From assembly GCF_030378165.1 (NCBI RefSeq), contig NZ_CP119766.1, forward strand, positions 1,674,001-1,738,000: a DNA stretch of 64,000 bases, read 5' to 3'. This DNA comes from Flavobacterium panacagri. Its GTDB lineage: Bacteria; Bacteroidota; Bacteroidia; Flavobacteriales; Flavobacteriaceae. Position numbers and translations under genes: made by a program. Every line of letters begins with the position of its first letter. The stretch's first letter is position 1. Below, piece after piece: positions 1-64,000 of the stretch. A model generated the notes under the pieces. That model saw only the letters and a program-made list of their open reading frames with translations. It was not told where the DNA came from and did not search any database.

Positions 1-344
1 TACCAATTAATTTCTTTACCGGATTTTTGATCGTTAACGTAATCTATGACAGATTCTTTAGCTCCATTTTTATAATAACAGATAAATTCCCCATCTCTTT
101 TCAGGATATCTCTGTCCAAAGTAGCGCCAGTCATTTTCTTTCTTCCGTTTTTGTAGAAATCGGTGACAACGTATCTGGCACTTTTCTGGGAATAGTTGGT
201 AATTATTCTTGTATAACTAAAGTCTGGAGAAGTGGTTTCGCGATTTAATGAATCGAGAAAAATTTTCTTCGAAACCATATTAATCTGTGAAGATAGACTG
301 GCAGAAATTAAAAGGAAGAATAATATATAGGTGCATTTTTTCAT
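1..344 (-). CDS. Secreted MORN-repeat protein, N-terminal part
   Basis: The gene runs off the left edge, so only the first 114 codons are present. The product starts MKKCTYILFFLLISASLSSQ, which reads as a Sec signal peptide cleaved near the SSQ. Downstream are segments of the form FYKNGRKKMTGA and CYYKNGAKESVIDY, the YxNGxxx pattern of MORN_2 (YwqK-type) repeats. Proteins of this kind are common in Flavobacteria and are probably exported; their role is mostly unknown. The gene lies 33 bases downstream of the GAF-domain gene on the same strand and may be cotranscribed with it. The start is the only ATG in good register with a signal peptide. Confidence 0.75.
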   Translation of the reverse strand, partial: MKKCTYILFFLLISASLSSQINMVSKKIFLDSLNRETTSPDFSYTRIITNYSQKSARYVVTDFYKNGRKKMTGATLDRDILKRDGEFICYYKNGAKESVIDYVNDQKSGKEINW

Positions 345-377
345 TCAAATCTATTTTCTCTAATAAAAATAGAACTT

Positions 378-833
378 CTAGAATAATTTAGCAACCTCTT
401 GATTTACAAATTCTAAAAATCTTTCATCAGCTTCTGTAAAAGGATCAATAACATGACTGTCAATATCAATCTGTCCGATATTAACTCCATTAACAAAAAG
501 TGGTACTACAATTTCAGATTTAACGGTTAAACTGCAGGCAATATAATTATCTTGTGCTTTAACATCTGGTACTACAAAATTAGCGTTGCTCTCTGCAACC
601 TGTCCACAGATTCCTTTTCCAAACGGAATAACGGTATGGTCTGTTTCTGCACCCACATAAGGACCTAAATGAAGTGTTTTGCTTTCGTGGTTGGCAAAAT
701 AAAAACCTACCCAATTATAGTAGTCCACATTTTCATTTAATAATTGGCAGACAGCTAATAGTTTTTCATCTCTAACTTTATTGTTATCAGATATTATAGC
801 GCTTATTTTTGGTTGTAATTCTTGAAATGTCAT
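378..833 (-). CDS. GAF-domain protein, free methionine-(R)-sulfoxide reductase-like
   Basis: A single GAF domain fills the 151-residue protein. WVGFYF, the GKGICGQ loop, the IAC motif and the SEIVVPL strand all match the fRMsr (YebR/MsrC) family, which reduces free L-methionine-R-sulfoxide in the cytoplasm. Two of the three cysteines described for the E. coli enzyme are visible, in GICG and IAC. The position of the first cysteine, in the segment before the GKGICG loop, has none here, so resolution of the sulfenic acid may differ. The start at MTFQELQPK is preferred over an upstream ATG that would add MYKIFQI, because family members begin at this point. The family call is good; activity is inferred. 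Confidence 0.85.
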   Translation of the reverse strand: MTFQELQPKISAIISDNNKVRDEKLLAVCQLLNENVDYYNWVGFYFANHESKTLHLGPYVGAETDHTVIPFGKGICGQVAESNANFVVPDVKAQDNYIACSLTVKSEIVVPLFVNGVNIGQIDIDSHVIDPFTEADERFLEFVNQEVAKLF

Positions 834-905
834 GATTTGAAATATTTTATACAAAAGTATTTAAAGCTGAACTCAAAAAATACATAAATTTGAAAAAAAA
901 ATCTC

Positions 906-1442
906 TTGAAGAAATATTTAGTCCAGTTTAAACCATTTTTAATTTTCGTAGGGATATTCTTCCTGACGTATATTGTGTTGACTTTGCTTTATAAATTCTA
1001 TTTAAATAGTTACGAAGCAAATGATCTTGATGGTATAACGGTAACAGCTGGCAGAAATACGGAGCAGTTATTAAAATTGCTTAATTATGATGTAATTATC
1101 CAAAAAAGTGCTCAAAATCCGTGGATGAGAGTTGGTCTTAACGGTAAATTTTTAGCTCTTATAACCGAAGGATGCAATGCAGTGAGTGTCATGATTCTTT
1201 TTGTTTCTTTTGTTGCTGCTTTTTCAGGAAAGTTTAAGCAAACCTTTCTGTTTATATTTTTAGGCGTTCTATCCATTTATATTTTAAACATAATTAGAAT
1301 TGCACTCTTAACAGTTTTGTTGTTTTATTTTCCAAAACAAAACCATTTTCTTCATGGCGTTGTGTTTCCGCTGATTATTTACGGATATGTTTTTGTTTTA
1401 TGGATTTTCTGGATTAATAGATTTTCAAAATATGCTAGATAA
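906..1442 (+). CDS. xrtF: Exosortase family protein XrtF
   Basis: This is a 178-residue polytopic membrane protein with about five hydrophobic segments. The exosortase catalytic triad can be seen as Cys in EGCNAVSV, Arg in NIIRIALL and His in FLHGVVFP. Exosortases are membrane transpeptidases or proteases that process C-terminal sorting signals of exported proteins. The XrtF subtype is typical of Flavobacteria and is always paired with the small membrane protein encoded next. The start codon is TTG (MKKYLVQFKPF). The gene overlaps the next one by 11 bases. No PEP-CTERM-like substrate is encoded in the window. Confidence 0.88.
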   Translation: MKKYLVQFKPFLIFVGIFFLTYIVLTLLYKFYLNSYEANDLDGITVTAGRNTEQLLKLLNYDVIIQKSAQNPWMRVGLNGKFLALITEGCNAVSVMILFVSFVAAFSGKFKQTFLFIFLGVLSIYILNIIRIALLTVLLFYFPKQNHFLHGVVFPLIIYGYVFVLWIFWINRFSKYAR

Positions 1443-1878
1443 CTTAAAAGAAAATAAACTTCAAATTTTTATTGCGGTATTAGTAATAATGGGTTTCGCT
1501 CTAATTAGGAATTTTGAAACACAATTGTTTTATGATCCTTTTTTGAATTATTTTAAAGATGATTTTACCGATTTACCTTTTCCGAAATATGATGTTTTAA
1601 AGCTCTTTTTTGGACTTTTTTTTCGTTATTTTCTAAATTCATTACTGTCTCTGATTTTGATTTACGTGTTATTTCAAGATCGGGATATTTTTCAATTTAG
1701 TTTGTTTGTATACGTCTTTTTTCTGGTATTGCTTCTAACTGCATTTTTTATTATTCTGGGATTCTTTCCAGATGCTGGCTGGTTGCTTTTTTATGTTCGA
1801 AGATTCATAATTCAGCCAATTTTAGTCTTGCTATTTATTCCAGGATTTTATTATCAGCTTCAAAAATCAAAAAAATAA
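1432..1878 (+). CDS. Exosortase F system-associated membrane protein
   Basis: A 148-residue membrane protein with about four hydrophobic helices and a short charged linker (DDFTDLPFPKYDVLK). It matches in size, position and character the protein always found next to XrtF. The ATG at 1432 (MLDNLKENKLQIF) overlaps the end of xrtF and is preferred over an in-frame upstream start deep inside xrtF. Translation is probably coupled to xrtF. The molecular function is not known; it may be a chaperone or assembly partner of the exosortase. Confidence 0.82.
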   Translation: MLDNLKENKLQIFIAVLVIMGFALIRNFETQLFYDPFLNYFKDDFTDLPFPKYDVLKLFFGLFFRYFLNSLLSLILIYVLFQDRDIFQFSLFVYVFFLVLLLTAFFIILGFFPDAGWLLFYVRRFIIQPILVLLFIPGFYYQLQKSKK

Positions 1879-1925
1879 CATTTATTTTGGTTTTTTTATC
1901 GGCAGTTTTTGAATAGTTTTGCAGT

Positions 1926-2324
1926 ATGAACTTAAAAAAGTGTACAGGACTATTTTTAGCGTTCCTATTATTGGTTTCCAATATTGGGTTTGCTCTTGAT
2001 GTGCACTATTGTGGCGGAAAAATCGCTTCTATTTCTTTAAATACAACTTCAAAACCAGTAATCGAAAAGAAATGCTGCGGTTCTAAAGAAAAAAAGAATT
2101 CCTGCTGTAAAGACAAACATGTTCAGATTGAGAAAAAGTCAGATAACGCGACACTTAAATTTTTCTTTTTTCAATTTGATTTTCCGGCAATTCAGCAAGA
2201 TTACAAACCTTTAGTATTTTTAGAACTTCCAAGTTTTAAAAAGAAAGAAGTACTTTCGTATTATGCTGATGCAAATGCGCCTCCCTTATTTAAATTATAC
2301 CATCAGTATATTTTCTATTCCTGA
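1926..2324 (+). CDS. HYC_CC_PP family secreted cysteine-rich protein
   Basis: A 132-residue protein with an N-terminal signal peptide (MNLKKCTGLFLAFLLLVSNI). The mature part begins with the motif HYCGGK, then KKCCGS and NSCCKD, and ends with an APPLFKLY segment. These are the three signatures that give the HYC_CC_PP family its name. The family is found in Bacteroidota, usually just upstream of a TonB-dependent receptor, as here. The paired cysteines suggest metal (perhaps copper) binding outside the inner membrane, but this is inferred. A TAGTTTTG box ends only 4 bases before the ATG, so the mRNA leader may be very short. Confidence 0.82.
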   Translation: MNLKKCTGLFLAFLLLVSNIGFALDVHYCGGKIASISLNTTSKPVIEKKCCGSKEKKNSCCKDKHVQIEKKSDNATLKFFFFQFDFPAIQQDYKPLVFLELPSFKKKEVLSYYADANAPPLFKLYHQYIFYS

Positions 2325-2348
2325 TTTTAATGTTTAAGATAAAATGCT

Positions 2349-2416
2349 AGCCTTGATTAAGGCTTTGCGTTTACATTTTGATTGTTTTTTGTTTTCAAAC
2401 AAAGATCAAAAATGTA
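2349..2416 (+). promoter_or_regulatory. Two stem-loops ahead of the metal-linked TonB receptor gene
   Basis: The first hairpin is AGCCTT-GATT-AAGGCT (2349-2364). The second is an imperfect inverted repeat with arms around 2372-2388 and 2396-2416 (ACATTTT...GAT against ATC...AAAATGT). They fill the gap between the HYC_CC_PP gene and the receptor gene. They could be a weak terminator, a processing site or a leader element; the sequence does not decide. Confidence 0.4.
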
Positions 2417-2444
2417 GTTCTATTTAACATTAAAATCATTTTTT

Positions 2445-4451
2445 ATGCAAAAAAATATTATGCTTTTTATGGCATTTTTGCTTTCTGTTGCTGCTTTTTC
2501 GCAAGAAGATTTAGAGGAAGTAAAAATCAATAAAAAACAAAAAGGAATCAAAAAATCCTTCACCGTAACAGCCAATACATCAGTTATTACCAGTAAAGAA
2601 TTGCTTAAAGCAGCGTGCTGTAATTTGGCAGAAAGCTTTGAGACCAATCCATCAATCGATGTCAATTTTTCTGATGCCTTAACAGGAACCAAACAAATCA
2701 AAATGCTTGGTTTAACCAGTCCGTATTTAATGATTACAGAAGAAAATATTCCTTCTGTTCGTGGTGCTTCTCAAGCATACGGCCTTTCATTTACTCCTGG
2801 AACTTGGATCGAAAGCGTTCAGATTACCAAAGGAGCAGGAAGTGTTATCAATGGTTACGAAAGTATCTCAGGTCAGATCAATACAGAACTTTTAAAACCA
2901 TTAAGCGATATTCCTTTCTTTGTGAATGCTTACGGTTCAACAGATTCTCGATTTGAATTGAATACCCATTTCAATAAAAAACTTTCTGATAAATGGGCTA
3001 CCAGTTTATTTGTGCACGGAAATACGCGTGTAGCAAAAAACGACATGAACAATGATGGTTTTTTAGATAATCCATTAGGGAAACAGATCAATGTTTTAAA
3101 TCGTTACCAATATTATAATCCGGAAAGTGGTTTAGTCAGTTTTATCAATTTCAGATATATGAATGATAAAAAACAGACTGGAGAAGTGGATTTTGATAAA
3201 GATCGTGATCGTGGCACTACTAATTACTGGGGGTCAGAAATCAATACAGAACGTTTTGATGTTTCTACAAAAATCGGTTATGTGTTTAAAGATATGCCTT
3301 ATCAAAGTATTGGTTTTCAAAATGCTTTCAATAGTCATAAACAAGATTCTTATTTTGGTTTAAATCTTTACGATATCAAACAAAATAGCTTTTATTCTAA
3401 TTTGATTTTCAATTCCATCATTAGTAATACAATGCACAAGTTTACAACTGGTTTGAACTTTACATACGACCAATATCAAGAATTTGTAAATGTTGCAGAC
3501 TACAGCAGAATTGACAATTCGGTTGGAGCATTCTTCGAATATACTTATGATAACACAGATAATTTCAGTTTGATTTTAGGTGGAAGAGTAGACAATCATA
3601 ACCGATTGGGTTTCTTTGTGACTCCAAGATTACACATGAGATATAATCCATGGAAAAATGGTGTGATTCGTTTTTCTGCAGGAAGAGGAAAACGAACAGC
3701 CAATATTTTTGCTGAAAACCAACAGCTTTTTGCTAGTTCAAGAACGTTTTCAATTTTAGATTCTAGCGGAAAAGTATACGGTTTGAATCCAGAAATTGCT
3801 TGGAATTACGGAGTCAGTTTTTCTCAGAAATTCAAGATTTTTGGTAAAAATGCCGATGCAGGTTTTGACTTTTACAGAACCGATTTTCAAAATCAGGCGG
3901 TTGTAGATGTAATGCAGAGTCCGCAACAAGTTTTGTTTTATGATTTAAAAGGAAGCTCTTTTGCAAACAGTCTTCAAGTAGAATTTAATTACGAGTTGAT
4001 TCATAATTTAAATTTGAGAACGGCTTATAAATACTACGATATTCAAACAGACTATTTAAGTGGTTCTTTCCAGCGTCCTTTACAGGCAAAACATCGTTTC
4101 CTAGGCAATCTGGAATATGAAACGACTTTGAACGATGACAAACAATGGAAGTTTGATTTTACTTATAACTGGTCAGGAAAACAGCAGTTGCCATATACTG
4201 CTTCGAATCCTACGGAAGATCAATTTCCTGATTTCTCACCTGCTTTCGCAGTAATGAATGCACAAGTAACCCGTGTTTTTTCTTCTGTTTTTGAAGTATA
4301 TATAGGAGGAGAAAATATTGGAAACTATAAACAGAAAAAAGCAATTTTAGGAGCAGAAAATCCTTTTGGACCAAATTTTGATGCATCTGTTGCATACGCG
4401 CCAATTTTTGGACAAATGTATTATGCGGGATTACGATTTAAAATCAAATAA
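2445..4451 (+). CDS. TonB-dependent outer membrane receptor, probably metal-linked
   Basis: A 668-residue protein with a signal peptide (MQKNIMLFMAFLLSVAAFSQ), a plug domain at about residues 40-150 (SVITSKELLKAACCNLAESF, then TKGAGSVINGYESISGQINTE) and a long beta-barrel ending GLRFKIK. TonB receptors import scarce ligands across the outer membrane. This one lacks the carboxypeptidase-like N-terminal domain seen in the receptor at 39747. The plug carries a CC pair in AACCNLAE. It sits between a cysteine-rich HYC_CC_PP protein and an HMA-domain protein, which suggests a transition metal or metal chelate, most likely copper, as ligand. That ligand assignment is inferred from context only. Confidence 0.88.
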   Translation: MQKNIMLFMAFLLSVAAFSQEDLEEVKINKKQKGIKKSFTVTANTSVITSKELLKAACCNLAESFETNPSIDVNFSDALTGTKQIKMLGLTSPYLMITEENIPSVRGASQAYGLSFTPGTWIESVQITKGAGSVINGYESISGQINTELLKPLSDIPFFVNAYGSTDSRFELNTHFNKKLSDKWATSLFVHGNTRVAKNDMNNDGFLDNPLGKQINVLNRYQYYNPESGLVSFINFRYMNDKKQTGEVDFDKDRDRGTTNYWGSEINTERFDVSTKIGYVFKDMPYQSIGFQNAFNSHKQDSYFGLNLYDIKQNSFYSNLIFNSIISNTMHKFTTGLNFTYDQYQEFVNVADYSRIDNSVGAFFEYTYDNTDNFSLILGGRVDNHNRLGFFVTPRLHMRYNPWKNGVIRFSAGRGKRTANIFAENQQLFASSRTFSILDSSGKVYGLNPEIAWNYGVSFSQKFKIFGKNADAGFDFYRTDFQNQAVVDVMQSPQQVLFYDLKGSSFANSLQVEFNYELIHNLNLRTAYKYYDIQTDYLSGSFQRPLQAKHRFLGNLEYETTLNDDKQWKFDFTYNWSGKQQLPYTASNPTEDQFPDFSPAFAVMNAQVTRVFSSVFEVYIGGENIGNYKQKKAILGAENPFGPNFDASVAYAPIFGQMYYAGLRFKIK

Positions 4452-4501
4452 ATAATAACAATTTCAAGAATCAATTTTAATAACAATAAATAATAATTAA
4501 G

Positions 4502-4843
4502 ATGAATAAATTACTTTTAATAGCAATGATTACATTTTTTGGATTTTCAGCGCAAGCTCAAACTAAAAAAAATAAAAACTTAAAATATACTACAGAAGTA
4601 AATGGTAACTGCGAGCAGTGTAAAAAACGAATTGAGAAAGCTGCTTATGGTGTTCCTGGAGTAAAAACGGCTAGCTGGGACATTAGTTCTCATCAATTGT
4701 CAGTTATTTTGAACGAAGAGAAATCTTCTCCTTTAGATTTAAATAAGGCAGTTGCAAAAGCAGGTCATGATACTAAAGAGGTTAAAGCAACAACGGAAGA
4801 TTATGATAATCTTCATAGCTGCTGCAAGTATGTGAGAGAATAA
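4502..4843 (+). CDS. Exported heavy-metal-associated (HMA) domain protein
   Basis: A 113-residue protein with signal peptide MNKLLLIAMITFFGFSAQAQ followed by one HMA fold. The metal motif is CEQC in NGNCEQCKKRIEKAAYGVPG, and the KTASWDIS and AGHDTKEV segments are typical HMA strands. A second cysteine pair (HSCCKY) lies near the C terminus. HMA domains bind and pass on Cu(I) or similar ions; with a signal peptide this one should work in the periplasm. It is 50 bases downstream of the receptor gene and followed by a strong terminator, so it closes the metal operon that starts at 1926. Confidence 0.88.
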   Translation: MNKLLLIAMITFFGFSAQAQTKKNKNLKYTTEVNGNCEQCKKRIEKAAYGVPGVKTASWDISSHQLSVILNEEKSSPLDLNKAVAKAGHDTKEVKATTEDYDNLHSCCKYVRE

Positions 4844-4851
4844 TTATAACG

Positions 4852-4882
4852 AAAAGCCCAAATGAATGTTTGGGCTTTTTTT
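4852..4882 (+). terminator. Intrinsic terminator after the metal-linked operon
   Basis: GCCCAAA-TGAATG-TTTGGGC (4856-4875) forms a perfect 7-bp stem followed by a run of T. It lies 13 bases after the HMA gene stop. Confidence 0.9.
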
Positions 4883-4977
4883 AATAGTTAATTTATGTTT
4901 AAAATACTGCATTTTATTGCGGTTAAGCTAAATTATTGTTACTTTCACGAACTTATAAAAATAACCAAATTCGATTT

Positions 4978-5658
4978 ATGAATAATTTTGATTGGACTCA
5001 GTTAATTAACCCTGAATTTTATATTACTTTAAGTGTCGGAGGTTTTCAGATTGGGTTATTTATTGTGTTGTTTATAGTTTTTGCTGAAACAGGACTTTTT
5101 GCAGGTTTTTTTCTGCCTGGAGACAGTTTACTTTTTTTAGCTGGTATTTACAGCCGCGACTTAATTGAGAATGTTGTTCATATTCCAAATGATTTTATAA
5201 ATGTATTTTTACTTGCCACTGCAGTAGCAATAATGGGAGTTTTAGGAAATATGACAGGTTATTGGTTTGGAGCTAAAAGTGGTTATTATTTGTTTAAAAA
5301 AGAAGATACCTTTTGGTTTAAGAAAAAGTATCTGCTTCAATCAAAAGATTTCTTTGAGAAGTACGGTGGAAAGGCAATTATTTACGCTCGTTTCCTTCCT
5401 ATTTTTAGAACATTTGCTCCAATAGTTGCTGGGATTGTTTCAATGGATAAAAAGAAATTTATGTTTTATAATATTCTAAGTTCTTTCCTTTGGTCATTTA
5501 TTTTAATCTTTGCGGGGCACTATTTATACGGAGTCTTTTTAAAACAAGGAATAGATTTAAAAAAACATATTGAATATATCATCATCATCATAATAATAAT
5601 ATCAACGTTACCAGTCATATTAAAGCTTTTAAAAAAGAGGCCGAACGAACAGATATAA
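4978..5658 (+). CDS. DedA family membrane protein
   Basis: A 226-residue polytopic protein. GLFAGFFLPGDSLLFLAG, GNMTGYWFGAKSGYYLF and the conserved FARFLPIFRTFAPIVAG-type segment (YARFLPIFRTFAPIVAGI) identify the DedA/SNARE-associated family, now linked to lipid (undecaprenyl phosphate or phospholipid) flipping. The ATG at 4978 (MNNFDWTQL) is preferred over an upstream in-frame start. The last membrane helix contains eight consecutive isoleucines encoded by a triplet tract (ATC and ATA repeats near 5577-5602), a possible length-variable spot. The gene seems to stand alone, with terminators on both sides. Confidence 0.9.
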   Translation: MNNFDWTQLINPEFYITLSVGGFQIGLFIVLFIVFAETGLFAGFFLPGDSLLFLAGIYSRDLIENVVHIPNDFINVFLLATAVAIMGVLGNMTGYWFGAKSGYYLFKKEDTFWFKKKYLLQSKDFFEKYGGKAIIYARFLPIFRTFAPIVAGIVSMDKKKFMFYNILSSFLWSFILIFAGHYLYGVFLKQGIDLKKHIEYIIIIIIIISTLPVILKLLKKRPNEQI

Positions 5659-5673
5659 TTTAATAAAAGATAC

Positions 5674-5706
5674 AAAAAAATCCGAATTCAGCTTCGGATT
5701 TTTTTA
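5674..5706. terminator. Intrinsic terminator after the DedA gene
   Basis: ATCCGAA-TTCAGC-TTCGGAT (5680-5699) with A-run before and T-run after, so it could work in both directions between the DedA gene and the converging cell-shape operon. Confidence 0.88.
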
Positions 5707-5724
5707 TGCTTATAATCGATGTGA

Positions 5725-5892
5725 TTAATCTATTTGTGTAATTGGTTCAAGATAGTCTAACAGTATCTCATCTCCCTTTTCAATAATAATGAAATTAACA
5801 TAATATACATTGTGTTTATAAGATTGAAATGTTGGGCAATGTATACTAAAATCTTGAGCAATAATTAAAGTTTTGTTTGAATTTGGAATTTT
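5725..5892 (-). pseudogene. Open frame remnant downstream of rodA, no normal start
   Basis: On the minus strand, a 55-codon open frame follows the rodA stop. It reads as plausible protein (for example DFSIHCPTFQSYKHNVYY and EKGDEILLDYLEPITQID) and ends with TAA at 5725. It has no ATG, GTG or TTG in a suitable place; an in-frame TAG at 5893-5895 closes it upstream. It may be the tail of a lost gene, or a small ORF starting at ATT. I do not recognise a family. Confidence 0.3.
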
Positions 5893-5897
5893 CTAAT

Positions 5898-7133
5898 TTA
5901 CCATTCATTTACTTTATTAGCATCCATTTTAAGGAAAATAAACAACAATATCGTAAATCCCCAAAGTCCAGAACCTCCATAAGAAAAGAAGGGGAGAGGT
6001 ACTCCAATTGTTGGGAAAATTCCAATTACCATGGCAATGTTTACAAAGAAGTGGATAAAGAGAATTCCGGCTACACAATAGCCATAGACTCGACTGAATT
6101 TTGTTTTCTGTCTTTCGGCTAAATAAATAACTCTAAGCAGTAATGTAACAAAAAGCACAATTACAGTCAAAGAACCTGCAAATCCCCATTCTTCACCTAC
6201 AGTGGTAAAGATATAATCGGTATGCTGTTCTGGAACGAATCCTCCTTTGGTTTGTGTTCCTTCTAAGAATCCTTTTCCAATCCATCCTCCAGATCCAATT
6301 GCAATTTCAGATTGATTGGTATTGTATCCTATACCTTTCATATCGACTGTTTTTCCTAATAAAATATTGAAACGATCTCTATGGTGCTGTTTAAAAACGT
6401 TGTCGAAAACATAATCAACAGAAAATACAAAACCAGATATTAAAGCTAATAAGATTGCACTAAGCAAGAGATTGCGATCAACAACTCTTCCTTTGAAATA
6501 AATAATAGCTAAAACGACAAAAGCTATAATAATAACGACATAAGGTTCGAGAACCAAAGTAAGTACAAATAAAACGATGGTTATAAAAGCTGTCCATACA
6601 TACCAAGAAGGTAAACCCTCTCGATATAAAACCAAAATAAAAACACTGTATATTAAAGCACTTCCAGGGTCTGGTTGTGGTAAAATAAGCATTACAGGTA
6701 AAAGCATAATTGCCAGTGCCTGAATCTGTCTATTGGTTTCTTTTAGGTTGATTTGTGTATCACTTAAGTATTTAGCCAAAGCTAATGAAGTGGCTGCTTT
6801 AGCAAATTCTGAAGGTTGTAAAGTAAAGCTTCCAATAGCATACCAGCATCGCTGTCCAGCAATTGTTTTTCCAAAGAGAAATAGTCCTGCAAGTGATAAT
6901 AAAGCTACTCCGAAGATAATACTGGCGTATTTTTCATAAAATTTACCATCAACAAAAAGTACAACAAATATCAAAGGAATTGTACAGCCAATAAAGATAA
7001 GCTGTTTTTGATAAGTTCCATCAGTTGATAATAGGGAAGACGAATAAATATTCAGCCAACCCAGTGTTACCAGCGCAATGTAGATAAAGACACTTATCCA
7101 ATCAATATTATTTTTTACACTTTGATTTTTCAT
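5898..7133 (-). CDS. rodA: Rod shape-determining protein RodA (SEDS glycosyltransferase)
   Basis: A 411-residue protein with about ten membrane helices. LQPSEFAK, QPDPGSALIY and the C-terminal GIFPTIGVPLPFFSYGGSG are hallmark SEDS motifs. RodA polymerises lipid II into glycan strands in the inner membrane and works with PBP2, whose gene lies immediately upstream with a 15-base gap. It is the last gene of the mreB-mreC-mreD-mrdA-rodA operon. The start MKNQSVKNNIDW precedes the first helix. Length and motifs are normal for the family. Confidence 0.95.
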   Translation of the reverse strand: MKNQSVKNNIDWISVFIYIALVTLGWLNIYSSSLLSTDGTYQKQLIFIGCTIPLIFVVLFVDGKFYEKYASIIFGVALLSLAGLFLFGKTIAGQRCWYAIGSFTLQPSEFAKAATSLALAKYLSDTQINLKETNRQIQALAIMLLPVMLILPQPDPGSALIYSVFILVLYREGLPSWYVWTAFITIVLFVLTLVLEPYVVIIIAFVVLAIIYFKGRVVDRNLLLSAILLALISGFVFSVDYVFDNVFKQHHRDRFNILLGKTVDMKGIGYNTNQSEIAIGSGGWIGKGFLEGTQTKGGFVPEQHTDYIFTTVGEEWGFAGSLTVIVLFVTLLLRVIYLAERQKTKFSRVYGYCVAGILFIHFFVNIAMVIGIFPTIGVPLPFFSYGGSGLWGFTILLFIFLKMDANKVNEW

Positions 7134-7148
7134 TTGAAATACTTTCTC

Positions 7149-9122
7149 TTAGTTTTTCTTAGTTGTGTCTACTGCTGTTTTTTTGACTTCTGTCTTTGGT
7201 GTTACTGTAACAGGCGCTTTTGGTTTTATAATTTTTGCTTGTAAAACAGAGTCTTTCGGTACTGATTCTATTTTGCTGGCTTCATTCATTCCTCCTAATT
7301 TTGCATATTCAGCAGCTAAACTCTTATTTAGTACTCTTGTTTCTAAGTCGGTTCTTGTGATTTTGTTTCTTAGATATTTTTCAATCATTAAACTCGCAAT
7401 AGGACCCGCTACTGTTGCTCCAAAACCTCCATTTTCAATCATAACCGCAATGGCAATTTTTGGATTGTCTTTTGGTGCAAAAGCTACGAAAATAGAGTGG
7501 TCTTTAAGCTTTTCTCTTTTTCCGTTTATTTTAGCATAATTCTCAGCCGTTCCTGTTTTTCCACAAATATCAATTCCTTCTACTCTAAGAGCGTAAGCGG
7601 TACCCTTATTGTATACATCAAATAATCCGCTGATAACTGGCGGGAAATATTTTTCATCAATTGAAGTGACATGTTTTGTAGTGAACTTTTCATCAATTTT
7701 TTCTCCTTCAATCTTTTTAATGATATGAGGAGTAAAATAATAACCTTGATTGGCAACTGTTGCCATCATATTGGCTAACTGAATAGGAGTCATCAAAACC
7801 TCTCCCTGACCAATTGCATTGGATACAATGGTTGAGCTTCTCCAGCCTCCGTTAGGGTAGATTCTTTTGTAGGTTTTAGAAGTTGGAATATTTCCTCTTT
7901 TTCCTGTAGGCAAGTCATACCCCATAAACTGTCCTAATCCAAAACTTTTTACGTGGCTACTCCAAACATCAACAGCTTGTCCCGGATCTTTATACTTATT
8001 GATCGTAAGCATATAGGCTTGTCCAAAATAAGTATTACAAGAATTGTAAATTCCATTATGCAGTTGATGCGGCCCAAAGCCGTGGCATTTCATAAAACGG
8101 CCTCCACCATAACTAAATCCATGATGGCACATAAAAGTCGTTTGTTCATTAATAACACCTTCTTGAAGTGCGATCAAACCAGTTAAAATTTTAAAAGGAG
8201 AACCAGGAGGATATTCGGCCAGCAACCCTCTGTCATATAATGGTTTTGCAATAGAATCATTATATAAAAGAGTGTAGTTTTTAGATCTTTGTCTTCCAAC
8301 TAAAATTCCGGGATCGTAAGATGGAGCAGTAACAAGTGCTAAAATTTCACCAGTCTTTGGCTCAAGTGCAACTATACCGCCTCTTTTGTTGATCATTAAT
8401 TCTTCACCATACTTTTGAAGAGCCGCATCAATAGTTAAATTGATATCTTCTCCTGCAACGGCGATTGTATCATATCTCCCTTCTTTGTAAGAGCCAATTT
8501 CTCTATTATATTTGTCTTTTTGAATGTATTTAACGCCTTTAATGCCTCGTAATATTTCTTCGTAACTCTCTTCTACGCCTTGTCTTCCTATTAAATCTCC
8601 ACTGTTATAGTATGGGTTTTTTGCAATTTGACTTTCATTTACTTGTGTAATAGAACCAAAAATATTAGCGCCATAATCTACTTCATAATCGCGAAGAGAT
8701 CTTTTTTGGAAATAGAAACCATCATATTTTCTGATTTTTTCTTGAAAAGCTGCAAATTCATTTTTATTTAACTGCGACAAGAAAACAGATGGAAGTCTTG
8801 GACTGTAAACTTTTGCTTTTTCAATACGCTTGTGATAGTCTTCTTGAGTGATATTTAAAAGTGTGCAGAATTCAGTAATATTTAAATCCTTTTTTACCTC
8901 TCTTGGAATAACCATGATGTCATAAGAAGCCTGATTAGCTACGAGAAGTTTCCCGTGTCTATCGTAAATATAGCCTCTTTCAGGATAGTCGTAGACTTTT
9001 TTTATTGCATTATTTTCTGATTTCAGTTTAAAGGAATCATCGATAATCTGCAGATAAAAGATCCTAATCACTAGCAAAGATGCTGCAATAATAATTATAG
9101 TGGGCAGCAGAACTTTTCTCAT
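7149..9122 (-). CDS. mrdA: Penicillin-binding protein 2 (peptidoglycan transpeptidase)
   Basis: A 657-residue class B PBP. One N-terminal membrane anchor (residues about 5-25) is followed by the PBP dimerisation domain (about 40-200) and the transpeptidase domain. Active-site motifs are SxxK as SPFK (Ser308), SxN as SCN (361-363) and KTG (522-524). The C-terminal tail of about 50 residues is rich in K, P, T and V and probably disordered. PBP2 crosslinks the glycan made by RodA during elongation. The start overlaps the mreD stop by 4 bases, indicating translational coupling. Confidence 0.95.
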   Translation of the reverse strand: MRKVLLPTIIIIAASLLVIRIFYLQIIDDSFKLKSENNAIKKVYDYPERGYIYDRHGKLLVANQASYDIMVIPREVKKDLNITEFCTLLNITQEDYHKRIEKAKVYSPRLPSVFLSQLNKNEFAAFQEKIRKYDGFYFQKRSLRDYEVDYGANIFGSITQVNESQIAKNPYYNSGDLIGRQGVEESYEEILRGIKGVKYIQKDKYNREIGSYKEGRYDTIAVAGEDINLTIDAALQKYGEELMINKRGGIVALEPKTGEILALVTAPSYDPGILVGRQRSKNYTLLYNDSIAKPLYDRGLLAEYPPGSPFKILTGLIALQEGVINEQTTFMCHHGFSYGGGRFMKCHGFGPHQLHNGIYNSCNTYFGQAYMLTINKYKDPGQAVDVWSSHVKSFGLGQFMGYDLPTGKRGNIPTSKTYKRIYPNGGWRSSTIVSNAIGQGEVLMTPIQLANMMATVANQGYYFTPHIIKKIEGEKIDEKFTTKHVTSIDEKYFPPVISGLFDVYNKGTAYALRVEGIDICGKTGTAENYAKINGKREKLKDHSIFVAFAPKDNPKIAIAVMIENGGFGATVAGPIASLMIEKYLRNKITRTDLETRVLNKSLAAEYAKLGGMNEASKIESVPKDSVLQAKIIKPKAPVTVTPKTEVKKTAVDTTKKN

Positions 9123-9625
9123 CGTTTATTGGGCTTAATAAGATAAATTATTATTATGGAGGTGATTATGGTAAAAATAGAGCTGAATAAGGTTCGGAGT
9201 AAAATATCCCAGATAAACTTGAATTGAAATGCTTCGAGAACAAACAATACAATATGGTGCATTAAAACCGAAACCAGTATAAATGAAAATCGCTCTGGTG
9301 TTAAAGATTCGTTTAGTTTAATAGTTTGATATTCGTAACTAAGTCCAAAAGAGAATTTAAAAATATAAGGTCTGTAATAGGCTAGAATTACACAGGCTGT
9401 TGCATGTATTCCGCCAGAATTACAAAACATGTCCATAGTCAATCCAAGTAAAAAGCTGGAGATTATTAAGCCTGCTTTATTGCTGTTTACAGGATATAAA
9501 ATAATATACAAGATATACGGAAAAGGACTTATGTATCCTAAGAAATTCATATTGTTGAAAATAACAATCTGAACTGCCAGCAGTATAATAAATCGAAAAA
9601 TATTTACCAACAAAGCGCTATTCAT
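9119..9625 (-). CDS. mreD: Rod shape-determining protein MreD
   Basis: A 168-residue membrane protein with five or six hydrophobic segments, in the fixed position between mreC and mrdA. Sequence conservation in MreD is low, so the call rests mostly on size, hydropathy, segments such as GYISPFPYILYIILYPV and LGLTMDMF, and gene order. MreD is part of the elongation complex in the inner membrane. It overlaps mreC by 8 bases and mrdA by 4. Confidence 0.9.
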   Translation of the reverse strand: MNSALLVNIFRFIILLAVQIVIFNNMNFLGYISPFPYILYIILYPVNSNKAGLIISSFLLGLTMDMFCNSGGIHATACVILAYYRPYIFKFSFGLSYEYQTIKLNESLTPERFSFILVSVLMHHIVLFVLEAFQFKFIWDILLRTLFSSIFTIITSIIIIYLIKPNKR

Positions 9626-10448
9626 CTTTCTCTTTGCTTTTGTTTTCTAAATTAATAAGTTCTTCTCTTCCTTTGCTTTTAATAATATAAACGTGTCCTA
9701 AATTGGTCATGTCGTTAAACAATTTCACTTTTATAACATAAAAACTTGTACCTTCTTTTTTGTAAACAATGTCAACTGTTCCGATATTAATTCCTTCAGG
9801 GAAAATTACTGATTGTCCACCAGTAACAATAGTATCGCCTTTTCGAATAGAAGCCAATCTAGGAACATCTTCCAACTGAACGTATCCTGTACTTTTTCCA
9901 TTCCATGTTAACGAACCAAAATGATTTGATTTTTTGATCTTAGCGTTAATATGTGACTTCATGTTCAAAATACTAACAACGGTTGAATAGTTTGGCGAAG
10001 TATTATCGATAACGCCCACAATTCCTAAACTATTGATAACTCCCATATCTTGCTTCACTCCGTCTTTGCTTCCGGAGTTCAAAGTGATATAGTTCTCATG
10101 AGTATTGTATGAATTATGAATTACTTTAGATACTATTATATCTGAAGGTTTTACTCCTTTAATGCTATCAGGTGTGGGTGGTTTTGTAGTGTCCTCTTTG
10201 TTGAATAAAAGACTTTTTAATCTTGCGTTCTCAAGTACAAGTTCATCGTTTTCAGCTCTTAAATTCAAGTATTCATTTACATGATTAATTTTTTCGTAAA
10301 CACCGCCACTTAAAAAATTGGCAGAACTAATTACTCTGCTTCTATGAAAGGAATGGGATTGAATTGTGAGTCCTAACGATATACCTAAAAGCAGCAAAAA
10401 CAGCAATCGATTACTGTTTCTTATAATGAAATTAAATATTTGCTGCAT
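9618..10448 (-). CDS. mreC: Rod shape-determining protein MreC
   Basis: A 276-residue protein with one N-terminal membrane helix (about residues 10-28), a coiled-coil region (about 55-90, LRAENDELVLENARLKSLLF) and a periplasmic beta domain with NSGSKDGVKQDMGVI and GGQSVIFPEGINIGTV, as in MreC. It links the cytoskeleton to periplasmic wall enzymes. The charged C-terminal tail (KGREELINLENKSKEKDE) overlaps mreD. It begins 111 bases after mreB ends on the same strand. Confidence 0.94.
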   Translation of the reverse strand: MQQIFNFIIRNSNRLLFLLLLGISLGLTIQSHSFHRSRVISSANFLSGGVYEKINHVNEYLNLRAENDELVLENARLKSLLFNKEDTTKPPTPDSIKGVKPSDIIVSKVIHNSYNTHENYITLNSGSKDGVKQDMGVINSLGIVGVIDNTSPNYSTVVSILNMKSHINAKIKKSNHFGSLTWNGKSTGYVQLEDVPRLASIRKGDTIVTGGQSVIFPEGINIGTVDIVYKKEGTSFYVIKVKLFNDMTNLGHVYIIKSKGREELINLENKSKEKDE

Positions 10449-10559
10449 TTCTTGTCTGGTTATTTTGTTTCAGGATATGCTTTATGATTTCAAGTTTTAC
10501 AAGGGTCAAATATTAAAAATTTAACCCTCATAAAAGTAAATTGATTGTTATTTCGAATC

Positions 10560-11588
10560 TTATTTGATTAAGATACTTTTAAATTTTGCAATGTTTTTAA
10601 GTGCCATTCCGGTACCGCGAACTACAGCTCTTAATGGATCTTCAGCAATGTAAACTGGTAAATCTGTTTTTTGAGAGATACGTTTGTCAAGACCTCTCAA
10701 CATAGATCCACCACCAGCTAAATAGATACCAGTGTTGTAAATATCGGCAGCTAATTCAGGTGGAGTTTGAGATAATGTTTCCATTACGGCATCCTCAATA
10801 CGCTGAATAGATTTGTCTAATGCTTTTGCAATCTCACGGTAAGAAACATCTACTTGTTTTGGTTTCCCAGTAAGTAAATCTCTACCTTGAACAGACATAT
10901 CTTCTGGCGGGCCATCTAAATCTTCGATTGCCGCTCCAATTTGAATTTTGATTTTCTCAGCAGTACTTTCTCCAACAAATAAGTTGTGCTGTGTACGCAT
11001 GTAATACACGATGTCATTTGTGAAAACGTCACCTGCAATTTTTACAGATTTGTCACACACAATACCACCTAAGGCAATTACAGCAATTTCAGTTGTACCA
11101 CCTCCGATATCCACAATCATGTTTCCTTTTGGCTGCATGATGTCAATTCCAATACCAATTGCCGCGGCCATTGGTTCGTGAATTAAGTAAACTTCTTTTC
11201 CGTTTACACGCTCACAAGATTCTTTTACAGCACGCATTTCAACCTCTGTAATTCCAGATGGAATACAAACTACCATTCTTAAAGCTGGTGTGAACATTCT
11301 CTTTTTTAATGCAGGAATGCTTTTAATGAACATATTGATCATTTTTTCCGAAGCATCAAAATCGGCAATTACACCATCTTTCAAAGGCCTTATGGTCTTG
11401 ATGTTTTCATGTGTTTTACCTTGCATCATGTTGGCCTCTTTACCAACAGCGATGATTTTGCCTGAAACTCTATCTCGTGCTACGATAGAGGGGCTGTCAA
11501 TAACAACTTTATCATTATGAATGATTAAAGTGTTTGCGGTACCAAGGTCTATTGCAATATCCTCGGTCATGAAATCAAAAAATCCCAT
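10560..11588 (-). CDS. mreB: Rod shape-determining protein MreB (bacterial actin)
   Basis: A 342-residue actin-fold ATPase. The phosphate 1 motif is IDLGTANTLI, phosphate 2 is VDIGGGTTEIAVI, and the adenosine motif is YLAGGGSMLRGL. MreB forms membrane-associated filaments that guide wall elongation. It is first in the operon mreB-mreC-mreD-mrdA-rodA. A TAACTTTG box on the minus strand (11631-11638 on the plus strand) sits about 45 bases upstream and is a candidate -7 element, though I see no clear -33 TTG at the right distance. Confidence 0.96.
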   Translation of the reverse strand: MGFFDFMTEDIAIDLGTANTLIIHNDKVVIDSPSIVARDRVSGKIIAVGKEANMMQGKTHENIKTIRPLKDGVIADFDASEKMINMFIKSIPALKKRMFTPALRMVVCIPSGITEVEMRAVKESCERVNGKEVYLIHEPMAAAIGIGIDIMQPKGNMIVDIGGGTTEIAVIALGGIVCDKSVKIAGDVFTNDIVYYMRTQHNLFVGESTAEKIKIQIGAAIEDLDGPPEDMSVQGRDLLTGKPKQVDVSYREIAKALDKSIQRIEDAVMETLSQTPPELAADIYNTGIYLAGGGSMLRGLDKRISQKTDLPVYIAEDPLRAVVRGTGMALKNIAKFKSILIK

Positions 11589-11644
11589 AAGTTTTTTAGG
11601 GGTTTAAAATGTTATAAATTATTTATCGAACAAAGTTAAACAAA

Positions 11645-13171
11645 TTAATGTTTAAAATGACGAGTTCCAGTAAATACCATTGCAAGATTATTTTCATTGC
11701 AATAATTTATGCTTAATTCGTCTTTTATCGAACCTCCTGGCTGAATTACAGCAGTTATTCCTGCTTTTTTAGCTAATTCTACACAGTCCGGAAATGGGAA
11801 AAATGCATCACTTGCCATCGAAGCTCCATTTAAATCAAATCCAAAAGCTTTTGCTTTGTCAACAGCTTGAATTAAAGCGTCAACTCTTGAAGTTTGACCT
11901 GTACCGGATGAAATCAATGTTCCGTTTTTAGCAAATACAATGGTGTTTGATTTTGTATTCTTGCAGATTTTAGAAGCAAAGATCAAATCTTCGATCTCTT
12001 GAGCAGTAGGTTCTGTAATTGTAACGGTTTTTAAATGCTCTTTATTATCCGTAATATTATTTCTGTCCTGAATTAACAAACCATTAAGACAAGTTCTTAC
12101 TTGACGAGATGGTAATTCAACTTCGTTTTGAACCAGAATAATTCGGTTTTTCTTCTCTTGTAAAACCGTAACAGCCTCATCATCATAAGCTGGAGCAATT
12201 ACAACTTCGCAGAATAGTTTGTTGATTTCTTGTGCCGTTTCTAAATCAATTTTAGTGTTAGAAATTAACACTCCTCCAAAAGCTGAAGTAGGATCACAAG
12301 CCAAAGCCGCTAAATAAGCCTCGCTGATTGTTTTTCTTGAAGCTAAACCACAAGCGTTGTTGTGTTTTAGAATCGCAAATGTTGGTCCGTCAGTTTTGAA
12401 CTCAGCAATTAAGTTAACTGCAGCATCAACATCAAGCAAATTGTTGTATGATAATTCTTTTCCGTGAATTTTGTTGAACATTGCGTCAAAATCTCCAAAG
12501 AAAAATCCTTTTTGGTGAGGGTTTTCACCGTATCTTAAAACTTGACCGTTTGCAATGCTTTCTTTGTAAATAGTCTCGTCTGTATTGAAATAATTAAAAA
12601 TAGCTCCATCATAGTGAGAAGAAACATGGAATGCTTTAGTGGCAAACAATCTTCTGTTTTCTAAAGTTGTTGCTCCGTTTTGCTCTGTAATCAAATCTAA
12701 AAGTAAACTGTATTCGTTTACCGAAGCAACAATAACAGTGTCTTTGAAATTTTTAGCACCAGCACGAATCAATGAAATACCTCCAATATCAATTTTTTCG
12801 ATAATATCTTGTTCACTTGCGCCAGAAGCAACTGTTTTTTCAAAAGGATATAAATCAACAATTACTAAATCAATTTGAGGAATGTCAAATTCTTTCATTT
12901 GCTGCACATCACTCTCGTTGTCTTGACGATTTAAAATTCCACCAAAAATTTTCGGGTGTAAAGTTTTAACTCTTCCGCCAAGAATTTCAGGGAAAGAAGT
13001 AATATCTTCAACAGGAACTACCGGAATACCAAGGTTTTTGATAAAATCTTCAGTTCCTCCAGTTGAATAAAGGGTTACATTTTGTTCGTGTAATTTTCTA
13101 ACAATTGGTTCTAATCCATCTTTAGAAAAAACAGAAATTAATGCCGATTGTATTTTTTTTGTTGTGCTCAT
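11645..13171 (-). CDS. purH: Bifunctional AICAR transformylase/IMP cyclohydrolase
   Basis: A 508-residue enzyme for the last two steps of de novo IMP synthesis. The N-terminal IMP cyclohydrolase (MGS-like) domain covers about residues 1-130 (STGGTEDFI, ILGGRVKTLHPKIFGGIL) and the AICAR formyltransferase domain the rest (RYGENPHQ, KHNNACGLA, SDAFFPFPD, IQPGGSIKDE). The ATG at 13171 (MSTTKKIQSALISVF) matches family starts, so the upstream in-frame ATG is rejected. A TACTTTTG box lies 25 bases upstream (plus-strand 13196-13203), a candidate -7 element. Confidence 0.96.
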   Translation of the reverse strand: MSTTKKIQSALISVFSKDGLEPIVRKLHEQNVTLYSTGGTEDFIKNLGIPVVPVEDITSFPEILGGRVKTLHPKIFGGILNRQDNESDVQQMKEFDIPQIDLVIVDLYPFEKTVASGASEQDIIEKIDIGGISLIRAGAKNFKDTVIVASVNEYSLLLDLITEQNGATTLENRRLFATKAFHVSSHYDGAIFNYFNTDETIYKESIANGQVLRYGENPHQKGFFFGDFDAMFNKIHGKELSYNNLLDVDAAVNLIAEFKTDGPTFAILKHNNACGLASRKTISEAYLAALACDPTSAFGGVLISNTKIDLETAQEINKLFCEVVIAPAYDDEAVTVLQEKKNRIILVQNEVELPSRQVRTCLNGLLIQDRNNITDNKEHLKTVTITEPTAQEIEDLIFASKICKNTKSNTIVFAKNGTLISSGTGQTSRVDALIQAVDKAKAFGFDLNGASMASDAFFPFPDCVELAKKAGITAVIQPGGSIKDELSINYCNENNLAMVFTGTRHFKH

Positions 13172-13336
13172 TGTGTAGTTATGATTTTGAGACTGCAAAA
13201 GTAGTTTTTTTATATATTATATTAAAGAAAATTAGTGTAACAAAATGCTAAAAAAATCTACTGATGAGTAAGTTAACTTTTATTAGGTTTTTGAAATTTA
13301 ATTATTGAATTTTACTTTATTGAAAAATACTAAAAT

Positions 13337-14584
13337 ATGATCGTTTATTTAAGATTATTAAAAGAAAGTCTCAGCTTTGCTATCAATGCTTTGCGAAATA
13401 ATAAATTACGTACGTTATTGTCGCTCTTAGGTGTTACAATTGGTATTTTTTCAATTATTGCTGTTTTGGCTGCTGTGGATTCTTTAGATAAAAAAATCTC
13501 TAAAGATTTGAGCAGTTTAGATAAAAATACAATTTATTTAATGAAATATTGCTTTGGTCCATCTGAAATTCCACAATGGAAAAGAGAGCAGTTTCCAAAT
13601 GTGAAATACGATGAATATATCGGGCTGAAAAATTCAATGAATGATACGGATCAAGTAGGGTATCAGCTTTTTGTAAATCACGAAAGTTTAAAATATGATT
13701 CGAAAACAGTCAGCGATGTGAATATTATTCCTTCGTCAAACGAAATGGTCGATATTGACGGATTAAGTTTTGATAAAGGAAGATTTTATAATGAATCGGA
13801 ATCTAATTCTGGAACTGCGGTTATTGTTTTGGGGTATGATATTGCAGAAGGCCTTTTTGGATCAAGTGATCCGCTTGGAAAAAATATTCGTTTATACGGA
13901 CAGCGATTCACGGTTATTGGTGTAATTGCGAAACAAGGTGCTGGTTTTTTTGGAGATAGCAATGATACTTCGGTTTATCTTCCGGCGAATTTTTTACGCA
14001 GAATGTATGGAGACAGTGATGCTATGACGCCGGTTATTGTGCTAAAACCTGTAAAAGGTGTTGATATGGATGCTTATAAAGCTGAAATTGCGCAAAAACT
14101 TCGAGCAATCCGCGGAATGAAAGCAGGAGAAATGGATAATTTCTTTGTCAATGTGCTTTCTGGATTTACTGATTTTATAGATGGAATTTTAGGTCAGATG
14201 AATGTAGTAGGGTGGGTAATCAGCGGATTTTCTCTTTTAGTTGGCGGTTTTGGAATTGCCAATATTATGTTTGTTTCTGTTAAAGAAAGGACGAATCTTA
14301 TTGGAATTCAAAAATCACTCGGAGCAAAAAATAAATTTATCTTGTTTCAATTTTTATTTGAAGCAATAATTTTATCGGTTATTGGTGGTGTCATCGGACT
14401 TCTGATGGTCTGGGGAATTGCCTTTGGTTTGACCAAATTACTTGACTTTGAATTTGTATTAAGTTTAGGAAATATTCTTTTAGGAACTGGTCTGGCTGCT
14501 TTTATCGGTTTGGTTTCGGGGATTTTACCTGCAATTTCTGCAGCAAATTTGGATCCTGTTGAAGCTATTCGAACAGGGATGTAG
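13337..14584 (+). CDS. ABC transporter permease, MacB/FtsX type
   Basis: A 415-residue protein with one N-terminal helix after SLSFAINALRNNKLRTLLSLLGV, a large periplasmic MacB_PCD-type domain (about residues 45-270) and three C-terminal helices in the FtsX domain (INIMFVSVKERTNLIGIQKSLGAK-like region, then PAISAANLDPVEAIRTGM). This is the usual layout of MacB-like permeases that work as mechanotransmitters for lipoprotein or antibiotic export. No ATPase or membrane fusion protein gene is adjacent, so its partner must be encoded elsewhere. Confidence 0.9.
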   Translation: MIVYLRLLKESLSFAINALRNNKLRTLLSLLGVTIGIFSIIAVLAAVDSLDKKISKDLSSLDKNTIYLMKYCFGPSEIPQWKREQFPNVKYDEYIGLKNSMNDTDQVGYQLFVNHESLKYDSKTVSDVNIIPSSNEMVDIDGLSFDKGRFYNESESNSGTAVIVLGYDIAEGLFGSSDPLGKNIRLYGQRFTVIGVIAKQGAGFFGDSNDTSVYLPANFLRRMYGDSDAMTPVIVLKPVKGVDMDAYKAEIAQKLRAIRGMKAGEMDNFFVNVLSGFTDFIDGILGQMNVVGWVISGFSLLVGGFGIANIMFVSVKERTNLIGIQKSLGAKNKFILFQFLFEAIILSVIGGVIGLLMVWGIAFGLTKLLDFEFVLSLGNILLGTGLAAFIGLVSGILPAISAANLDPVEAIRTGM

Positions 14585-14589
14585 TTTTT

Positions 14590-14870
14590 AAGATGCTAAG
14601 TTCTGAGATGCTGAGTTGCTAAGTTTTTTTGCAGCAAAGGTTCAGAGAGGCAAAGTTGTATTTTTTAAGCTGTGGGATGATATTTCAACTGAATTTGGAG
14701 ATTGATTTTAAGATTAAAAAGAAGCTTAGTTGAATTGCTTAAGAAGCTTATTTTCTTTTAATTGAATTTCTATAAAATTCCGTAGGAATGAATCATTTTG
14801 TAGCAACGGATTTCAATCCGTTGAGAAATGAAAGGACACGATACATAAGTTCCGTAGGAACGGCATATAT
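14590..14870. repeat. Intergenic repeat cluster (short tandem units and palindromes)
   Basis: No gene is seen here. The left part carries near-repeats of AGATGCTAAGTTCTG and AGATGCTGAGTTGCT. The right part has two copies of TTCCGTAGGAAYG (14778-14790 and 14850-14862) around the 18-base inverted repeat AACGGATTTCAATCCGTT (14805-14822). This looks like a dispersed intergenic repeat of the genome rather than a gene. Confidence 0.6.
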
Positions 14871-14872
14871 TC

Positions 14873-15472
14873 TTATTTGTTGCTTGGAAGTTTAATCTTT
14901 GTCTTATCCCATTTTATAGAATCTGGATAATAATAGATATGTTTGTTTTGGTTGTTTTTGTATTTCAAAACAGTATCTTCTTCTTGAGTTGTTCTTCTTA
15001 TATGATATGTTTGTATAATGTTGCTTTTTAAAAAATCCAAAAAGTAAGGATTTTTAATTGTATCGCTTTGTGAACCTATTATTAAAATATGTCTCTTCTT
15101 CTCTTTTGATAAAATATTTTCTGACAGAAAATCGTTTAGACATTTTTTTGGAATTTTGACAATGTCTTTAGGTTGTAAATTAAGAAAATGTGGAAGTGTA
15201 TCTTTTTCACTACCGTAGTTGCATAAGATTTGAATATATTCTTTTTGATAAAAATATAAATTTCCTTTTTTGTCAATTATTAATTGGCTTTCTCCATAGA
15301 AAAATCCTTTTGTTGATGGAGGAGCTACTATTAATGAATCGTAATATTTTTCAAGTTCTTTGTCTTCAAAGGAGATGATGTAAGGTTTGTTTTTATTAAC
15401 AGCTTTTTCCTCTTTTTTAGTACAATTCAAAAGAAATAGACAAGCCATAAAATAAATAAAAATTCTCGACAT
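14873..15472 (-). CDS. Hypothetical lipoprotein
   Basis: I recognise no functional family. The product of 199 residues begins MSRIFIYFMACLFLLNCTKK, a lipoprotein signal with lipobox LLNC (Cys17), so it should be membrane-anchored outside the cytoplasm. Charged, lysine-rich stretches follow, with one EEDTVLKYKNNQNKHIYYYP segment near the end. A longer in-frame start at 15517 is rejected because it would run through the accD terminator and put the lipobox too far from the N terminus. The gene seems to be transcribed alone. Confidence 0.7.
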   Translation of the reverse strand: MSRIFIYFMACLFLLNCTKKEEKAVNKNKPYIISFEDKELEKYYDSLIVAPPSTKGFFYGESQLIIDKKGNLYFYQKEYIQILCNYGSEKDTLPHFLNLQPKDIVKIPKKCLNDFLSENILSKEKKRHILIIGSQSDTIKNPYFLDFLKSNIIQTYHIRRTTQEEDTVLKYKNNQNKHIYYYPDSIKWDKTKIKLPSNK

Positions 15473-15500
15473 ACAAATAAGATTTAAATTAAAGATAAAA

Positions 15501-15531
15501 AAAATCCCAAGAATCAACTTCTTGGGATTTT
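15501..15531 (-). terminator. Intrinsic terminator after accD
   Basis: A perfect 13-bp inverted repeat, AAAATCCCAAGAA (15501-15513) and TTCTTGGGATTTT (15519-15531), 23 bases after the accD stop. It also separates accD from the lipoprotein gene. Confidence 0.9.
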
Positions 15532-15553
15532 ATGTTTAGAAATAGTCTCAAAA

Positions 15554-16411
15554 CTATTTTCTGATATCATTATTTTGAATCAAATCGATGTATAAGTTGA
15601 TCTTATCTTTCAATTCTTTTCTAGGCGTGATAAAGTCTAAGAAACCGTGCTCTAATAAGAATTCAGCAGTTTGGAAACCTTCTGGTAAATCTTTTCCTGT
15701 AGTGTCACGAACAACACGCGGACCAGCGAAACCAATCAAAGCGCCCGGTTCAGAGATGTTGATGTCTCCTAGCATTGCGTAAGATGCAGTTGTTCCTCCA
15801 GTTGTTGGATCTGTACAAAGAGAAATATAAGGTAATTTAGCCTCAGCTAATTGAGCTAGTTTTACAGAAGTTTTTGCTAATTGCATTAAAGAATAAGCAG
15901 CTTCCATCATACGAGCTCCACCAGATTTAGAAATCATAACAAACGGTAATTTGTTTTTGATTGCGTGATCAATACCTCTTGCAATTTTTTCTCCTACAAC
16001 TGCTCCCATAGACCCGCCAATAAAAGCGAAATCCATACAGCATATTACAAGTTCTCTGCCTTTAGATTTTCCTACTCCCGTACGTACAGCGTCTTTAAGG
16101 TGAGTTTTCTCCATTACATCTTTTAGTCTTTCTGCATATTTCTTTGTGTCCACAAAGTGCAGAGGATCTTTAGATGTCATGTTTTTATCTAACTCAACAA
16201 ATTCGTTGTTGTCGAATAAAATTTCAAAATAGGTTGCGCTTCCAATTCGAACGTGAAAATCATCTTCAGGACTAACGAATAAATTTCTCGCCAATTCGTC
16301 AGCATCAATAATTTTTCCAGTAGGAGATTTGTACCACAATCCTTTCGGAACGTCCATCTTGTCTTCTGTCGCGGTCGTAATCCCTTTTTCTTGTCTTTTA
16401 AACCAAGCCAT
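15554..16411 (-). CDS. accD: Acetyl-CoA carboxylase carboxyltransferase subunit beta
   Basis: A 285-residue carboxyltransferase beta subunit, which with AccA moves CO2 from carboxybiotin to acetyl-CoA in fatty acid synthesis. Crotonase-fold motifs are [45 protein letters not shown] and IGFAGPRVV. The N-terminal region [19 protein letters not shown] to [11 protein letters not shown] aligns with the zinc ribbon of the E. coli protein, but all four zinc cysteines are absent. It follows fbaA on the same strand, across a spacer made of short repeats. Confidence 0.95.
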
Positions 16412-16413
16412 TT

Positions 16414-16510
16414 CTTTTAGTATTCAGTGTTCAGTAATAAAAAATTTAGTGTTCAGTCGTATTAAGTTCTAAGTATTCAAACTGAATACTTAAAACTGTA
16501 CACTGATTAC
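16414..16510 (-). repeat. Heptad-type repeat spacer between fbaA and accD
   Basis: Read on the minus strand, the spacer has units such as TACTGAA CACTGAA TACTAAA, and a copy of GTGTTCAGT recurs on the plus strand at about 16427 and 16450. It holds no gene. It belongs to the same 7-base repeat style as the spacers at 27148, 55471, 60781 and 61819. Confidence 0.6.
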
Positions 16511-16514
16511 TTTT

Positions 16515-17582
16515 TTATAACGTATTCACGTTATTTAAATCAGCAAAAGCTTGTTCAAGTCTTGCGTTGAATGTTACTTCGCTTTCACGAACCCATCTTC
16601 TTGGGTCATAGTATTTTTTGTTTGGAGCATCTGGACCTTCTGGGTTTCCAATTTGAGATTTCAAATAGTCAAGGTTTTTAACCATATAATCACGGATACC
16701 TTCAGTGTATGCAAATTGTAAATCTGTATCGATGTTCATTTTGATAACTCCGTAGCTAATTCCTTCTCTGATTTCTTCAAGTGTAGAACCTGAACCTCCG
16801 TGGAAAACGAAATCAACTGGATTGTGTCCTGTATTGAATTTGTTTTGTACGAAATCTTGAGAATTTTTTAAGATTTTTGGAGTTAATTTTACGTTTCCTG
16901 GTTTGTAAACACCGTGAACGTTTCCAAAAGCAGCAGCGATTGTAAATTTAGGGCTTACTTTAGATAATTCTTCGTAAGCGTAAGCTACTTCTTCTGGCTG
17001 TGTGTATAATTTTGAGCTATCAACATCAGAGTTGTCAACACCATCTTCTTCTCCACCTGTAATACCAAGTTCGATTTCCAATGTCATGCCCATTTTACTC
17101 ATTCTAGCTAAGTATTCTTTACAGATCTCGATGTTTTCTTCGATTGGCTCCTCAGACAAATCGATCATGTGAGAACTGAATAATGGTTTTCCTGTTTCTG
17201 CGAAATGTTTTTCAGAAGCATCTAATAAACCATCGATCCAAGGTAAAAGTTTTTTTGCACAGTGGTCAGTATGTAAAATTACAGTTGCACCGTAAGCTTC
17301 TGCTAATGTGTGAATGTGTTTTGCTCCTGCGATTCCTCCCGCGATTGCTGCTTTTTCACCTGCATTAGATAATCCTTTTCCAGCGTTGAATTGTGCTCCT
17401 CCGTTAGAAAATTGAATGATAACTGGCGCGTTTAGTTTTGCTGCAGTTTCAAGAACTCCATTAATTGTGCTTGATCCAGTAACGTTTACTGCTGGAAGAG
17501 CAAAACCCTTCTCTTTCGCATAATTAAAGATCTCTTGTACTTGATCTCCTGTAGCTACTCCTGGTTTAATGTTGTGTGCCAT
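16515..17582 (-). CDS. fbaA: Fructose-bisphosphate aldolase, class II
   Basis: A 355-residue zinc-dependent aldolase (E. coli FbaA is 359). Metal and substrate motifs are visible: VILHTDHCAKKLLPWID (zinc His and Asp), SSHMIDLSEE, ELGITGGEEDGVDNS, FGNVHGVYKPGNV and the phosphate-binding VFHGGSGST. It cleaves fructose 1,6-bisphosphate in glycolysis and the reverse in gluconeogenesis. A TATTTTTG box on the minus strand (plus-strand 17621-17628) lies about 40 bases upstream of the start and is a candidate -7 element, without a clear -33 match. Confidence 0.96.
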   Translation of the reverse strand: MAHNIKPGVATGDQVQEIFNYAKEKGFALPAVNVTGSSTINGVLETAAKLNAPVIIQFSNGGAQFNAGKGLSNAGEKAAIAGGIAGAKHIHTLAEAYGATVILHTDHCAKKLLPWIDGLLDASEKHFAETGKPLFSSHMIDLSEEPIEENIEICKEYLARMSKMGMTLEIELGITGGEEDGVDNSDVDSSKLYTQPEEVAYAYEELSKVSPKFTIAAAFGNVHGVYKPGNVKLTPKILKNSQDFVQNKFNTGHNPVDFVFHGGSGSTLEEIREGISYGVIKMNIDTDLQFAYTEGIRDYMVKNLDYLKSQIGNPEGPDAPNKKYYDPRRWVRESEVTFNARLEQAFADLNNVNTL

Positions 17583-17642
17583 TGTAATTTTTTTTATAGT
17601 TGTTTTTAGTTTTTAGGTTGCAAAAATAAGAATTAATTAGCA

Positions 17643-20216
17643 TTAGAACGGATAATTTATACCAAAATTTAAAACGGAATGCCCAAAATTGTATTCTTTA
17701 AACCATCGGTCTCCCTTCTGATGCGCCGGATTATAAGTCTTAAAGCCTAAATCTAAACGAATAACAAAAAAGCTTAAATCGTATCGTAAACCAAATCCTG
17801 TACCTAAAGCAATTTCTTCTAAATCGTTTAAGTTGTCAAATTTTGCTTTTGGATCTACCACATTATCGAGTACATTCCAGATATTTCCGGCATCTGCAAA
17901 GAGCGCTCCTTTTACATCTCCAAAAACTTTGAAACGATATTCGATACTCGCTGCGATTTTCATATTGGCCTCGTTAAAGTCATTTACAGCATTGGTACTT
18001 CCTGGTCCCAAAGCATAAGGTTGCCAAGCACGGTTGTCATTGGAACCTCCGCCATAATAACTTCGTGAAAACGGAATATAATTTGAATTTCCAAACGGAA
18101 TTGCAATTCCAAAGAAGCTTCTAACAGCTAAAACTTTTTCTTTTCCAAAGTCCCAGTGTTTGATATAGTCAAATTCTGTTTTTATATATTCAGAATATTC
18201 TAAATTGAATATCTCATAATTTCCTCTTGAATTTTTAGGAAGGTTTCCAATAGCTGAAATAGCAGATAATAAAGAGCCTGCTGATTCTATTTTTGTTCTA
18301 AACTGATAGAAATTATTATCAGCAAGATCTTTTTTGGTTGTTTTTGTGAATGAATAACTGGTTGCCAGAATAAAGTCATTTTCGGTCAAACGAATCCTTC
18401 TTTCTTCAATACTTGCGACTTCTTGATATTGTGAGTTGTCTGGTGTTAAGGCAGTTCCTCCAGTTAATACGTCATTAGTAAAGCCAGTTGTTCCTTTTGG
18501 TATAGTTAAGTTTTTTTCGGCTTGCTGTTCAGGAGTGTCTCCCCAATTAGTGTCTGTAGTGTTATAATCTTTTCCAATATTATTCAAATCATCATATGAA
18601 GAAGTATAGACTCTAAAATAATTGTCTGGATTCAGATTGCGAACAAACTGCGCATTTAATAATTCAAATTTTGCAGTGTTGTGGCGTTTCGGAGTCCAGT
18701 TATACGAAATACCTCCTGTAAAGTTTTCTTTGTCTAAACCAATATTTCGCTGTTTTGAAAAACCCGAAGTAATGGAGGTATAAGGAATCATACTTTTGGG
18801 AATAATTTTCTCTGTTCCAAAAGGAAATAAAATCCTTGGAAAGTTCAATTTCATATCCAAACCATATTCCGAAACATTAAAGAAATTATTATTAGGATTC
18901 GCCATGTCTCTTGAAGATCCAATATTCAAACGAGCTGAAATTTCTAAAGTTTCTGCGCGATTGAATACATTTCGAATAGTTTCTGAAACACTGGCACCAA
19001 TTCCAAAATCCTGAATATTTGAGTGTGTTACGTCAAAAGTGGCTCCAAAGCTGTATTTTTTTCTTGGAGTCAAATATACATTAGCAATAAGAGATTGAGC
19101 TGTAGAATCTCTTTTGTCAACTTCATATTGAATAGACGGATAGTTGAAAATTTTTAAGTTATTCAAATATCGAGAAGAAAGAGTGGTTCTGAAATCAGCA
19201 AAAGTGCTTCCTTTGGTAATAAAAATAGCATCAGTAATAGCACGCGGTTTATATTTTAATGTCTTGTAGCTATAAAGGTTAAAATTGTTATACGTTGTAC
19301 TGTCAGTTGGTTTTTTCTTTGCGTTAGCTGCAGAATAGTCGGTGTAAATATTAACGTCGCTTATCGTGTATAATTTAAAAGGTTCCGTTCTGCTTGAATC
19401 TCTACCTTGAATAACATTGTTTGTGATATTTAAGGTTACATTAGCCTGGTTTTTTTTGCCAATAGTATCGATGTCAAAAGTCACATAAGTTGGTTGAAAG
19501 TAATAAGCACCATGATTTCTGAAATAAGTCGTAATGCGGTTTTTTTCTTCTTCAAAGTCTGTGGTTTTGTATTGATTTCCCGTTTTTAATAAAGAAGGTT
19601 CATTATTGGTTCTGTATAAAGAATCTAATGCTGGAGTCAAAATGTTGGTGCTGATAGTATCTAGTTTATAAGCTGGGCCAGTTGTAATATTATAATTAAT
19701 TGCGGCTCTTTTAATGCCAACTGTATCTATTGCATAATCGGTTTTAACATTGAAAAAACCATTATTGAAGTAGTAATATTTTAAACGAAGCAATGATTTT
19801 TTTGTTCTCGCGGTATCAATAATTACTGGAGGCTCACCAGTGTTTTTTAAAAATTCATGAATTCCTTTGTAATAAAAAGACTGGCCAAGTCGGTCAACTT
19901 GTTTAGCAGATAAAATTTTAGACATACGTTCATACTTGCCAGGATTGTTTTTGAATTTTGCCTGATAAGTTGAATCTGGATTTAAATTGGCTAAATTGTA
20001 TAAATTTAACCGAAGTTTGTATCCTAAAAGTTTTCCATTCGGTTTCTGATACATTTGATTAGAGGCAACTTCGTCATTAGTTGCTTTTCCGTTAACTAGA
20101 ATATTGTTTTTTACAAGAAGGTTTTTTCCATCGGGAACTCTTTTTACGGCATTACAAGCGCAAATAAGTATTGCAATTAGAAGAAATGCTATTATTTTTG
20201 TGGAATTATTTTTCAA
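17643..20216 (-). CDS. tamL: Outer membrane translocation and assembly lipoprotein TamL
   Basis: An 857-residue protein of the BamA/TamA superfamily. The signal ends in lipobox LICAC (Cys20), the lipidated form typical of Bacteroidota TamL, which partners a TamB-like protein. POTRA-like domains occupy about residues 30-370 and a 16-strand-type Omp85 barrel follows, with PFSRSYYGGGSNDNRAW and the closing segment SVLNFGINYPF. It should help insert proteins or move lipids at the outer membrane. It is divergent from the RNA methyltransferase gene with 37 bases between start codons; a TACTTTTG box for tamL lies there (20237-20244, reverse). Confidence 0.92.
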   Translation of the reverse strand: MKNNSTKIIAFLLIAILICACNAVKRVPDGKNLLVKNNILVNGKATNDEVASNQMYQKPNGKLLGYKLRLNLYNLANLNPDSTYQAKFKNNPGKYERMSKILSAKQVDRLGQSFYYKGIHEFLKNTGEPPVIIDTARTKKSLLRLKYYYFNNGFFNVKTDYAIDTVGIKRAAINYNITTGPAYKLDTISTNILTPALDSLYRTNNEPSLLKTGNQYKTTDFEEEKNRITTYFRNHGAYYFQPTYVTFDIDTIGKKNQANVTLNITNNVIQGRDSSRTEPFKLYTISDVNIYTDYSAANAKKKPTDSTTYNNFNLYSYKTLKYKPRAITDAIFITKGSTFADFRTTLSSRYLNNLKIFNYPSIQYEVDKRDSTAQSLIANVYLTPRKKYSFGATFDVTHSNIQDFGIGASVSETIRNVFNRAETLEISARLNIGSSRDMANPNNNFFNVSEYGLDMKLNFPRILFPFGTEKIIPKSMIPYTSITSGFSKQRNIGLDKENFTGGISYNWTPKRHNTAKFELLNAQFVRNLNPDNYFRVYTSSYDDLNNIGKDYNTTDTNWGDTPEQQAEKNLTIPKGTTGFTNDVLTGGTALTPDNSQYQEVASIEERRIRLTENDFILATSYSFTKTTKKDLADNNFYQFRTKIESAGSLLSAISAIGNLPKNSRGNYEIFNLEYSEYIKTEFDYIKHWDFGKEKVLAVRSFFGIAIPFGNSNYIPFSRSYYGGGSNDNRAWQPYALGPGSTNAVNDFNEANMKIAASIEYRFKVFGDVKGALFADAGNIWNVLDNVVDPKAKFDNLNDLEEIALGTGFGLRYDLSFFVIRLDLGFKTYNPAHQKGDRWFKEYNFGHSVLNFGINYPF

Positions 20217-20253
20217 GTGTTTTTTAATATTTAATTCAAAAGTACATTATTTT

Positions 20254-20982
20254 ATGGTTAGTAAAAACCAAATAAAACTTATCTCTAGTTTGCATCAAAA
20301 AAAGCAGCGTTCTGTCCATCAATTATTTTTTGCTGAAGGAGTAAAAGTAATTCAAGAATTGCTGCAATCCAATTTTGAATTAGAACATTTATACACCACA
20401 TTGAATGATTTCGAAGCGGTTCAGGCTTCAAAACGAACTCTTATTAATGAACAGGAACTAAAAAAAATAAGTGCTTTATCGACTCCAAATTCTTGTTTGG
20501 CAGTTTTTAAAATGCCAGCCGAAAAAAACATAGTCGATTCTGGTTTAATCGTAGCTTTAGACGATATTAGAGATCCTGGAAATTTAGGAACTATTTTACG
20601 CCTTTGCGATTGGTTTGGTATTAAGCAGGTAATATGTTCTAAAGAAACTGTAGACATTTACAACCCAAAAGTGGTGCAAGCAACAATGGGTTCAATTACA
20701 AGGGTAAATGTGAGTTATATTGACTTAAAAACTTTTCTTGCTCAAACTAAACTGCCAGTTTTTGGAACCTTTATGGACGGAGTAAATATTTATCAATCAG
20801 AATTACCGCAGGAAGGCATCATTATTATGGGTAATGAAGCAAACGGTATTTCGGAAGAAATTGAAAAAATAGTAACATCTCGTCTGTCAATTCCTAGATT
20901 TGGAGAGCTTCAAAAAACCGAAAGTTTAAATGTAGCTACTGCAACAGCAATTATTCTTAGTGAATTTAAACGAAATAGTTAA
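20254..20982 (+). CDS. TrmH/SpoU family RNA 2'-O-methyltransferase
   Basis: A 242-residue SPOUT methyltransferase. An N-terminal substrate-binding domain (LISSLHQKKQRSVHQLFFAEG, about residues 6-80) precedes the knotted catalytic domain with motif 1 LDDIRDPGNLGTILR, motif 2 IIMGNEANGIS and motif 3 IPRFGELQKTESLNVATATA. The target nucleotide (tRNA or rRNA) cannot be told from the sequence. The ATG at 20254 (MVSKNQIKL) is chosen because the longer in-frame version would run deep into tamL on the other strand. Confidence 0.92.
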   Translation: MVSKNQIKLISSLHQKKQRSVHQLFFAEGVKVIQELLQSNFELEHLYTTLNDFEAVQASKRTLINEQELKKISALSTPNSCLAVFKMPAEKNIVDSGLIVALDDIRDPGNLGTILRLCDWFGIKQVICSKETVDIYNPKVVQATMGSITRVNVSYIDLKTFLAQTKLPVFGTFMDGVNIYQSELPQEGIIIMGNEANGISEEIEKIVTSRLSIPRFGELQKTESLNVATATAIILSEFKRNS

Positions 20983-20991
20983 GATTTTGTT

Positions 20992-21714
20992 TTAATGAAA
21001 AGTGAAATTTATTAAAATTGCTCTAGATTTCATGGAATCGATATTATCTGTGTAAGGGCTAACAGGGTGTTCTGCCGTAATATTATCAGGAATGATCTCA
21101 TTAGTAATGCCAAACATACCTCTTACAGAAGGAGAAAAGATAAAATACTCGGTAAAAATATCGATCCCAAATCCAACTTCGTAAGCTGCTGTCCATTGTT
21201 TTACTCTAAATTTTTGCTGCCAGTTATCATCTTGAGATTTAGAATTACTAGATAAATTTAGAGTGGTAGACATACCTCCAACTAAATACGGACGAATGTT
21301 TCCTGTGCGTAAGGCAGAAAATTTTAATAATAACGGAAAGTGAATGTATGTACTGTTTACTTCTCTTAAATAATCTTTTTCTAAAGTTCCTACGCCGGGA
21401 AAATACAAATCGCGCTTTGTGTAATACAAACCAGGTTCAAAACGCAGGTTTATATATTCCTGTAATCTTAAATCGGCTACTACGCCCACATTAAAACCAG
21501 TAGTTTTTTTTACCTGAATATCGCTTTGCACAGGAGTTTTGTAATCAAACTTAAAGTCAAAACTATTAAAACCTAAATAATAGCCAAAGTAAACACGCTG
21601 CTTCTGCCAGTTTTCAAGATTAATAATAGGGTCTTTACTAAACATGTTTTTAGCAAATTGCGAATACCCTTTTGTTGTTAAGACTAATAAAATTAAGATT
21701 ACAGCTTTTTTCAT
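20992..21714 (-). CDS. porT: PorT family outer membrane protein (type IX secretion/gliding)
   Basis: A 240-residue protein with signal peptide MKKAVILILLVLTTKGYSQ and an eight-stranded outer-membrane-barrel pattern: QRVYFGYYLGFNSFDFKF, INLRFEPGLYYTKRD, STYIHFPLLLKFS, RPYLVGGMS and FSPSVRGMFGI. Size, these segments and its place directly after ubiE match PorT (SprT), needed for type IX secretion and gliding in Flavobacteria. The start at 21714 lies one base after the ubiE stop, so the two genes are coupled. Other barrel proteins of the PorT superfamily are a less likely alternative. Confidence 0.85.
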   Translation of the reverse strand: MKKAVILILLVLTTKGYSQFAKNMFSKDPIINLENWQKQRVYFGYYLGFNSFDFKFDYKTPVQSDIQVKKTTGFNVGVVADLRLQEYINLRFEPGLYYTKRDLYFPGVGTLEKDYLREVNSTYIHFPLLLKFSALRTGNIRPYLVGGMSTTLNLSSNSKSQDDNWQQKFRVKQWTAAYEVGFGIDIFTEYFIFSPSVRGMFGITNEIIPDNITAEHPVSPYTDNIDSMKSRAILINFTFH

Positions 21715-21715
21715 A

Positions 21716-22447
21716 CTATTTTTTAGATGCAGAATAAATCGTTGCGACACCAAAAGTTTGTGGCATTGCCACAACATCTATAAACCCAGTTTTTCTCAAA
21801 ATATTGTTTAAGGCTTCTCCATACGGAAAAGCAGCAGCAGATTCAGATAAATAGCCGTATGCATCATTATCCTTTGAAAATAGTTTCCCGATAAGTGGTA
21901 ATATATTTTTGCTGTAAAAATTGTATCCTTGTTTATAAGGGAATTTATCCGGAACTGAAGTTTCTAAAATAACAAAAACACCATTAGGTTTTAAGACTCT
22001 TAAAATTTCAGAGAAACCTTTCTCTAAATTTTCAAAGTTTCTCACTCCAAAACCTACAGTGATAGCGTCAAAATAATTATCTTCAAATGGCATGCTCTCA
22101 GAGTCGCCTAAAACCAATTCAATAATATTAGAGAGATTTTTTTCTTGAACTTTCTTTTTTCCAACTTCCAGCATTCCAGCAGAAATATCCAAACCAATAA
22201 TTTTTTCTGCATTAGTTTGTGCTAATAAAATAGCTAAATCACCAGTTCCTGTTGCAATATCTAGAATAACCTTGGGTTTTTTGTCTGATACTATTTTTAA
22301 TACTTTTTTGCGCCACTTAACATCGATGCCAAATGAAATGACACGATTTAAATTATCGTAATTCCCAGAAATGGTGTCAAACATTTGGGTTACCTGCTCT
22401 TTTTTACCTAGTGAAGAGTCTTTATACGGAGTTACTTTTTCAGACAT
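21716..22447 (-). CDS. ubiE: Demethylmenaquinone/ubiquinone methyltransferase
   Basis: A 243-residue class I SAM-dependent methyltransferase. UbiE signatures are [20 protein letters not shown], the SAM loop [13 protein letters not shown], and [18 protein letters not shown]. In Bacteroidota it makes menaquinone, the respiratory quinone. The ATG at 22447 ([12 protein letters not shown]) is preferred over an upstream in-frame start. A TATATTTG box on the minus strand (plus-strand 22462-22469) lies only 15 bases before this ATG, implying a very short leader. Confidence 0.95.
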
Positions 22448-22474
22448 TTTTTTAATTTGGACAAATATAAACAA

Positions 22475-22994
22475 TCTAGTTTAACTGTAATTGAGTTTTT
22501 TGATTTGTAAAATAAATGTTTTTAGATGATTTGTTTCAAAGCTAGAACTCTGGGTCTTTTGGCATCCCTAAATTTAGGGATATTGATAAAATCCCTAAAT
22601 CACGGTATTGTATAATCTCCCTAATATGAACAACTTTGCTAAAGTAAAAATGATTAAAGTTTTAACGATTGATGTCACTATGACTTAAGCAAATGATTAC
22701 TGTTTTTGCGCTTGTAAATTCATTTGTTCTTGAAAAAAGTTTGTAAGTATTATTCTTGGGGGGAAATACTAATTAATAGTGCAAAATACGTTCTTAGGAT
22801 TAAATTTGTTTTTGGAAATTTTAATTTTCTGCCTTTAATATCTTAGTGGTATTTGTTGTTAAAGGCGATTTGAGATTTAGGTCTCAAATAACATAAAATG
22901 TTATTCAGTTATTTCAAATGTTTCTAACATTTGTGATTTTTTTAAACACAAACTATTTCTTGAGAGAGTCAGGTTAAAAATCAATTGTTTTAAA
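22475..22994. other. Gene-free stretch with several palindromes
   Basis: No convincing gene. It holds a perfect 18-base palindrome ATCCCTAAATTTAGGGAT (22564-22581), further ATCCCTAAAT and TCCCTAAT copies just after it (22591 and 22616), a TAAATTTG box (22801-22808) and a hairpin CAAATG-TTTCTAA-CATTTG followed by a T-rich run (around 22916-22940). A small RNA ending at the 22995 terminator is possible but unproven. Confidence 0.4.
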
Positions 22995-23024
22995 AACATC
23001 CTCTATTTTAGAGGATGTTTTTTA
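22995..23024. terminator. Intrinsic terminator downstream of folA
   Basis: AACATCCTCTA and TAGAGGATGTT form an 11-bp stem with a TTT loop region, followed by TTTTTT on the plus strand and T-rich sequence on the minus strand. It could serve folA and any plus-strand transcript. Confidence 0.8.
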
Positions 23025-23025
23025 T

Positions 23026-23508
23026 TTATTTTCTAATGTAAGTTTCATACGTATAATCATAAAGGTGTTTTTCATCTTTAAAATTTTCTTCAGATTCTAC
23101 CAAAAGCCATTCACTTTTATTAATTTTTGGAAAAAAAGTATCTGCTTCAAAAGTGTGATGAACTTTGGTTAATTCTATAATGTCTGTAAACGGAAGAGCA
23201 AGATTGTAAATTTCTCCACCTCCAATAACATAACTATCGTCATTTTCTGGACATGCTGCAATTGCCTTTTCAATGCTGTCTACCACAATACATCCTTCTG
23301 GCTGATAATTTTCTTGACGAGTAATTATAACATGTACTCGATTGGGTAATGGTTTTGGAAAACTTTCAAAAGTCTTTCTGCCCATAATAATATGATGGCC
23401 TGTAGTAAGTGCCTTAAATCTTTTAAAATCATTTGGAAGGTGCCATACTAATTCGTTGTTTTTTCCAAGCGCATTATTTTCAGCCGCAGCCGCTATCATT
23501 ATAATCAT
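23026..23508 (-). CDS. folA: Dihydrofolate reductase
   Basis: A 160-residue DHFR. Typical motifs are IAAAAENNALGKNNELVWHL at the N terminus, FKRFKALTTGHHIIMGRKTF, the NADPH loop VIGGGEIYNLALP and EADTFFPKIN. It reduces dihydrofolate to tetrahydrofolate, which is consumed by thymidylate synthase, encoded 1 kb away. It follows the 2TM-protein gene by 12 bases and is probably cotranscribed with it. Confidence 0.95.
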   Translation of the reverse strand: MIIMIAAAAENNALGKNNELVWHLPNDFKRFKALTTGHHIIMGRKTFESFPKPLPNRVHVIITRQENYQPEGCIVVDSIEKAIAACPENDDSYVIGGGEIYNLALPFTDIIELTKVHHTFEADTFFPKINKSEWLLVESEENFKDEKHLYDYTYETYIRK

Positions 23509-23520
23509 GGTATGCTTAAT

Positions 23521-23865
23521 CTAAATTTTATTTTCATTCTCTTCATTAATTGAAGATTCAAGCTGGCTGATTCTTTTTTGTTGTAAAGCAACTAATCGGT
23601 CAATTTGTTCCCTTTCCCATTTTTTATTCATAAAACGGTCGGTGATATATACTTTTATAAAATGCAGAATAAAAAGAAAGAGCCAGATTGTAATTCCCCA
23701 GATGCACCAGTTTTGAGTTGTTCCTTCTCCAAAACCAAAAAATCTATTGGCAATAAATAAAAATAAACTTCCTAGAAGGAAAAGAACAAAATGAAAATAA
23801 AGGATTTTTTTTTGTCTTAATCGGCGTCTAGCGTATTCGTATTGTTCGTGCACTTCTTTTTCCAT
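23521..23865 (-). CDS. 2TM domain membrane protein
   Basis: A 114-residue protein with the layout of the 2TM family: a charged N terminus (EQYEYARRRLRQKKILYFH), two helices (about residues 22-42 and 52-72) joined by a short loop with TTQNWCIWGITIW, then RFMNKKWEREQIDRL and a C-terminal coiled stretch. In Flavobacteria such domains also occur fused to histidine kinase or LytTR proteins. Function unknown. Lies just upstream of folA on the same strand. Confidence 0.85.
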   Translation of the reverse strand: MEKEVHEQYEYARRRLRQKKILYFHFVLFLLGSLFLFIANRFFGFGEGTTQNWCIWGITIWLFLFILHFIKVYITDRFMNKKWEREQIDRLVALQQKRISQLESSINEENENKI

Positions 23866-24104
23866 AAGATAAAAATGAGATTATAAAGTTAAAATTTATT
23901 TTTGAATGTCAATATTCTGCGAAAAGAATATTTGTTTTAAAATGATCTAAGAATTTGAAATGCAAAATTTTAGAGCGTTTAAATTGCAGATATGACTAAA
24001 ATAATGTGTTGTTTTTGGAATTATGATAAATCGGATAGTCGAGTAGTGGGGGTTTGATTGATTTTGTTTAATTTTAGATGTATAAATCTAAAAACTAAAT
24101 AGTT

Positions 24105-24401
24105 ATGTCTTTGAAAAAACAATTCATCAAAACGAAACCAGTTTGTAAAGTAACATTTTCTATAGATGCCAAAGATGCTGATTCGGCAGCAGTTGTTGGG
24201 GATTTTAATAACTGGAATCCTTCAGAAGGAGCTTTAAGCAAGTTGAAGAACGGAACCTTTAAAGCGACTTATGATTTGGTTAAAGATGCGATCTACGAAT
24301 TTAAGTATGTAATAGACGGGATTTATGTAAACGATCCAGAAGCCGATTCTTATAAATGGAACGATTATGCTGGAAGTGAAAATAGTGTCTTAATTGTATA
24401 A
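24105..24401 (+). CDS. Isoamylase early-set (CBM48-like) domain protein
   Basis: A 98-residue protein made of one early-set immunoglobulin-like domain: VTFSIDAKDADSAAVVGDFN, NWNPSEGALSKLKNGTF, YEFKYVIDGIYVNDPEAD. Such domains bind glycogen-like glucans next to catalytic modules in branching enzymes or AMPK beta. Here it stands alone without a signal peptide, so it is cytoplasmic, and its partner is unknown. No neighbour handles glycogen. A terminator follows directly. Confidence 0.88.
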   Translation: MSLKKQFIKTKPVCKVTFSIDAKDADSAAVVGDFNNWNPSEGALSKLKNGTFKATYDLVKDAIYEFKYVIDGIYVNDPEADSYKWNDYAGSENSVLIV

Positions 24402-24434
24402 AAAAAATCCGCTCAATATTTAAGCGGATTTTTT
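24402..24434. terminator. Bidirectional terminator between converging genes
   Basis: ATCCGCT-CAATATTT-AAGCGGAT-type stem (24408-24429) with A-run and T-run on its two sides, between the stops of the early-set protein gene and thyA. Confidence 0.9.
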
Positions 24435-24439
24435 GTTTT

Positions 24440-25291
24440 CTATACAGCAACACTTCCTTTTATTGCAGGATGCGGGTCGTAGTCTACTAAAGTGAAATCG
24501 TCATAATCAAAATCAAAAATGTTTTTAATCGCTGGATTCAAAATCATTTTTGGTAATGGTTTTGGTTCACGAGTTAATTGCAATTCTAATTGCTCAAAAT
24601 GATTGTTGTAAATATGTGCGTCGCCAAAAGTGTGAATAAATTCACCGGGCTCTAAATCGCATACTTGAGCAATCATCATTGTAAATAATGCATAAGAAGC
24701 AATATTAAAAGGTACTCCTAAAAAAATATCAGCGCTTCTTTGATATAACTGGCAGGATAATTTTCCTTTCGTTTCTCCTTTTTCTAAATCGGGACTTGCC
24801 ACATAAAACTGAAAAAAGGCATGACATGGAGGCAAAGCAGCTTTGTTGTTGGCTACATTCTCTTCAAATGATTTTTTAGTATCTGGCAGAACAGATGGAT
24901 TCCATGCAGAAACCAGCATTCTTCGGCTGTTTGGATTTGTTTTTAATTCTGTAATCAATTCAGAGATCTGATCAATTTCTTCGCTGTTCCAGTTACGCCA
25001 TTGATGTCCATAAACAGGCCCCAAATCGCCGTTAGAATCGGCCCATTCATCCCAGATTTTTACTCCGTTTTCTTTAAGATATTTAATATTGGTATCTCCT
25101 TTTAAAAACCAAAGCAATTCGTAAATGATCGATTTTAAATGAAGTTTTTTTGTTGTAACCATTGGGAAACCTTCACTTAAATCAAAACGCATCTGGTAGC
25201 CAAAAACACTTTTTGTTCCAGTTCCAGTACGGTCTCCTTTTTGATTCCCGTTTTCTAAAACGTGTTTTACTAAATCTAAGTATTGTTTCAT
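24440..25291 (-). CDS. thyA: Thymidylate synthase
   Basis: A 283-residue ThyA converting dUMP to dTMP with methylene-tetrahydrofolate. Motifs: [18 protein letters not shown], the catalytic [11 protein letters not shown] (nucleophile Cys), [18 protein letters not shown] and [14 protein letters not shown]. It is about 19 residues longer than the E. coli enzyme owing to inserts around [13 protein letters not shown] and [13 protein letters not shown], on either side of the catalytic Cys. Lies downstream of the DUF151 nuclease gene on the same strand with folA nearby. Confidence 0.96.
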
Positions 25292-25311
25292 TGGTGCTTA
25301 ATTGTTTAACC

Positions 25312-25351
25312 GTTTATTCGTGTAACTGTTTAATCGATTAAACGAATAAAC
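25312..25351. repeat. Nested inverted repeat in the spacer before thyA
   Basis: Arms GTTTATTCG (25312-25320) and CGAATAAAC (25343-25351) enclose a palindrome TTTAATCGATTAAA (25329-25342). Further GTTTAA and GATTAAAC units lie around it. It resembles the short-unit repeat spacers elsewhere in the window. Confidence 0.55.
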
Positions 25352-25372
25352 AACCCCACGATTAAACATCAT

Positions 25373-25996
25373 TTATCTTCTTGAGATTTCGTCTCTAATT
25401 TTTGCTGCTTTTTCGTAATCTTCCTGAGAAACTGCCTGATCTAAAAGTTCATTCAGTTCTTGTAAGGTATGTTTGGAATAAACATCCCCAGATTGATTGC
25501 TTTCTTCTTCACGTCCAAAAGTTTCTGGATTTGAAAGAACATCATCAATTTCCTGAGCTCCTTGATCAGCATCAGCAGTATTTGATTTTAAATAAATTCC
25601 GGCTTTATCTAAGATGTTTTTATAAGTAAAAATTGGTGCATTGAAACGTAATGCTAAAGCAATAGCATCTGAAGTTCGGGCATCAATAATTTCTTCGATT
25701 TTGTCTCTTTCACAGATTAAACTGGAGTAAAAAACGCCATCAACCAATTTGTGAATGATAACTTGTTTTACCACAATATCAAATCTTTCTGCGAAATTTT
25801 TGAATAAATCATGTGTTAATGGACGTGGTGGTTTTATTTCTTTTTCTAAGGCAATAGCTATCGATTGGGCTTCAAAAGCACCAATAACGATAGGTAATTT
25901 TCTTTCACCATCAACTTCATTCAGAATTAGGGCATAAGCGCCATTTTGAGTTTGGCTGTATGAAATTCCTTTTATAGATAATTTTACTAGACTCAT
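25373..25996 (-). CDS. Bifunctional nuclease family protein (DUF151) with UVR motif
   Basis: A 207-residue protein. The DUF151 domain covers about residues 1-135 (RKLPIVIGAFEAQSIAIAL, RTSDAIALALRFNAPIF) and a UVR motif ends the protein (LNELLDQAVSQEDYEKAAKI). DUF151 proteins have reported nuclease activity; the UVR motif in UvrB and UvrC mediates contact between those proteins. The ATG at 25996 (MSLVKLSIKG) matches family starts, so a further upstream in-frame ATG is rejected. Upstream of thyA on the same strand. Confidence 0.9.
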   Translation of the reverse strand: MSLVKLSIKGISYSQTQNGAYALILNEVDGERKLPIVIGAFEAQSIAIALEKEIKPPRPLTHDLFKNFAERFDIVVKQVIIHKLVDGVFYSSLICERDKIEEIIDARTSDAIALALRFNAPIFTYKNILDKAGIYLKSNTADADQGAQEIDDVLSNPETFGREEESNQSGDVYSKHTLQELNELLDQAVSQEDYEKAAKIRDEISRR

Positions 25997-26087
25997 ATAT
26001 GTTTGTAAAAAAGGCACTTAGCGCCTCATTTTTTTGCTTTTTTTAATTGAAAAATAAAGCTGCAATTTTAGTCAAAAAATATGGAAC

Positions 26088-26135
26088 AAAAAAGCTGCCT
26101 ATAAACAAAGATACAATATCTTGTTTTTAGGCAGC
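26088..26135 (-). terminator. Terminator after etfA
   Basis: Arms GCTGCCT (26094-26100) and AGGCAGC (26129-26135), with an inner AAACAA...GATA/TATC...GTTT extension. On the minus strand the stem is followed by TTTTTTG. It lies 25 bases past the etfA stop. Confidence 0.8.
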
Positions 26136-26160
26136 AAATATTTTGAAGAGAATTCTTGAA

Positions 26161-27129
26161 TTAAGAATGTTGTGCTTTAAAAGCTTTAAGTTTCTCTGTT
26201 AATTGCGGTACAATTTCGAAAGCATCTCCAACAATTCCGTAATCAGCTACTTTAAAGAAAGGAGCTTCTGGATCGTTATTGATCACTACTTTTACTTTAG
26301 ATGAGTTGATACCTGCAATATGCTGGATTGCTCCAGAAATACCTATTGCAATGTATAAGTTAGTGGCAACTGGTTTTCCTGTTTGACCAACGTGTTCGCT
26401 GTGAGGTCTCCATCCTAAATCTGAAACTGGTTTAGAACAGGCTGTTGCAGCTCCTAAAACTTCAGCTAAATTTTCAACTAATCCCCAGTTTTCCGGCCCT
26501 TTTAATCCACGTCCGCCAGATACTACGATATCAGCATCAGCGATAGAAACTTTTCCAGTTACTTTTTCAACAGAATCTACTTTAATTCCGAAATCATTTT
26601 CTCCAATTGTTGGATTGAAATCTTCCGTTGCTGCAGCTCCAGCACTTTCGAAAATTCCGTAAGAGTTTTTAGCCAAACCAAGAACTTTTACATCTGTATC
26701 GATTTGTGTGATGTTGAACGCTTTGTTTGAGAAAGCATTTCTTTTTACCTGAAATGGAGAAGTGCTAACTGGCAATCCTACAACATTTGACGCAAAACCA
26801 GCATTTAAAGCTACTGCTGCTAATGATGAAAGATAAATACTGTCTGTTGTAGAAGAAAGTAAAACTACTTTTGTTCCTTCTTTTTCGGCAGCTTGTTTGA
26901 TTACATCGGCGTAAGCCTTCGCAGTAAAACCAGCTAGTTTATCGTTGTTTACTTTTAAAACTTTATCAACTCCGTATTTGCTTAATTCGCTAACATCGCT
27001 GATGTTTACTGTTAAAGCGGTAACTGTTGTTCCTAATGATTCTGCTACTTTCTTAGCGTAAGAAGCCAATTCGAAAGCAACTTTTTTAAATTTTCCTTCT
27101 GCAGATTCTGCATATATTAATATAGACAT
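26161..27129 (-). CDS. etfA: Electron transfer flavoprotein subunit alpha
   Basis: A 322-residue ETF alpha subunit. The N-terminal domain (SILIYAESAEGKFKKVAFEL) is followed by the FAD-binding C-terminal domain: SGGRGLKGPENW, LGWRPHSEHVGQTGK, YIAIGISGAIQHIAGI and INNDPEAPFFKVADYGIVGD. With EtfB it carries electrons from acyl-CoA dehydrogenases to the quinone pool. The ATG at 27129 is chosen over an in-frame start eight codons upstream, as the protein fold begins there. Cotranscribed with etfB. Confidence 0.95.
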   Translation of the reverse strand: MSILIYAESAEGKFKKVAFELASYAKKVAESLGTTVTALTVNISDVSELSKYGVDKVLKVNNDKLAGFTAKAYADVIKQAAEKEGTKVVLLSSTTDSIYLSSLAAVALNAGFASNVVGLPVSTSPFQVKRNAFSNKAFNITQIDTDVKVLGLAKNSYGIFESAGAAATEDFNPTIGENDFGIKVDSVEKVTGKVSIADADIVVSGGRGLKGPENWGLVENLAEVLGAATACSKPVSDLGWRPHSEHVGQTGKPVATNLYIAIGISGAIQHIAGINSSKVKVVINNDPEAPFFKVADYGIVGDAFEIVPQLTEKLKAFKAQHS

Positions 27130-27147
27130 GATTTTTTTGTTTAGAGG

Positions 27148-27168
27148 TTTCACGTTTCAGGTTTCAAG
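27148..27168 (-). repeat. Heptad repeat in the etfB-etfA spacer
   Basis: On the minus strand, in the direction of transcription, the units CTTGAAA CCTGAAA CGTGAAA follow each other exactly, ending 19 bases before the etfA start. Further 7-base units (GATTACT GAATACT) lie between 27170 and 27205. Confidence 0.7.
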
Positions 27169-27205
27169 GTTGAAAACTGAACACTAAAAAACTGATTACT
27201 GAATA

Positions 27206-27952
27206 CTAGATTACTTTCGCTTCGTTGTGTAATAAATTGATTAACTCATCTAAATTATCTGCAGATACTAATTTCACTGCTGATTTTGGGGCTGGTTTTT
27301 CAAATTTCACCGCTTTAGTATTTACAGGAGCATCAACTGGCTCCAGAATAGTTAAAGCTTTAGTTCTTGCTGTCATGATTCCTCTCATGTTTGGAATACG
27401 AAGATCTTTTTCTTCAACAAGACCTTTTTGAGCGCCAATGATTAAAGGAAGAGTAGTGCTTACAGTTTCTTTTCCGCCGTCAATTTCACGAACTGCTTTA
27501 ACATTGTTGCCATCAACTGTCAAAGAAGTACAAGAGTTTAAGAAATTAGAACCTAAAATACCAGCAATCATTCCAGGAACCATTCCTCCGTTGTAATCTA
27601 AAGATTCTTTTCCTGCGATAACTAAATCGTAGCCTCCGTTTTTAATTACTTCTGCTAATTGTTTCGCAACAAAAAAACCATCGGTTGGATTTGCGTTTAC
27701 ACGAATTGCTTCGTTTGCTCCAATAGCTAGAGCTTTACGCAATGTTGGTTCAGTATCAGGGCCTCCAACGTTTACTACGGTTACATTTGCGCCTTGCTGT
27801 TCTTGGAACCAGATAGCACGTGTAAGACCAAATTCGTCGTTAGGATTAATTACATATTGTACGCCGGCTGTATCAAATTCTGAATCGCCGTTAGTAAAGT
27901 TGATTTTAGAAGTAGTATCAGGCACATGGCTAATGCAAACTAGTATTTTCAT
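27206..27952 (-). CDS. etfB: Electron transfer flavoprotein subunit beta
   Basis: A 248-residue ETF beta subunit: MKILVCISHVPDTTSKI, INPNDEFGLTRAI, LAIGANEAIRVN, GKESLDYNGGMVPGMIAGIL and LPLIIGAQKGLVEEKDLRIP (AMP-binding region). It forms the heterodimer with EtfA and is first in the etfBA operon. A TAAATTTG box (plus-strand 27986-27993, reverse) lies 34 bases upstream and is the likely -7 element. Confidence 0.95.
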   Translation of the reverse strand: MKILVCISHVPDTTSKINFTNGDSEFDTAGVQYVINPNDEFGLTRAIWFQEQQGANVTVVNVGGPDTEPTLRKALAIGANEAIRVNANPTDGFFVAKQLAEVIKNGGYDLVIAGKESLDYNGGMVPGMIAGILGSNFLNSCTSLTVDGNNVKAVREIDGGKETVSTTLPLIIGAQKGLVEEKDLRIPNMRGIMTARTKALTILEPVDAPVNTKAVKFEKPAPKSAVKLVSADNLDELINLLHNEAKVI

Positions 27953-28453
27953 AAGTATATATTTTGAATTTATAATATGCTTTTACAAATTTAGAATTTA
28001 ATTTGGAATAATTATACTATGCATGCATAATATTTTTTAAAACTATTACGATTTCGCAGATTATGCGGTTTTGAATGATTTTCATCGGAATCTAAAAATA
28101 AAAAAGCACTCATTTTGTCTGATTGTTAGGAATTTTGTAATATTTGAAGCACTGAAGAAGATTTAAATTTTGTATAAAAAATACTATTTTTTGATTTTTT
28201 GCGTTTTGATGATTGAATTTCGAAGAAACAAGAATTAAACAAATCAATAAAAGTTTGTCTAAAAAATATTTTGGATGAAATAAGTGTTGATTATACGTTA
28301 TTATATCGATTTCGTAAATATCACAATAAGTATAAAAAAGTTAAAACGGAAAGATGTGCAGCAGTTCGTGCGATTTTAAATTCAATTTATGCTTTTAAGT
28401 TATTTAAAATATTTATTTTTGCTCTTCAGAAAATTCAACATACAATATAAAAT
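27953..28453. other. Divergent promoter region of etfBA and pdhB
   Basis: About 500 bases without a gene. Candidate -7 boxes are TAAATTTG for etfB (27986-27993, minus strand) and TATTTTTG for pdhB (28414-28421, plus strand); neither has a clear -33 TTG at normal distance. An ATGCATGCAT palindrome lies at about 28020. The middle is AT-rich and otherwise featureless. Confidence 0.45.
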
Positions 28454-29431
28454 ATGAGAACAATACAATTTAGAGAGGCCATTTGTGAAGCGATGAGCGA
28501 AGAAATGCGTCGCGATGAATCCATATATTTAATGGGAGAAGAGGTTGCAGAATACAATGGAGCTTACAAAGCTTCAAAAGGAATGCTTGCTGAGTTTGGT
28601 GAAAAAAGAGTAATTGATACTCCAATTGCTGAGCTTGGTTTTTCAGGAATTGCAGTAGGTTCTGCAATGAACGGAAACCGCCCAATTGTAGAATATATGA
28701 CATTCAACTTCTGTTTAGTTGGTATTGATCAAATTATAAATAACGCTGCTAAAATGCGTCAAATGACAGGAGGACAATTTAATGTGCCTATCGTTTTCCG
28801 CGGACCAACAGCTTCTGCAGGTCAATTAGGAGCAACTCACTCTCAAGCTTTAGAAAACTGGTTTGCTAACACTCCAGGTCTTAAAGTTGTGGTTCCTTCA
28901 ACTCCTTACGATGCAAAAGGACTTTTAAAATCAGCTATCCGCGATAACGATCCAGTTATTTTCATGGAATCTGAGCAGATGTACGGAGACAAAGGTGAAG
29001 TGCCAGACGGAGAATACACAATTCCACTTGGTGTTGCTGATGTTAAACGTGAAGGTACTGATGTAACTATCGTTTCATTCGGAAAAATCATCAAAGAAGC
29101 TTTTATCGCTGCTGATGAATTAGCTAAAGAAGGAATCTCTTGTGAGATTATCGATTTAAGAACTGTTCGTCCAATGGATAAAGAGGCAATCTTAAAATCG
29201 GTTAAAAAAACAAACCGTTTAGTAATTCTTGAAGAAGCTTGGCCAGTTGCCAGCCTTTCTTCTGAAATCTCTTATATCGTTCAAGAACAGGCATTCGACT
29301 TCCTTGATGCGCCTATTCAACGTATTACAACTGCAGATACTCCTGCACCGTACTCTCCAGTATTATTAAAAGACTGGTTGCCAAATGCTGGTGATGTAGT
29401 AAAAGCAGTTAAAAAAGTATTATACAAATAA
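28454..29431 (+). CDS. pdhB: Pyruvate dehydrogenase E1 component subunit beta
   Basis: A 325-residue transketolase-type beta subunit. Motifs: REAICEAMSEEMRRDESIYL, the thiamine-pyrophosphate region MGEEVAEYNGAYKASKGM, EYMTFNFCLVGIDQIINNAAK, FRGPTASAGQLGATHSQ and EEAWPVASLSSEIS. With the alpha subunit it decarboxylates pyruvate and acylates the E2 lipoyl domain. The alpha and E2 genes are not adjacent. A branched-chain 2-oxoacid E1 beta is less likely given the close match to PdhB motifs. Followed by its own terminator. Confidence 0.92.
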   Translation: MRTIQFREAICEAMSEEMRRDESIYLMGEEVAEYNGAYKASKGMLAEFGEKRVIDTPIAELGFSGIAVGSAMNGNRPIVEYMTFNFCLVGIDQIINNAAKMRQMTGGQFNVPIVFRGPTASAGQLGATHSQALENWFANTPGLKVVVPSTPYDAKGLLKSAIRDNDPVIFMESEQMYGDKGEVPDGEYTIPLGVADVKREGTDVTIVSFGKIIKEAFIAADELAKEGISCEIIDLRTVRPMDKEAILKSVKKTNRLVILEEAWPVASLSSEISYIVQEQAFDFLDAPIQRITTADTPAPYSPVLLKDWLPNAGDVVKAVKKVLYK

Positions 29432-29453
29432 TACATATTTAAAATACTCACAA

Positions 29454-29489
29454 AACTTCATCATTCATAGTTAATTGATGAAGTTTTTT
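29454..29489 (+). terminator. Intrinsic terminator after pdhB
   Basis: AACTTCATCA (29454-29463) and TGATGAAGTT (29476-29485) form a 10-bp stem followed by a T-run. It also covers the upstream in-frame start of the next gene, supporting the later start at 29502. Confidence 0.9.
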
Positions 29490-29501
29490 TTTGCCCAGAC
29501 A

Positions 29502-32003
29502 ATGAAAAGAATAATTTTACTCAGCCTATTTTTTGTATTCGCGTTTGCGGCTATTGTTACTGCACAAACAAAAGTGAGTGGAATTGTTTTGGACAAATCT
29601 AATCAGCCGATACCTTTTGCAAATGTTGTTTTTAAAGGTTCTAATACTGGAATCGTTTCTAACGAAGACGGTCGTTTTTATTTAGAATCACCTAACACCT
29701 ATACAGCATTAATAGTTACTTCTGCTGGATTTTCAGATAAAGAAGTGCCACTGGAAAAAGCTGTTAATTATAACTTTAAAATTGTTTTAGGCGAAGCTGA
29801 AGCGTTAAATGAGGTTGTAATTTATACGGGAAAAACTTCTAAAAAGAATAATCCCGCGTTGGATATTTTGAGGAAAATTTGGGAAAGAAAACGTAAAAAC
29901 GGACTTTACCAATTTAATCAATATCAAATGCAGAAGTATGAAAAAGTCGAGTTTGACATGAATACCATTGATAGTGCTTTCATGAAAAACAAGCTTTTTA
30001 AGGGAATGGAGTTTGTCTTTAATCATGTTGATACTTCGGATGTTACCGGGAAAACGTATCTGCCGATTTTTATCAACGAATCAGTTTATGATGTTTATGG
30101 AGATAATAAAATAAAGAAAGTAAAAGAAAATCTTACGGGAAATAAAATGTCTGGTTTCAATGGAAATCAGCAGATTTTAGCTTTCGTAAAGGATCTTTAT
30201 TCAGATTATAATATTTACGATAATCACCTTAAATTTTTTGATAAAAGCTTTACCAGCCCGCTTTCAAGAACGGGAATTGATGTTTACAATTACGTATTAA
30301 AAGACAGTGCTTATATTGATAAAAAATGGTGTTTTAATATTGTTTTTTATCCGAGGCGTAAAAACGAATTGACTTTTAAAGGAGATTTCTGGGTAAACGA
30401 TACCACTTTTGCCATCAAAAAAATTAATATGGGTGTTACCAAAAGTGCCAATATTAACTGGGTAAAAGATATTTATATCGAGCAGGAATTTGAGGTAGAA
30501 AATGATTCCATTTTCCTTTTGACCCGCGATTATATGATGTCTGATTTTGCTTTGAATAAAAAAGAAAAATCAAAAGGAGTTTACGGAAAACGAACGACTT
30601 TATATCGTAATCATAAATTCAACATTCAAAAACCAGAAAAATTTTATAAAGAAGAAGTCAATTTCATAGACAATGCGGTCTATGAACGACCGCCGGAATT
30701 TTGGGAAGAAAATCGTTTTGAAAAATTAAATAAAGACGAAGCGGGTATTTATAAAATGCTCGATACACTGCAGACCGTCAAGCGATTTAAACAGCTCTAC
30801 AATCTCGTCTCCATTTTAGGAAGCGGTTACGTCGAATTTAAGAACTTCGATTACGGTCCTATTTATTCGACTTTTGGTTATAATGAAGTCGAAGGCTTAC
30901 GATTGAGAGTAGGAGGAAGAACCTATTTTGGACCAAACGACCCTTGGCGTTTACAGGCTTATACCGCTTACGGATTTGATGATAATAAATTCAAATACGG
31001 TGTTTCTGGAAAATGGATGGTAGACAAGAAAAACCGTGTTATTATTTCTGGAGGAAACAGGCGCGATATTGAACAGATTGGAGCGAGTTTAACCACTACA
31101 AATGATATTTTAGGCCGAAGTTTTGCTTCTTCTGCTTTGTTTACAACAGGAAGTAACGGAAAGCTGACCAATATTAATTTGAGCAACGTTTCTGTCGAAA
31201 TGGAGGCTAAAAAGAATTTTATTGTTTCGGCAGGATTCTCCTATCGAACATTAGAATCGGCTTCAAAAACGTTTAGTTTAGATTATTATACTACTTTGCC
31301 AACGGCCACAAATCCGATGGGAGTGGTTAAAAGTGATGTAAAACAATCAGAAGCGAATATTCAATTTGAATATATGCCAAACCGTAAAACAATCGGTTAT
31401 GGTGTGGAAAGAGATTTAGTTGACAGTCCTTTTAGTCATTTCTTTGTAAACTTTAGTTATGGTCTTAAAGGAGTTTTGGATAGTGATTTTGCTTACGAAA
31501 AAATTCAGGTTTTCTACAAACAGCCAATTATAATTGGACCTTTAGGAAGATCTAATATTATTATAGAAACAGGAAAAACATTCGGAACAATTCCGTTAGG
31601 ATTAATGAGTGTAATTCCAGGGAACCAGACTTATTTTACAATCGAAAATACGTTTAGTAACCTTAATTTCTACGAATTCGTAACAGATCAGTACACGACT
31701 TTACAATGGAATCATGATTTTGGCGGAAGATTGTTTGCCAGAGTTCCATTTATGAGAAAATTAAATTGGAGAGAATTTGTAGGAGTTAGAGCGGTACATG
31801 GAACAATTTCTGACGCTAACCGCGCTATCAATGCTTCAGGATTACCTTATAATGCTCCAGAAAATATTTATTGGGAATATCACGCTGGTATTGGGAATAT
31901 TTTCAAAGTCTTTAGAATTGATTTCTCTTGGAGAGGAAATTATTTAGACATGCCAGACGCCCACAAATTTGCTGTAAAAGGATCTTTTGGATTCTATTTC
32001 TAG
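29502..32003 (+). CDS. DUF5686 and carboxypeptidase-like regulatory domain protein
   Basis: An 833-residue outer membrane protein. Signal peptide MKRIILLSLFFVFAFAAIVT is followed by a carboxypeptidase-regulatory-like domain (about residues 25-105: GIVLDKSNQPIPFANVVFKG, SNEDGRFYLESP) and the long DUF5686 region ending in a beta-barrel-like C terminus (GSFGFYF). The family is widespread in Bacteroidota, related in layout to TonB receptors, and has no proven role. It lies 18 bases upstream of the dapF-like gene and may share its transcript. Confidence 0.87.
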   Translation: MKRIILLSLFFVFAFAAIVTAQTKVSGIVLDKSNQPIPFANVVFKGSNTGIVSNEDGRFYLESPNTYTALIVTSAGFSDKEVPLEKAVNYNFKIVLGEAEALNEVVIYTGKTSKKNNPALDILRKIWERKRKNGLYQFNQYQMQKYEKVEFDMNTIDSAFMKNKLFKGMEFVFNHVDTSDVTGKTYLPIFINESVYDVYGDNKIKKVKENLTGNKMSGFNGNQQILAFVKDLYSDYNIYDNHLKFFDKSFTSPLSRTGIDVYNYVLKDSAYIDKKWCFNIVFYPRRKNELTFKGDFWVNDTTFAIKKINMGVTKSANINWVKDIYIEQEFEVENDSIFLLTRDYMMSDFALNKKEKSKGVYGKRTTLYRNHKFNIQKPEKFYKEEVNFIDNAVYERPPEFWEENRFEKLNKDEAGIYKMLDTLQTVKRFKQLYNLVSILGSGYVEFKNFDYGPIYSTFGYNEVEGLRLRVGGRTYFGPNDPWRLQAYTAYGFDDNKFKYGVSGKWMVDKKNRVIISGGNRRDIEQIGASLTTTNDILGRSFASSALFTTGSNGKLTNINLSNVSVEMEAKKNFIVSAGFSYRTLESASKTFSLDYYTTLPTATNPMGVVKSDVKQSEANIQFEYMPNRKTIGYGVERDLVDSPFSHFFVNFSYGLKGVLDSDFAYEKIQVFYKQPIIIGPLGRSNIIIETGKTFGTIPLGLMSVIPGNQTYFTIENTFSNLNFYEFVTDQYTTLQWNHDFGGRLFARVPFMRKLNWREFVGVRAVHGTISDANRAINASGLPYNAPENIYWEYHAGIGNIFKVFRIDFSWRGNYLDMPDAHKFAVKGSFGFYF

Positions 32004-32021
32004 TCAGATTAATAAAATATA

Positions 32022-32897
32022 ATGAAACAAATGAACAAGAATTTCTTTGTAAAAACTCACGGATTAGGAAATGAATATATAGTGCTGGACAGCCAAAATA
32101 TTACATTTGAACTAACTCAAAAAGCGATAACTAGAATCTGTAACGTAAATTTTGGAATAGGTTCTGACGGTATTCTTTTATTAGTTGATTCTGATCGTGC
32201 TGATATCGGTTTACAGATATTCAATCCAGATGGTTCTGAAGCTGAGAAAAGCGGAAACGGATTGCGTATATTCTGTAAATATGTTTTTGATTATGGAATA
32301 ATGACGAAAAATGAATTTACTGTTGAAACAAAAGGTGGAATCGTAAAAGCGACTATTGAAGAAACGGTAAACAACAAAGCAAAAATTATAACTGTCGATA
32401 TGGGGCGGGCGATTTTTAAATCAGATTTAATCCCTACAAAGTTTGAAACTCCAGAAGTAGATAACGTTACAATTGAAGCAAATGGTAAATCTTTTAATGT
32501 AAATTGTGTTTCAGTTGGAAATCCGCATTGTGTTATTCTGAAAGAGGATTTGAGTATTGATGAAATTAAACAATTTGGTCCATTTTTAGAAAACCACGAA
32601 ATGTTTCCAAACCGAATTAATGTGCAGTTTGCAAAAGTCATTAACCGAAATGAAGTAGAAGTATTGATTTGGGAAAGAGGAGCAGGATTTACTCTTGCAT
32701 CTGGAAGTTCATCTTGTGCAGTGGCAAGTGTGATGAAAAAGAAAGGTTTAGTCGATGAAAATATCACAATTAAAATGCAGGGAGGAACATTAAAAATTAA
32801 AATTGATCCTGATTTTAATATTAGAATGACAGGAGAAGTTAGAGAAATTTGCTCCGGTATTTTAAGCGAAGAATTGATAGAAGACGCTAATTTGTAA
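32022..32897 (+). CDS. dapF: Diaminopimelate epimerase-like protein with serine at both catalytic positions
   Basis: A 291-residue protein with the two-lobed DapF fold: FVKTHGLGNEYIVLD, FNPDGSEAEKSGNGLRIF, VSVGNPHCVIL and WERGAGFTLASGSSSCA. In classical DapF the two catalytic cysteines lie in the CGNG and ACGSG motifs. Here both positions are serine (Ser77 in EKSGNG, Ser227 in LASGSS). Standard DapF chemistry, interconverting LL- and meso-diaminopimelate, uses the two thiols, so the true activity is uncertain. It could be a paralogue with another epimerase or lyase activity. The neighbours (DUF5686 gene upstream, ppa downstream) give no clue. Confidence 0.75.
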   Translation: MKQMNKNFFVKTHGLGNEYIVLDSQNITFELTQKAITRICNVNFGIGSDGILLLVDSDRADIGLQIFNPDGSEAEKSGNGLRIFCKYVFDYGIMTKNEFTVETKGGIVKATIEETVNNKAKIITVDMGRAIFKSDLIPTKFETPEVDNVTIEANGKSFNVNCVSVGNPHCVILKEDLSIDEIKQFGPFLENHEMFPNRINVQFAKVINRNEVEVLIWERGAGFTLASGSSSCAVASVMKKKGLVDENITIKMQGGTLKIKIDPDFNIRMTGEVREICSGILSEELIEDANL

Positions 32898-32929
32898 AAT
32901 CTTTTATTAACTCTCTGTTAGATAACTTA

Positions 32930-32979
32930 GAAAGTACATTAATTTATGAATAAACTTCATCGATTAATGTACTTTTTTC
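32930..32979 (+). terminator. Intrinsic terminator after the dapF-like gene
   Basis: AAAGTACATTAAT (32931-32943) and ATTAATGTACTTT (32963-32975) form a perfect 13-bp stem with a 19-base loop, then a T-run. Confidence 0.85.
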
Positions 32980-32980
32980 A

Positions 32981-33010
32981 TTGTAAAAAGGGATTGTTTA
33001 GTTATTTTTG
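32981..33010 (+). promoter_or_regulatory. Promoter of ppa
   Basis: TTG (32981-32983), a 19-base spacer and TATTTTTG (33003-33010) match the Bacteroidota consensus exactly. Transcription should start a few bases later, about 30 bases before the ppa ATG. Confidence 0.8.
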
Positions 33011-33043
33011 CAACCGAAATTATAGAAACAATAAAAAACGAAA

Positions 33044-33574
33044 ATGACCGCAGACAAATTAACGACTTTCGATGTGTTAATCGAAATACCAAGAGGAAGC
33101 AGAAATAAATACGAGTACGATTTTGAAATTAAAAGAATGCGTTTCGACAGAATGTTATTCTCTTCAATGATGTACCCAGCTGATTACGGATTTATTCCGG
33201 AAACTTTAGCATTAGATGGAGATCCTCTTGACGTATTAGTTTTGGTAAACGAACCAACTTTTCCTGGATGTGTTATGGAAGTGAAACCAATCGGAGTTTT
33301 CCACATGGCAGACGATAAAGGACCAGACGAGAAAATTATTTGTGTACCAGTTTCAGATCCAATTTGGAATTCATTAACGGACTTATCAGATATTAATCCA
33401 CACTTAGTAAAAGAAATCGAACACTTCTTCCAGGTTTACAAAGATCTTGAAAACAAAAAAGTTGATGTTGAAGGATGGGGAGACGTAAAAGAAGCATTCG
33501 ACATTATTGCTGAATGCACTAAGCGTTTTAACGATATTGAAAATAAACCAGAGGGATTATTTAGTATTAAATAA
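33044..33574 (+). CDS. ppa: Inorganic pyrophosphatase, family I
   Basis: A 176-residue soluble pyrophosphatase. Motifs: IEIPRGSRNKYEYD, YPADYGFIPETLALDGDPLD (the metal-binding DGDPLDVLV loop), GPDEKIICVPVSDP and HFFQVYKDLENKKV. It hydrolyses pyrophosphate in the cytoplasm, pulling biosynthetic reactions forward. It has its own promoter and terminator, and the membrane pyrophosphatase gene follows next. Confidence 0.96.
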   Translation: MTADKLTTFDVLIEIPRGSRNKYEYDFEIKRMRFDRMLFSSMMYPADYGFIPETLALDGDPLDVLVLVNEPTFPGCVMEVKPIGVFHMADDKGPDEKIICVPVSDPIWNSLTDLSDINPHLVKEIEHFFQVYKDLENKKVDVEGWGDVKEAFDIIAECTKRFNDIENKPEGLFSIK

Positions 33575-33595
33575 TTTAAGTACTCATAATATATA

Positions 33596-33633
33596 AAAAA
33601 AGCAATACTGCCGTCAGGAGTATTGCTTTTTTG
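33596..33633 (+). terminator. Intrinsic terminator after ppa
   Basis: AGCAATACT (33601-33609), loop GCCGTCAGG, AGTATTGCT (33619-33627) and a T-run. It overlaps the upstream alternative start of hppA, favouring the later start. Confidence 0.9.
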
Positions 33634-33687
33634 TTTAAATTCGTTTTAGTTAGATTGTTGACTATTAACCAAAACCATTACTATATT

Positions 33688-36237
33688 ATGAATGCATTTA
33701 TGATTTACCTGCCAATTGTTATGGCAGTTTTAGGATTACTTTTCATGGGAATAAAAAGGAGTTGGGTTTTAAAACAAGACGCCGGAGACGGTAAGATGAA
33801 AGAGATTTCAGATTACATCTACGAAGGAGCCTTAGCCTTCCTCAAAGCAGAATATAAGCTGTTAACCATATTTGTAATAATCGCCAGTTTAGCTTTGGCA
33901 GGAATTACTTTTATCCCAGGAGTTAAAACACATTTATTAATCGTAATTGCCTTTATTTTTGGTGCATTATTTTCTGCTTATGCCGGAAATATTGGAATGA
34001 AAATAGCAACTAAAACAAACGTTAGAACTACTCAGGCAGCACGTACTAGCCTGCCTCAGGCTTTAAAAGTGTCTTTTGGCGGAGGAACCGTAATGGGATT
34101 AGGTGTTGCAGGTTTAGCCGTTTTGGGACTGACAACTTTTTTTATAATCTTTTTTAATTTATTTTCTGGTGGAGTTTGGAAAGATACCGATACTATGACG
34201 GTTGTATTGGAAACTTTAGCAGGATTTTCATTAGGAGCTGAATCAATAGCCTTGTTTGCACGTGTTGGAGGAGGAATCTACACAAAAGCCGCCGATGTAG
34301 GTGCCGATTTAGTAGGAAAAGTCGAAGCGGGAATTCCAGAAGATGATCCGCGTAATCCGGCAACAATTGCAGATAACGTTGGAGATAACGTAGGCGATGT
34401 TGCTGGTATGGGAGCCGATTTATTCGGATCTTATGTGGCAACAGTTTTAGCAGCGATGGTTCTTGGAAATTATGTAATAAAAGATATGGGCGGAAGTATT
34501 AATGATGCTTTCGGCGGCATTGGGCCAATTTTACTTCCAATGGCAATTGCTGGTTTTGGAATTATATTTTCAATTATCGGGACACTTTTAGTAAAAATTT
34601 CAGATGATAATGCTAGAGAAGCTCAAGTACAGAAAGCATTAAATGTAGGAAACTGGGTTTCTATTGTTTTGACTGCTGTGGCTTGTTTCTTCTTAGTGCA
34701 ATATATGCTGCCAGAAACCATGCAGATGAGTTTCTTTGGAGAAGGATCTAAAGCGATTTCATCCATGCGTGTTTTTTATGCAACTTTGGTCGGATTAGTG
34801 GTTGGAGGAGCTATTTCTTCCGTAACAGAATATTATACAGGATTAGGTACAAAACCAGTATTAGCAATTGTTCAAAAATCATCTACGGGAGCAGGAACAA
34901 ACGTGATTGCAGGTTTGGCGACAGGAATGATCTCGACTTTTCCAACGGTATTGTTATTTGCTGTTGCCATTTGGATTTCTTACGCTTTAGCAGGATTTTA
35001 TGGAGTGGCATTGGCGGCTTCAGCGATGATGGCTACAACGGCAATGCAGTTAGCAATTGATGCTTTTGGGCCAATTTCTGATAACGCAGGAGGAATTGCG
35101 GAAATGAGCGAATTACCAAAAGAAGTTCGAACTAGAACCGATATTTTAGATTCTGTTGGAAACACAACGGCAGCAACAGGAAAAGGATTTGCTATCGCTT
35201 CTGCAGCCTTAACTTCATTAGCTTTATTTGCAGCTTATGTAACGTTTACAGGAATTGATGGAATCAATATTTTTAAAGCGCCAGTTTTAGCGATGCTATT
35301 TGTCGGAGGAATGATTCCTGTAGTTTTCTCTGCTTTAGCCATGAATTCTGTTGGAAAAGCAGCTATGGATATGGTGTACGAAGTTCGCCGCCAGTTCAAA
35401 GAAATTGCTGGAATTATGGAAGGAACTGGAAAACCAGAATATGGAAAATGTGTTGAAATTTCTACAAAAGCGGCTTTACGCGAAATGATGCTTCCAGGAA
35501 TTTTAACTATCGGATTTCCAATTTTAATTGTACTTATTGGGAAATTAGTTTATTCAGATAACAATCAGTTGATTGCTGAAATGCTAGGAGGATATATGGC
35601 TGGAGTTACCGTTTCGGGTGTTCTTTGGGCCGTTTTCCAAAACAACGCTGGGGGAGCTTGGGATAATGCTAAAAAATCTTTTGAAGCAGGGGTTCTGATT
35701 AATGGAGAAATGACATACAAAGGTTCAGATGCGCACAAAGCGGCGGTAACTGGAGATACAGTTGGAGATCCGTTTAAAGATACTTCAGGGCCATCAATGA
35801 ATATCTTAATCAAATTAACTTGTTTGATTGGATTGGTAATTGCTCCAATTTTAGGAGAAGGGCATGCTCCGTCAAATATTGCTTCTAAAGCTTCTTGCTG
35901 TGCAAAAACAGAAATGCATGCAGATGGATTTTCTAAATGTGGCGATATGTCCGGAATGACAAAAGAAGAGTGTATCAAAATGTGTAAGGAAAAAGGCTGT
36001 ACACCTGAAGAAACCGCTAAATGTTTGGCACATTTTGATAAAAATAGAAAACCGTACAAAAAAACGGACTGTTTTGATACTAGCAAATATGAGAAAAAAT
36101 CAGTTAGTGTTGAGGTTAAAAACATAAACGGAAAAACAACTGGAACCGTTACTAAAACAGAAAATGGTAAAACAACAACTGAAGTTTTTGAAGGAACAGA
36201 AGAAGAAGTTTTGGCAAAAGTCGAAGCAGCGAAATAG
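33688..36237 (+). CDS. hppA: Membrane-bound ion-pumping pyrophosphatase with Cys-rich C-terminal extension
   Basis: An 849-residue protein with about 16 membrane helices. PPi and Mg sites are DVGADLVGKVEAGIPEDDPR and NPATIADNVGDNVGDVAGMG, repeated as FGPISDNAGGIAEMSEL and GDTVGDPFKDTSGPS. GNTTAATGKGFA has Ala and Gly at the positions that mark potassium-dependent enzymes, so Na+ pumping is possible; H+ or Na+ cannot be decided here. After the last helix (IKLTCLIGLVIAPIL) comes an unusual tail of about 115 residues with eight cysteines. The ATG at 33688 (MNAFMIYLPIVM) is preferred over an upstream start in the ppa terminator. Confidence 0.95.
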   Translation: MNAFMIYLPIVMAVLGLLFMGIKRSWVLKQDAGDGKMKEISDYIYEGALAFLKAEYKLLTIFVIIASLALAGITFIPGVKTHLLIVIAFIFGALFSAYAGNIGMKIATKTNVRTTQAARTSLPQALKVSFGGGTVMGLGVAGLAVLGLTTFFIIFFNLFSGGVWKDTDTMTVVLETLAGFSLGAESIALFARVGGGIYTKAADVGADLVGKVEAGIPEDDPRNPATIADNVGDNVGDVAGMGADLFGSYVATVLAAMVLGNYVIKDMGGSINDAFGGIGPILLPMAIAGFGIIFSIIGTLLVKISDDNAREAQVQKALNVGNWVSIVLTAVACFFLVQYMLPETMQMSFFGEGSKAISSMRVFYATLVGLVVGGAISSVTEYYTGLGTKPVLAIVQKSSTGAGTNVIAGLATGMISTFPTVLLFAVAIWISYALAGFYGVALAASAMMATTAMQLAIDAFGPISDNAGGIAEMSELPKEVRTRTDILDSVGNTTAATGKGFAIASAALTSLALFAAYVTFTGIDGINIFKAPVLAMLFVGGMIPVVFSALAMNSVGKAAMDMVYEVRRQFKEIAGIMEGTGKPEYGKCVEISTKAALREMMLPGILTIGFPILIVLIGKLVYSDNNQLIAEMLGGYMAGVTVSGVLWAVFQNNAGGAWDNAKKSFEAGVLINGEMTYKGSDAHKAAVTGDTVGDPFKDTSGPSMNILIKLTCLIGLVIAPILGEGHAPSNIASKASCCAKTEMHADGFSKCGDMSGMTKEECIKMCKEKGCTPEETAKCLAHFDKNRKPYKKTDCFDTSKYEKKSVSVEVKNINGKTTGTVTKTENGKTTTEVFEGTEEEVLAKVEAAK

Positions 36238-36255
36238 TTATAAAATATGGGACAA

Positions 36256-36288
36256 AAACCCGACAGGTTTCAAAAACCTGTCGGGTTT
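36256..36288 (+). terminator. Strong hairpin after hppA
   Basis: AAACCCGACAGGTTT (36256-36270) and AAACCTGTCGGGTTT (36274-36288) form a perfect 15-bp stem with a CAA loop. A degenerate relative (CCCGACAAGTTTC...AATCTGTCG) lies at about 44793-44818, so this may be a dispersed repeat used as a terminator. Confidence 0.75.
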
Positions 36289-36310
36289 AATCTGTCTACG
36301 ATTCAATAAA

Positions 36311-36341
36311 AAAGCCTCTAAAAATTAATTTAGAGGCTTTT
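36311..36341. terminator. Terminator at the right-hand end of higBA, twin of 37098
   Basis: GCCTCTAAA-N7-TTTAGAGGC stem with A-run and T-run. Bases 36315-36341 are identical to 37102-37128. It marks the end of the higBA transcript on the minus strand. Confidence 0.85.
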
Positions 36342-36710
36342 TTATTGATTTAAAGTATATTCTTTAATTAAGGTTGAAGCTGGAATATGGAGTTTTTCAT
36401 TTAGAACTCTAATTTGCTTTATTGTTAAAGCTCTTTTTCGATTAAATAGTTCTGACACTCTCGAGCGACTATTTAAAATAACTCCTAAATCACAATCAGT
36501 TAATCCGTTTTGTTCCATCATAAACTTGATAGCTTCAATCGGATCAGGTTCGGGAATAGGATAATGAATCTCTTCATATTTTTCTATTAATGTAACTAGA
36601 ATATCGAGCTCATCTCCTTCAGGTGTATCAGGTTTTGCATCAAAAAGAGAATTAGCTCTTTCCAATGCTACATTATAATCTTGCTCTGTTTTTATTGGCT
36701 TTATATTCAT
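36342..36710 (-). CDS. higA: HigA-type antitoxin (HTH domain)
   Basis: A 122-residue protein. The N-terminal half is acidic and helical (PDTPEGDELDILVTLIEKYE) and the C-terminal half has an XRE-like helix-turn-helix (GLTDCDLGVILNSRSRVSEL then FNRKRALTIKQIRVLNEKL). This matches HigA antitoxins that bind the HigB RNase toxin and repress their own promoter. The gene follows higB with one base between them, in toxin-first order as usual for hig loci. Confidence 0.9.
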   Translation of the reverse strand: MNIKPIKTEQDYNVALERANSLFDAKPDTPEGDELDILVTLIEKYEEIHYPIPEPDPIEAIKFMMEQNGLTDCDLGVILNSRSRVSELFNRKRALTIKQIRVLNEKLHIPASTLIKEYTLNQ

Positions 36711-36711
36711 C

Positions 36712-37008
36712 TTACATGTTTTTTATGTCTATTAAATTATCGTATTCCTTATGTGTACCTATAAAAAGAATATATATAATTTGAGTTTCGTAATTAATCT
36801 TTACAATTAATCGATAATGATTGCCACAAATATTAAAAACTACTTTATTGTTGCCTACAAAATCGGCTGTGCCAAAAAGTGATTTTACATCATTTGAATT
36901 AGCAAAATTACTTTTATCAAATACTTGATACCAAGCTAATAATTGTTGTTTTGAATTTGGGAATCGTTCCCAAAAATGTTGCAACGTTCTTTTTGCTATT
37001 ATTCTCAT
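36712..37008 (-). CDS. higB: HigB-type mRNA interferase toxin
   Basis: A 98-residue basic protein of the HigB_toxin (RelE-like) family: MRIIAKRTLQHFWERFPNS, LLAWYQVFDKSNFAN, NDVKSLFGTADFVGNNKVVF and RLIVKINYETQIIYILFIGTH. Members cut mRNA on the ribosome; the conserved RLIVKI strand and the C-terminal FIGTHKEYD motif are present. First gene of the higBA unit, behind a promoter with an inverted repeat. Confidence 0.92.
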   Translation of the reverse strand: MRIIAKRTLQHFWERFPNSKQQLLAWYQVFDKSNFANSNDVKSLFGTADFVGNNKVVFNICGNHYRLIVKINYETQIIYILFIGTHKEYDNLIDIKNM

Positions 37009-37020
37009 ACTTTAATTATG

Positions 37021-37053
37021 CAAATATAATCATTTTTTCCCAAAACGGGAAAA
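37021..37053 (-). promoter_or_regulatory. higBA promoter with candidate HigA operator
   Basis: On the minus strand, TATATTTG (plus-strand 37021-37028) is the -7 box, 12 bases before the higB ATG. Just upstream, the inverted repeat TTTTCCC-N5-GGGAAAA (37035-37053) fills the spacer where RNA polymerase sits. A repressor bound there would block transcription, as expected for HigA autoregulation. Confidence 0.65.
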
Positions 37054-37097
37054 TTGCCTTTTTTATTGGTTATAAAAGTAAGAAAATATTTAAATAA

Positions 37098-37128
37098 AAA
37101 ACCTCTAAAAATTAATTTAGAGGCTTTT
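37098..37128. terminator. Terminator upstream of higBA, twin of 36311
   Basis: CCTCTAAA-N7-TTTAGAGG stem with flanking A and T runs; 27 bases are identical to the copy at 36315-36341 in the same orientation. It serves the dnk transcript that ends at 37159. Confidence 0.85.
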
Positions 37129-37158
37129 ATATTTTGTGTAAATGTGTGGAATTAGTGT

Positions 37159-37773
37159 TTAAAACAAACCGTTCAATTCAGCATCAATTCTATTAATGAT
37201 ATCTCCTAAATCTTCAGGATTATCAACGAAATTGATATTATCAACATCAATAATTAATAATCTTCCTTTAGTATAAGTCTGAATCCAAGCCTCGTATCTT
37301 TCGTTCAAACGGCTCAAATAATCAATAGAAATTGAGTTTTCGTATTCACGTCCGCGTTTGTGAATCTGCCCAACCAAATTAGGAATAGAACTTCTTAAAT
37401 AAATCAATAAATCGGGTGCTTTTACCAACGATTCCATTAGCTCAAATAATGATGTATAATTTTCAAAATCGCGATTTGTCATTAATCCCATTGCATACAA
37501 ATTGGGAGCAAAAATGTGAGCATCTTCGTAAATCGTTCTGTCCTGAATGATTTTTTTTCCGCTCTCGCGGATTTGCTGCACTTGACGGAAACGGCTGTTT
37601 AAGAAATAGATCTGAAGATTAAATGACCAGCGCTCCATTTGATGGTAAAAATCATCTAGATACGGATTATCAACAACATCTTCATAATGAGGTTCCCATT
37701 TAAAATGTTTGGCTAATAACTTGGTCAGAGTGGTTTTTCCTGCGCCTATGTTTCCTGCTATTGCTATGTGCAT
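37159..37773 (-). CDS. Deoxynucleoside kinase
   Basis: A 204-residue P-loop kinase of the dNK family. HIAIAGNIGAGKTTLTKLLA is the Walker A motif, WEPHYEDVVDNPYLDDFY the substrate region, IQDRTIYEDAHIFAPNL the DRS-like motif and KRGREYENSISIDYLSRLNE the lid region. It phosphorylates deoxynucleosides for salvage; base specificity cannot be read here. Its ATG overlaps the stop of the upstream gene by one base (TAATG), so translation is coupled. Confidence 0.92.
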   Translation of the reverse strand: MHIAIAGNIGAGKTTLTKLLAKHFKWEPHYEDVVDNPYLDDFYHQMERWSFNLQIYFLNSRFRQVQQIRESGKKIIQDRTIYEDAHIFAPNLYAMGLMTNRDFENYTSLFELMESLVKAPDLLIYLRSSIPNLVGQIHKRGREYENSISIDYLSRLNERYEAWIQTYTKGRLLIIDVDNINFVDNPEDLGDIINRIDAELNGLF

Positions 37774-38588
37774 TACGGTGTTACGATTTTATAATTGGAA
37801 ATATCTGTAGCTGTAAAAATAGATAAAATTTGGTCTTTGTAATAAAAATTGTCAAAGGTTTTTTCTAAAATTTTAATCTCAGAAATTACATCTGAATTTG
37901 ATTTATTAAACCCTTTAAAGTGCAATATATTGTCTTTACTGAAAATATATTGTGAAGAACTTATCAGTTCAATTTTATCAAAATCAGGAATTTTTCCATT
38001 TGAAGTGATTTTTCCGAAAATATCACATGAAAACCAGTTGTTATTTTTATCAATCCAGTTAAATGTATTGAAATCGGTTTGGTAAGACTTAATAGTTTCT
38101 GTCAGTGGAATCGAAACAGTTTTGTATTCATTTTTTAAATAATCAAAAAGACCAATCTGTTGATTTAAAGTGTTGTAGATCCATAACTGGTTTTGCGTTG
38201 ACATTCCAATCGCATCAGCTACAATTGGTGTTGCGCTCTGAGAAAAATTAATCTCTGTCATTTTATTTAATTGATTATCTAATAAAATAACACTATTGAA
38301 ATCTTCATAAAACAACACTATTTTTAACGGATTTTGCAGATCAACTTTTGTTATTTTTCCTAGAGAAACATTTTTATATTCAAAAAGTTCAATTCCTTTG
38401 GTTTTGCTAAAAACATTATTCTTTATCTGATAAGAATAACCAAACGAGTCATAGCCTAAAAACTCATCGGAATTGTTTTTATACTGGGATAGTAATGTTG
38501 GAGTAATGTTTGAATCCTGTGCAAGCAGTGCATTCGAAGTGCATAAAACAAATAAATAGAATAAAAAATGTTGCACTGTTTTTGGCAT
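37773..38588 (-). CDS. Secreted protein of unknown function coupled to the deoxynucleoside kinase
   Basis: A 271-residue protein with signal peptide MPKTVQHFLFYLFVLCTSNA, cut near LLAQ. The rest is beta-rich, with repeated blocks such as NQLWIYNTLNQQIGLFDYLK and NTFNWIDKNNNWFSCDIFGK that suggest a small propeller. No family is recognised. Its stop overlaps the kinase start by one base, which ties the two genes in expression, yet one acts outside and one inside the cytoplasm. The upstream region has no clear promoter match. Confidence 0.75.
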   Translation of the reverse strand: MPKTVQHFLFYLFVLCTSNALLAQDSNITPTLLSQYKNNSDEFLGYDSFGYSYQIKNNVFSKTKGIELFEYKNVSLGKITKVDLQNPLKIVLFYEDFNSVILLDNQLNKMTEINFSQSATPIVADAIGMSTQNQLWIYNTLNQQIGLFDYLKNEYKTVSIPLTETIKSYQTDFNTFNWIDKNNNWFSCDIFGKITSNGKIPDFDKIELISSSQYIFSKDNILHFKGFNKSNSDVISEIKILEKTFDNFYYKDQILSIFTATDISNYKIVTP

Positions 38589-38731
38589 AAGAAATTGATT
38601 TACAAGAATACCAAATTACAAAAAACTAGCGTTAGAAATTCATTTTTAGTCTTTAAACCTTTTATAAGTCTAATAGTCTAAAAAATAGGCGATTCTATCT
38701 ATGTACAGAACGTATTAATATATTTAATTTT

Positions 38732-38759
38732 TTGAATCTTAAAATAAATAATACATTTG
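38732..38759 (+). promoter_or_regulatory. Promoter of the GLPGLI-TonB operon
   Basis: TTG (38732-38734), a 17-base spacer and TACATTTG (38752-38759) match the Bacteroidota consensus. Confidence 0.75.
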
Positions 38760-38762
38760 AAT

Positions 38763-38782
38763 GTAAGTTTTTTCGAACTTAC
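38763..38782 (+). promoter_or_regulatory. Inverted repeat at the start of the GLPGLI mRNA
   Basis: GTAAGTT-TTTTCG-AACTTAC, a perfect 7-bp inverted repeat directly after the -7 box. It is either an operator covering the transcription start or a hairpin at the 5' end of the mRNA. Confidence 0.5.
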
Positions 38783-38802
38783 TCACTTTTAAAGTAAATA
38801 AA

Positions 38803-39687
38803 ATGAGAAAGATATTTTTTTATATGACATTGATGCTTGCAGGTACTCAAATTCAAGCTCAAAAAGATTTTCAGGGAATGGCTGTTTATGAGTCAAAAAC
38901 GCAGGCGCCTAAATTTGAAATGCGTGGCAATAGAGATATTACACCAGAAATGCAGAAGAGCATGGAAGAACGTATGAAAAAAATGCTTGAAAAAACATTC
39001 ATTTTAAATTTCGATAAATCGGCATCTATTTATAAAGAAGAAGAAAAATTGGAAGCTCCAGGACAGCAGCAAGGCGGTTTTCGTGTCATGTTTGGTTCGC
39101 TTACCGGAGGAGGCGGAACTTTTTATAAAGACGTAAAATTAAAATCGTATACAGTTGACAAGGAATTTATGGGCAAGGAATTTCTTGTGGTAGATTCTCT
39201 TCCAAAACTAGACTGGAAATTGGAGCAGGAAACCAAACAAATTGGCGGTTACAATTGTTACAAGGCAACTGCAGTAAAACAAGCCAGTAAGACCGATTTC
39301 AGAAACTTCAGACCTAAGAATAATGATGATAAAAAGGATGAGGCTAAAAAGACTTCTGGAGATACAAAAACCAATTTTGCAGACAATTTTGAGATTCCAA
39401 AAGAAATTGTGGTAACAGCTTGGTATACACCAGAAATTCCAGTTAATCAAGGTCCTGAGAATTATTGGGGACTTCCTGGTTTAATCTTAGAGATAAACGA
39501 TGGAACAACGACTATTTTATGTTCTAAAGTGGTTTTGAATGCAAAAGATAAAGTGGAAATCAAACCTTCTAAAAAAGGAAAAGTAATTTCTCAGAAAGAA
39601 TATGATGAAACGGTAATTAAAAAAATGGAGGAATTTAGAGAAATGAACCGAGGTCGTGCAGGTGGACCACCTCCAATGGGAAGATAA
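38803..39687 (+). CDS. GLPGLI family protein
   Basis: A 294-residue exported protein with signal peptide MRKIFFYMTLMLAGTQIQAQ. The family signature is seen as NYWGLPGLILEINDG, preceded by VVTAWYTPEIPVNQGPE. The C terminus is short, Gly/Pro-rich (RGRAGGPPPMGR). GLPGLI proteins are common in Bacteroidota, often beside TonB receptors, and their function is unknown; a link to metal or peptide uptake has been suggested but not shown. First gene of an operon with the receptor at 39747. Confidence 0.92.
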   Translation: MRKIFFYMTLMLAGTQIQAQKDFQGMAVYESKTQAPKFEMRGNRDITPEMQKSMEERMKKMLEKTFILNFDKSASIYKEEEKLEAPGQQQGGFRVMFGSLTGGGGTFYKDVKLKSYTVDKEFMGKEFLVVDSLPKLDWKLEQETKQIGGYNCYKATAVKQASKTDFRNFRPKNNDDKKDEAKKTSGDTKTNFADNFEIPKEIVVTAWYTPEIPVNQGPENYWGLPGLILEINDGTTTILCSKVVLNAKDKVEIKPSKKGKVISQKEYDETVIKKMEEFREMNRGRAGGPPPMGR

Positions 39688-39746
39688 ATTTATAAAATTC
39701 CAATCCCGAAGCTTCGAGATAAACGCCAAATTCCAATGTTCTGATA

Positions 39747-42434
39747 ATGAATAAAACACTTTTTATTTTCGCCTTACTTTTTACTTCTATATGCTTTTCT
39801 CAAAGTGTTCGTTTTGACGGTTTGATTCAGGATGAACAGAAAAATCCGTTAGAAATGGCCAATATTATGGCGATTAATAATGGTACAAAAGCAATGGATT
39901 CTTATGGAATTACCAATGATAAAGGAAAATTTCAGCTGACTTTAAAACCAAATACTTCTTATACCATTAAAGTAAGTTATTTGGGTATGAAATCTAAAGA
40001 TATTGCAGTAGCAACTAAAACCGAAAACATGACTCAAAATGTGGTTTTGGATGGTACAGGAATTGAATTAGAAGGTGTTGAAATCGTTCGCGAAATGCCT
40101 GTTTCAATAAAAGGAGATACAATTGTTTACAACGCAGATTCATTCAAATCTGGAACAGAGAAAAAACTCGAAGATGTGCTTAAAAAACTTCCAGGAGTTG
40201 AAGTTAATGCTGATGGAGAGATTGAAGTGGAAGGAAAAAAAGTCAGTAAATTAATGGTGGAAGGCAAGGACTTTTTTGACGGAGATACCAAATTAGGCGT
40301 TAAAAATATTCCAGCAGATGCTATTGATAAAGTTCAGGTTTTAAGAAATTATAATGAAGTAAGCCAATTAAAAGGTCTAGAAAACGATCAGGATAATGTG
40401 GCAATGAATATTAAACTGAAAGAAGGTAAAAAGAACTTTTGGTTTGGAGACGTGACCGCCGGAACTGGAGTTGCTGAGCTAGACAGTCGTTATATTATTA
40501 ATCCAAAATTGTTTTATTACAGTCCAAAATACAGCATCAATTTAATTACGAATTTTAATAATATTGGCGAACTGCCTTTAACGGCTCAAGATTATTTTAA
40601 ATTCACTGGCGGATTCAAAAATCTAATGAAAAAAGGAGGAAGCAATTTTAATGTTTCTTCTAATGATTTAGGAATTTCACTTTTGAGAAATAACAGAGCG
40701 AAAGAAATTGAAACCAAATTTGGTGCAACAAACTTTGCTTATTCCGTTAATAAAGCTTGGAATTTAAGTGGTTTTGGAATTCTTTCAACTTCAAAAACTC
40801 AATTAGAAACCAAATCTCAGACCACGATTTTAGATTCTGGAGATCAGCAGAAACGTGACGAAAATACAAGTCAAAAGAATAATTTAGGTCTTTTTAAATT
40901 AAGTTCAACCTATAAACCAAGTGATAAATTTCAGTTTGATTATGACATCTTAACGAAATTGACCAAACAAGAAGAATATTCAGATTTGTTTAGAGAGCAG
41001 ATTGTTCAGAATGTTGCTACTTCAGAAGATATTTTTACAACTAAAAAACAAGATCCGACCTCTTTTAATCAGAATTTGAATTTGTATTATACGCAAAGTG
41101 CTAAAAATATTTTTGCTTTTGAAATGCAGCATTTGTATCAGGACGAAAATCCATTTTATAATGCTAATTTACAGACGCTTCCTTTTGCCTTGTCAGGATA
41201 TGATGCTACGCAGTCTAGAAACGATTACAATCAGAATCGTTTTGTAAAAACGAATAAACTGGATGCTAAACTGGATTACTATTATATGGTAACACCAAAA
41301 AGCAACTTAAATATTACAGTAGGAAATACGTATTCTTATCAAAACTTCAACTCTCACATTTTTCAAATGCTGGATAATGGAGACAGAAATGATTTGAATA
41401 ATTCAGAGAATAATAATGACGTAGATTACCAATTTAATGATGCTTTTGTAGGTTTTCATTATAAAATTCTAACAGGAAAATTTACTTTAACGCCTGGTGT
41501 AAGTCTGCACACATATCAAATGACAAACGGACAGGAAGGAACAGATTATTCTCAAAGTTTTACCAAAGTTTTACCTGATTTCTTTGCTTTATATCAAATC
41601 AAAAAATCGGAGACATTGACCTATAATTTCTCCTTGACCAATGATTTTACTGATATTAATCAATTGGCAACAGGTTATGTTTTGTCTGATTACAGCAGTT
41701 TATTTCATGGAAATCGCTATTTAGAAAATGCCACTTCGCAAGTGCATTCGCTTCGTTATTTCAAATATAATATGTTCAATTTTGAGAATATTTTCGCGAA
41801 TGCAACCTACACCAGAAAAGTAGATGCTATTAAAACACAAGCTGATTTTGACGGAATTAATCAGTCTTCAGTTCCTTATAATTCTAATTTGGCTGATGAA
41901 ACTTTTTCGGGAATGGGAGCTTACGGACGTTCGTTTTTGAAAAACTACAAGGCCTCTATAAATGCAAGTTTAAATTGGTCAAAATTCAACAATATTCAAA
42001 ATGAGGAGTTAAGAACGACCGAAAGTTTTGTACAGAGTTATACGATTAGAGCTTCGACAAATTACAAAAAGCTTCCAAATATCGAATTTGGATACAATCT
42101 TTTGATTAATAAATACAGTGGTTCTACTTTTTATACGGATAAACCATTTGCCAAATTAGATTACTATTTCTTGGATAGTTTTTCTTTTGTTTCGGAGTAT
42201 GAATTCTATCATTATTATAATGGAGATAAATCTGTTGATAATGAATATGATTTCTTAAGTGCGAGTTTAATTTATCAGAAGAAAAACAGTAAATGGGAAT
42301 ACAAAATATCAGCAACAAACTTGCTAAACACAAGATATTTGAACGACGATAATTTTACGCAGTTCTCGACAAGGGTTTCGCAATATACCGTTCAGCCTCG
42401 TTACATTATCTTTTCGATGAAATACAATTTATAA
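39747..42434 (+). CDS. TonB-dependent receptor with carboxypeptidase-like N-terminal domain
   Basis: An 895-residue outer membrane protein: signal peptide MNKTLFIFALLFTSICFSQS, carboxypeptidase-regulatory-like domain (about residues 22-105, NPLEMANIMAINNGTKAMDS), a plug with KLEDVLKKLPGVEVNADGEI and GKDFFDGDTKLGVKNIPADA, and a barrel ending in YIIFSMKYNL. This layout is common among GLPGLI-linked receptors. The ligand is unknown. It follows the GLPGLI gene by 59 bases, which include two ATTCCAA units like those in other spacers. Confidence 0.9.
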   Translation: MNKTLFIFALLFTSICFSQSVRFDGLIQDEQKNPLEMANIMAINNGTKAMDSYGITNDKGKFQLTLKPNTSYTIKVSYLGMKSKDIAVATKTENMTQNVVLDGTGIELEGVEIVREMPVSIKGDTIVYNADSFKSGTEKKLEDVLKKLPGVEVNADGEIEVEGKKVSKLMVEGKDFFDGDTKLGVKNIPADAIDKVQVLRNYNEVSQLKGLENDQDNVAMNIKLKEGKKNFWFGDVTAGTGVAELDSRYIINPKLFYYSPKYSINLITNFNNIGELPLTAQDYFKFTGGFKNLMKKGGSNFNVSSNDLGISLLRNNRAKEIETKFGATNFAYSVNKAWNLSGFGILSTSKTQLETKSQTTILDSGDQQKRDENTSQKNNLGLFKLSSTYKPSDKFQFDYDILTKLTKQEEYSDLFREQIVQNVATSEDIFTTKKQDPTSFNQNLNLYYTQSAKNIFAFEMQHLYQDENPFYNANLQTLPFALSGYDATQSRNDYNQNRFVKTNKLDAKLDYYYMVTPKSNLNITVGNTYSYQNFNSHIFQMLDNGDRNDLNNSENNNDVDYQFNDAFVGFHYKILTGKFTLTPGVSLHTYQMTNGQEGTDYSQSFTKVLPDFFALYQIKKSETLTYNFSLTNDFTDINQLATGYVLSDYSSLFHGNRYLENATSQVHSLRYFKYNMFNFENIFANATYTRKVDAIKTQADFDGINQSSVPYNSNLADETFSGMGAYGRSFLKNYKASINASLNWSKFNNIQNEELRTTESFVQSYTIRASTNYKKLPNIEFGYNLLINKYSGSTFYTDKPFAKLDYYFLDSFSFVSEYEFYHYYNGDKSVDNEYDFLSASLIYQKKNSKWEYKISATNLLNTRYLNDDNFTQFSTRVSQYTVQPRYIIFSMKYNL

Positions 42435-42526
42435 GAAGATTTGGCTGAATTTTAGAGAGTAAGACATTTAATTTAAATAAGAATGGAATATCTTTACGTC
42501 AATATTAACAGCCAAATTTTTATATT

Positions 42527-44776
42527 ATGCGCAATTTTATTTGGAGTTTATTGCTATTTACTTCGGGAATTTTTACGTCTTTTTCTCAAACAAAAGGCAG
42601 CGAAAAAGGAACTTATTTATCTACAAACAAAGGACAGAAAATCAAATTAAATTTATTAGAAGATAACAAATACGAACTGGTATTCTATTCAGGAGATTAT
42701 GCAGTTAAAGGAGATTCGTTAGTGTTTATTAAAAATGCAGAAGCTCAGACTAGTTTTGACCTTTCTTTTAAAGTGGATAAAAAAGCCAAAAATATAAAAG
42801 TAAAATTTTTAGATCCGTCTTACTATTCATTTTATATAGGAACTCAAAAAGGTAATGAGGAGGTTAAATATCAAAAGCTTTCAGATATTAAAACGAAAAC
42901 CGATCCTGATTGGACTAAAGCTATTTTAGATTTTGAAATTGAAAAAGCAGACTTTTTATATTTGGTATTTGAAGATAATTACAATCCGACTTCAGTAAAT
43001 AAATATGCTTTGCCAAAAGATGTTTCTGAGATTACCATTAATTACGAGTTAGCAGTTTTAGGAGATTTACAGATAGCAGGATTCTTTGACAGAAGTACAA
43101 ATGAATTGAAAATCTCTGAAAAATCAGGATTAAATCCGTTGGTTTTTGTTAATGAAAAAGATCCACAGCCGTCTAAGAAAACGGCAAAAGTTCTTCCTCT
43201 AGAAAGTCTTTCTGTTTCCAATTGGACTTATCCTGGAAAAGAAAATACTTTACTTAGTGATGATTTCGGAACAGGAATTGTCGCAACAGATAGTGTAGCA
43301 ACAGCTGCAGATTATGCTGTTCCACCACCAGCGTATACTAGATATGATTTTAAATTAAAGATCGAAAACAGCTTAAAGAAAGCGACCGATGTAACAAAAG
43401 GTTCTGCTAATAAATTTTTGGTTGTTTACGCTGATAGTGATACTAAATCGGCAAAAGAGAGTTTCGATGCTATCGTAAAAGAACAAGAAACACAAACGGG
43501 ATATAATATGTATGATAAATATGTTGCTCTTTATGATGTGTATAATTTTTATTTGGCTGGAGCCGATGATAAAAAATGGCTGAAAACCAATAAAATTACC
43601 AGTGATCCAAGTGTACTTGTTCTAAATGGAGAAGGAAATATAATAGCCTCTGCAAAATCTGATTTAACAGCACAGCAATATCAATTTGGTTATTATAGTG
43701 AATTTTACAGACAACTTTTAAGAGCAGATGCTTTAATCTCAATAAATAATGCAGTAAAAAATAAGAAAGCAACAGATGCAGATTTAATAAAAGCTTTTAA
43801 TAAAACAGCATTATTAGAAACTACATACGATTATGATACAGCAACAACTGTTGATCCTAATTCAACGGAATTTGTAATTACAAAAACAACAGTAGATCAA
43901 AAGGAAGTAAATGCAGCTTGGAAAAAATTAATTGAATCGCATCAAAAAGACACAGCAGTTAATATGTATTTGGCTGAAACCATTGTAAAAGAAATCAAAA
44001 ACGGTGGCTTTACAAAACAGCTTTTTAATGAAGACAGAATTCTAAACGATACTGATTTCTTAGCGATTGATTATTTATTAAAACATTCAGATGAAATAGA
44101 GAACAATCGTGAAGCATTTAATAGTAAAGAAGGAGAGTTACATACTTTAGGAAATATTGTTTCTGAAATTTCGAATGCTTTGCAGCAAAATGTTTATGCC
44201 TCTCAGGATGGAGTTAAAGGAGAAATCAATAAAGAAAAAGTCAATTCGATTTATAAAAAGACAATCACTGCTGGAAAAGGAAATTTTGATGCCTACAAAA
44301 ATTACTTTGATTATCTGTCGATGGTAGAAGATCAAGATACTTCAAATACAACCTATTTAAGAGAATTCAACACCTATTTTGAAGCGAATCTAGCTGGAGG
44401 AAATCCTATTGAGAAATTAGATGCAATATTTTCGACATTAGATGCGTCATCTGCTTATTCTTATGACGGATGGAATGCTTTTAAAGAATATCATTCTAAT
44501 TTGTGTAATACTGCAGCATGGACAGTAGTATTAAAAGCTCAAAATTCTAGCTTCTTAAAAGATGCTATTAAATGGTCTGAATACAGTTTATTGGTAACCA
44601 AAAACAATCCGTATTATTTAGATACTTTGGCACAATTATATTATAAAGACGGCCAGAAAGAAAAAGCTATCGCAACCCAGACTTTAGCTGTAAAATATTT
44701 AGATGCAAATATGGATGGAGTTACAGCAACTGATATAAAAGATACCTTAACAAAAATGCAAAACGGAACATATTAA
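42527..44776 (+). CDS. Large secreted protein of unknown function with C-terminal TPR-like region
   Basis: A 749-residue protein with signal peptide MRNFIWSLLLFTSGIFTSFS. The middle (about residues 280-400) resembles a thioredoxin-like fold (NKFLVVYADSDTKSAKESFD, DPSVLVLNGEGNIIASA) but has no CxxC. The last part (about 650-745) is helical and TPR-like (YYLDTLAQLYYKDGQKEKAI). No known family is assigned. It follows the TonB receptor on the same strand and may be part of the GLPGLI unit, ending at the terminator at 44839. Confidence 0.75.
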   Translation: MRNFIWSLLLFTSGIFTSFSQTKGSEKGTYLSTNKGQKIKLNLLEDNKYELVFYSGDYAVKGDSLVFIKNAEAQTSFDLSFKVDKKAKNIKVKFLDPSYYSFYIGTQKGNEEVKYQKLSDIKTKTDPDWTKAILDFEIEKADFLYLVFEDNYNPTSVNKYALPKDVSEITINYELAVLGDLQIAGFFDRSTNELKISEKSGLNPLVFVNEKDPQPSKKTAKVLPLESLSVSNWTYPGKENTLLSDDFGTGIVATDSVATAADYAVPPPAYTRYDFKLKIENSLKKATDVTKGSANKFLVVYADSDTKSAKESFDAIVKEQETQTGYNMYDKYVALYDVYNFYLAGADDKKWLKTNKITSDPSVLVLNGEGNIIASAKSDLTAQQYQFGYYSEFYRQLLRADALISINNAVKNKKATDADLIKAFNKTALLETTYDYDTATTVDPNSTEFVITKTTVDQKEVNAAWKKLIESHQKDTAVNMYLAETIVKEIKNGGFTKQLFNEDRILNDTDFLAIDYLLKHSDEIENNREAFNSKEGELHTLGNIVSEISNALQQNVYASQDGVKGEINKEKVNSIYKKTITAGKGNFDAYKNYFDYLSMVEDQDTSNTTYLREFNTYFEANLAGGNPIEKLDAIFSTLDASSAYSYDGWNAFKEYHSNLCNTAAWTVVLKAQNSSFLKDAIKWSEYSLLVTKNNPYYLDTLAQLYYKDGQKEKAIATQTLAVKYLDANMDGVTATDIKDTLTKMQNGTY

Positions 44777-44838
44777 TTAATAATTAAACGACCCGACAAG
44801 TTTCAAAAATCTGTCGTTTAATTTTGAGTTTAACTAAA

Positions 44839-44868
44839 AAAGGCTGTCTAAAATTTTAGACAGCCTTT
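44839..44868. terminator. Bidirectional terminator between the 42527 gene and metK
   Basis: AAAGGCTGTCTAAAA and TTTTAGACAGCCTTT form a continuous 15-bp palindrome. Just upstream, at about 44793-44818, lies a degenerate copy of the hairpin found after hppA. Confidence 0.85.
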
Positions 44869-44894
44869 CTTGTATATAAATGTTTCAGGTTAAA

Positions 44895-46145
44895 TTATAA
44901 TCCGAAAGCAGTTTTTACTTGGTCAACAAAATCAAGTTTTTCCCATGTAAACAATTCAACAGTAACTGTTTTTTCTTGTCCTCCAGGAGCAGAGAAAGTT
45001 TTAGTAACCGTTTCTGGTTTGCGTCCCATGTGCCCGTAAGCAGCAGTTTCGCTGTAAATTGGGTTTCTTAATTTCAAACGTTGTTCGATAAAGTAAGGAC
45101 GCATATCAAAGATAGCTTCTACTTTTTTAGCGATTTCACCGTTAGTTAAGTTTACTTTAGAAGTTCCGTAAGTCTCAATGAAAATTCCCATTGGCTCAGC
45201 AACTCCAATTGCATAAGAAACCTGAACTAAGATTTCGTCAGCAACACCAGCAGCAACTAAGTTTTTAGCGATATGACGCGTTGCATAAGCAGCACTTCTA
45301 TCCACTTTACTTGGATCTTTTCCAGAGAATGCACCACCACCGTGAGCACCTTTTCCACCGTAAGTATCCACGATAATTTTTCTTCCTGTTAAACCAGTAT
45401 CTCCGTGAGGCCCTCCAATAACGAATTTTCCTGTTGGGTTGATATGGTAGTTGATTTTATCGTTAAATAAGTGAGCGTGCTCTGGATTTTTAGCGATAAT
45501 TCTTGGAATCAAGATTTCGATAATATCTTTTTTGATTTTAGCCAACATTGCAGCTTCTTCATCAAAATCATCATGTTGTGTTGAGATTACAATTGCGTCG
45601 ATACGAGTTGGTTTGTTATCGTCGCTGTATTCTAATGTTACTTGAGATTTAGCATCTGGACGTAAATAAGTGATTTCTTTGTTTTCACGTCTTAAAATAG
45701 CTAACTCTTGTAATAATTTATGAGATAAATCTAATGCCAATGGCATGTAGTTTTCAGTTTCATTAGTTGCATAACCAAACATCATTCCTTGGTCACCAGC
45801 ACCTTGTTCTTCTGGCTTAGCTCTGTCAACACCTTGGTTAATGTCTGCAGACTGCTCGTGAATAGCTGAAAGAATTCCACAAGAATTCGCTTCAAACATA
45901 TATTCACTTTTAGTATATCCAATTTTACGGATTACCTCACGTGCAATATGCTGTACATCTAGATAAGTATTTGATTTTACTTCACCTGCTAAAATTACCT
46001 GACCAGTTGTAACTAAAGTTTCACAAGCAACTTTTGAGTCAGCATCAAATGCCAAAAAGTTGTCAATTAAAGCATCCGAAATTTGATCTGCAACTTTGTC
46101 TGGATGCCCTTCACTAACAGATTCTGACGTAAATAAATAAGCCAT
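44895..46145 (-). CDS. metK: S-adenosylmethionine synthetase
   Basis: A 416-residue MetK making SAM from methionine and ATP. Motifs: [35 protein letters not shown], the P-loop-like [19 protein letters not shown] and [16 protein letters not shown]. The gene is transcribed on the minus strand from a promoter about 190 bases upstream, with a structured leader in between that resembles a SAM-II riboswitch followed by a terminator. Feedback by SAM on its own synthesis is therefore likely. It is divergent from the methionine control module and metY. Confidence 0.96.
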
Positions 46146-46198
46146 AATAATGTAATAAAAATGTATTAATTTTAAATTTAAGCGAGGAAATGATTGCT

Positions 46199-46230
46199 AA
46201 AAAGGGCTAAAGGAGAGTTTCTGCTTTAGC
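46199..46230 (-). terminator. Terminator in the metK leader
   Basis: On the minus strand GCTAAAG-N11-CTTTAGC followed by CCTTTTT (plus-strand arms 46206-46212 and 46224-46230). It precedes the metK start by about 55 bases, so read-through must be controlled for metK to be expressed. Confidence 0.75.
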
Positions 46231-46242
46231 ATTTTTTACTAC

Positions 46243-46320
46243 CGAAAGGAATTCTTTCAGCATTCATAATGAAATCATTTCATTACGAAGAGGTTGCAAT
46301 CAGTTCAAATTTTTCCTCTG
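46243..46320 (-). ncRNA. SAM-II-like riboswitch candidate in the metK leader
   Basis: On the minus strand, AGAGG (plus 46315-46319) pairs with CCTCT (46289-46293) around a loop ending CTGATTGCAA. This resembles the P1 stem and conserved loop of SAM-II (TTAACC..TATTGCAA). A small hairpin AATGAAAT/ATTTCATT and then GAATGCTGAAAGAAT follow, in the place of the conserved 3' GCTAAAA segment. CTGAAAG can also pair with CTTTCGG just downstream, giving an alternative fold ahead of the terminator. The match was made by eye. Confidence 0.5.
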
Positions 46321-46329
46321 TTTCGGGTG

Positions 46330-46358
46330 CAAAGGTATGAAACCATTTTGATTTGCAA
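46330..46358 (-). promoter_or_regulatory. metK promoter
   Basis: On the minus strand TTG (plus 46356-46358), an 18-base spacer and TACCTTTG (plus 46330-46337). It overlaps a GATTTGCAAATC palindrome. The leader to the metK ATG is about 180 bases. Confidence 0.8.
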
Positions 46359-46449
46359 ATCAAAGTTCAACTTTTTTTATTTTTTATAGCAGAAATTTAA
46401 CAGAAGTATAGTATTTTGATAGGGTAATGGAAAATAATTTGATTTTTGT

Positions 46450-46480
46450 TTGGTGGTTTGAAAAAAAGTTCTCAAATTTG
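46450..46480 (+). promoter_or_regulatory. Promoter of methionine control module 1
   Basis: TTG (46450-46452), a 20-base spacer and CAAATTTG (46473-46480), one mismatch from TAnnTTTG. The second module at 49883 has the same layout and the same initial C in its -7 box. Confidence 0.6.
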
Positions 46481-46500
46481 CCCTGTAAAACAATAAGAAA

Positions 46501-46557
46501 ATGAATTTAACTGCTAAAAATATGTGTTGTATGATGTCGGAACAATCCGCAGAGTAA
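46501..46557 (+). CDS. Leader peptide A1, Met/Cys-rich (18 aa)
   Basis: A tiny ORF encoding MNLTAKNMCCMMSEQSAE. The run MCCMM places four sulfur amino acid codons plus one close together. Its last codons hold GCAGAG (46549-46554), which is complementary to CTCTGC (46600-46605) in the 5' arm of the next terminator. A ribosome stalled at MCCMM would leave GCAGAG free to block the terminator; a ribosome that reaches the stop would cover it. This is the layout of a ribosome-mediated attenuator. Leader A2 at 49941 aligns with it (MNL, then M, C and S). Confidence 0.7.
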   Translation: MNLTAKNMCCMMSEQSAE

Positions 46558-46596
46558 CTCTATTGTTTAGTAATTAAGTCTACAAAATACAATAAG

Positions 46597-46625
46597 AACC
46601 TCTGCCCAACAGCAGAGGTTTTTTT
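46597..46625 (+). terminator. Attenuator terminator after leader A1
   Basis: AACCTCTGC (46597-46605), loop CCAACA, GCAGAGGTT (46612-46620) and a T-run. Its 5' arm can instead pair with the end of leader A1. Confidence 0.85.
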
Positions 46626-46654
46626 ATGAAGTCAAAAAAATAAAAGAATAAGAA

Positions 46655-46735
46655 ATGAAAAATTCAACAGTAAATAAAATGATGATGTGTTGTAAGATGC
46701 CAATGTGTGTCCAAAGTTGCTGTTGCCAAAAGTGA
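46655..46735 (+). CDS. Leader peptide B1, extremely Met/Cys-rich (26 aa)
   Basis: The product has 6 Met and 6 Cys among 26 residues, with blocks VNKMMMCCKMPM and CVQSCCCQK. CCAAAAG at the end of the ORF (46726-46732, in the codons just before TGA) is the exact complement of CTTTTGG (46772-46778) in the following terminator arm. Ribosome stalling at Met or Cys codons would favour this pairing and read-through. It lies 30 bases after the first attenuator, so two attenuators act in series. Leader B2 at 50117 shares VNKM and CV near its C terminus. Confidence 0.78.
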   Translation: MKNSTVNKMMMCCKMPMCVQSCCCQK

Positions 46736-46766
46736 AAGATCGAATCTTTGTTATAGTTTCAACTAT

Positions 46767-46803
46767 AAGCCCTTTTGGTAAGCCATCCGAAAGGGCTTTT
46801 TTT
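46767..46803 (+). terminator. Attenuator terminator after leader B1
   Basis: AAGCCCTTTTGG (46767-46778), loop TAAGCCAT, CCGAAAGGGCTT (46787-46798) and a T-run. A hairpin TTATAGTT-TC-AACTATAA (46751-46768) sits directly upstream and overlaps its first two bases. Confidence 0.85.
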
Positions 46804-46829
46804 ATTTCAATCTCTTAAAATTTTAAATC

Positions 46830-47006
46830 ATGAATACATTAGATATCAATACAATCGCATTTCAATACTTATTAAGAAATAATAGCTCGGAAGAATCAGC
46901 AGCTGAAACTGTAAAATATGATCCTGCTCAGCAGATAAAAAATCAAAAATCATTACTGTTTCATCTGTACGATCTTGAAGAAGAAGCTGAAGATATTTTA
47001 GCGTAA
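46830..47006 (+). CDS. Small protein with SLLFxxYxxExE motif, module 1 (58 aa)
   Basis: This ORF is too short for most gene finders. The product starts MNTLDINTIAFQYLLRNNSS and ends KNQKSLLFHLYDLEEEAEDI plus LA. The 67-residue ORF at 50338, in the same position after the second pair of attenuators, starts MSTLNYLAEKI and ends with SLLFLMYSKENE. The shared SLLF, Y and acidic positions indicate homology. It is acidic with no signal peptide or helix typical of membranes. It could be a regulatory peptide or partner of the sulfhydrylase encoded next; no known family is recognised. Two 12-base ATCAATTACAAT repeats follow. Confidence 0.65.
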   Translation: MNTLDINTIAFQYLLRNNSSEESAAETVKYDPAQQIKNQKSLLFHLYDLEEEAEDILA

Positions 47007-47074
47007 TCAATTACAATATCAATTACAATATCAATATATAAACGTATTAACAATACCTAAAAAACTAAGAAATC

Positions 47075-48379
47075 ATGAGTACACAAAAATTTGCAACAAA
47101 CGCATTACACGCAGGACACGATGTTACTAAAAATTCAGGAACAAGAGCAGTGCCAATTTACCAAACATCATCATACGTATTTAATAATGCCGATCATGCA
47201 GCTAACTTATTTGGCCTTGCGGAAGCTGGATTTATCTACACTAGATTAAATAACCCGACAAACGATGTTTTAGAACAGCGTTTAGCAGCGCTGGAAGGTG
47301 GAATCGGAGCTGTAGTTACCGCTTCTGGAGCATCGGCAATTTCTACAACATTACTGACTTTGCTGAAAGCAGGAGATCATATTGTAGCCTCGAACAGTTT
47401 ATATGGCGGGACTTATAATCTTTTAAAAGTTACGTTGCCAAGATTGGGAATTACAACAACATTTGTTGATCCTTCAAAACCAGAAAATTTTACCAAAGCG
47501 GCAAAAGAAAATACAAGAGCTTTCTTTGTGGAATCTCTAGGAAATCCAAAATTAGACGTTTTAGATTTAAAAGGAATTTCGGCAGAAGCCAAAGCATTCA
47601 AAGTGCCATTCATAGTAGATAATACAGTTGCGACACCTTATTTGTTAAACCCTATTAAATATGGTGCCGATATTGTAATTCACTCCTTAACTAAATATAT
47701 CGCTGGAAACGGAACTTCTTTGGGAGGTGTTATCATTGATGCTGGAAATTTTGATTGGGCAAACGGAAAATTCCCTGAATTTACTGAACCATCAGCAGGT
47801 TACCACGGATTAGTATATCACGAAGCTTTAGGGAATGCCGCTTTTATTGCAAAAGCACGAATTGAAGGTCTGCGTGATTTTGGTGCCGCTTTGAGTCCAT
47901 TTAATGCTTTTCAGATTATTCAAGGTTTAGAAACACTTCCAATCCGAATCAAGAAACATAGTGAAAATGCTTTGGCTTTGGCCGAATGGTTAGAGAAACA
48001 AGATGAGGTGGTGTGGGTAAATTATCCAGGTTTAAAATCCAATAAATATTATGATTTAGCCAAAGAATATTTACCAGAAGGACAAAGCGGAATCATTACT
48101 TTCGGATTAAAAGGAGGTTTTGATGCGGCTAAAAAAGTGGTAGACAATACCAAGTTATTCTCTTTACTGGCTAATATTGGCGATACTAAATCGCTGATTA
48201 TTCATCCAGCAAGTACAACGCATCAGCAATTAACAGATGAAGAGCAGATTGAAACGGGAGTTTCAAAAGATTTGGTTCGTCTGTCAGTGGGAATTGAAGA
48301 TATTGAGGATTTAATTGCTGATCTGCAGGCTGTTTTTGAAACCGTTTCGCTTTCACAATACAGCATCAATAAAAATTAG
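47075..48379 (+). CDS. metY: O-acetylhomoserine sulfhydrylase (aminocarboxypropyltransferase)
   Basis: A 434-residue PLP enzyme of the Cys/Met metabolism family. TNALHAGHDVTKNSGTRAVP and YTRLNNPTNDVLEQRLAALE are typical of MetY; the PLP lysine is in HSLTKYIAGNGTSLGG. The insert PEFTEPSAGYHGLVYHEALG distinguishes MetY from shorter MetB/MetZ proteins. It makes homocysteine from O-acetylhomoserine and sulfide. Controlled by the tandem attenuators and small ORF upstream, and closed by a terminator. Confidence 0.94.
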   Translation: MSTQKFATNALHAGHDVTKNSGTRAVPIYQTSSYVFNNADHAANLFGLAEAGFIYTRLNNPTNDVLEQRLAALEGGIGAVVTASGASAISTTLLTLLKAGDHIVASNSLYGGTYNLLKVTLPRLGITTTFVDPSKPENFTKAAKENTRAFFVESLGNPKLDVLDLKGISAEAKAFKVPFIVDNTVATPYLLNPIKYGADIVIHSLTKYIAGNGTSLGGVIIDAGNFDWANGKFPEFTEPSAGYHGLVYHEALGNAAFIAKARIEGLRDFGAALSPFNAFQIIQGLETLPIRIKKHSENALALAEWLEKQDEVVWVNYPGLKSNKYYDLAKEYLPEGQSGIITFGLKGGFDAAKKVVDNTKLFSLLANIGDTKSLIIHPASTTHQQLTDEEQIETGVSKDLVRLSVGIEDIEDLIADLQAVFETVSLSQYSINKN

Positions 48380-48401
48380 GTTTTTTTGTTTTTTGTTTGA
48401 A

Positions 48402-48443
48402 AAATTGCCTTTAGCGAGTGGTTTTTGCTAAAGGTAATTTTTT
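48402..48443 (+). terminator. Intrinsic terminator after metY
   Basis: ATTGCCTTTAGC and GCTAAAGGTAAT (48427-48438) pair with one G-T, then a T-run. Confidence 0.85.
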
Positions 48444-48466
48444 ATGAAAAGCATCATTATAAAATT

Positions 48467-48585
48467 AAACCATATAAGTGATATAAGTACATTTCAATAT
48501 AGACACACCGCAGTGCATCTAACTCTAAACAGAAGAACTGCTATGTACACGGCAATTAAATGAACTTATATTACTTATATGGTTT
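48467..48585. repeat. 119-bp element with long inverted ends
   Basis: The left end AAACCATATAAGTGATATAA plus GT (48467-48488) is matched by the reverse complement of 48564-48585 with one mismatch, and the similarity continues with few mismatches to about 32 bases per arm. The core (48499-48553) has no ORF. It looks like a miniature inverted-repeat element or a REP-type repeat, just upstream of the homoserine dehydrogenase-like gene. Confidence 0.65.
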
Positions 48586-48600
48586 CAAAAATTAAAAATT

Positions 48601-49689
48601 ATGTCAAAGCTTAAAATAAACATAGTCCTTTTTGGAATTGGTAATATCGGAAGTACTTTGATTAATCAGATTATAGAAAGTCAGGAGTTTTTTCTTGAAA
48701 GCAAAAATGTAGATTTTCATTTTCCAATAATAACCAATTCGACAGTCGCTTTTTTTGAGAAAGAAGGCGTAGGGTATGCTTGGGAAACCAACTTTTTACA
48801 ATTGGCAGTTCCTTTTAAAGTGGAAGATATTGTTGAATTTGCCAAAGAAAATGAATTCGAAAACTTGATCGCGGTAGATGCAACGGCAAGTGATGAATTG
48901 GTAAAACACTACAATACCTTGATTAAAAACGGATTTAATATCGTTGCTGTTAATAAAAAAGCCAATACGCTTCCGATAGATTTGTACAAAGAGTTAAGAG
49001 CCAATCTTAAAAAGTATGATAAAGAGTTTTTGTATGAAACCTCAGTTGATACCGGAATTCCAGTTTTGCAGACTTTGAGAGATTTATATTATTCTGGCGA
49101 GAAAATCACGAAGATTCGTGGTGTTTTCTCGGATAATTTGAGTTATGTTTTCAATAGATTTTCAGTAGAAGACGTTTCGTTTTCTTCGGTTTTAAAAGAT
49201 GCAAGTCTTTTAGGGTTGATGAAATCAACATTTAAAGAAGATTTATCTGGAAATGACACGGCAAGAAAACTTCTGATACTGGCGAGAGAAATTGGAAAAG
49301 ATTTCGAGTTTTCAGACATTCAAATAAAACCCTTTATCACAGAAGAGCATTTGGGGAAAAATGGTGTCCTGAATAAAGACGCGATAGATAAATCCTTTAA
49401 AATTGCAAAAATCACACAGGCAGACAATAGCGTATTGCGATATGTGGGCGAATTTGATTTGGAGAAGAATCAACTGGAAGTCAAATTGATTTCTGAACCT
49501 GCTAGTTCTGCAATTGGACAATTAAAGGGTTCTGATACCATTTTTGAAATTTATACGCAATCTTACGCTGCTGTTCCGATTGTAATTCAAAGTGCGCCAC
49601 CATGTAAACAAGCAATTTCGAGGGGAATCATAACCGATATTCTAAAAGTTGCAGAAAGAATTAGAAATAAAGAGGCTGTTTGGTCTTAG
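48601..49689 (+). CDS. Homoserine dehydrogenase-like protein, diverged
   Basis: A 362-residue protein clearly homologous to the C-terminal half of ThrA at 51903. The NAD-binding loop VLFGIGNIGSTLINQII and the Lys in AVNKKANTL are kept. Conserved catalytic parts are changed: where ThrA has GYTEPDPREDLCGND this has LGLMKSTFKEDLSGND, losing the EPDP loop, and ThrA's GVFSGTLSYLF and QGAGAGSAVTARG become GVFSDNLSYVF and QSAPPCKQAISRG. Normal dehydrogenase activity is doubtful. It may be a regulatory or structural paralogue. It follows metY and the inverted-repeat element. Confidence 0.85.
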   Translation: MSKLKINIVLFGIGNIGSTLINQIIESQEFFLESKNVDFHFPIITNSTVAFFEKEGVGYAWETNFLQLAVPFKVEDIVEFAKENEFENLIAVDATASDELVKHYNTLIKNGFNIVAVNKKANTLPIDLYKELRANLKKYDKEFLYETSVDTGIPVLQTLRDLYYSGEKITKIRGVFSDNLSYVFNRFSVEDVSFSSVLKDASLLGLMKSTFKEDLSGNDTARKLLILAREIGKDFEFSDIQIKPFITEEHLGKNGVLNKDAIDKSFKIAKITQADNSVLRYVGEFDLEKNQLEVKLISEPASSAIGQLKGSDTIFEIYTQSYAAVPIVIQSAPPCKQAISRGIITDILKVAERIRNKEAVWS

Positions 49690-49882
49690 ATTTTCTCAAA
49701 AAAACTAAAAATATAACTGATGTTCTTTGATAAATTGATTTGTCAATGGAGTTTAGAGCTGAAAAATGATCTTTTTTCGATTTGTTTAGTAAGAATAATC
49801 TTTGTTTTGTTTTTGTAAGATGTTTTTTAACGTTAAAAATAACTTTTTTAACGAATTTTGTAATTAAATTCCTGAATTTCAT

Positions 49883-49913
49883 TTGTGTAATAGAAAAAAT
49901 AGTTGCATATTTG
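49883..49913 (+). promoter_or_regulatory. Promoter of methionine control module 2
   Basis: TTG (49883-49885), a 20-base spacer and CATATTTG (49906-49913). Spacing and the deviant -7 box match the promoter of module 1. The 190 bases before it, after the homoserine dehydrogenase-like gene, hold nothing I can identify. Confidence 0.6.
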
Positions 49914-49940
49914 TTGTACCCAAAAACTACTAGAAATCAA

Positions 49941-50012
49941 ATGAACTTAAAAGTCAACAAAATGTTTTGTGCCATTTCGGTTATTACCGAGGCTGGGTCG
50001 CCTATTGCTTAA
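49941..50012 (+). CDS. Leader peptide A2 (23 aa)
   Basis: The product begins MNLKVNKMFCAISV and ends TEAGSPIA. It aligns with leader A1 in position, start and the M-C-S spacing, but has only two Met and one Cys after the first residue. GAGGCT in its late codons (49989-49994) is complementary to AGCCTC (50042-50047) in the 5' arm of the next terminator, as in module 1. Codons rare in this genome (GGG, TCG, GCC) cluster at its 3' end, so part of the conservation may be in the RNA. A longer in-frame ORF exists but its start would precede the promoter. Confidence 0.6.
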   Translation: MNLKVNKMFCAISVITEAGSPIA

Positions 50013-50040
50013 AATTGTAAGAAACACAATATATTAGTAA

Positions 50041-50071
50041 AAGCCTCCCAAAGAACATTGGGAGGCTTTTT
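50041..50071 (+). terminator. Attenuator terminator after leader A2
   Basis: AAGCCTCCCAA (50041-50051), loop AGAACA, TTGGGAGGCTT (50058-50068) and T-run. Confidence 0.88.
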
Positions 50072-50116
50072 AATTATAAAAAAATGCAGAATTTAAATAT
50101 ACAATATAAATCACAG

Positions 50117-50188
50117 ATGAATAAATCCTTACAGGTGAACAAGATGTTTGCTGTCGCGCTTATTTGCGTACGCGCATCGGTCTGTTGA
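50117..50188 (+). CDS. Leader peptide B2 (23 aa)
   Basis: The product begins MNKSLQVNKMF and ends with VRASVC. An in-frame ATG at 50084 would add 11 residues; the start at 50117 is preferred because it aligns with the other leaders at VNKM. Many codons are rare here (GTC, GCG, CTT, CGC, TCG), giving a GC-richer patch in AT-rich DNA. AAAAG just after the stop (50193-50197) can pair with CTTTT (50225-50229) of the next terminator, a weaker version of the module 1 layout. Confidence 0.55.
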   Translation: MNKSLQVNKMFAVALICVRASVC

Positions 50189-50220
50189 TACTAAAAGTAT
50201 AAATGAGTTTAAAAAACTTA

Positions 50221-50258
50221 AACCCTTTTGGTATCTAAAAATCCAAAAGGGTTTTTTT
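50221..50258 (+). terminator. Attenuator terminator after leader B2
   Basis: AACCCTTTTGG (50221-50231) and CCAAAAGGGTT (50243-50253) form a perfect 11-bp stem followed by T-run. The arms closely resemble those of the terminator after leader B1. Confidence 0.9.
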
Positions 50259-50337
50259 ATTCCCGAAAGGGGCTTAACACAAATATAAAAGAGAAATAAA
50301 GATTATAAAACGCAACTTAACTTAAAAACTTAATATC

Positions 50338-50541
50338 ATGAGCACATTGAACTACTTAGCAGAAAAAATTTCAAATTTGAAAAACAGAAGGACAAGAAAA
50401 AACAATCCGCCACCGCCAACAAATGAATTGGCACATCCAAGATTCGGAATGAACGAAACGGATAAAAATGCTGAAAAAAAAGCACCCAACTCTTTATTGT
50501 TTTTGATGTATTCAAAAGAAAATGAAACGCTTTTCATCTAA
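50338..50541 (+). CDS. Small protein with SLLFxxYxxExE motif, module 2 (67 aa)
   Basis: The product begins MSTLNYLAEKISNLKNRRTR, has a NNPPPPTNE linker and ends with KAPNSLLFLMYSKENETLFI. The end matches the small protein at 46830 (KSLLFHLYDLEEE), and both begin M-x-T-L. This one is basic in its N-terminal half. It follows the second pair of attenuators and precedes the S-box riboswitch and metX, so its expression should respond to the leaders but not to the riboswitch. No known family is recognised. Confidence 0.65.
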   Translation: MSTLNYLAEKISNLKNRRTRKNNPPPPTNELAHPRFGMNETDKNAEKKAPNSLLFLMYSKENETLFI

Positions 50542-50731
50542 ACAGATAAGTGACATAAACTAGGTTAAAACCTGCTTAATTTTACTGGGCATTTATGTTC
50601 GGTAAATTTTTGCGTATAATAGTTTTTGCTAAAGTAAGTCTCAGAAATTTAACAAACACTTTTAGATAAAATTTGTTTGTTTAAGAAAATAGTAGTTAAT
50701 TTGCACCGTTAAGTTCAAACACGTATTGAAA

Positions 50732-50837
50732 TGTTATAAAGAAAGGACGAGGGATTAGACCCGATGAAGCCTTAGCAACCCTTCGGTAAAACGAAGAAGG
50801 TGCTACATTCTACCACGCCCAACGTGGAAAGATAACA
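50732..50837 (+). ncRNA. SAM-I (S-box) riboswitch upstream of metX
   Basis: The conserved S-box core is present in order: AAAGGACGAGGG, then CCCGATGAAGCC and TTAGCAACC, then GGTGCTACATTCTACC, and the closing GGAAAGATAAC. GTTAT (50733-50737) and ATAAC (50832-50836) form P1, and TTCG...CGAA closes an internal stem. SAM binding should turn off metX and thrA. Downstream, CTAG-TTTACT-CTAG followed by TTTTTTCTTT (50850-50873) is a candidate, weak terminator. A TTTG...TTAATTTG promoter-like pair (50676-50703) lies just ahead. Confidence 0.88.
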
Positions 50838-50911
50838 ACAAGATTTTTTCTAGTTTACTCTAGTTTTTTCTTTCTAATATTTCCATATACAAATCAGATA
50901 ATACAACAGAT

Positions 50912-51901
50912 TTGAAATTGGAAAATATACCAAACCCTATTATAATTCAGGAATTCATCACAGAAAGTGGTGCATCTTATCATGCTTTACCGTTACATTT
51001 TACATTGGCAGGTCAGCCCCTGCACAGTGCGCCAATCGTTTTGGTTAATCACGCCTTAACAGGAAATTCGCAAGTTACGGGCGAAAACGGCTGGTGGAAT
51101 GACTTAATTGGCGAAGGCAAAACCATTGATACTACTGTTTATACTATTCTGGCTTTTGATGTTCCAGGAAACGGTACGAATTCTTTTTTAATCGAAAATT
51201 ATCTTGATTTCACAGCCAGAGATATTGCAAGAATCTTTATTAAAGGAATTAAAACTTTAAATATCGAAAAGCTTTTTGCAGTGATTGGCGGTTCAGTTGG
51301 AGGTGGAATTGCTTGGGAAATCTTAGCTTTAGAACCTAGTATTACAGAAAATCTTATTCCAATAGCGAGTGACTGGAAATCGACAGACTGGCTTATAGCC
51401 AATTGTTTTCTTCAGGAGCAGATTCTGAACAATTCTTCAAAACCAATCGAAGATGCGAGAATTCATGCCATGCTTTGTTATCGTTCGCCGGAATCATTTA
51501 AAGAAAAATTTCAGCGTACAATTAACCAAGATCTTTTGATTTTTAATATCGAAAGCTGGCTGGCGCATCACGGAAAAAAATTACAGCAAAGATTTCAGTT
51601 GTCTTCTTATAAATTAATGAATCAGTTGCTTAAAACAATTGATATTACTAGAAATAGTGAAAGTTTTGAAAACTTATTGTCTCAAACAAAAGCTTCGATT
51701 CATATTGTAGGAATCAATTCCGACTTATTTTTTACGGCCAAAGAAAATGTCGAAACCTACGAAGAATTAAAGAAATTTAAAGACAATGTTTTCTACAGCG
51801 AAATTGTTTCGGTTCACGGACATGACGCTTTTTTAATCGAGTACAAACAATTAGATCATTTACTTGCCGACATTTTTAAGGCAGAAACAATAAAGAAATA
51901 A
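50912..51901 (+). CDS. metX: Homoserine O-acetyltransferase (MetX-like alpha/beta hydrolase)
   Basis: A 329-residue alpha/beta hydrolase. The oxyanion region is VLVNHALTGNSQV, the nucleophile is Ser in VIGGSVGGGIAWEIL, Asp is in GINSDLFFTA and His in VHGHDAFLIEY. It activates homoserine by acetylation for MetY or MetZ. It is shorter than many MetX proteins and the GGSxGG motif has GGIAWE rather than GGMQALEW, a flavobacterial feature. The start is TTG (MKLENIPNP); no ATG lies nearby. It is one base upstream of thrA, so the two are coupled, under the S-box. Confidence 0.9.
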   Translation: MKLENIPNPIIIQEFITESGASYHALPLHFTLAGQPLHSAPIVLVNHALTGNSQVTGENGWWNDLIGEGKTIDTTVYTILAFDVPGNGTNSFLIENYLDFTARDIARIFIKGIKTLNIEKLFAVIGGSVGGGIAWEILALEPSITENLIPIASDWKSTDWLIANCFLQEQILNNSSKPIEDARIHAMLCYRSPESFKEKFQRTINQDLLIFNIESWLAHHGKKLQQRFQLSSYKLMNQLLKTIDITRNSESFENLLSQTKASIHIVGINSDLFFTAKENVETYEELKKFKDNVFYSEIVSVHGHDAFLIEYKQLDHLLADIFKAETIKK

Positions 51902-51902
51902 A

Positions 51903-54317
51903 ATGAAAGTATTAAAATTTGGAGGTAAATCGTTAGCAAACGGAGAAGGACTTAATAAAGTTGTTTCTATCATTTCTGATAAAGTAAATCAAGGTGAAAA
52001 AATTGCTGTTGTAGTTTCTGCACGTGGAAATGCTACGGACGAATTAGAATTTATCTTAAGCATTGCGGCTAAAAACGGCAGTTACAAAGAATTATTAGAA
52101 AACTTCAAAAAATATCAAATATCAGATTATCCGCAAGTCGATTTGTCTGAAGAATTTAATGTCTTAGATAAACTTTTTGAAGGTGTAAGCTTAATTGGCG
52201 ATTACAGCAAAAAAATTAAAGATCAGATTTTGTCTAAAGGCGAATTGCTTTCGGCTAAATTATTGACAGCTATTTTATTAGAAAAAGGAATTCCTGCCAA
52301 TTTTGTAGATTCTAGAGAACTGCTGAAAACAGATTCTAAATTTGGTGATGCACAGCCATTAGAACAACTTTCAAAGAAAAACGTAGTCAATTATTTTAAA
52401 GAACATAACGGCGAAACGGTTAATATAGTTACAGGCTTCATTGGTTCCAACAACAACAACGACACAACTACTCTAGGTAGAAATGGCAGTAACTATACCG
52501 CTTCGTTAATCGCAAATTATTTAAATGCTGAAGAATTACAAAACTTCACGCATGTAGACGGAATCTATACGGCAAACCCGGATTTAGTAGCCGATGCTAA
52601 GAAAATTGAATATCTATCATTCAACGAAGCAAACGAGCTGGCTAATTTTGGAGCAACAATTTTACATGCTAAAACGATTATTCCTTTGTTAGAAAAGAAT
52701 ATTCCACTTCGTATTTTAAATACTTTTAACCACGAAAACCGTGGAACATTAATTACTTCAGATACTGCAAAAGAAGGAATTAAAACACTTTCTGTTTTAG
52801 AAAATGTATCTCTTGTAAATCTTGAAGGACGCGGATTACTTGGAAAAGCTGGAGTCGATGCCCGAATTTTTAAAGTAATGGGCGATCATAATATCAGTGT
52901 AAGTATCATTTCACAAGGTTCTTCAGAAAGAGGAATTGGACTTGTGGTTGCAACTGATAAAGCAACGACTGCGGTGGTAGAGTTAGAAAAAGAGTTTGAA
53001 AATGACTTTTATTCTAAAGACGTAAACCAGATTACGGTAACAGACAATGTATCTGTAATCTCGATTATTGGACAGGATTTGAGTACTTTCCATAAACCAT
53101 ATACTGCTTTAATTAAAAACAAAATTGTTCCGATTTTATTTAACAACACTGTGACGGGTAAAAACGTGAGTTTGGTTGTTAAAAAAGAAGAACTAAACAA
53201 AGCTTTAAACGTAATTCACGGAGAGATTTTTGGAGTTTCAAAGAAAATCAACATTGCCATTTTCGGTCACGGATTAGTGGGAGGAACTTTAATTAATCAA
53301 ATCTTAGAATCGGCTGCTGCGATTGAAAAACGTAAAGATGTTAAGCTTAATGTTTTTGCTATAGCAAATTCTAAAAAACTGCTTTTAAACAAATATGGTG
53401 TTACCAACAATTGGAAAAGTGAAATTGAAACCAAAGGTGAAGCTTATACAATAAAAGATATTATTGCTTACGCGAATGAGCATCATTTAGAAAACTTAAT
53501 TGCGATTGATAATACAGCAAGTGCGACTTTTGTTGAGAATTATATTCCGTTAGTAGAAAGCAGTTTCGATTTGATTTCTTCTAATAAAGTGGCCAATACA
53601 TTAAGCTATGGTTTCTATAAAGAATTGAGAAAAGCTTTGGCTGAAAATCAAAAGAATTATTTGTATGAAACCAATGTTGGTGCAGGATTACCATTAATTG
53701 ATACAATCAAATTATTGCACCTTTCAGGAGAAAATATTACAAAAATAAAAGGAGTTTTCTCTGGGACATTAAGTTATTTATTCAATAATTTCTCTGCAAA
53801 AGAGGCGCCTTTTAGCGAAATCTTGCAGGAAGCAATTGATAACGGATATACGGAACCAGATCCGCGTGAAGATTTATGTGGAAATGATGTGGGAAGAAAA
53901 TTATTGATTTTGGCAAGAGAATTAGATTTACAAAATGAGTTTGAAGAAATCTCAATTCAGAATTTAATTCCAGAGCACTTACGTGAAGGAAGCGCTGCCG
54001 ATTTCTTGACGAAATTAAAAGAATTCGATCCGATTTATGCTAAAATAAAAGCAGAACAACAGCCAAATCACGTGTTAAGATATATTGGTGAATTGTCTGG
54101 AGATTTACAGAATGATAAAGGAAATCTAGAAGTAAAATTAGTTTCAGTACCAAAAGATACGGCATTAGGCGGATTAAAAGGTTCTGATTCTTTCTTCGAA
54201 ATTTACACAGAATCTTACGGAGATCGTCCAATCGTTATTCAGGGAGCTGGTGCAGGTTCTGCGGTAACGGCAAGAGGAGTTTTTGGCGATATTTTGAGAT
54301 TGTCTGATAAAGGGTAA
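51903..54317 (+). CDS. thrA: Bifunctional aspartate kinase/homoserine dehydrogenase
   Basis: An 804-residue fusion. The kinase part (about 1-300) shows VLKFGGKSLANGEG, VVSARGNATDEL and THVDGIYTANPDLV; ACT domains follow (about 310-440, LLGKAGVDARIFKVMGDHNI); the homoserine dehydrogenase part starts near 449 with IAIFGHGLVGGTLINQI and keeps NGYTEPDPREDLCGNDVGRK. It feeds aspartate carbon into homoserine for methionine and threonine. Its start is one base after metX. With the S-box and attenuators upstream, both enzymes should be induced when methionine is scarce. Confidence 0.96.
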   Translation: MKVLKFGGKSLANGEGLNKVVSIISDKVNQGEKIAVVVSARGNATDELEFILSIAAKNGSYKELLENFKKYQISDYPQVDLSEEFNVLDKLFEGVSLIGDYSKKIKDQILSKGELLSAKLLTAILLEKGIPANFVDSRELLKTDSKFGDAQPLEQLSKKNVVNYFKEHNGETVNIVTGFIGSNNNNDTTTLGRNGSNYTASLIANYLNAEELQNFTHVDGIYTANPDLVADAKKIEYLSFNEANELANFGATILHAKTIIPLLEKNIPLRILNTFNHENRGTLITSDTAKEGIKTLSVLENVSLVNLEGRGLLGKAGVDARIFKVMGDHNISVSIISQGSSERGIGLVVATDKATTAVVELEKEFENDFYSKDVNQITVTDNVSVISIIGQDLSTFHKPYTALIKNKIVPILFNNTVTGKNVSLVVKKEELNKALNVIHGEIFGVSKKINIAIFGHGLVGGTLINQILESAAAIEKRKDVKLNVFAIANSKKLLLNKYGVTNNWKSEIETKGEAYTIKDIIAYANEHHLENLIAIDNTASATFVENYIPLVESSFDLISSNKVANTLSYGFYKELRKALAENQKNYLYETNVGAGLPLIDTIKLLHLSGENITKIKGVFSGTLSYLFNNFSAKEAPFSEILQEAIDNGYTEPDPREDLCGNDVGRKLLILARELDLQNEFEEISIQNLIPEHLREGSAADFLTKLKEFDPIYAKIKAEQQPNHVLRYIGELSGDLQNDKGNLEVKLVSVPKDTALGGLKGSDSFFEIYTESYGDRPIVIQGAGAGSAVTARGVFGDILRLSDKG

Positions 54318-54380
54318 ATTAAACAAGAAACAAAAGAAAGAAAAATCTTAAATTCGTTATTTAGTTTTAATAATGTAAAT

Positions 54381-54938
54381 ATGAAAAAGATTTTTGTTTT
54401 ATTGTTGATTTCAAATAGTATCGTAGCTCAGGTTTCTAATGTTATTAGGAACAAAGACAGCTATACTCAGGATGTTTTCCCGTACAAAGGAGTAAGAATA
54501 ATTCAGGTTGATGAGGTAAGTTCTCCTGGAAGCGAGGATAATGTTTTTATTTTTTCTAAGATTGAAAAAAATACTATTCCTGATAAAATGTATTTCCAAA
54601 GATTTACGAAAGTAAATGATAAATGGGTTTTAAAATCGATCTTGGAGGTAAATCACAACGGAATTATTTCATCTTGGGGAAGCCGAAAGGCCTTTGGAGA
54701 TTATAATAAAGATAAAAGTGTAGATGCTCTTTTTATTTATGGATTATATGATGCTGATTTTAAACAACAGTCGGTTCATCTTGTATTTTCTCAAAAAGAT
54801 AAGTTATACACTATAGAGTCAAGTGTCTCAGATAATTTTGGAACAGACAAATTCTCTGATAATTTTAAATCGCTAGACGAAGAATCTAAAAAACAGATTT
54901 TAGAATATTGGAATAAATTAGATAAAAAAGACAAATAA
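54381..54938 (+). CDS. Secreted protein of unknown function
   Basis: A 185-residue protein with signal peptide MKKIFVLLLISNSIVAQ. A segment AFGDYNKDKSVDALFIYGL resembles one FG-GAP-like calcium-binding loop. No enzymatic motif is seen. It lies between thrA and the OsmC gene on the same strand, 17 bases before the latter, so it may be carried on the methionine transcript without being part of the pathway. Confidence 0.75.
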   Translation: MKKIFVLLLISNSIVAQVSNVIRNKDSYTQDVFPYKGVRIIQVDEVSSPGSEDNVFIFSKIEKNTIPDKMYFQRFTKVNDKWVLKSILEVNHNGIISSWGSRKAFGDYNKDKSVDALFIYGLYDADFKQQSVHLVFSQKDKLYTIESSVSDNFGTDKFSDNFKSLDEESKKQILEYWNKLDKKDK

Positions 54939-54954
54939 CTTAGGAATAAATACC

Positions 54955-55380
54955 ATGAAAGTAACTTTAAACAGAGTAAATGACGCCTTTCATTTCAAAG
55001 TAAAAAATGAACGCGGACACGTAGTTGATGTTGACAGCAGAGCCGAATTTGGCGGAAGCGATTTAGGAGCAAGTCCAATGGAATTAGTATTAATGGGAGT
55101 TGCAGGTTGCAGTGCTATTGATATGATTTCAATCTTAAAAAAACAGCGTCAGGAAATCACTTCTTTTAACGCTGAGGTTGAAGGAACACGTGTTCAGATC
55201 GAAGAAGCAAAACCTTTTAAAGAAATCGATGTGGTTTTTTATTTAGAAGGAGAAATCAATCCGGAAAAAGCAAAAAAAGCAGCACAGCTTTCTTTTGAGA
55301 AATACTGTTCAGTTGCCAAAACAGTGGAACCAACAGCAACAATAAGCTACAAAGTTGTCTTGAACAACGAGGCTTTATAA
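54955..55380 (+). CDS. OsmC family peroxidase-like protein
   Basis: A 141-residue OsmC/Ohr-fold protein with the two reactive cysteines in MGVAGCSAIDMISIL (Cys52) and FEKYCSVAKTV (Cys118). Such proteins reduce organic hydroperoxides with thiols. The YhfA-like subtype, with GGSDLGASPMELVLMG, fits better than Ohr. Its place within a sulfur amino acid region suggests it copes with oxidation linked to cysteine or sulfide, but this is inferred. Confidence 0.9.
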   Translation: MKVTLNRVNDAFHFKVKNERGHVVDVDSRAEFGGSDLGASPMELVLMGVAGCSAIDMISILKKQRQEITSFNAEVEGTRVQIEEAKPFKEIDVVFYLEGEINPEKAKKAAQLSFEKYCSVAKTVEPTATISYKVVLNNEAL

Positions 55381-55470
55381 ATTAGATAATTTGTCAATTA
55401 GATAATTAGAAAATGCTCAGATTGCGCATAAATAATTGACTTGTTTTAGTTTAGATTTCAGTTTTTAAAA

Positions 55471-55498
55471 CTTGAAACCTGAAACCTGAAACTTGAAA
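55471..55498 (+). repeat. Heptad repeat before metZ (four units)
   Basis: CTTGAAA CCTGAAA CCTGAAA CTTGAAA in exact 7-base register, ending 25 bases before the metZ start. ATTAGAT units lie further upstream (55381-55410). Confidence 0.8.
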
Positions 55499-55523
55499 CA
55501 AAAAAAACAAAAAACAATACACA

Positions 55524-56696
55524 ATGAATACAGAAGAATTTGGTTTTGAAACACAAGCCATTAGAACACAATTAGAAAGATCACAGTATTTAGAGCATTC
55601 GGTGCCATTATACCTATCGTCAAGTTTTGTATTTGAAGATGCGGAAGATATGCGCGCTTCATTTACAGAAGAAAAAGAAAGAAATATTTACAGTCGTTTC
55701 AGTAATCCAAATACTTCAGAGTTTGTAGACAAGATCTGCAAAATGGAAGGAGCAGATTCTGGTTATGCTTTTGCAACAGGAATGGCGGCAGTATATTCTA
55801 CTTTTGCGGCGTTATTAAACTCCGGAGATCATATTGTTTCTGCAAGCAGTGTTTTTGGTTCTACTCATGCTTTGTTTATGACTTATTTCCCGAAATGGAA
55901 TATCGAAACTTCGTATTTCGAAATTAATAAGCCAGAAACAATCGAGAGTTTTATCAAACCAAACACCAAAATATTATACGCCGAATCCCCAACAAATCCT
56001 GGGGTAGATGTAATTGATTTAGAATTGTTAGGGAATATTGCTAAAAAACACAACTTGATTTTAATTATCGACAACTGTTTTGCAACACCATATTTACAAC
56101 AGCCAATTAAATTTGGAGCACATTTGGTAATTCATTCAGCAACAAAATTAATCGACGGACAAGGACGTGTTTTAGGTGGAGTAACTGTTGGAGATGCAGA
56201 GTTAATCAGACAGATTTATTTGTTTTCAAGAAATGCAGGGCCGGCTTTATCGCCATTTAATGCTTGGGTTTTGTCAAAAAGTTTAGAGACTTTGGCAGTT
56301 CGTGTAGACAGACACTGCGAAAACGCTTTAAAAGTGGCTGAATTTTTAGAAAGCCATCCAAATGTAAACAGTGTAAAATATCCATTCCTGAAATCGCATC
56401 CGCAGTACGAAATTGCTAAAAAACAGATGAAAGCAGGTGGAAACATTATTGCATTTGAAATTAAAGGAGGAATCGAAGCAGGAAGAAAATTCCTGAATGC
56501 AATTCAGCTTTGTTCATTATCGGCAAATATTGGAGATACAAGAACAATCGTAACACATCCGGCTTCTACAACACACAGTAAATTGTCTGAGGAAGATCAA
56601 TTAGCAGTTGGAATCACACAAGGTTTGGTTCGTGTTTCTGTTGGTTTAGAAACTGTTGAAGATGTAATTGCAGATTTAAAACAAGCACTTTCTTAA
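55524..56696 (+). CDS. metZ: Trans-sulfuration enzyme, MetZ-type homoserine sulfhydrylase
   Basis: A 390-residue PLP enzyme of the same family as MetY but shorter. FETQAIRTQLERSQYLEHSV, YSRFSNPNTSEFVDKICKME and the PLP lysine motif HSATKLIDGQGRVLGG match O-succinylhomoserine sulfhydrylase (MetZ); ITQGLVRVSVGLETVEDVI closes it. Since the upstream enzyme here is an acetyltransferase, it probably accepts the O-acetyl ester. Cystathionine gamma-synthase activity is an alternative. It follows the OsmC gene through a heptad-repeat spacer and has its own terminator. Confidence 0.88.
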   Translation: MNTEEFGFETQAIRTQLERSQYLEHSVPLYLSSSFVFEDAEDMRASFTEEKERNIYSRFSNPNTSEFVDKICKMEGADSGYAFATGMAAVYSTFAALLNSGDHIVSASSVFGSTHALFMTYFPKWNIETSYFEINKPETIESFIKPNTKILYAESPTNPGVDVIDLELLGNIAKKHNLILIIDNCFATPYLQQPIKFGAHLVIHSATKLIDGQGRVLGGVTVGDAELIRQIYLFSRNAGPALSPFNAWVLSKSLETLAVRVDRHCENALKVAEFLESHPNVNSVKYPFLKSHPQYEIAKKQMKAGGNIIAFEIKGGIEAGRKFLNAIQLCSLSANIGDTRTIVTHPASTTHSKLSEEDQLAVGITQGLVRVSVGLETVEDVIADLKQALS

Positions 56697-56730
56697 ATTT
56701 TAGACTTTAGATTTTCAATTTCTTATATAT

Positions 56731-56779
56731 AAAGACGATTTTTAATAGTAAGGTTTGCTATTAGGAATCGTCTTTTTTT
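56731..56779 (+). terminator. Intrinsic terminator after metZ
   Basis: AAAGACGATT...TAATAG and CTATTA...AATCGTCTTT form a two-part stem followed by T-run. Confidence 0.85.
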
Positions 56780-56783
56780 ATGA

Positions 56784-56812
56784 TTGCTTTTTATGTAAAA
56801 AAGCTATTTTTG
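56784..56812 (+). promoter_or_regulatory. Promoter of the RDD protein gene
   Basis: TTG (56784-56786), an 18-base spacer and TATTTTTG (56805-56812), about 47 bases before the TTG start codon. Confidence 0.75.
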
Positions 56813-56858
56813 TCAATAGTGAAGTTTATAGATAATAATTAAAAAAAACTAAATACAC

Positions 56859-57362
56859 TTGAGCGATTCTACTTATGTTCTACACAAGAAGTTATTAACG
56901 TCTGATCGTGATCGTTTTTTTAACGGCATTATTGATTTTGTTTTTATTTCAGTTTTCATATTTGTTTTTTCATTTTTTGTTGTAATTATTGGGAATGTTT
57001 TTCAATGGAATACTTATGGTGCTTGGGTAGAAATTATGATCAGCCTTGGAGTAATAGGAACTTACCTTTCTTTTGCGATAATCTACTATTTGATATTTGA
57101 ATCTCTTTTTTCCAGAACTATAGGAAAAATTATTACTGGAAGTATCGTGGTGAATGAAAATGGAATAAAACCTAATTTTGAAATGGTTTGTCTGAGAACT
57201 GTATGTCGTTTAATTCCTTTTGATGTGTTTTCTTTTTTAGGAAAATCGGGAAGGTTTTGGCATGATTACTTATCAAAAACTTATGTTGTCGAGAAAAATG
57301 ACTTGGAAAAAGACATGGAAATCTTTTATAATTTAGACGCGATAGGAAATTTAAAGAAGTAA
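56859..57362 (+). CDS. RDD family membrane protein
   Basis: A 167-residue protein with the RDD domain: DRFFNGIIDFVF, three hydrophobic helices, LFSRTIGKIITGSIVV, then CLRTVCRLIPFD and WHDYLSKTYVV. RDD proteins are small membrane proteins of mixed roles, some reported as ion transporters. The start is TTG (MSDSTYVLHKK), the only suitable codon after the promoter. It appears to be a single-gene unit inserted between the methionine genes and the Rrf2 regulator. Confidence 0.88.
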   Translation: MSDSTYVLHKKLLTSDRDRFFNGIIDFVFISVFIFVFSFFVVIIGNVFQWNTYGAWVEIMISLGVIGTYLSFAIIYYLIFESLFSRTIGKIITGSIVVNENGIKPNFEMVCLRTVCRLIPFDVFSFLGKSGRFWHDYLSKTYVVEKNDLEKDMEIFYNLDAIGNLKK

Positions 57363-57396
57363 TTTGATAGAATTAGTAGAATTTAACTTTATTCTT

Positions 57397-57428
57397 TTGT
57401 GATAGTTCAAACAAAAAGCATATTTTTG
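57397..57428 (+). promoter_or_regulatory. Promoter of the Rrf2 regulator gene
   Basis: TTG (57397-57399), a 21-base spacer and TATTTTTG (57421-57428); the start codon is 60 bases downstream. Confidence 0.65.
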
Positions 57429-57488
57429 TTGTTTAATAATTTGCGGTAATCAATTAACTATTGAAAAACTGCGATCTAAAACATAAAG

Positions 57489-57899
57489 ATGCTTTCAAAA
57501 AAGACAAAATACGGAATCAAAGCTTTGACTTATTTAGCAAGACGCGAAAATAATGAACCAGTACAGATTGCCGAAATTGCGAAAAGCGAACACATTTCGA
57601 TAAAATTTTTAGAAAGTATTTTATTGCTGTTAAGAAACTCTGGATTTCTTGGTGCTAAAAAAGGAAAAGGCGGTGGTTATTATTTAATAAAAGATCCAAA
57701 AGATATCAGTATGGCAAAAGTCTATCGTATTTTAGAAGGCCCAATTGCTTTGCTTCCATGTGCCAGTCATAATTTCTACGAAAGATGTGATGATTGTGAT
57801 GATGAAGCTACCTGTGCAGCACGTCGTTTAATGACAGAAGTTAGAGATAATACACTTAAAATATTAGAAAGTAATTCTTTAGCAGATATCGCTTTTTAA
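57489..57899 (+). CDS. Rrf2 family transcriptional regulator
   Basis: A 136-residue winged-helix regulator: KTKYGIKALTYLARRENNEP, IAEIAKSEHISIKFLESILL (recognition helix) and LGAKKGKGGGYYLIKDP (wing). Four cysteines follow at 91, 100, 103 and 109, in LLPCASHNF and ERCDDCDDEATC, near the region that holds the Fe-S cluster in IscR and NsrR. It could sense Fe-S status, NO or redox. Placed just before the sulfite exporters and cys genes, it is a good candidate regulator of sulfur assimilation, as CymR and CysR are elsewhere. Confidence 0.9.
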   Translation: MLSKKTKYGIKALTYLARRENNEPVQIAEIAKSEHISIKFLESILLLLRNSGFLGAKKGKGGGYYLIKDPKDISMAKVYRILEGPIALLPCASHNFYERCDDCDDEATCAARRLMTEVRDNTLKILESNSLADIAF

Positions 57900-57918
57900 G
57901 ATGATATTTTTAAAATAC

Positions 57919-57957
57919 AAAAGACCATTTCTGTTTTAATGAAATGGTCTTTTTTTT
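57919..57957. terminator. Terminator between the Rrf2 gene and the converging TauE gene
   Basis: AAGACCATTTC (57921-57931) and GAAATGGTCTT (57941-57951) with A-run and T-run on the two sides. Confidence 0.9.
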
Positions 57958-57978
57958 ATGTTTTAAAGTAATTTTAGT

Positions 57979-58761
57979 CTAAAAAATCAATTTGTATCCA
58001 GCCATAAAAAGCATTACGGCTATAGCGTTTCTAAGGAATTGATCCGGTACTTTTCCGCTTAGCATGCTTCCCATGTAGATTCCGGGAAGAGAACCCATTA
58101 GTAATTGTCCTAATAAACCAATATCTAAATTTCCCATAGAAGCATGTCCGATTCCGGCAACCAATGTCAAAGGAACAGCATGCGCAATTTCAGTTCCTAC
58201 TAATCTAGGTGTTGGTAATAACGGGTAAAGGAAAAATAGAGTAACAGTTCCTAAAGCTCCAGCTCCAATGGAAGTAAGTGTTACGGTTGCCCCTAATAAA
58301 ATTCCAATTCCTATAGTTAGTGCGTTTTGAGTCGTGCTTTCACTGTGAAATTTATCTCCTGCATGTTTTTGAGAGAACTTCAAAATCTTATTTTTGAATA
58401 TAATAGCAACAGAAGTAAATAGTAAAGCCCAGCCTAAGCTATATTTAATAACATGGTTAATGGTTTCAATATCAGTTTTAATACTGTTTAAAATCCATAA
58501 TGTTATTAAAGAAGCAGGAACGCTTCCAAGAGTCAGCCAGCCTGTAATTTTCCAGTTGATGTTTCCTTTTTTGTTGTGAACAAAAACACCTCCTGCTTTA
58601 GTAAATGCAGCGTATAATAAATCGGTTCCTACGGCGGTTGTTGGCGGAATATTGAAGTATAATAAAATTGGAGTCATTAAAGAACCGCCGCCAACTCCAG
58701 TCAGTCCAACAATAAATCCAACGACTAATCCTGCAATTACAAGACCTATTTGAAAATCCAT
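57979..58761 (-). CDS. Sulfite exporter TauE/SafE family protein (first)
   Basis: A 260-residue protein with about eight helices. The repeated half motif is GLTGVGGGSLMTPILLY in the first half and ATVTLTSIGAGALGTVTLF in the second, as in TauE/SafE. Family members move sulfite, sulfoacetate or other organosulfur anions. It is divergent from the second TauE gene with 313 bases between. The sulfur region around it suggests a sulfite or sulfate-linked substrate. Confidence 0.9.
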   Translation of the reverse strand: MDFQIGLVIAGLVVGFIVGLTGVGGGSLMTPILLYFNIPPTTAVGTDLLYAAFTKAGGVFVHNKKGNINWKITGWLTLGSVPASLITLWILNSIKTDIETINHVIKYSLGWALLFTSVAIIFKNKILKFSQKHAGDKFHSESTTQNALTIGIGILLGATVTLTSIGAGALGTVTLFFLYPLLPTPRLVGTEIAHAVPLTLVAGIGHASMGNLDIGLLGQLLMGSLPGIYMGSMLSGKVPDQFLRNAIAVMLFMAGYKLIF

Positions 58762-58984
58762 AAATAAAAGTTTGGGGGCTAAAATACAACAATTTTATAA
58801 TAATCCTATCGATTTTATAGAGATTAAAAAATGTATTTAATAACCAAATTTTTTTGACGCTTAAATTGTTGCAATATCTTGCAATACGGCATTATTTGTG
58901 AAATTATATGGCATAATTCTTAAAACTCTCTTTTAGAATGTAATAAAAGGTTAATTAAGGGCTTAAAAAAATAATAATATTGCT

Positions 58985-59013
58985 TTGTAATTTAGAAATA
59001 AGTAGTATTTTTG
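58985..59013 (+). promoter_or_regulatory. Promoter of the tauE-cysH operon
   Basis: TTG (58985-58987), an 18-base spacer and TATTTTTG (59006-59013), 62 bases before the second TauE gene. The rest of the 313-base divergent gap shows nothing further that I can identify. Confidence 0.8.
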
Positions 59014-59022
59014 CAAAGTAAT

Positions 59023-59046
59023 CTACTAACCCGATAGGGTAATAGG
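59023..59046 (+). promoter_or_regulatory. Candidate operator at the start of the sulfur operon
   Basis: CTACTAACCCGATAGGGTAA plus TAGG is centred on the inverted repeat ACCC-GATA-GGGT, placed about 10 to 33 bases after the -7 box. A repressor such as the Rrf2 protein encoded at 57489 could bind here. It is the only copy I see in the window. Confidence 0.4.
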
Positions 59047-59074
59047 TTTTCAAGAAGAATTTAAACTTGTTAAC

Positions 59075-59962
59075 ATGGAGAAAGAACTGAAAATAAATAA
59101 TACGGCCTCTTTTAAAGAGAAGCTTTGGATTGGAATTCCTGTTGTTTTACTAGTAGGTTTATTATTCACTTTATTATACAATCATCACGCTGAATTTTCC
59201 TGGGACGGATTTGTAGCAGGATTCAATCAGGAATTTTTAGTGTTTTTTGCCATCGGAGTTTTTGCGCAGTTGGTTGATGGAACTTTAGGAATGGGATACG
59301 GGGCAACTTCGACGTCATTTTTATTGGCTTATGGAGTTCCGCCAGTGGTAAGCAGTACGGCAGTTCACGTTTCGGAAATGTTTACAACAGGAGCGTCAGC
59401 AGTTTCTCATCATAGATTCGGAAACATTAATAAAAAACTGGTAAAGCATTTATTGATTCCAGGTGTCTTAGGTTCGATTACAGGAGCTTATTTGTTGTCT
59501 GATGTTATTGACGGAGATGTAATTAAACCATTTATTGCTGTTTACATGATTGTTTTGGCGGTTATCATTATTAGAAAAGCGTTAAAAAAGAATATTGTAA
59601 AAAAGAAAACAAAAAAATTAGGCTTTTTAGCAGTTTTTGGCGGTTTTATGGATTCTGTTGGAGGTGGAGGCTGGGGGCCGATTGTAACGTCAACATTATT
59701 AGGAAGAGGTAGAAATCCAAGATATACCATCGGTTCGGTAAGCGCAGCTGAGTTTGCGATTTCATTTGCAAGCGGAATTACATTCATGCTTTTTGGAGGA
59801 ATCCACGGCTGGCAAGTCATTATAGGATTGATTTTAGGAGGGGTTATTTCAGCGCCATTAGCTGCATTTTTGGTAAATAAAATCAAAAGAAAACCAATGA
59901 TGGTTGCGGTTGGAGTTTTAATTATAGTATTGAGTTTAAAAACATTATCTAAATTATTGTAA
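59075..59962 (+). CDS. Sulfite exporter TauE/SafE family protein (second)
   Basis: A 295-residue membrane protein with an N-terminal cytoplasmic stretch (MEKELKINNTASFKEKL) and about eight helices. Motifs: LVDGTLGMGYGATSTSFLLA in the first half and GFMDSVGGGGWGPIVTSTLL in the second. It is the first gene of the operon with cysH, cysD, cysN and sulfite reductase, 25 bases before cysH, so a role in moving sulfate or disposing of sulfite is likely. It differs clearly from the TauE at 57979. Confidence 0.9.
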   Translation: MEKELKINNTASFKEKLWIGIPVVLLVGLLFTLLYNHHAEFSWDGFVAGFNQEFLVFFAIGVFAQLVDGTLGMGYGATSTSFLLAYGVPPVVSSTAVHVSEMFTTGASAVSHHRFGNINKKLVKHLLIPGVLGSITGAYLLSDVIDGDVIKPFIAVYMIVLAVIIIRKALKKNIVKKKTKKLGFLAVFGGFMDSVGGGGWGPIVTSTLLGRGRNPRYTIGSVSAAEFAISFASGITFMLFGGIHGWQVIIGLILGGVISAPLAAFLVNKIKRKPMMVAVGVLIIVLSLKTLSKLL

Positions 59963-59987
59963 TTCTTTAGATAGGGAGAAAGAGATT

Positions 59988-60698
59988 ATGAGTGCGAGTA
60001 TAGTACAAGAATTATTAGAGAAAACTGCGGCTTTCTCACTTGATGAAACCTTAGTTTTTTTAGCAGGAGAATTTCCGGGGAAAGTAATTTTTTCGACTTC
60101 TTTTGGGCAAGAAGATCAGGTAATTACTGATTTTATTGCAAAAAGTAACACAGATATTACTGTTTTTACTTTAGATACAGGAAGATTATTTCAGGAAACG
60201 TATGACGTTTTTCACAAAACATTAAAAAAATACAAAAGACCAATCGAAGTTTACTTTCCAGAAGCAGCATCAGTAGAAAAGCTATTACAGGAAAAAGGCC
60301 CAAACAGCTTTTACGATTCAGTTGAAAACAGAAAAGAATGCTGTTTTATTCGAAAAGTGGTTCCGTTGAGAAAAGCTTTGGCAGGAAACTCAGTTTGGAT
60401 TACGGGATTAAGAGCCGAACAATCAGAAAACAGACACGATTTAAGTTTGTTTGAATATGACGGAAACTTCGAGATCATAAAATTCAATCCGTTGCTAAAA
60501 TGGACTTTAGAAGAAGTTGAAACGTATTTGTCAGAAAACAATGTTCCGCAAAATGCATTGCACAAACAAGGTTTCGTAAGTATTGGATGCGCGCCTTGTA
60601 CAAGAGCAATCTTTCCAGGTGAAGATATCAGAGCCGGAAGATGGTGGTGGGAATCAAGCCATAAAGAATGTGGTTTGCATAGCGCGAAAAAAGAATAA
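59988..60698 (+). CDS. cysH: Phosphoadenylyl-/adenylyl-sulfate reductase
   Basis: A 236-residue reductase producing sulfite from activated sulfate. Motifs: FSTSFGQEDQVITDFI, TLDTGRLFQETYD, ITGLRAEQSENR and the C-terminal catalytic ECGLH (Cys228). Cys118-Cys119 (ECCFIRK) and Cys201/Cys204 (CAPC) are the ligands of a [4Fe-4S] cluster, which marks enzymes that use APS rather than PAPS. No separate APS kinase is seen in the window, in agreement. Electrons come from thioredoxin or similar. Confidence 0.94.
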   Translation: MSASIVQELLEKTAAFSLDETLVFLAGEFPGKVIFSTSFGQEDQVITDFIAKSNTDITVFTLDTGRLFQETYDVFHKTLKKYKRPIEVYFPEAASVEKLLQEKGPNSFYDSVENRKECCFIRKVVPLRKALAGNSVWITGLRAEQSENRHDLSLFEYDGNFEIIKFNPLLKWTLEEVETYLSENNVPQNALHKQGFVSIGCAPCTRAIFPGEDIRAGRWWWESSHKECGLHSAKKE

Positions 60699-60706
60699 AG
60701 AGAATA

Positions 60707-60801
60707 GAATATAGATTATAGAATATAGATTATAGAATATAGATTATAGAATAAAGAGTGAGGATTTTTAGATCAGGAAACTTTAAACCTGAAACCTGAA
60801 A
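60707..60801 (+). repeat. Tandem repeats between cysH and cysD
   Basis: Three exact copies of the 14-base unit GAATATAGATTATA (60707-60748), then heptads CTTTAAA CCTGAAA CCTGAAA (60781-60801). 14 is twice 7, so both arrays keep the 7-base register. They may vary in copy number. Confidence 0.85.
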
Positions 60802-60837
60802 CAAAATTTTCACAACAAAATATCAAACAAAAAAACA

Positions 60838-61737
60838 ATGAGTTCAGTATTAAAAACAAACGCTTTAGAGAGTGAAGCGATATACATTTTCAGAGAAGTA
60901 ATTTCACAGTTTGACAAACCGGTTTTACTTTTCTCAGGAGGAAAAGATTCTATCACATTAGTGCGTTTGGCGCAAAAAGCATTTTTCCCTGCTAAGATTC
61001 CGTTTCCTCTTTTGCACGTTGATACAGGACACAATTTCCCTGAAACAATCGCTTTCAGAGATAAATTAGTAGAAGAATTAGGTTTAGAGTTAATCGTTCG
61101 TAATGTTCAGGACGCTATTGATGAAGGAAAAGTAGTTGAAGAAACTGGAAAATACTCAAGTAGAAACAGTTTACAGACAACAACACTTTTAGATGCAATT
61201 GAAGAATTTAAGTTTGATGCTTGTATTGGTGGAGCACGTCGTGATGAAGAAAAAGCAAGAGCGAAAGAACGTATTTTCTCTGTTCGTGATGATTTCGGAC
61301 AATGGGACGAAAAAAATCAAAGACCTGAGTTGTTTGATATATTAAATGGAAAAATTGAAAATGGACAAAACGTTCGTGTTTTCCCAATTTCAAACTGGAC
61401 AGAATTAGATGTTTGGAGTTATATCGAAAAAGAACATATCGAGATTCCATCAATCTATTTTTCACATAAAAGAAAAGTTTTTTTGAGAGACGGTTTAATC
61501 TGGTCGCATTCTCCTTTTGTGTACCAGGAAGAAGACGAACAAATCGAAGAAAGAATTGTTCGCTTCAGAACCGTTGGAGATATGAGTTGTACAGCAGCAG
61601 TTGAATCTTACGCAGCAACAATCGAAGAAGTAGTTGGAGAAATCAGATCATCAACCATTTCTGAGAGAGGAGCCAGAATCGATGATAAACGTTCTGAAGC
61701 GGCGATGGAAAAAAGAAAACAACAGGGATACTTTTAA
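60838..61737 (+). CDS. cysD: Sulfate adenylyltransferase subunit 2
   Basis: A 299-residue subunit of ATP sulfurylase. The PP-loop is LLFSGGKDSITLVRLA; CIGGARRDEEKARAKERIFS and NWTELDVWSYIEKEHIEIP are family hallmarks. With CysN it makes APS from sulfate and ATP. It stands between cysH and cysN in the expected order, separated by repeat spacers. Confidence 0.96.
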   Translation: MSSVLKTNALESEAIYIFREVISQFDKPVLLFSGGKDSITLVRLAQKAFFPAKIPFPLLHVDTGHNFPETIAFRDKLVEELGLELIVRNVQDAIDEGKVVEETGKYSSRNSLQTTTLLDAIEEFKFDACIGGARRDEEKARAKERIFSVRDDFGQWDEKNQRPELFDILNGKIENGQNVRVFPISNWTELDVWSYIEKEHIEIPSIYFSHKRKVFLRDGLIWSHSPFVYQEEDEQIEERIVRFRTVGDMSCTAAVESYAATIEEVVGEIRSSTISERGARIDDKRSEAAMEKRKQQGYF

Positions 61738-61818
61738 TTCAATTAAAAATAGAGAATTAAAAATTAAAAGTTAGAATCAAGAAAACAAAAACATACAGAT
61801 TTAAAAGTTTCGAGAGAA

Positions 61819-61846
61819 CATGAAACCTGAAACTTTAAACCTGAAA
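61819..61846 (+). repeat. Heptad repeat before cysN (four units)
   Basis: CATGAAA CCTGAAA CTTTAAA CCTGAAA in exact 7-base register, ending 11 bases before the cysN ATG. The spacer upstream (61741-61785) has AATTAAA-type heptads. Confidence 0.8.
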
Positions 61847-61857
61847 CAATATATAAG

Positions 61858-63102
61858 ATGGACGTTTTAAAAATAGCAACAGCAGGAAGTGTAGATGACG
61901 GAAAAAGTACTTTGATCGGGAGATTATTGTACGATACAAAATCATTGACGACTGATAAAATAGAAGCAATCGAAAAAAGCAGTAAACAAAAAGGATACGA
62001 TTATCTTGATTTTTCTTTGGCAACTGACGGTTTAGTGGCAGAAAGAGAGCAAGGAATCACAATTGATGTTGCACATATATATTTTTCGACTGCAAAGAAA
62101 AGTTACATTATTGCCGATACTCCGGGTCACGTTGAATATACAAGAAACATGGTTACAGGAGCTTCAACTTCTCAGGTTTCTATTATTTTAATTGATGCCA
62201 GAAAGGGTGTAATTGAGCAAACGTACCGTCACTTTTTTATCAATAATTTATTGAGAGTAAAAGAGGTAATTGTTGCGATTAATAAAATGGATTTAGTTGA
62301 TTATTCGGAAGAAGTTTTCAATAAAATCAAAGCTGATTTTCAGGCATTAAATGCAAAAAGTACTTTCAAAGAACAAAACGTAAGTTATATTCCGTTAAGC
62401 GCAATCAACGGCGGAAACGTAGTTGATAAATCTGAAAACATGCCTTGGTACGATGGACAAACGGTATTGGAACATTTAGAAGGCTTACATGCTTCAGATG
62501 TTTTTGAAGCAGGAAAAGCACGTTTCCCAGTTCAAACGGTTATTCGTCCTAAAACAGAAGAATACCACGATTTTAGAGGTTACGCAGGAAAATTATACGG
62601 AAACTCAATTAAAGTTGGGGATGCCGTAACAGTTCTTCCTTCTTTAACCGAATCAAAAGTATCTAAAATTCACTTTTTCGATAAAACATTTGATGAAGCT
62701 GTTGCAGGTTCTTCAATCACCATCGAATTAGAAAATGACATCAATGTAACAAGAGGTGACATGATTGTAAAATCATCAGAACTTCCAAAAATTGAAAAAG
62801 ACATTACCACAACAGTTTGCTGGATGGACAGTAAAAAATTGGTTCCAGGAACTAAATATTTGATACAGCATAATACAAACAGAGTTTTAGCAAAAGTAGA
62901 AAGCATCAAAAATACAATTGCAACAGATTACTCAGGAACGACAGAAGCTTCACAATTGGCAATCAACGAAATTGGAGAAGTAACAATCAAATTAAGCAAA
63001 CCGTTATATTTTGATTCATACAACGAAAACAAATCAAACGGAGCTTTCATCTTAATTGATACAGCAACAAACACAACAGCAGGAGTAGGATTCATCAGAT
63101 AG
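61858..63102 (+). CDS. cysN: Sulfate adenylyltransferase subunit 1 (GTPase)
   Basis: A 414-residue EF-Tu-like GTPase. G1 is GSVDDGKSTLIGRLL, G3 is ADTPGHVEYTRNM, G4 is AINKMDLVD, followed by beta-barrel domains. GTP hydrolysis drives APS formation by CysD. There is no fused APS kinase domain, which fits the APS-reducing type of CysH. Ends just before an inverted heptad-repeat spacer. Confidence 0.96.
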   Translation: MDVLKIATAGSVDDGKSTLIGRLLYDTKSLTTDKIEAIEKSSKQKGYDYLDFSLATDGLVAEREQGITIDVAHIYFSTAKKSYIIADTPGHVEYTRNMVTGASTSQVSIILIDARKGVIEQTYRHFFINNLLRVKEVIVAINKMDLVDYSEEVFNKIKADFQALNAKSTFKEQNVSYIPLSAINGGNVVDKSENMPWYDGQTVLEHLEGLHASDVFEAGKARFPVQTVIRPKTEEYHDFRGYAGKLYGNSIKVGDAVTVLPSLTESKVSKIHFFDKTFDEAVAGSSITIELENDINVTRGDMIVKSSELPKIEKDITTTVCWMDSKKLVPGTKYLIQHNTNRVLAKVESIKNTIATDYSGTTEASQLAINEIGEVTIKLSKPLYFDSYNENKSNGAFILIDTATNTTAGVGFIR

Positions 63103-63182
63103 TTGATGGTTTTTGGTTTTTAGTTGATAGTTCTGCTGTCAACAACCAACTATAAACAACCAACAATAAACTACAAACCAAA
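63103..63182 (+). repeat. Inverted heptad-repeat spacer before the sulfite reductase gene
   Basis: The left half has TTGATGG TTTTTGG TTTTTAG TTGATAG and the right half AACAACC AACTATA AACAACC AACAATA AACTACA, each in 7-base register. The halves are roughly reverse complements, so the spacer can fold into a long hairpin. Confidence 0.75.
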
Positions 63183-63187
63183 GAGAA

Positions 63188-64000
63188 ATGGAAAGTTTTA
63201 GAACAGAAATAGAAAATCCGGTAGTTCAGAAGGAGATTATCGAATTAGAAAAAAAGATTCACTTATTCCGTGGAGGAAAAATTGATGATGAGCGTTTTCG
63301 TAGTCTTCGTTTAGCGCGTGGAATCTACGGTCAGCGTCAGGAAGGCGTTCAGATGATTCGTATCAAATTGCCGTATGGAAAGGTAACCAGCGAGCAATTA
63401 GTGCGTATCACACAAGTTTCTGATGAATATTCTACAGGGCGTTTACATATTACAACACGTCAGGATATCCAGATTCACTATGTGAGTTTGGACAGAACGC
63501 CAGAACTTTGGGCAGATTTGGCTAAAGACGATATCACGCTTCGTGAAGCTTGCGGAAACACAGTAAGAAATATTACAGGAAGCGAATTGGCTGGAGTTGA
63601 CGTAAACGAACCATTTGATGTTTCGCCTTATGCACACGGACTTTTTCAATATTTGTTAAGAAACCCTATTTGTCAGGAAATGGGACGTAAATTCAAAATT
63701 TCGTTCTCTTCTTCAGATGAAGATACTGCGTTGAGTTATTTGCACGATTTAGGATTTATTCCGAAAATAAAAGACGGACAAAAAGGTTTCAAAATCATGT
63801 TTGGAGGAGGTTTAGGATCTCAGCCAGCGCATGCAGAATTGCTTTCGGAGTTTGTTCCGGTAAACGAAATCATCCCAACAGCAGAAGGAATCATTCGTAT
63901 TTTTGATAGATACGGAGAGCGCGCAAAGAGAATGAAAGCGCGTATGAAATTCTTAATCAAAGAAATGGGAAGAGATGTTTTCCTTGATTTGGTTGAACAA
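63188..64000 (+). CDS. Nitrite/sulfite reductase, N-terminal part
   Basis: The gene runs off the right edge, with 271 codons present. IHLFRGGKIDDERFRSLRLA, MIRIKLPYGKVTSEQLVRIT, YSTGRLHITTRQDIQIHYV and REACGNTVRNITGSELAGVD are the ferredoxin-like half-domain and first siroheme-binding region of nitrite/sulfite reductases. Given cysH-cysD-cysN directly upstream, reduction of sulfite to sulfide is the likely role. The Fe-S cysteine cluster of the second half lies beyond the window. Confidence 0.92.
   Translation, partial: MESFRTEIENPVVQKEIIELEKKIHLFRGGKIDDERFRSLRLARGIYGQRQEGVQMIRIKLPYGKVTSEQLVRITQVSDEYSTGRLHITTRQDIQIHYVSLDRTPELWADLAKDDITLREACGNTVRNITGSELAGVDVNEPFDVSPYAHGLFQYLLRNPICQEMGRKFKISFSSSDEDTALSYLHDLGFIPKIKDGQKGFKIMFGGGLGSQPAHAELLSEFVPVNEIIPTAEGIIRIFDRYGERAKRMKARMKFLIKEMGRDVFLDLVEQ

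Follow-up and report, generated by a model that had tools for sequence, protein, structure and literature searches.

Ribosome-mediated transcription attenuation is classically illustrated by the leader peptides of the enterobacterial trp, his, thr, leu and phe operons. The metY leaders described here have in common with these attenuators a short ORF rich in codons for the end product, an intrinsic terminator and a putative stall-dependent antiterminator. They differ in the codons concerned (Met and Cys), in comprising two full units in series, in occurring in Bacteroidota and in preceding genes of the methionine and cysteine pathways; their pairing strand moreover lies in the last leader codons, with no conserved separate protector hairpin established.

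Leader ORFs with runs of Cys codons ahead of sulfur genes have also been described in Actinobacteria (Seliverstov 2005); in the accessible part of that work these leaders have no obvious terminators and the Cys run sits near the stop codon, whereas the metY leaders possess terminators and carry their likely control codons upstream. The accessible portions of a later article give leaders as known only in Proteobacteria, Actinobacteria and, newly, Firmicutes (Naville 2010, PMC2965389). Strong clues for leader-peptide attenuation 5' of amino-acid biosynthesis operons have since been presented for Flavobacterium psychrophilum (Guerin 2021, PMC9723704), a member of the same genus as our locus, the word 'methionine' being absent from the main text of that article in its accessible form. 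In Bacteroides thetaiotaomicron, leader-like short ORFs in long 5' UTRs were likened to attenuation leaders (PMC7366714), the example being the hypothetical gene BT_4401, with no Met/Cys case seen in the accessible text. Two leader peptides likewise act on one gene in the ErmBL/ErmBL2 system, which the accessible text presents as drug-induced translational attenuation (PMC8274638), whereas the metY case would respond to amino acid supply through two terminators in series.

Methionine genes are also controlled by SAM-I and SAM-II riboswitches and by Met T-boxes, in which the RNA senses SAM or tRNA directly; SAM-I and SAM-II both occur in the window (the whole 64,000-nucleotide stretch of the Flavobacterium panacagri genome analysed here), and the metY leaders show no match of this kind. 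The literature that we searched contained no report of a tandem Met/Cys leader-peptide attenuator. A preliminary description of this DNA knew of no two-stage Met/Cys attenuator in Bacteroidota; none was indeed found, but attenuation as such had already been suspected in Flavobacterium, as the accessible text of PMC9723704 indicates. We report here what are very probably two ribosome-mediated (leader-peptide) transcription attenuators in series before metY. If this is true, ribosome-mediated attenuation gains methionine, cysteine, well-supported cases in Bacteroidota and a two-checkpoint series architecture.

Architecture of the metY leader region

The features of the locus are collected in Table 1. 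The preliminary description had reported two short ORFs (18 and 26 codons), each followed by a strong terminator, and all four elements were confirmed. Its statements that the first ORF contains MCCMM, that the second holds 6 Met (including the start) and 6 Cys, and that the last codons of each leader are complementary to the 5' arm of the terminator behind it (GCAGAG with CTCTGC; CCAAAAG with CTTTTGG) proved exact. An intrinsic terminator is thus present between leader ORF and gene for both leaders. When both strands of the window were searched for terminators closely preceded by an ORF of 12-45 codons in which Met+Cys number at least 5 and make up at least 20%, leaders 1 and 2 were the only two sites, and the same rule returned 0 sites in each of 8 dinucleotide-shuffled windows.

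Table 1. Features of the metY leader region and of the second array (positions in the window).
Feature	Position	Strand	Sequence or remark
SAM-II riboswitch of metK (divergent gene)	46216-46324	-	Rfam match
Possible promoter P1	46449-46480	+	TTTG (46449-46452), 20-nt spacer, CAAATTTG (46473-46480); by eye
Leader ORF 1	46501-46557	+	MNLTAKNMCCMMSEQSAE
Leader ORF 1 control codons (putative)			Met8, Cys9, Cys10, Met11, Met12
Antiterminator strand, leader 1 (putative)	46549-46554	+	GCAGAG, last codons of ORF 1; complement of CTCTGC 46600-46605
Inner antiterminator helix, leader 1 (predicted, fold of 46548-46605)	46560-46566 with 46589-46596	+	CTATTGT with ACAATAAG
Terminator 1	46594-46623	+	AAGAACCTCTGC[CCAACA]GCAGAGGTTTTT
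Leader ORF 2	46655-46735	+	MKNSTVNKMMMCCKMPMCVQSCCCQK
Antiterminator strand, leader 2 (putative)	46726-46732	+	CCAAAAG, last codons of ORF 2; complement of CTTTTGG 46772-46778
Two small hairpins in the leader-2 antiterminator loop	46735-46749, 46751-46768	+	
Terminator 2	46767-46798	+	AAGCCCTTTTGG[TAAGCCAT]CCGAAAGGGCTT
58-aa ORF	46830-47006	+	between terminator 2 and metY; first gene past the attenuators
metY, O-acetylhomoserine/O-acetylserine sulfhydrylase	47075-48379	+	TIGR01326, 650 bits vs cut-off 495
Second array, leader A	49941-50012	+	MNLKVNKMFCAISVITEAGSPIA; terminator 50040-50069
Second array, leader B	50117-50188	+	MNKSLQVNKMFAVALICVRASVC; terminator 50220-50254
67-aa orphan protein gene	50338-50541	+	behind the second array

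Leader 2 begins 31 nt past terminator 1, and no promoter motif was seen between the two leaders of the window. The possible promoter P1 was called promoter-like by its resemblance to the promoter consensus; many two-leader loci show a comparable arrangement ahead of leader 1, and a strict promoter pattern matches there in 3/45 loci, the window itself being unmatched.

The enzyme gene controlled by the two attenuators would be metY, a proposal that shares the high confidence we place in the attenuator reading as a whole. The 58-aa ORF had been left out of the preliminary description. It has no family match in Pfam or NCBIfam, its N-terminus is highly variable and the ORF was not seen in some relatives; judged by eye, its C-terminal motif is like that of the 67-aa ORF at 50338. 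The metX gene lies 2.5 kb downstream of metY and carries a SAM-I riboswitch in the window. A long inverted repeat (AAACCATATAAGTGATATAAGT ... ACTTATATTACTTATATGGTTT, 48450-48598) separates metY from a homoserine dehydrogenase gene.

Both leaders are predicted to switch fold as the terminator is completed. Leader 1 cut before the 3' arm of the terminator (46548-46605) adopts the antiterminator fold (-12.1 kcal/mol), and the complete segment (46548-46623) the terminator fold (-19.8 kcal/mol, z -4.4); the corresponding predictions for leader 2 are an antiterminator fold for a transcript cut at 46780 (-13.8 kcal/mol) and a terminator fold for the complete RNA (-23.6 kcal/mol, z -3.9). Since the full-length RNA folds as a terminator, antitermination would hinge on timing. 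A small AGAG-TAA-CTCT hairpin, a possible protector that would keep termination on in an untranslated leader, is also predicted in leader 1 of the window.

Ribosome geometry was considered with a typical footprint size, using those distinct leaders (44 for leader 1 and 79 for leader 2) that contain the strand motif. For leader 1, a distance of at least 13 nt (mostly 14-36) separates 250 of the 254 Met/Cys codons from the pairing strand downstream, which would place the strand just beyond the reach of a ribosome stalled there and leave it free; this supports the stalled-ribosome geometry put forward in the preliminary description. In leader 2, 637/830 Met/Cys codons keep this minimum distance from the strand (mostly 20-50 nt), and the remaining 193, at 2, 5 and 8 nt, form the terminal Cys run. 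The set of candidate sensing codons in leader 2 has to be narrowed accordingly: the terminal CCC (Cys22-24) was rejected as a sensor, as a stall there would cover the strand (2-8 nt away) and the run is less conserved. Cys22-24 are thus probably not the sensor and, for the same two reasons, Met9-Cys18 are the likely control codons.

From these elements we infer where transcription starts, that the leaders are translated, that ribosomes stall on them, that antitermination takes place in the cell and that Met/Cys supply is the signal. RNA polymerase would start near 46490 and transcribe leader ORF 1 with a ribosome close behind. With ample charged Met- and Cys-tRNA, the ribosome would reach the stop codon and cover GCAGAG...CTATTGT, leaving CTCTGC to pair with its own 3' arm, and transcription would terminate near 46625. 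With scarce charged Met- or Cys-tRNA, it would stall on the Met/Cys codons 14-36 nt upstream, so that GCAGAG would be free to pair with CTCTGC and the polymerase would go on. Leader 2 would repeat the same test with CCAAAAG and CTTTTGG, and only transcripts clearing both checkpoints would reach the 58-aa ORF and metY; because there are two checkpoints, a steep response and low background are expected. The elements themselves are real, conserved and tandem, and their putative function would use a known type of mechanism in a setting that is new for it. The mechanism assumes that transcription is tightly coupled to translation in Bacteroidota, a group in which ribosomes mostly disregard Shine-Dalgarno sequences, and bears on the question of whether this coupling is tight enough for ribosome position to govern termination.

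Constraints on codons and alternative pairing

The comparison in relatives proposed in the preliminary description showed conservation of the core Met/Cys codons as well as of the pairing, with some compensatory change. Counted on the metY tree for core Cys columns 24, 25 and 32 of leader 2 only, 12 changes were silent third-position changes and 2 were non-silent. Met column 28 of the same leader is invariant (81/81) and the other Met columns vary; the terminal Cys columns 36-38 underwent 15, 14 and 4 base changes, only part of them silent. In leader 1, all 30 sequences agree at two Met columns (23 and 27) and at Cys column 25, the Cys column with 3 silent changes, and the other Met/Cys columns are variable (Met 25/30, Cys 15/30). 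Codons of the putatively regulated amino acids are therefore under selection in a short leader, with some columns varying. Elsewhere the leaders drift: base changes by codon position are 53/52/59 in leader 1 and 80/147/157 in leader 2, a distribution unlike that of the nearby 67-aa gene (230/245/683), which indicates that particular codons are kept rather than a protein.

An alternative explanation, that the ORFs encode Cys/Met-rich metal-binding or thiol-sensing micropeptides and that the terminators are ordinary gene ends, draws on the likeness of CCxxM..C..CCC in ORF 2 to a metal-binding peptide. The candidate was rejected, as the leaders show no protein-like evolution: beyond the codon-position counts, the leaders of L019 and L020 are almost purely Met, and in L087 and L088 a frame change removes the Cys tail of leader 2 while the RNA is retained. 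We give this explanation almost no credence.

The final leader codons appear to be conserved as RNA, not as peptide. The GCA GAG that closes leader 1 shows zero changes across 30 sequences, TCCGCAGAG is translated S-A-E in most species and P-Q in five loci (L007, L011, L013, L014 and L020), and CCAAAAG persists under the altered reading frame of L087 and L088.

In 33 leader-1 sequences, hand-chosen for diversity, the strand and the 5' arm of the terminator form 197/198 standard pairs. Compensatory change is confined to one of the six positions: at position 5, A-U occurs 26 times, G-U once, G-C twice and C-G four times, and where the 5' arm of the terminator has changed (G-C and C-G) the 3' arm carries the matching change. 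For leader 2, examined in 46 of 75 unique segments, CCAAAAG pairs with 46772-46778 in 98.1% of cells, and none of the 7 pairs of this helix is altered on both sides. The two small hairpins are paired in 94.8% and 94.2% of cells, respectively, with both-side change in 5 pairs, giving 95.7% of cells paired and 5 such pairs for the antiterminator and the two hairpins together. Covariation of this structure reaches 0.072, versus a mean of 0.049 in shuffled alignments (0/500) and at most 0.042 when the alignment is slid.

The 121 unique leaders have a pairing score of 16.0, versus 11.0 with shuffled tails and 11.6 with the arms of other loci. In a crude ungapped pairing test only 44 of the 121 exceed all 40 of their own shuffles, and the best ungapped pairing is just 3-5 bp in leader 2 of L007, L008, L014, L019, L020, L110, L119 and L165, as well as in leaders of L010, L015, L017, L018, L021 and L118. 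These data suggest that a mutually exclusive antiterminator is kept by some compensatory change, though few pairs vary.

Relatives, target genes and competing explanations

Leader 2 with its terminator was found upstream of metY in all 80 relatives considered (77 titled Flavobacterium), a set made up of the best 80 among 450 metY loci confirmed in named genomes. Leader 1 was found within 1300 nt of metY in 29/80 and was missed by the rule in 51/80; in G004, G006 and G008 it lies about 3.5 kb upstream of metY, and in some genomes a gene that in L202 has a TonB-receptor plug domain separates leader 1 from leader 2 of metY. Same-genus loci from further genomes of the order carried at least one leader in 14/14 cases, partly in the same strains as the 80 and with L337 barely meeting the rule. 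In other genera of Flavobacteriaceae, leaders were found in only 8 of 60 regions, taken from 168 other-genus genomes with a metY match, and were tandem in 5 of the 8; L127, which meets the rule but is not Met/Cys-rich, is excluded from this count. A second genome set, partly overlapping the 60 regions, gave leaders in 0/8 loci of other-genus Flavobacteriaceae, and in other families a Met-rich short ORF precedes a terminator in 3/9 loci (L021, L347 and L348).

Altogether, 108 of 161 loci (L001-L021 and L031-L170) contain leader-terminator pairs, 153 in number; the first pair of L015 resembles a chance match in the metK antisense region and is retained in this count and in that of the 121 leaders. 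Matches to the leader-1 model are present in 115/121 genomes, a number that differs from the true leader count since it includes presumed terminators: further matches in the genome of the window, all with E 0.005 or worse, are taken as plain terminators. L173, a model match with E 0.07, has no Met/Cys-rich leader by the rule.

The two-stage series arrangement of the preliminary description applies to the window and to many relatives without being universal, as leader 1 was found in 29/80 relatives and a promoter-like motif separates the leaders in 15/45 two-leader loci. The series layout without an internal promoter appears to be one of several. Short gaps of 30-38 nt between leaders recur in L010, L020, L113, L115 and L122, so series control looks old.

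Other targets were identified in 20 regions chosen from model matches and by searches directed at particular genes. Leaders, tandem or single, stand before metX in L204, L205, L206, L212 and L218 (the gene being named by BLAST comparison with part of metX from the window), before cysH in 7/30 loci, before metH (N-terminal homocysteine methyltransferase part) in 1/30 loci and before a cystathionine-synthase-like gene in 2/30 loci; both strands were scanned for the latter, and 28 of its 30 loci are 37-41% identical to the query and may represent another gene. Leaders also occur before genes for homoserine dehydrogenase (L180), serine acetyltransferase (L217) and OsmC (L220), with a weak one before nirB in L221. 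Among 30 loci with the best leader-1 model matches (L174-L203), leader 1 precedes a gene with a common N-terminus in 11, namely L202 and 10 others; in L202, the one of the 11 that was tested, this gene has a TonB-receptor plug domain, and import of a sulfur compound or a cofactor across the outer membrane is its candidate function.

Cys accounts for 37/70 control codons before cysH (11 leaders) versus 1/25 before metH and the cystathionine-synthase-like gene (4 leaders), with a Fisher p of 8e-6 obtained on few leaders that had been selected by Met+Cys content and on codons that are non-independent within a leader. By this comparison, the Cys content of a leader appears to follow the pathway of its target. 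In L206, L212 and L218, the leaders are on metX and a SAM-I riboswitch closely precedes metH; the window has the opposite arrangement, with SAM-I on metX. The two sensor classes, leaders and SAM-I, appear to swap between metX and metH; if true, leader peptides and SAM riboswitches are exchangeable on these genes. Flavo-1 RNA lies near SAM-I riboswitches in two met regions (L206:67-152 and L180:375-453).

These distributions bear on two further explanations. An RNA-bound small molecule, either SAM or another sulfur metabolite, could be the sensor, the ORFs being incidental; sulfur genes are often under riboswitch control, and SAM riboswitches flank the locus (SAM-II on metK and SAM-I on metX). 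A riboswitch or T-box in the metY leader was nevertheless rejected, as no Rfam family or covariance model matches within 46450-46830, even with E up to 1. The conserved structure comprises only terminator, antiterminator and two small hairpins, the core Cys codons are kept with silent changes, Cys content tracks the target gene and, in three relatives, SAM-I and leaders are exchanged on metX/metH, all of which makes this explanation highly improbable. That the attenuator reads general translation speed, under stress or drug, rather than Met/Cys supply gains some plausibility from the fact that the antiterminator strand would become free whatever made the ribosome stall in the leader and from antibiotic leaders that exploit stalling, such as the two-leader ErmB case in the accessible text of PMC8274638. 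We nonetheless regard it as unlikely, in view of the retention of the core Cys and some Met codons and of a Cys content that fits cysH versus metH and the cystathionine-synthase-like gene.

Returning to attenuation by Met/Cys supply, we lean on balance towards a broader reading in which Flavobacterium and near relatives would run much of their sulfur amino acid synthesis and uptake through modular, often doubled leader checkpoints. The codons would be tuned to each gene, leaders in series would form a multiplicative gate on charged Met- and Cys-tRNA, and modules would interchange with SAM riboswitches. The genes concerned would be metY and, variously, metX, metH, the cystathionine-synthase-like gene, cysH and the genes for serine acetyltransferase, the TonB receptor and small orphan proteins.

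A second tandem array and the 67-aa gene

The second array of the window precedes the 67-aa gene. The rule found leader A in 48/81 loci and leader B in 80/81, the latter being also matched by the leader-2 covariance model (37 bits). In the window's clade, the leaders of this array contain fewer Met/Cys codons, and leader B, with few such codons, resembles a conserved peptide (MNKMF.VA.IC.V.C). For these two reasons the signal of the second array may differ, leader B being possibly a nascent-chain sensor rather than a plain codon sensor. A Phe attenuator was rejected for this array, the Phe_leader match at 49946-50075 being weak (E 0.04, 30 bits versus a gathering threshold of 55).

The 67-aa gene was found in 80/81 loci, and the C-terminus of its product (SLLFLMYSKENETLFI) is almost invariant. 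At E <= 0.01 the protein has 173 homologues; of the 120 that were listed, those with a name come from a metagenome or from Flavobacterium, and no Pfam domain was seen in any of them. In the window, a terminator-like hairpin lies behind the gene at about 50583-50610, and a hairpin at this place was recovered in 28/81 loci with a tailored pattern and in 1/80 with the generic terminator rule.
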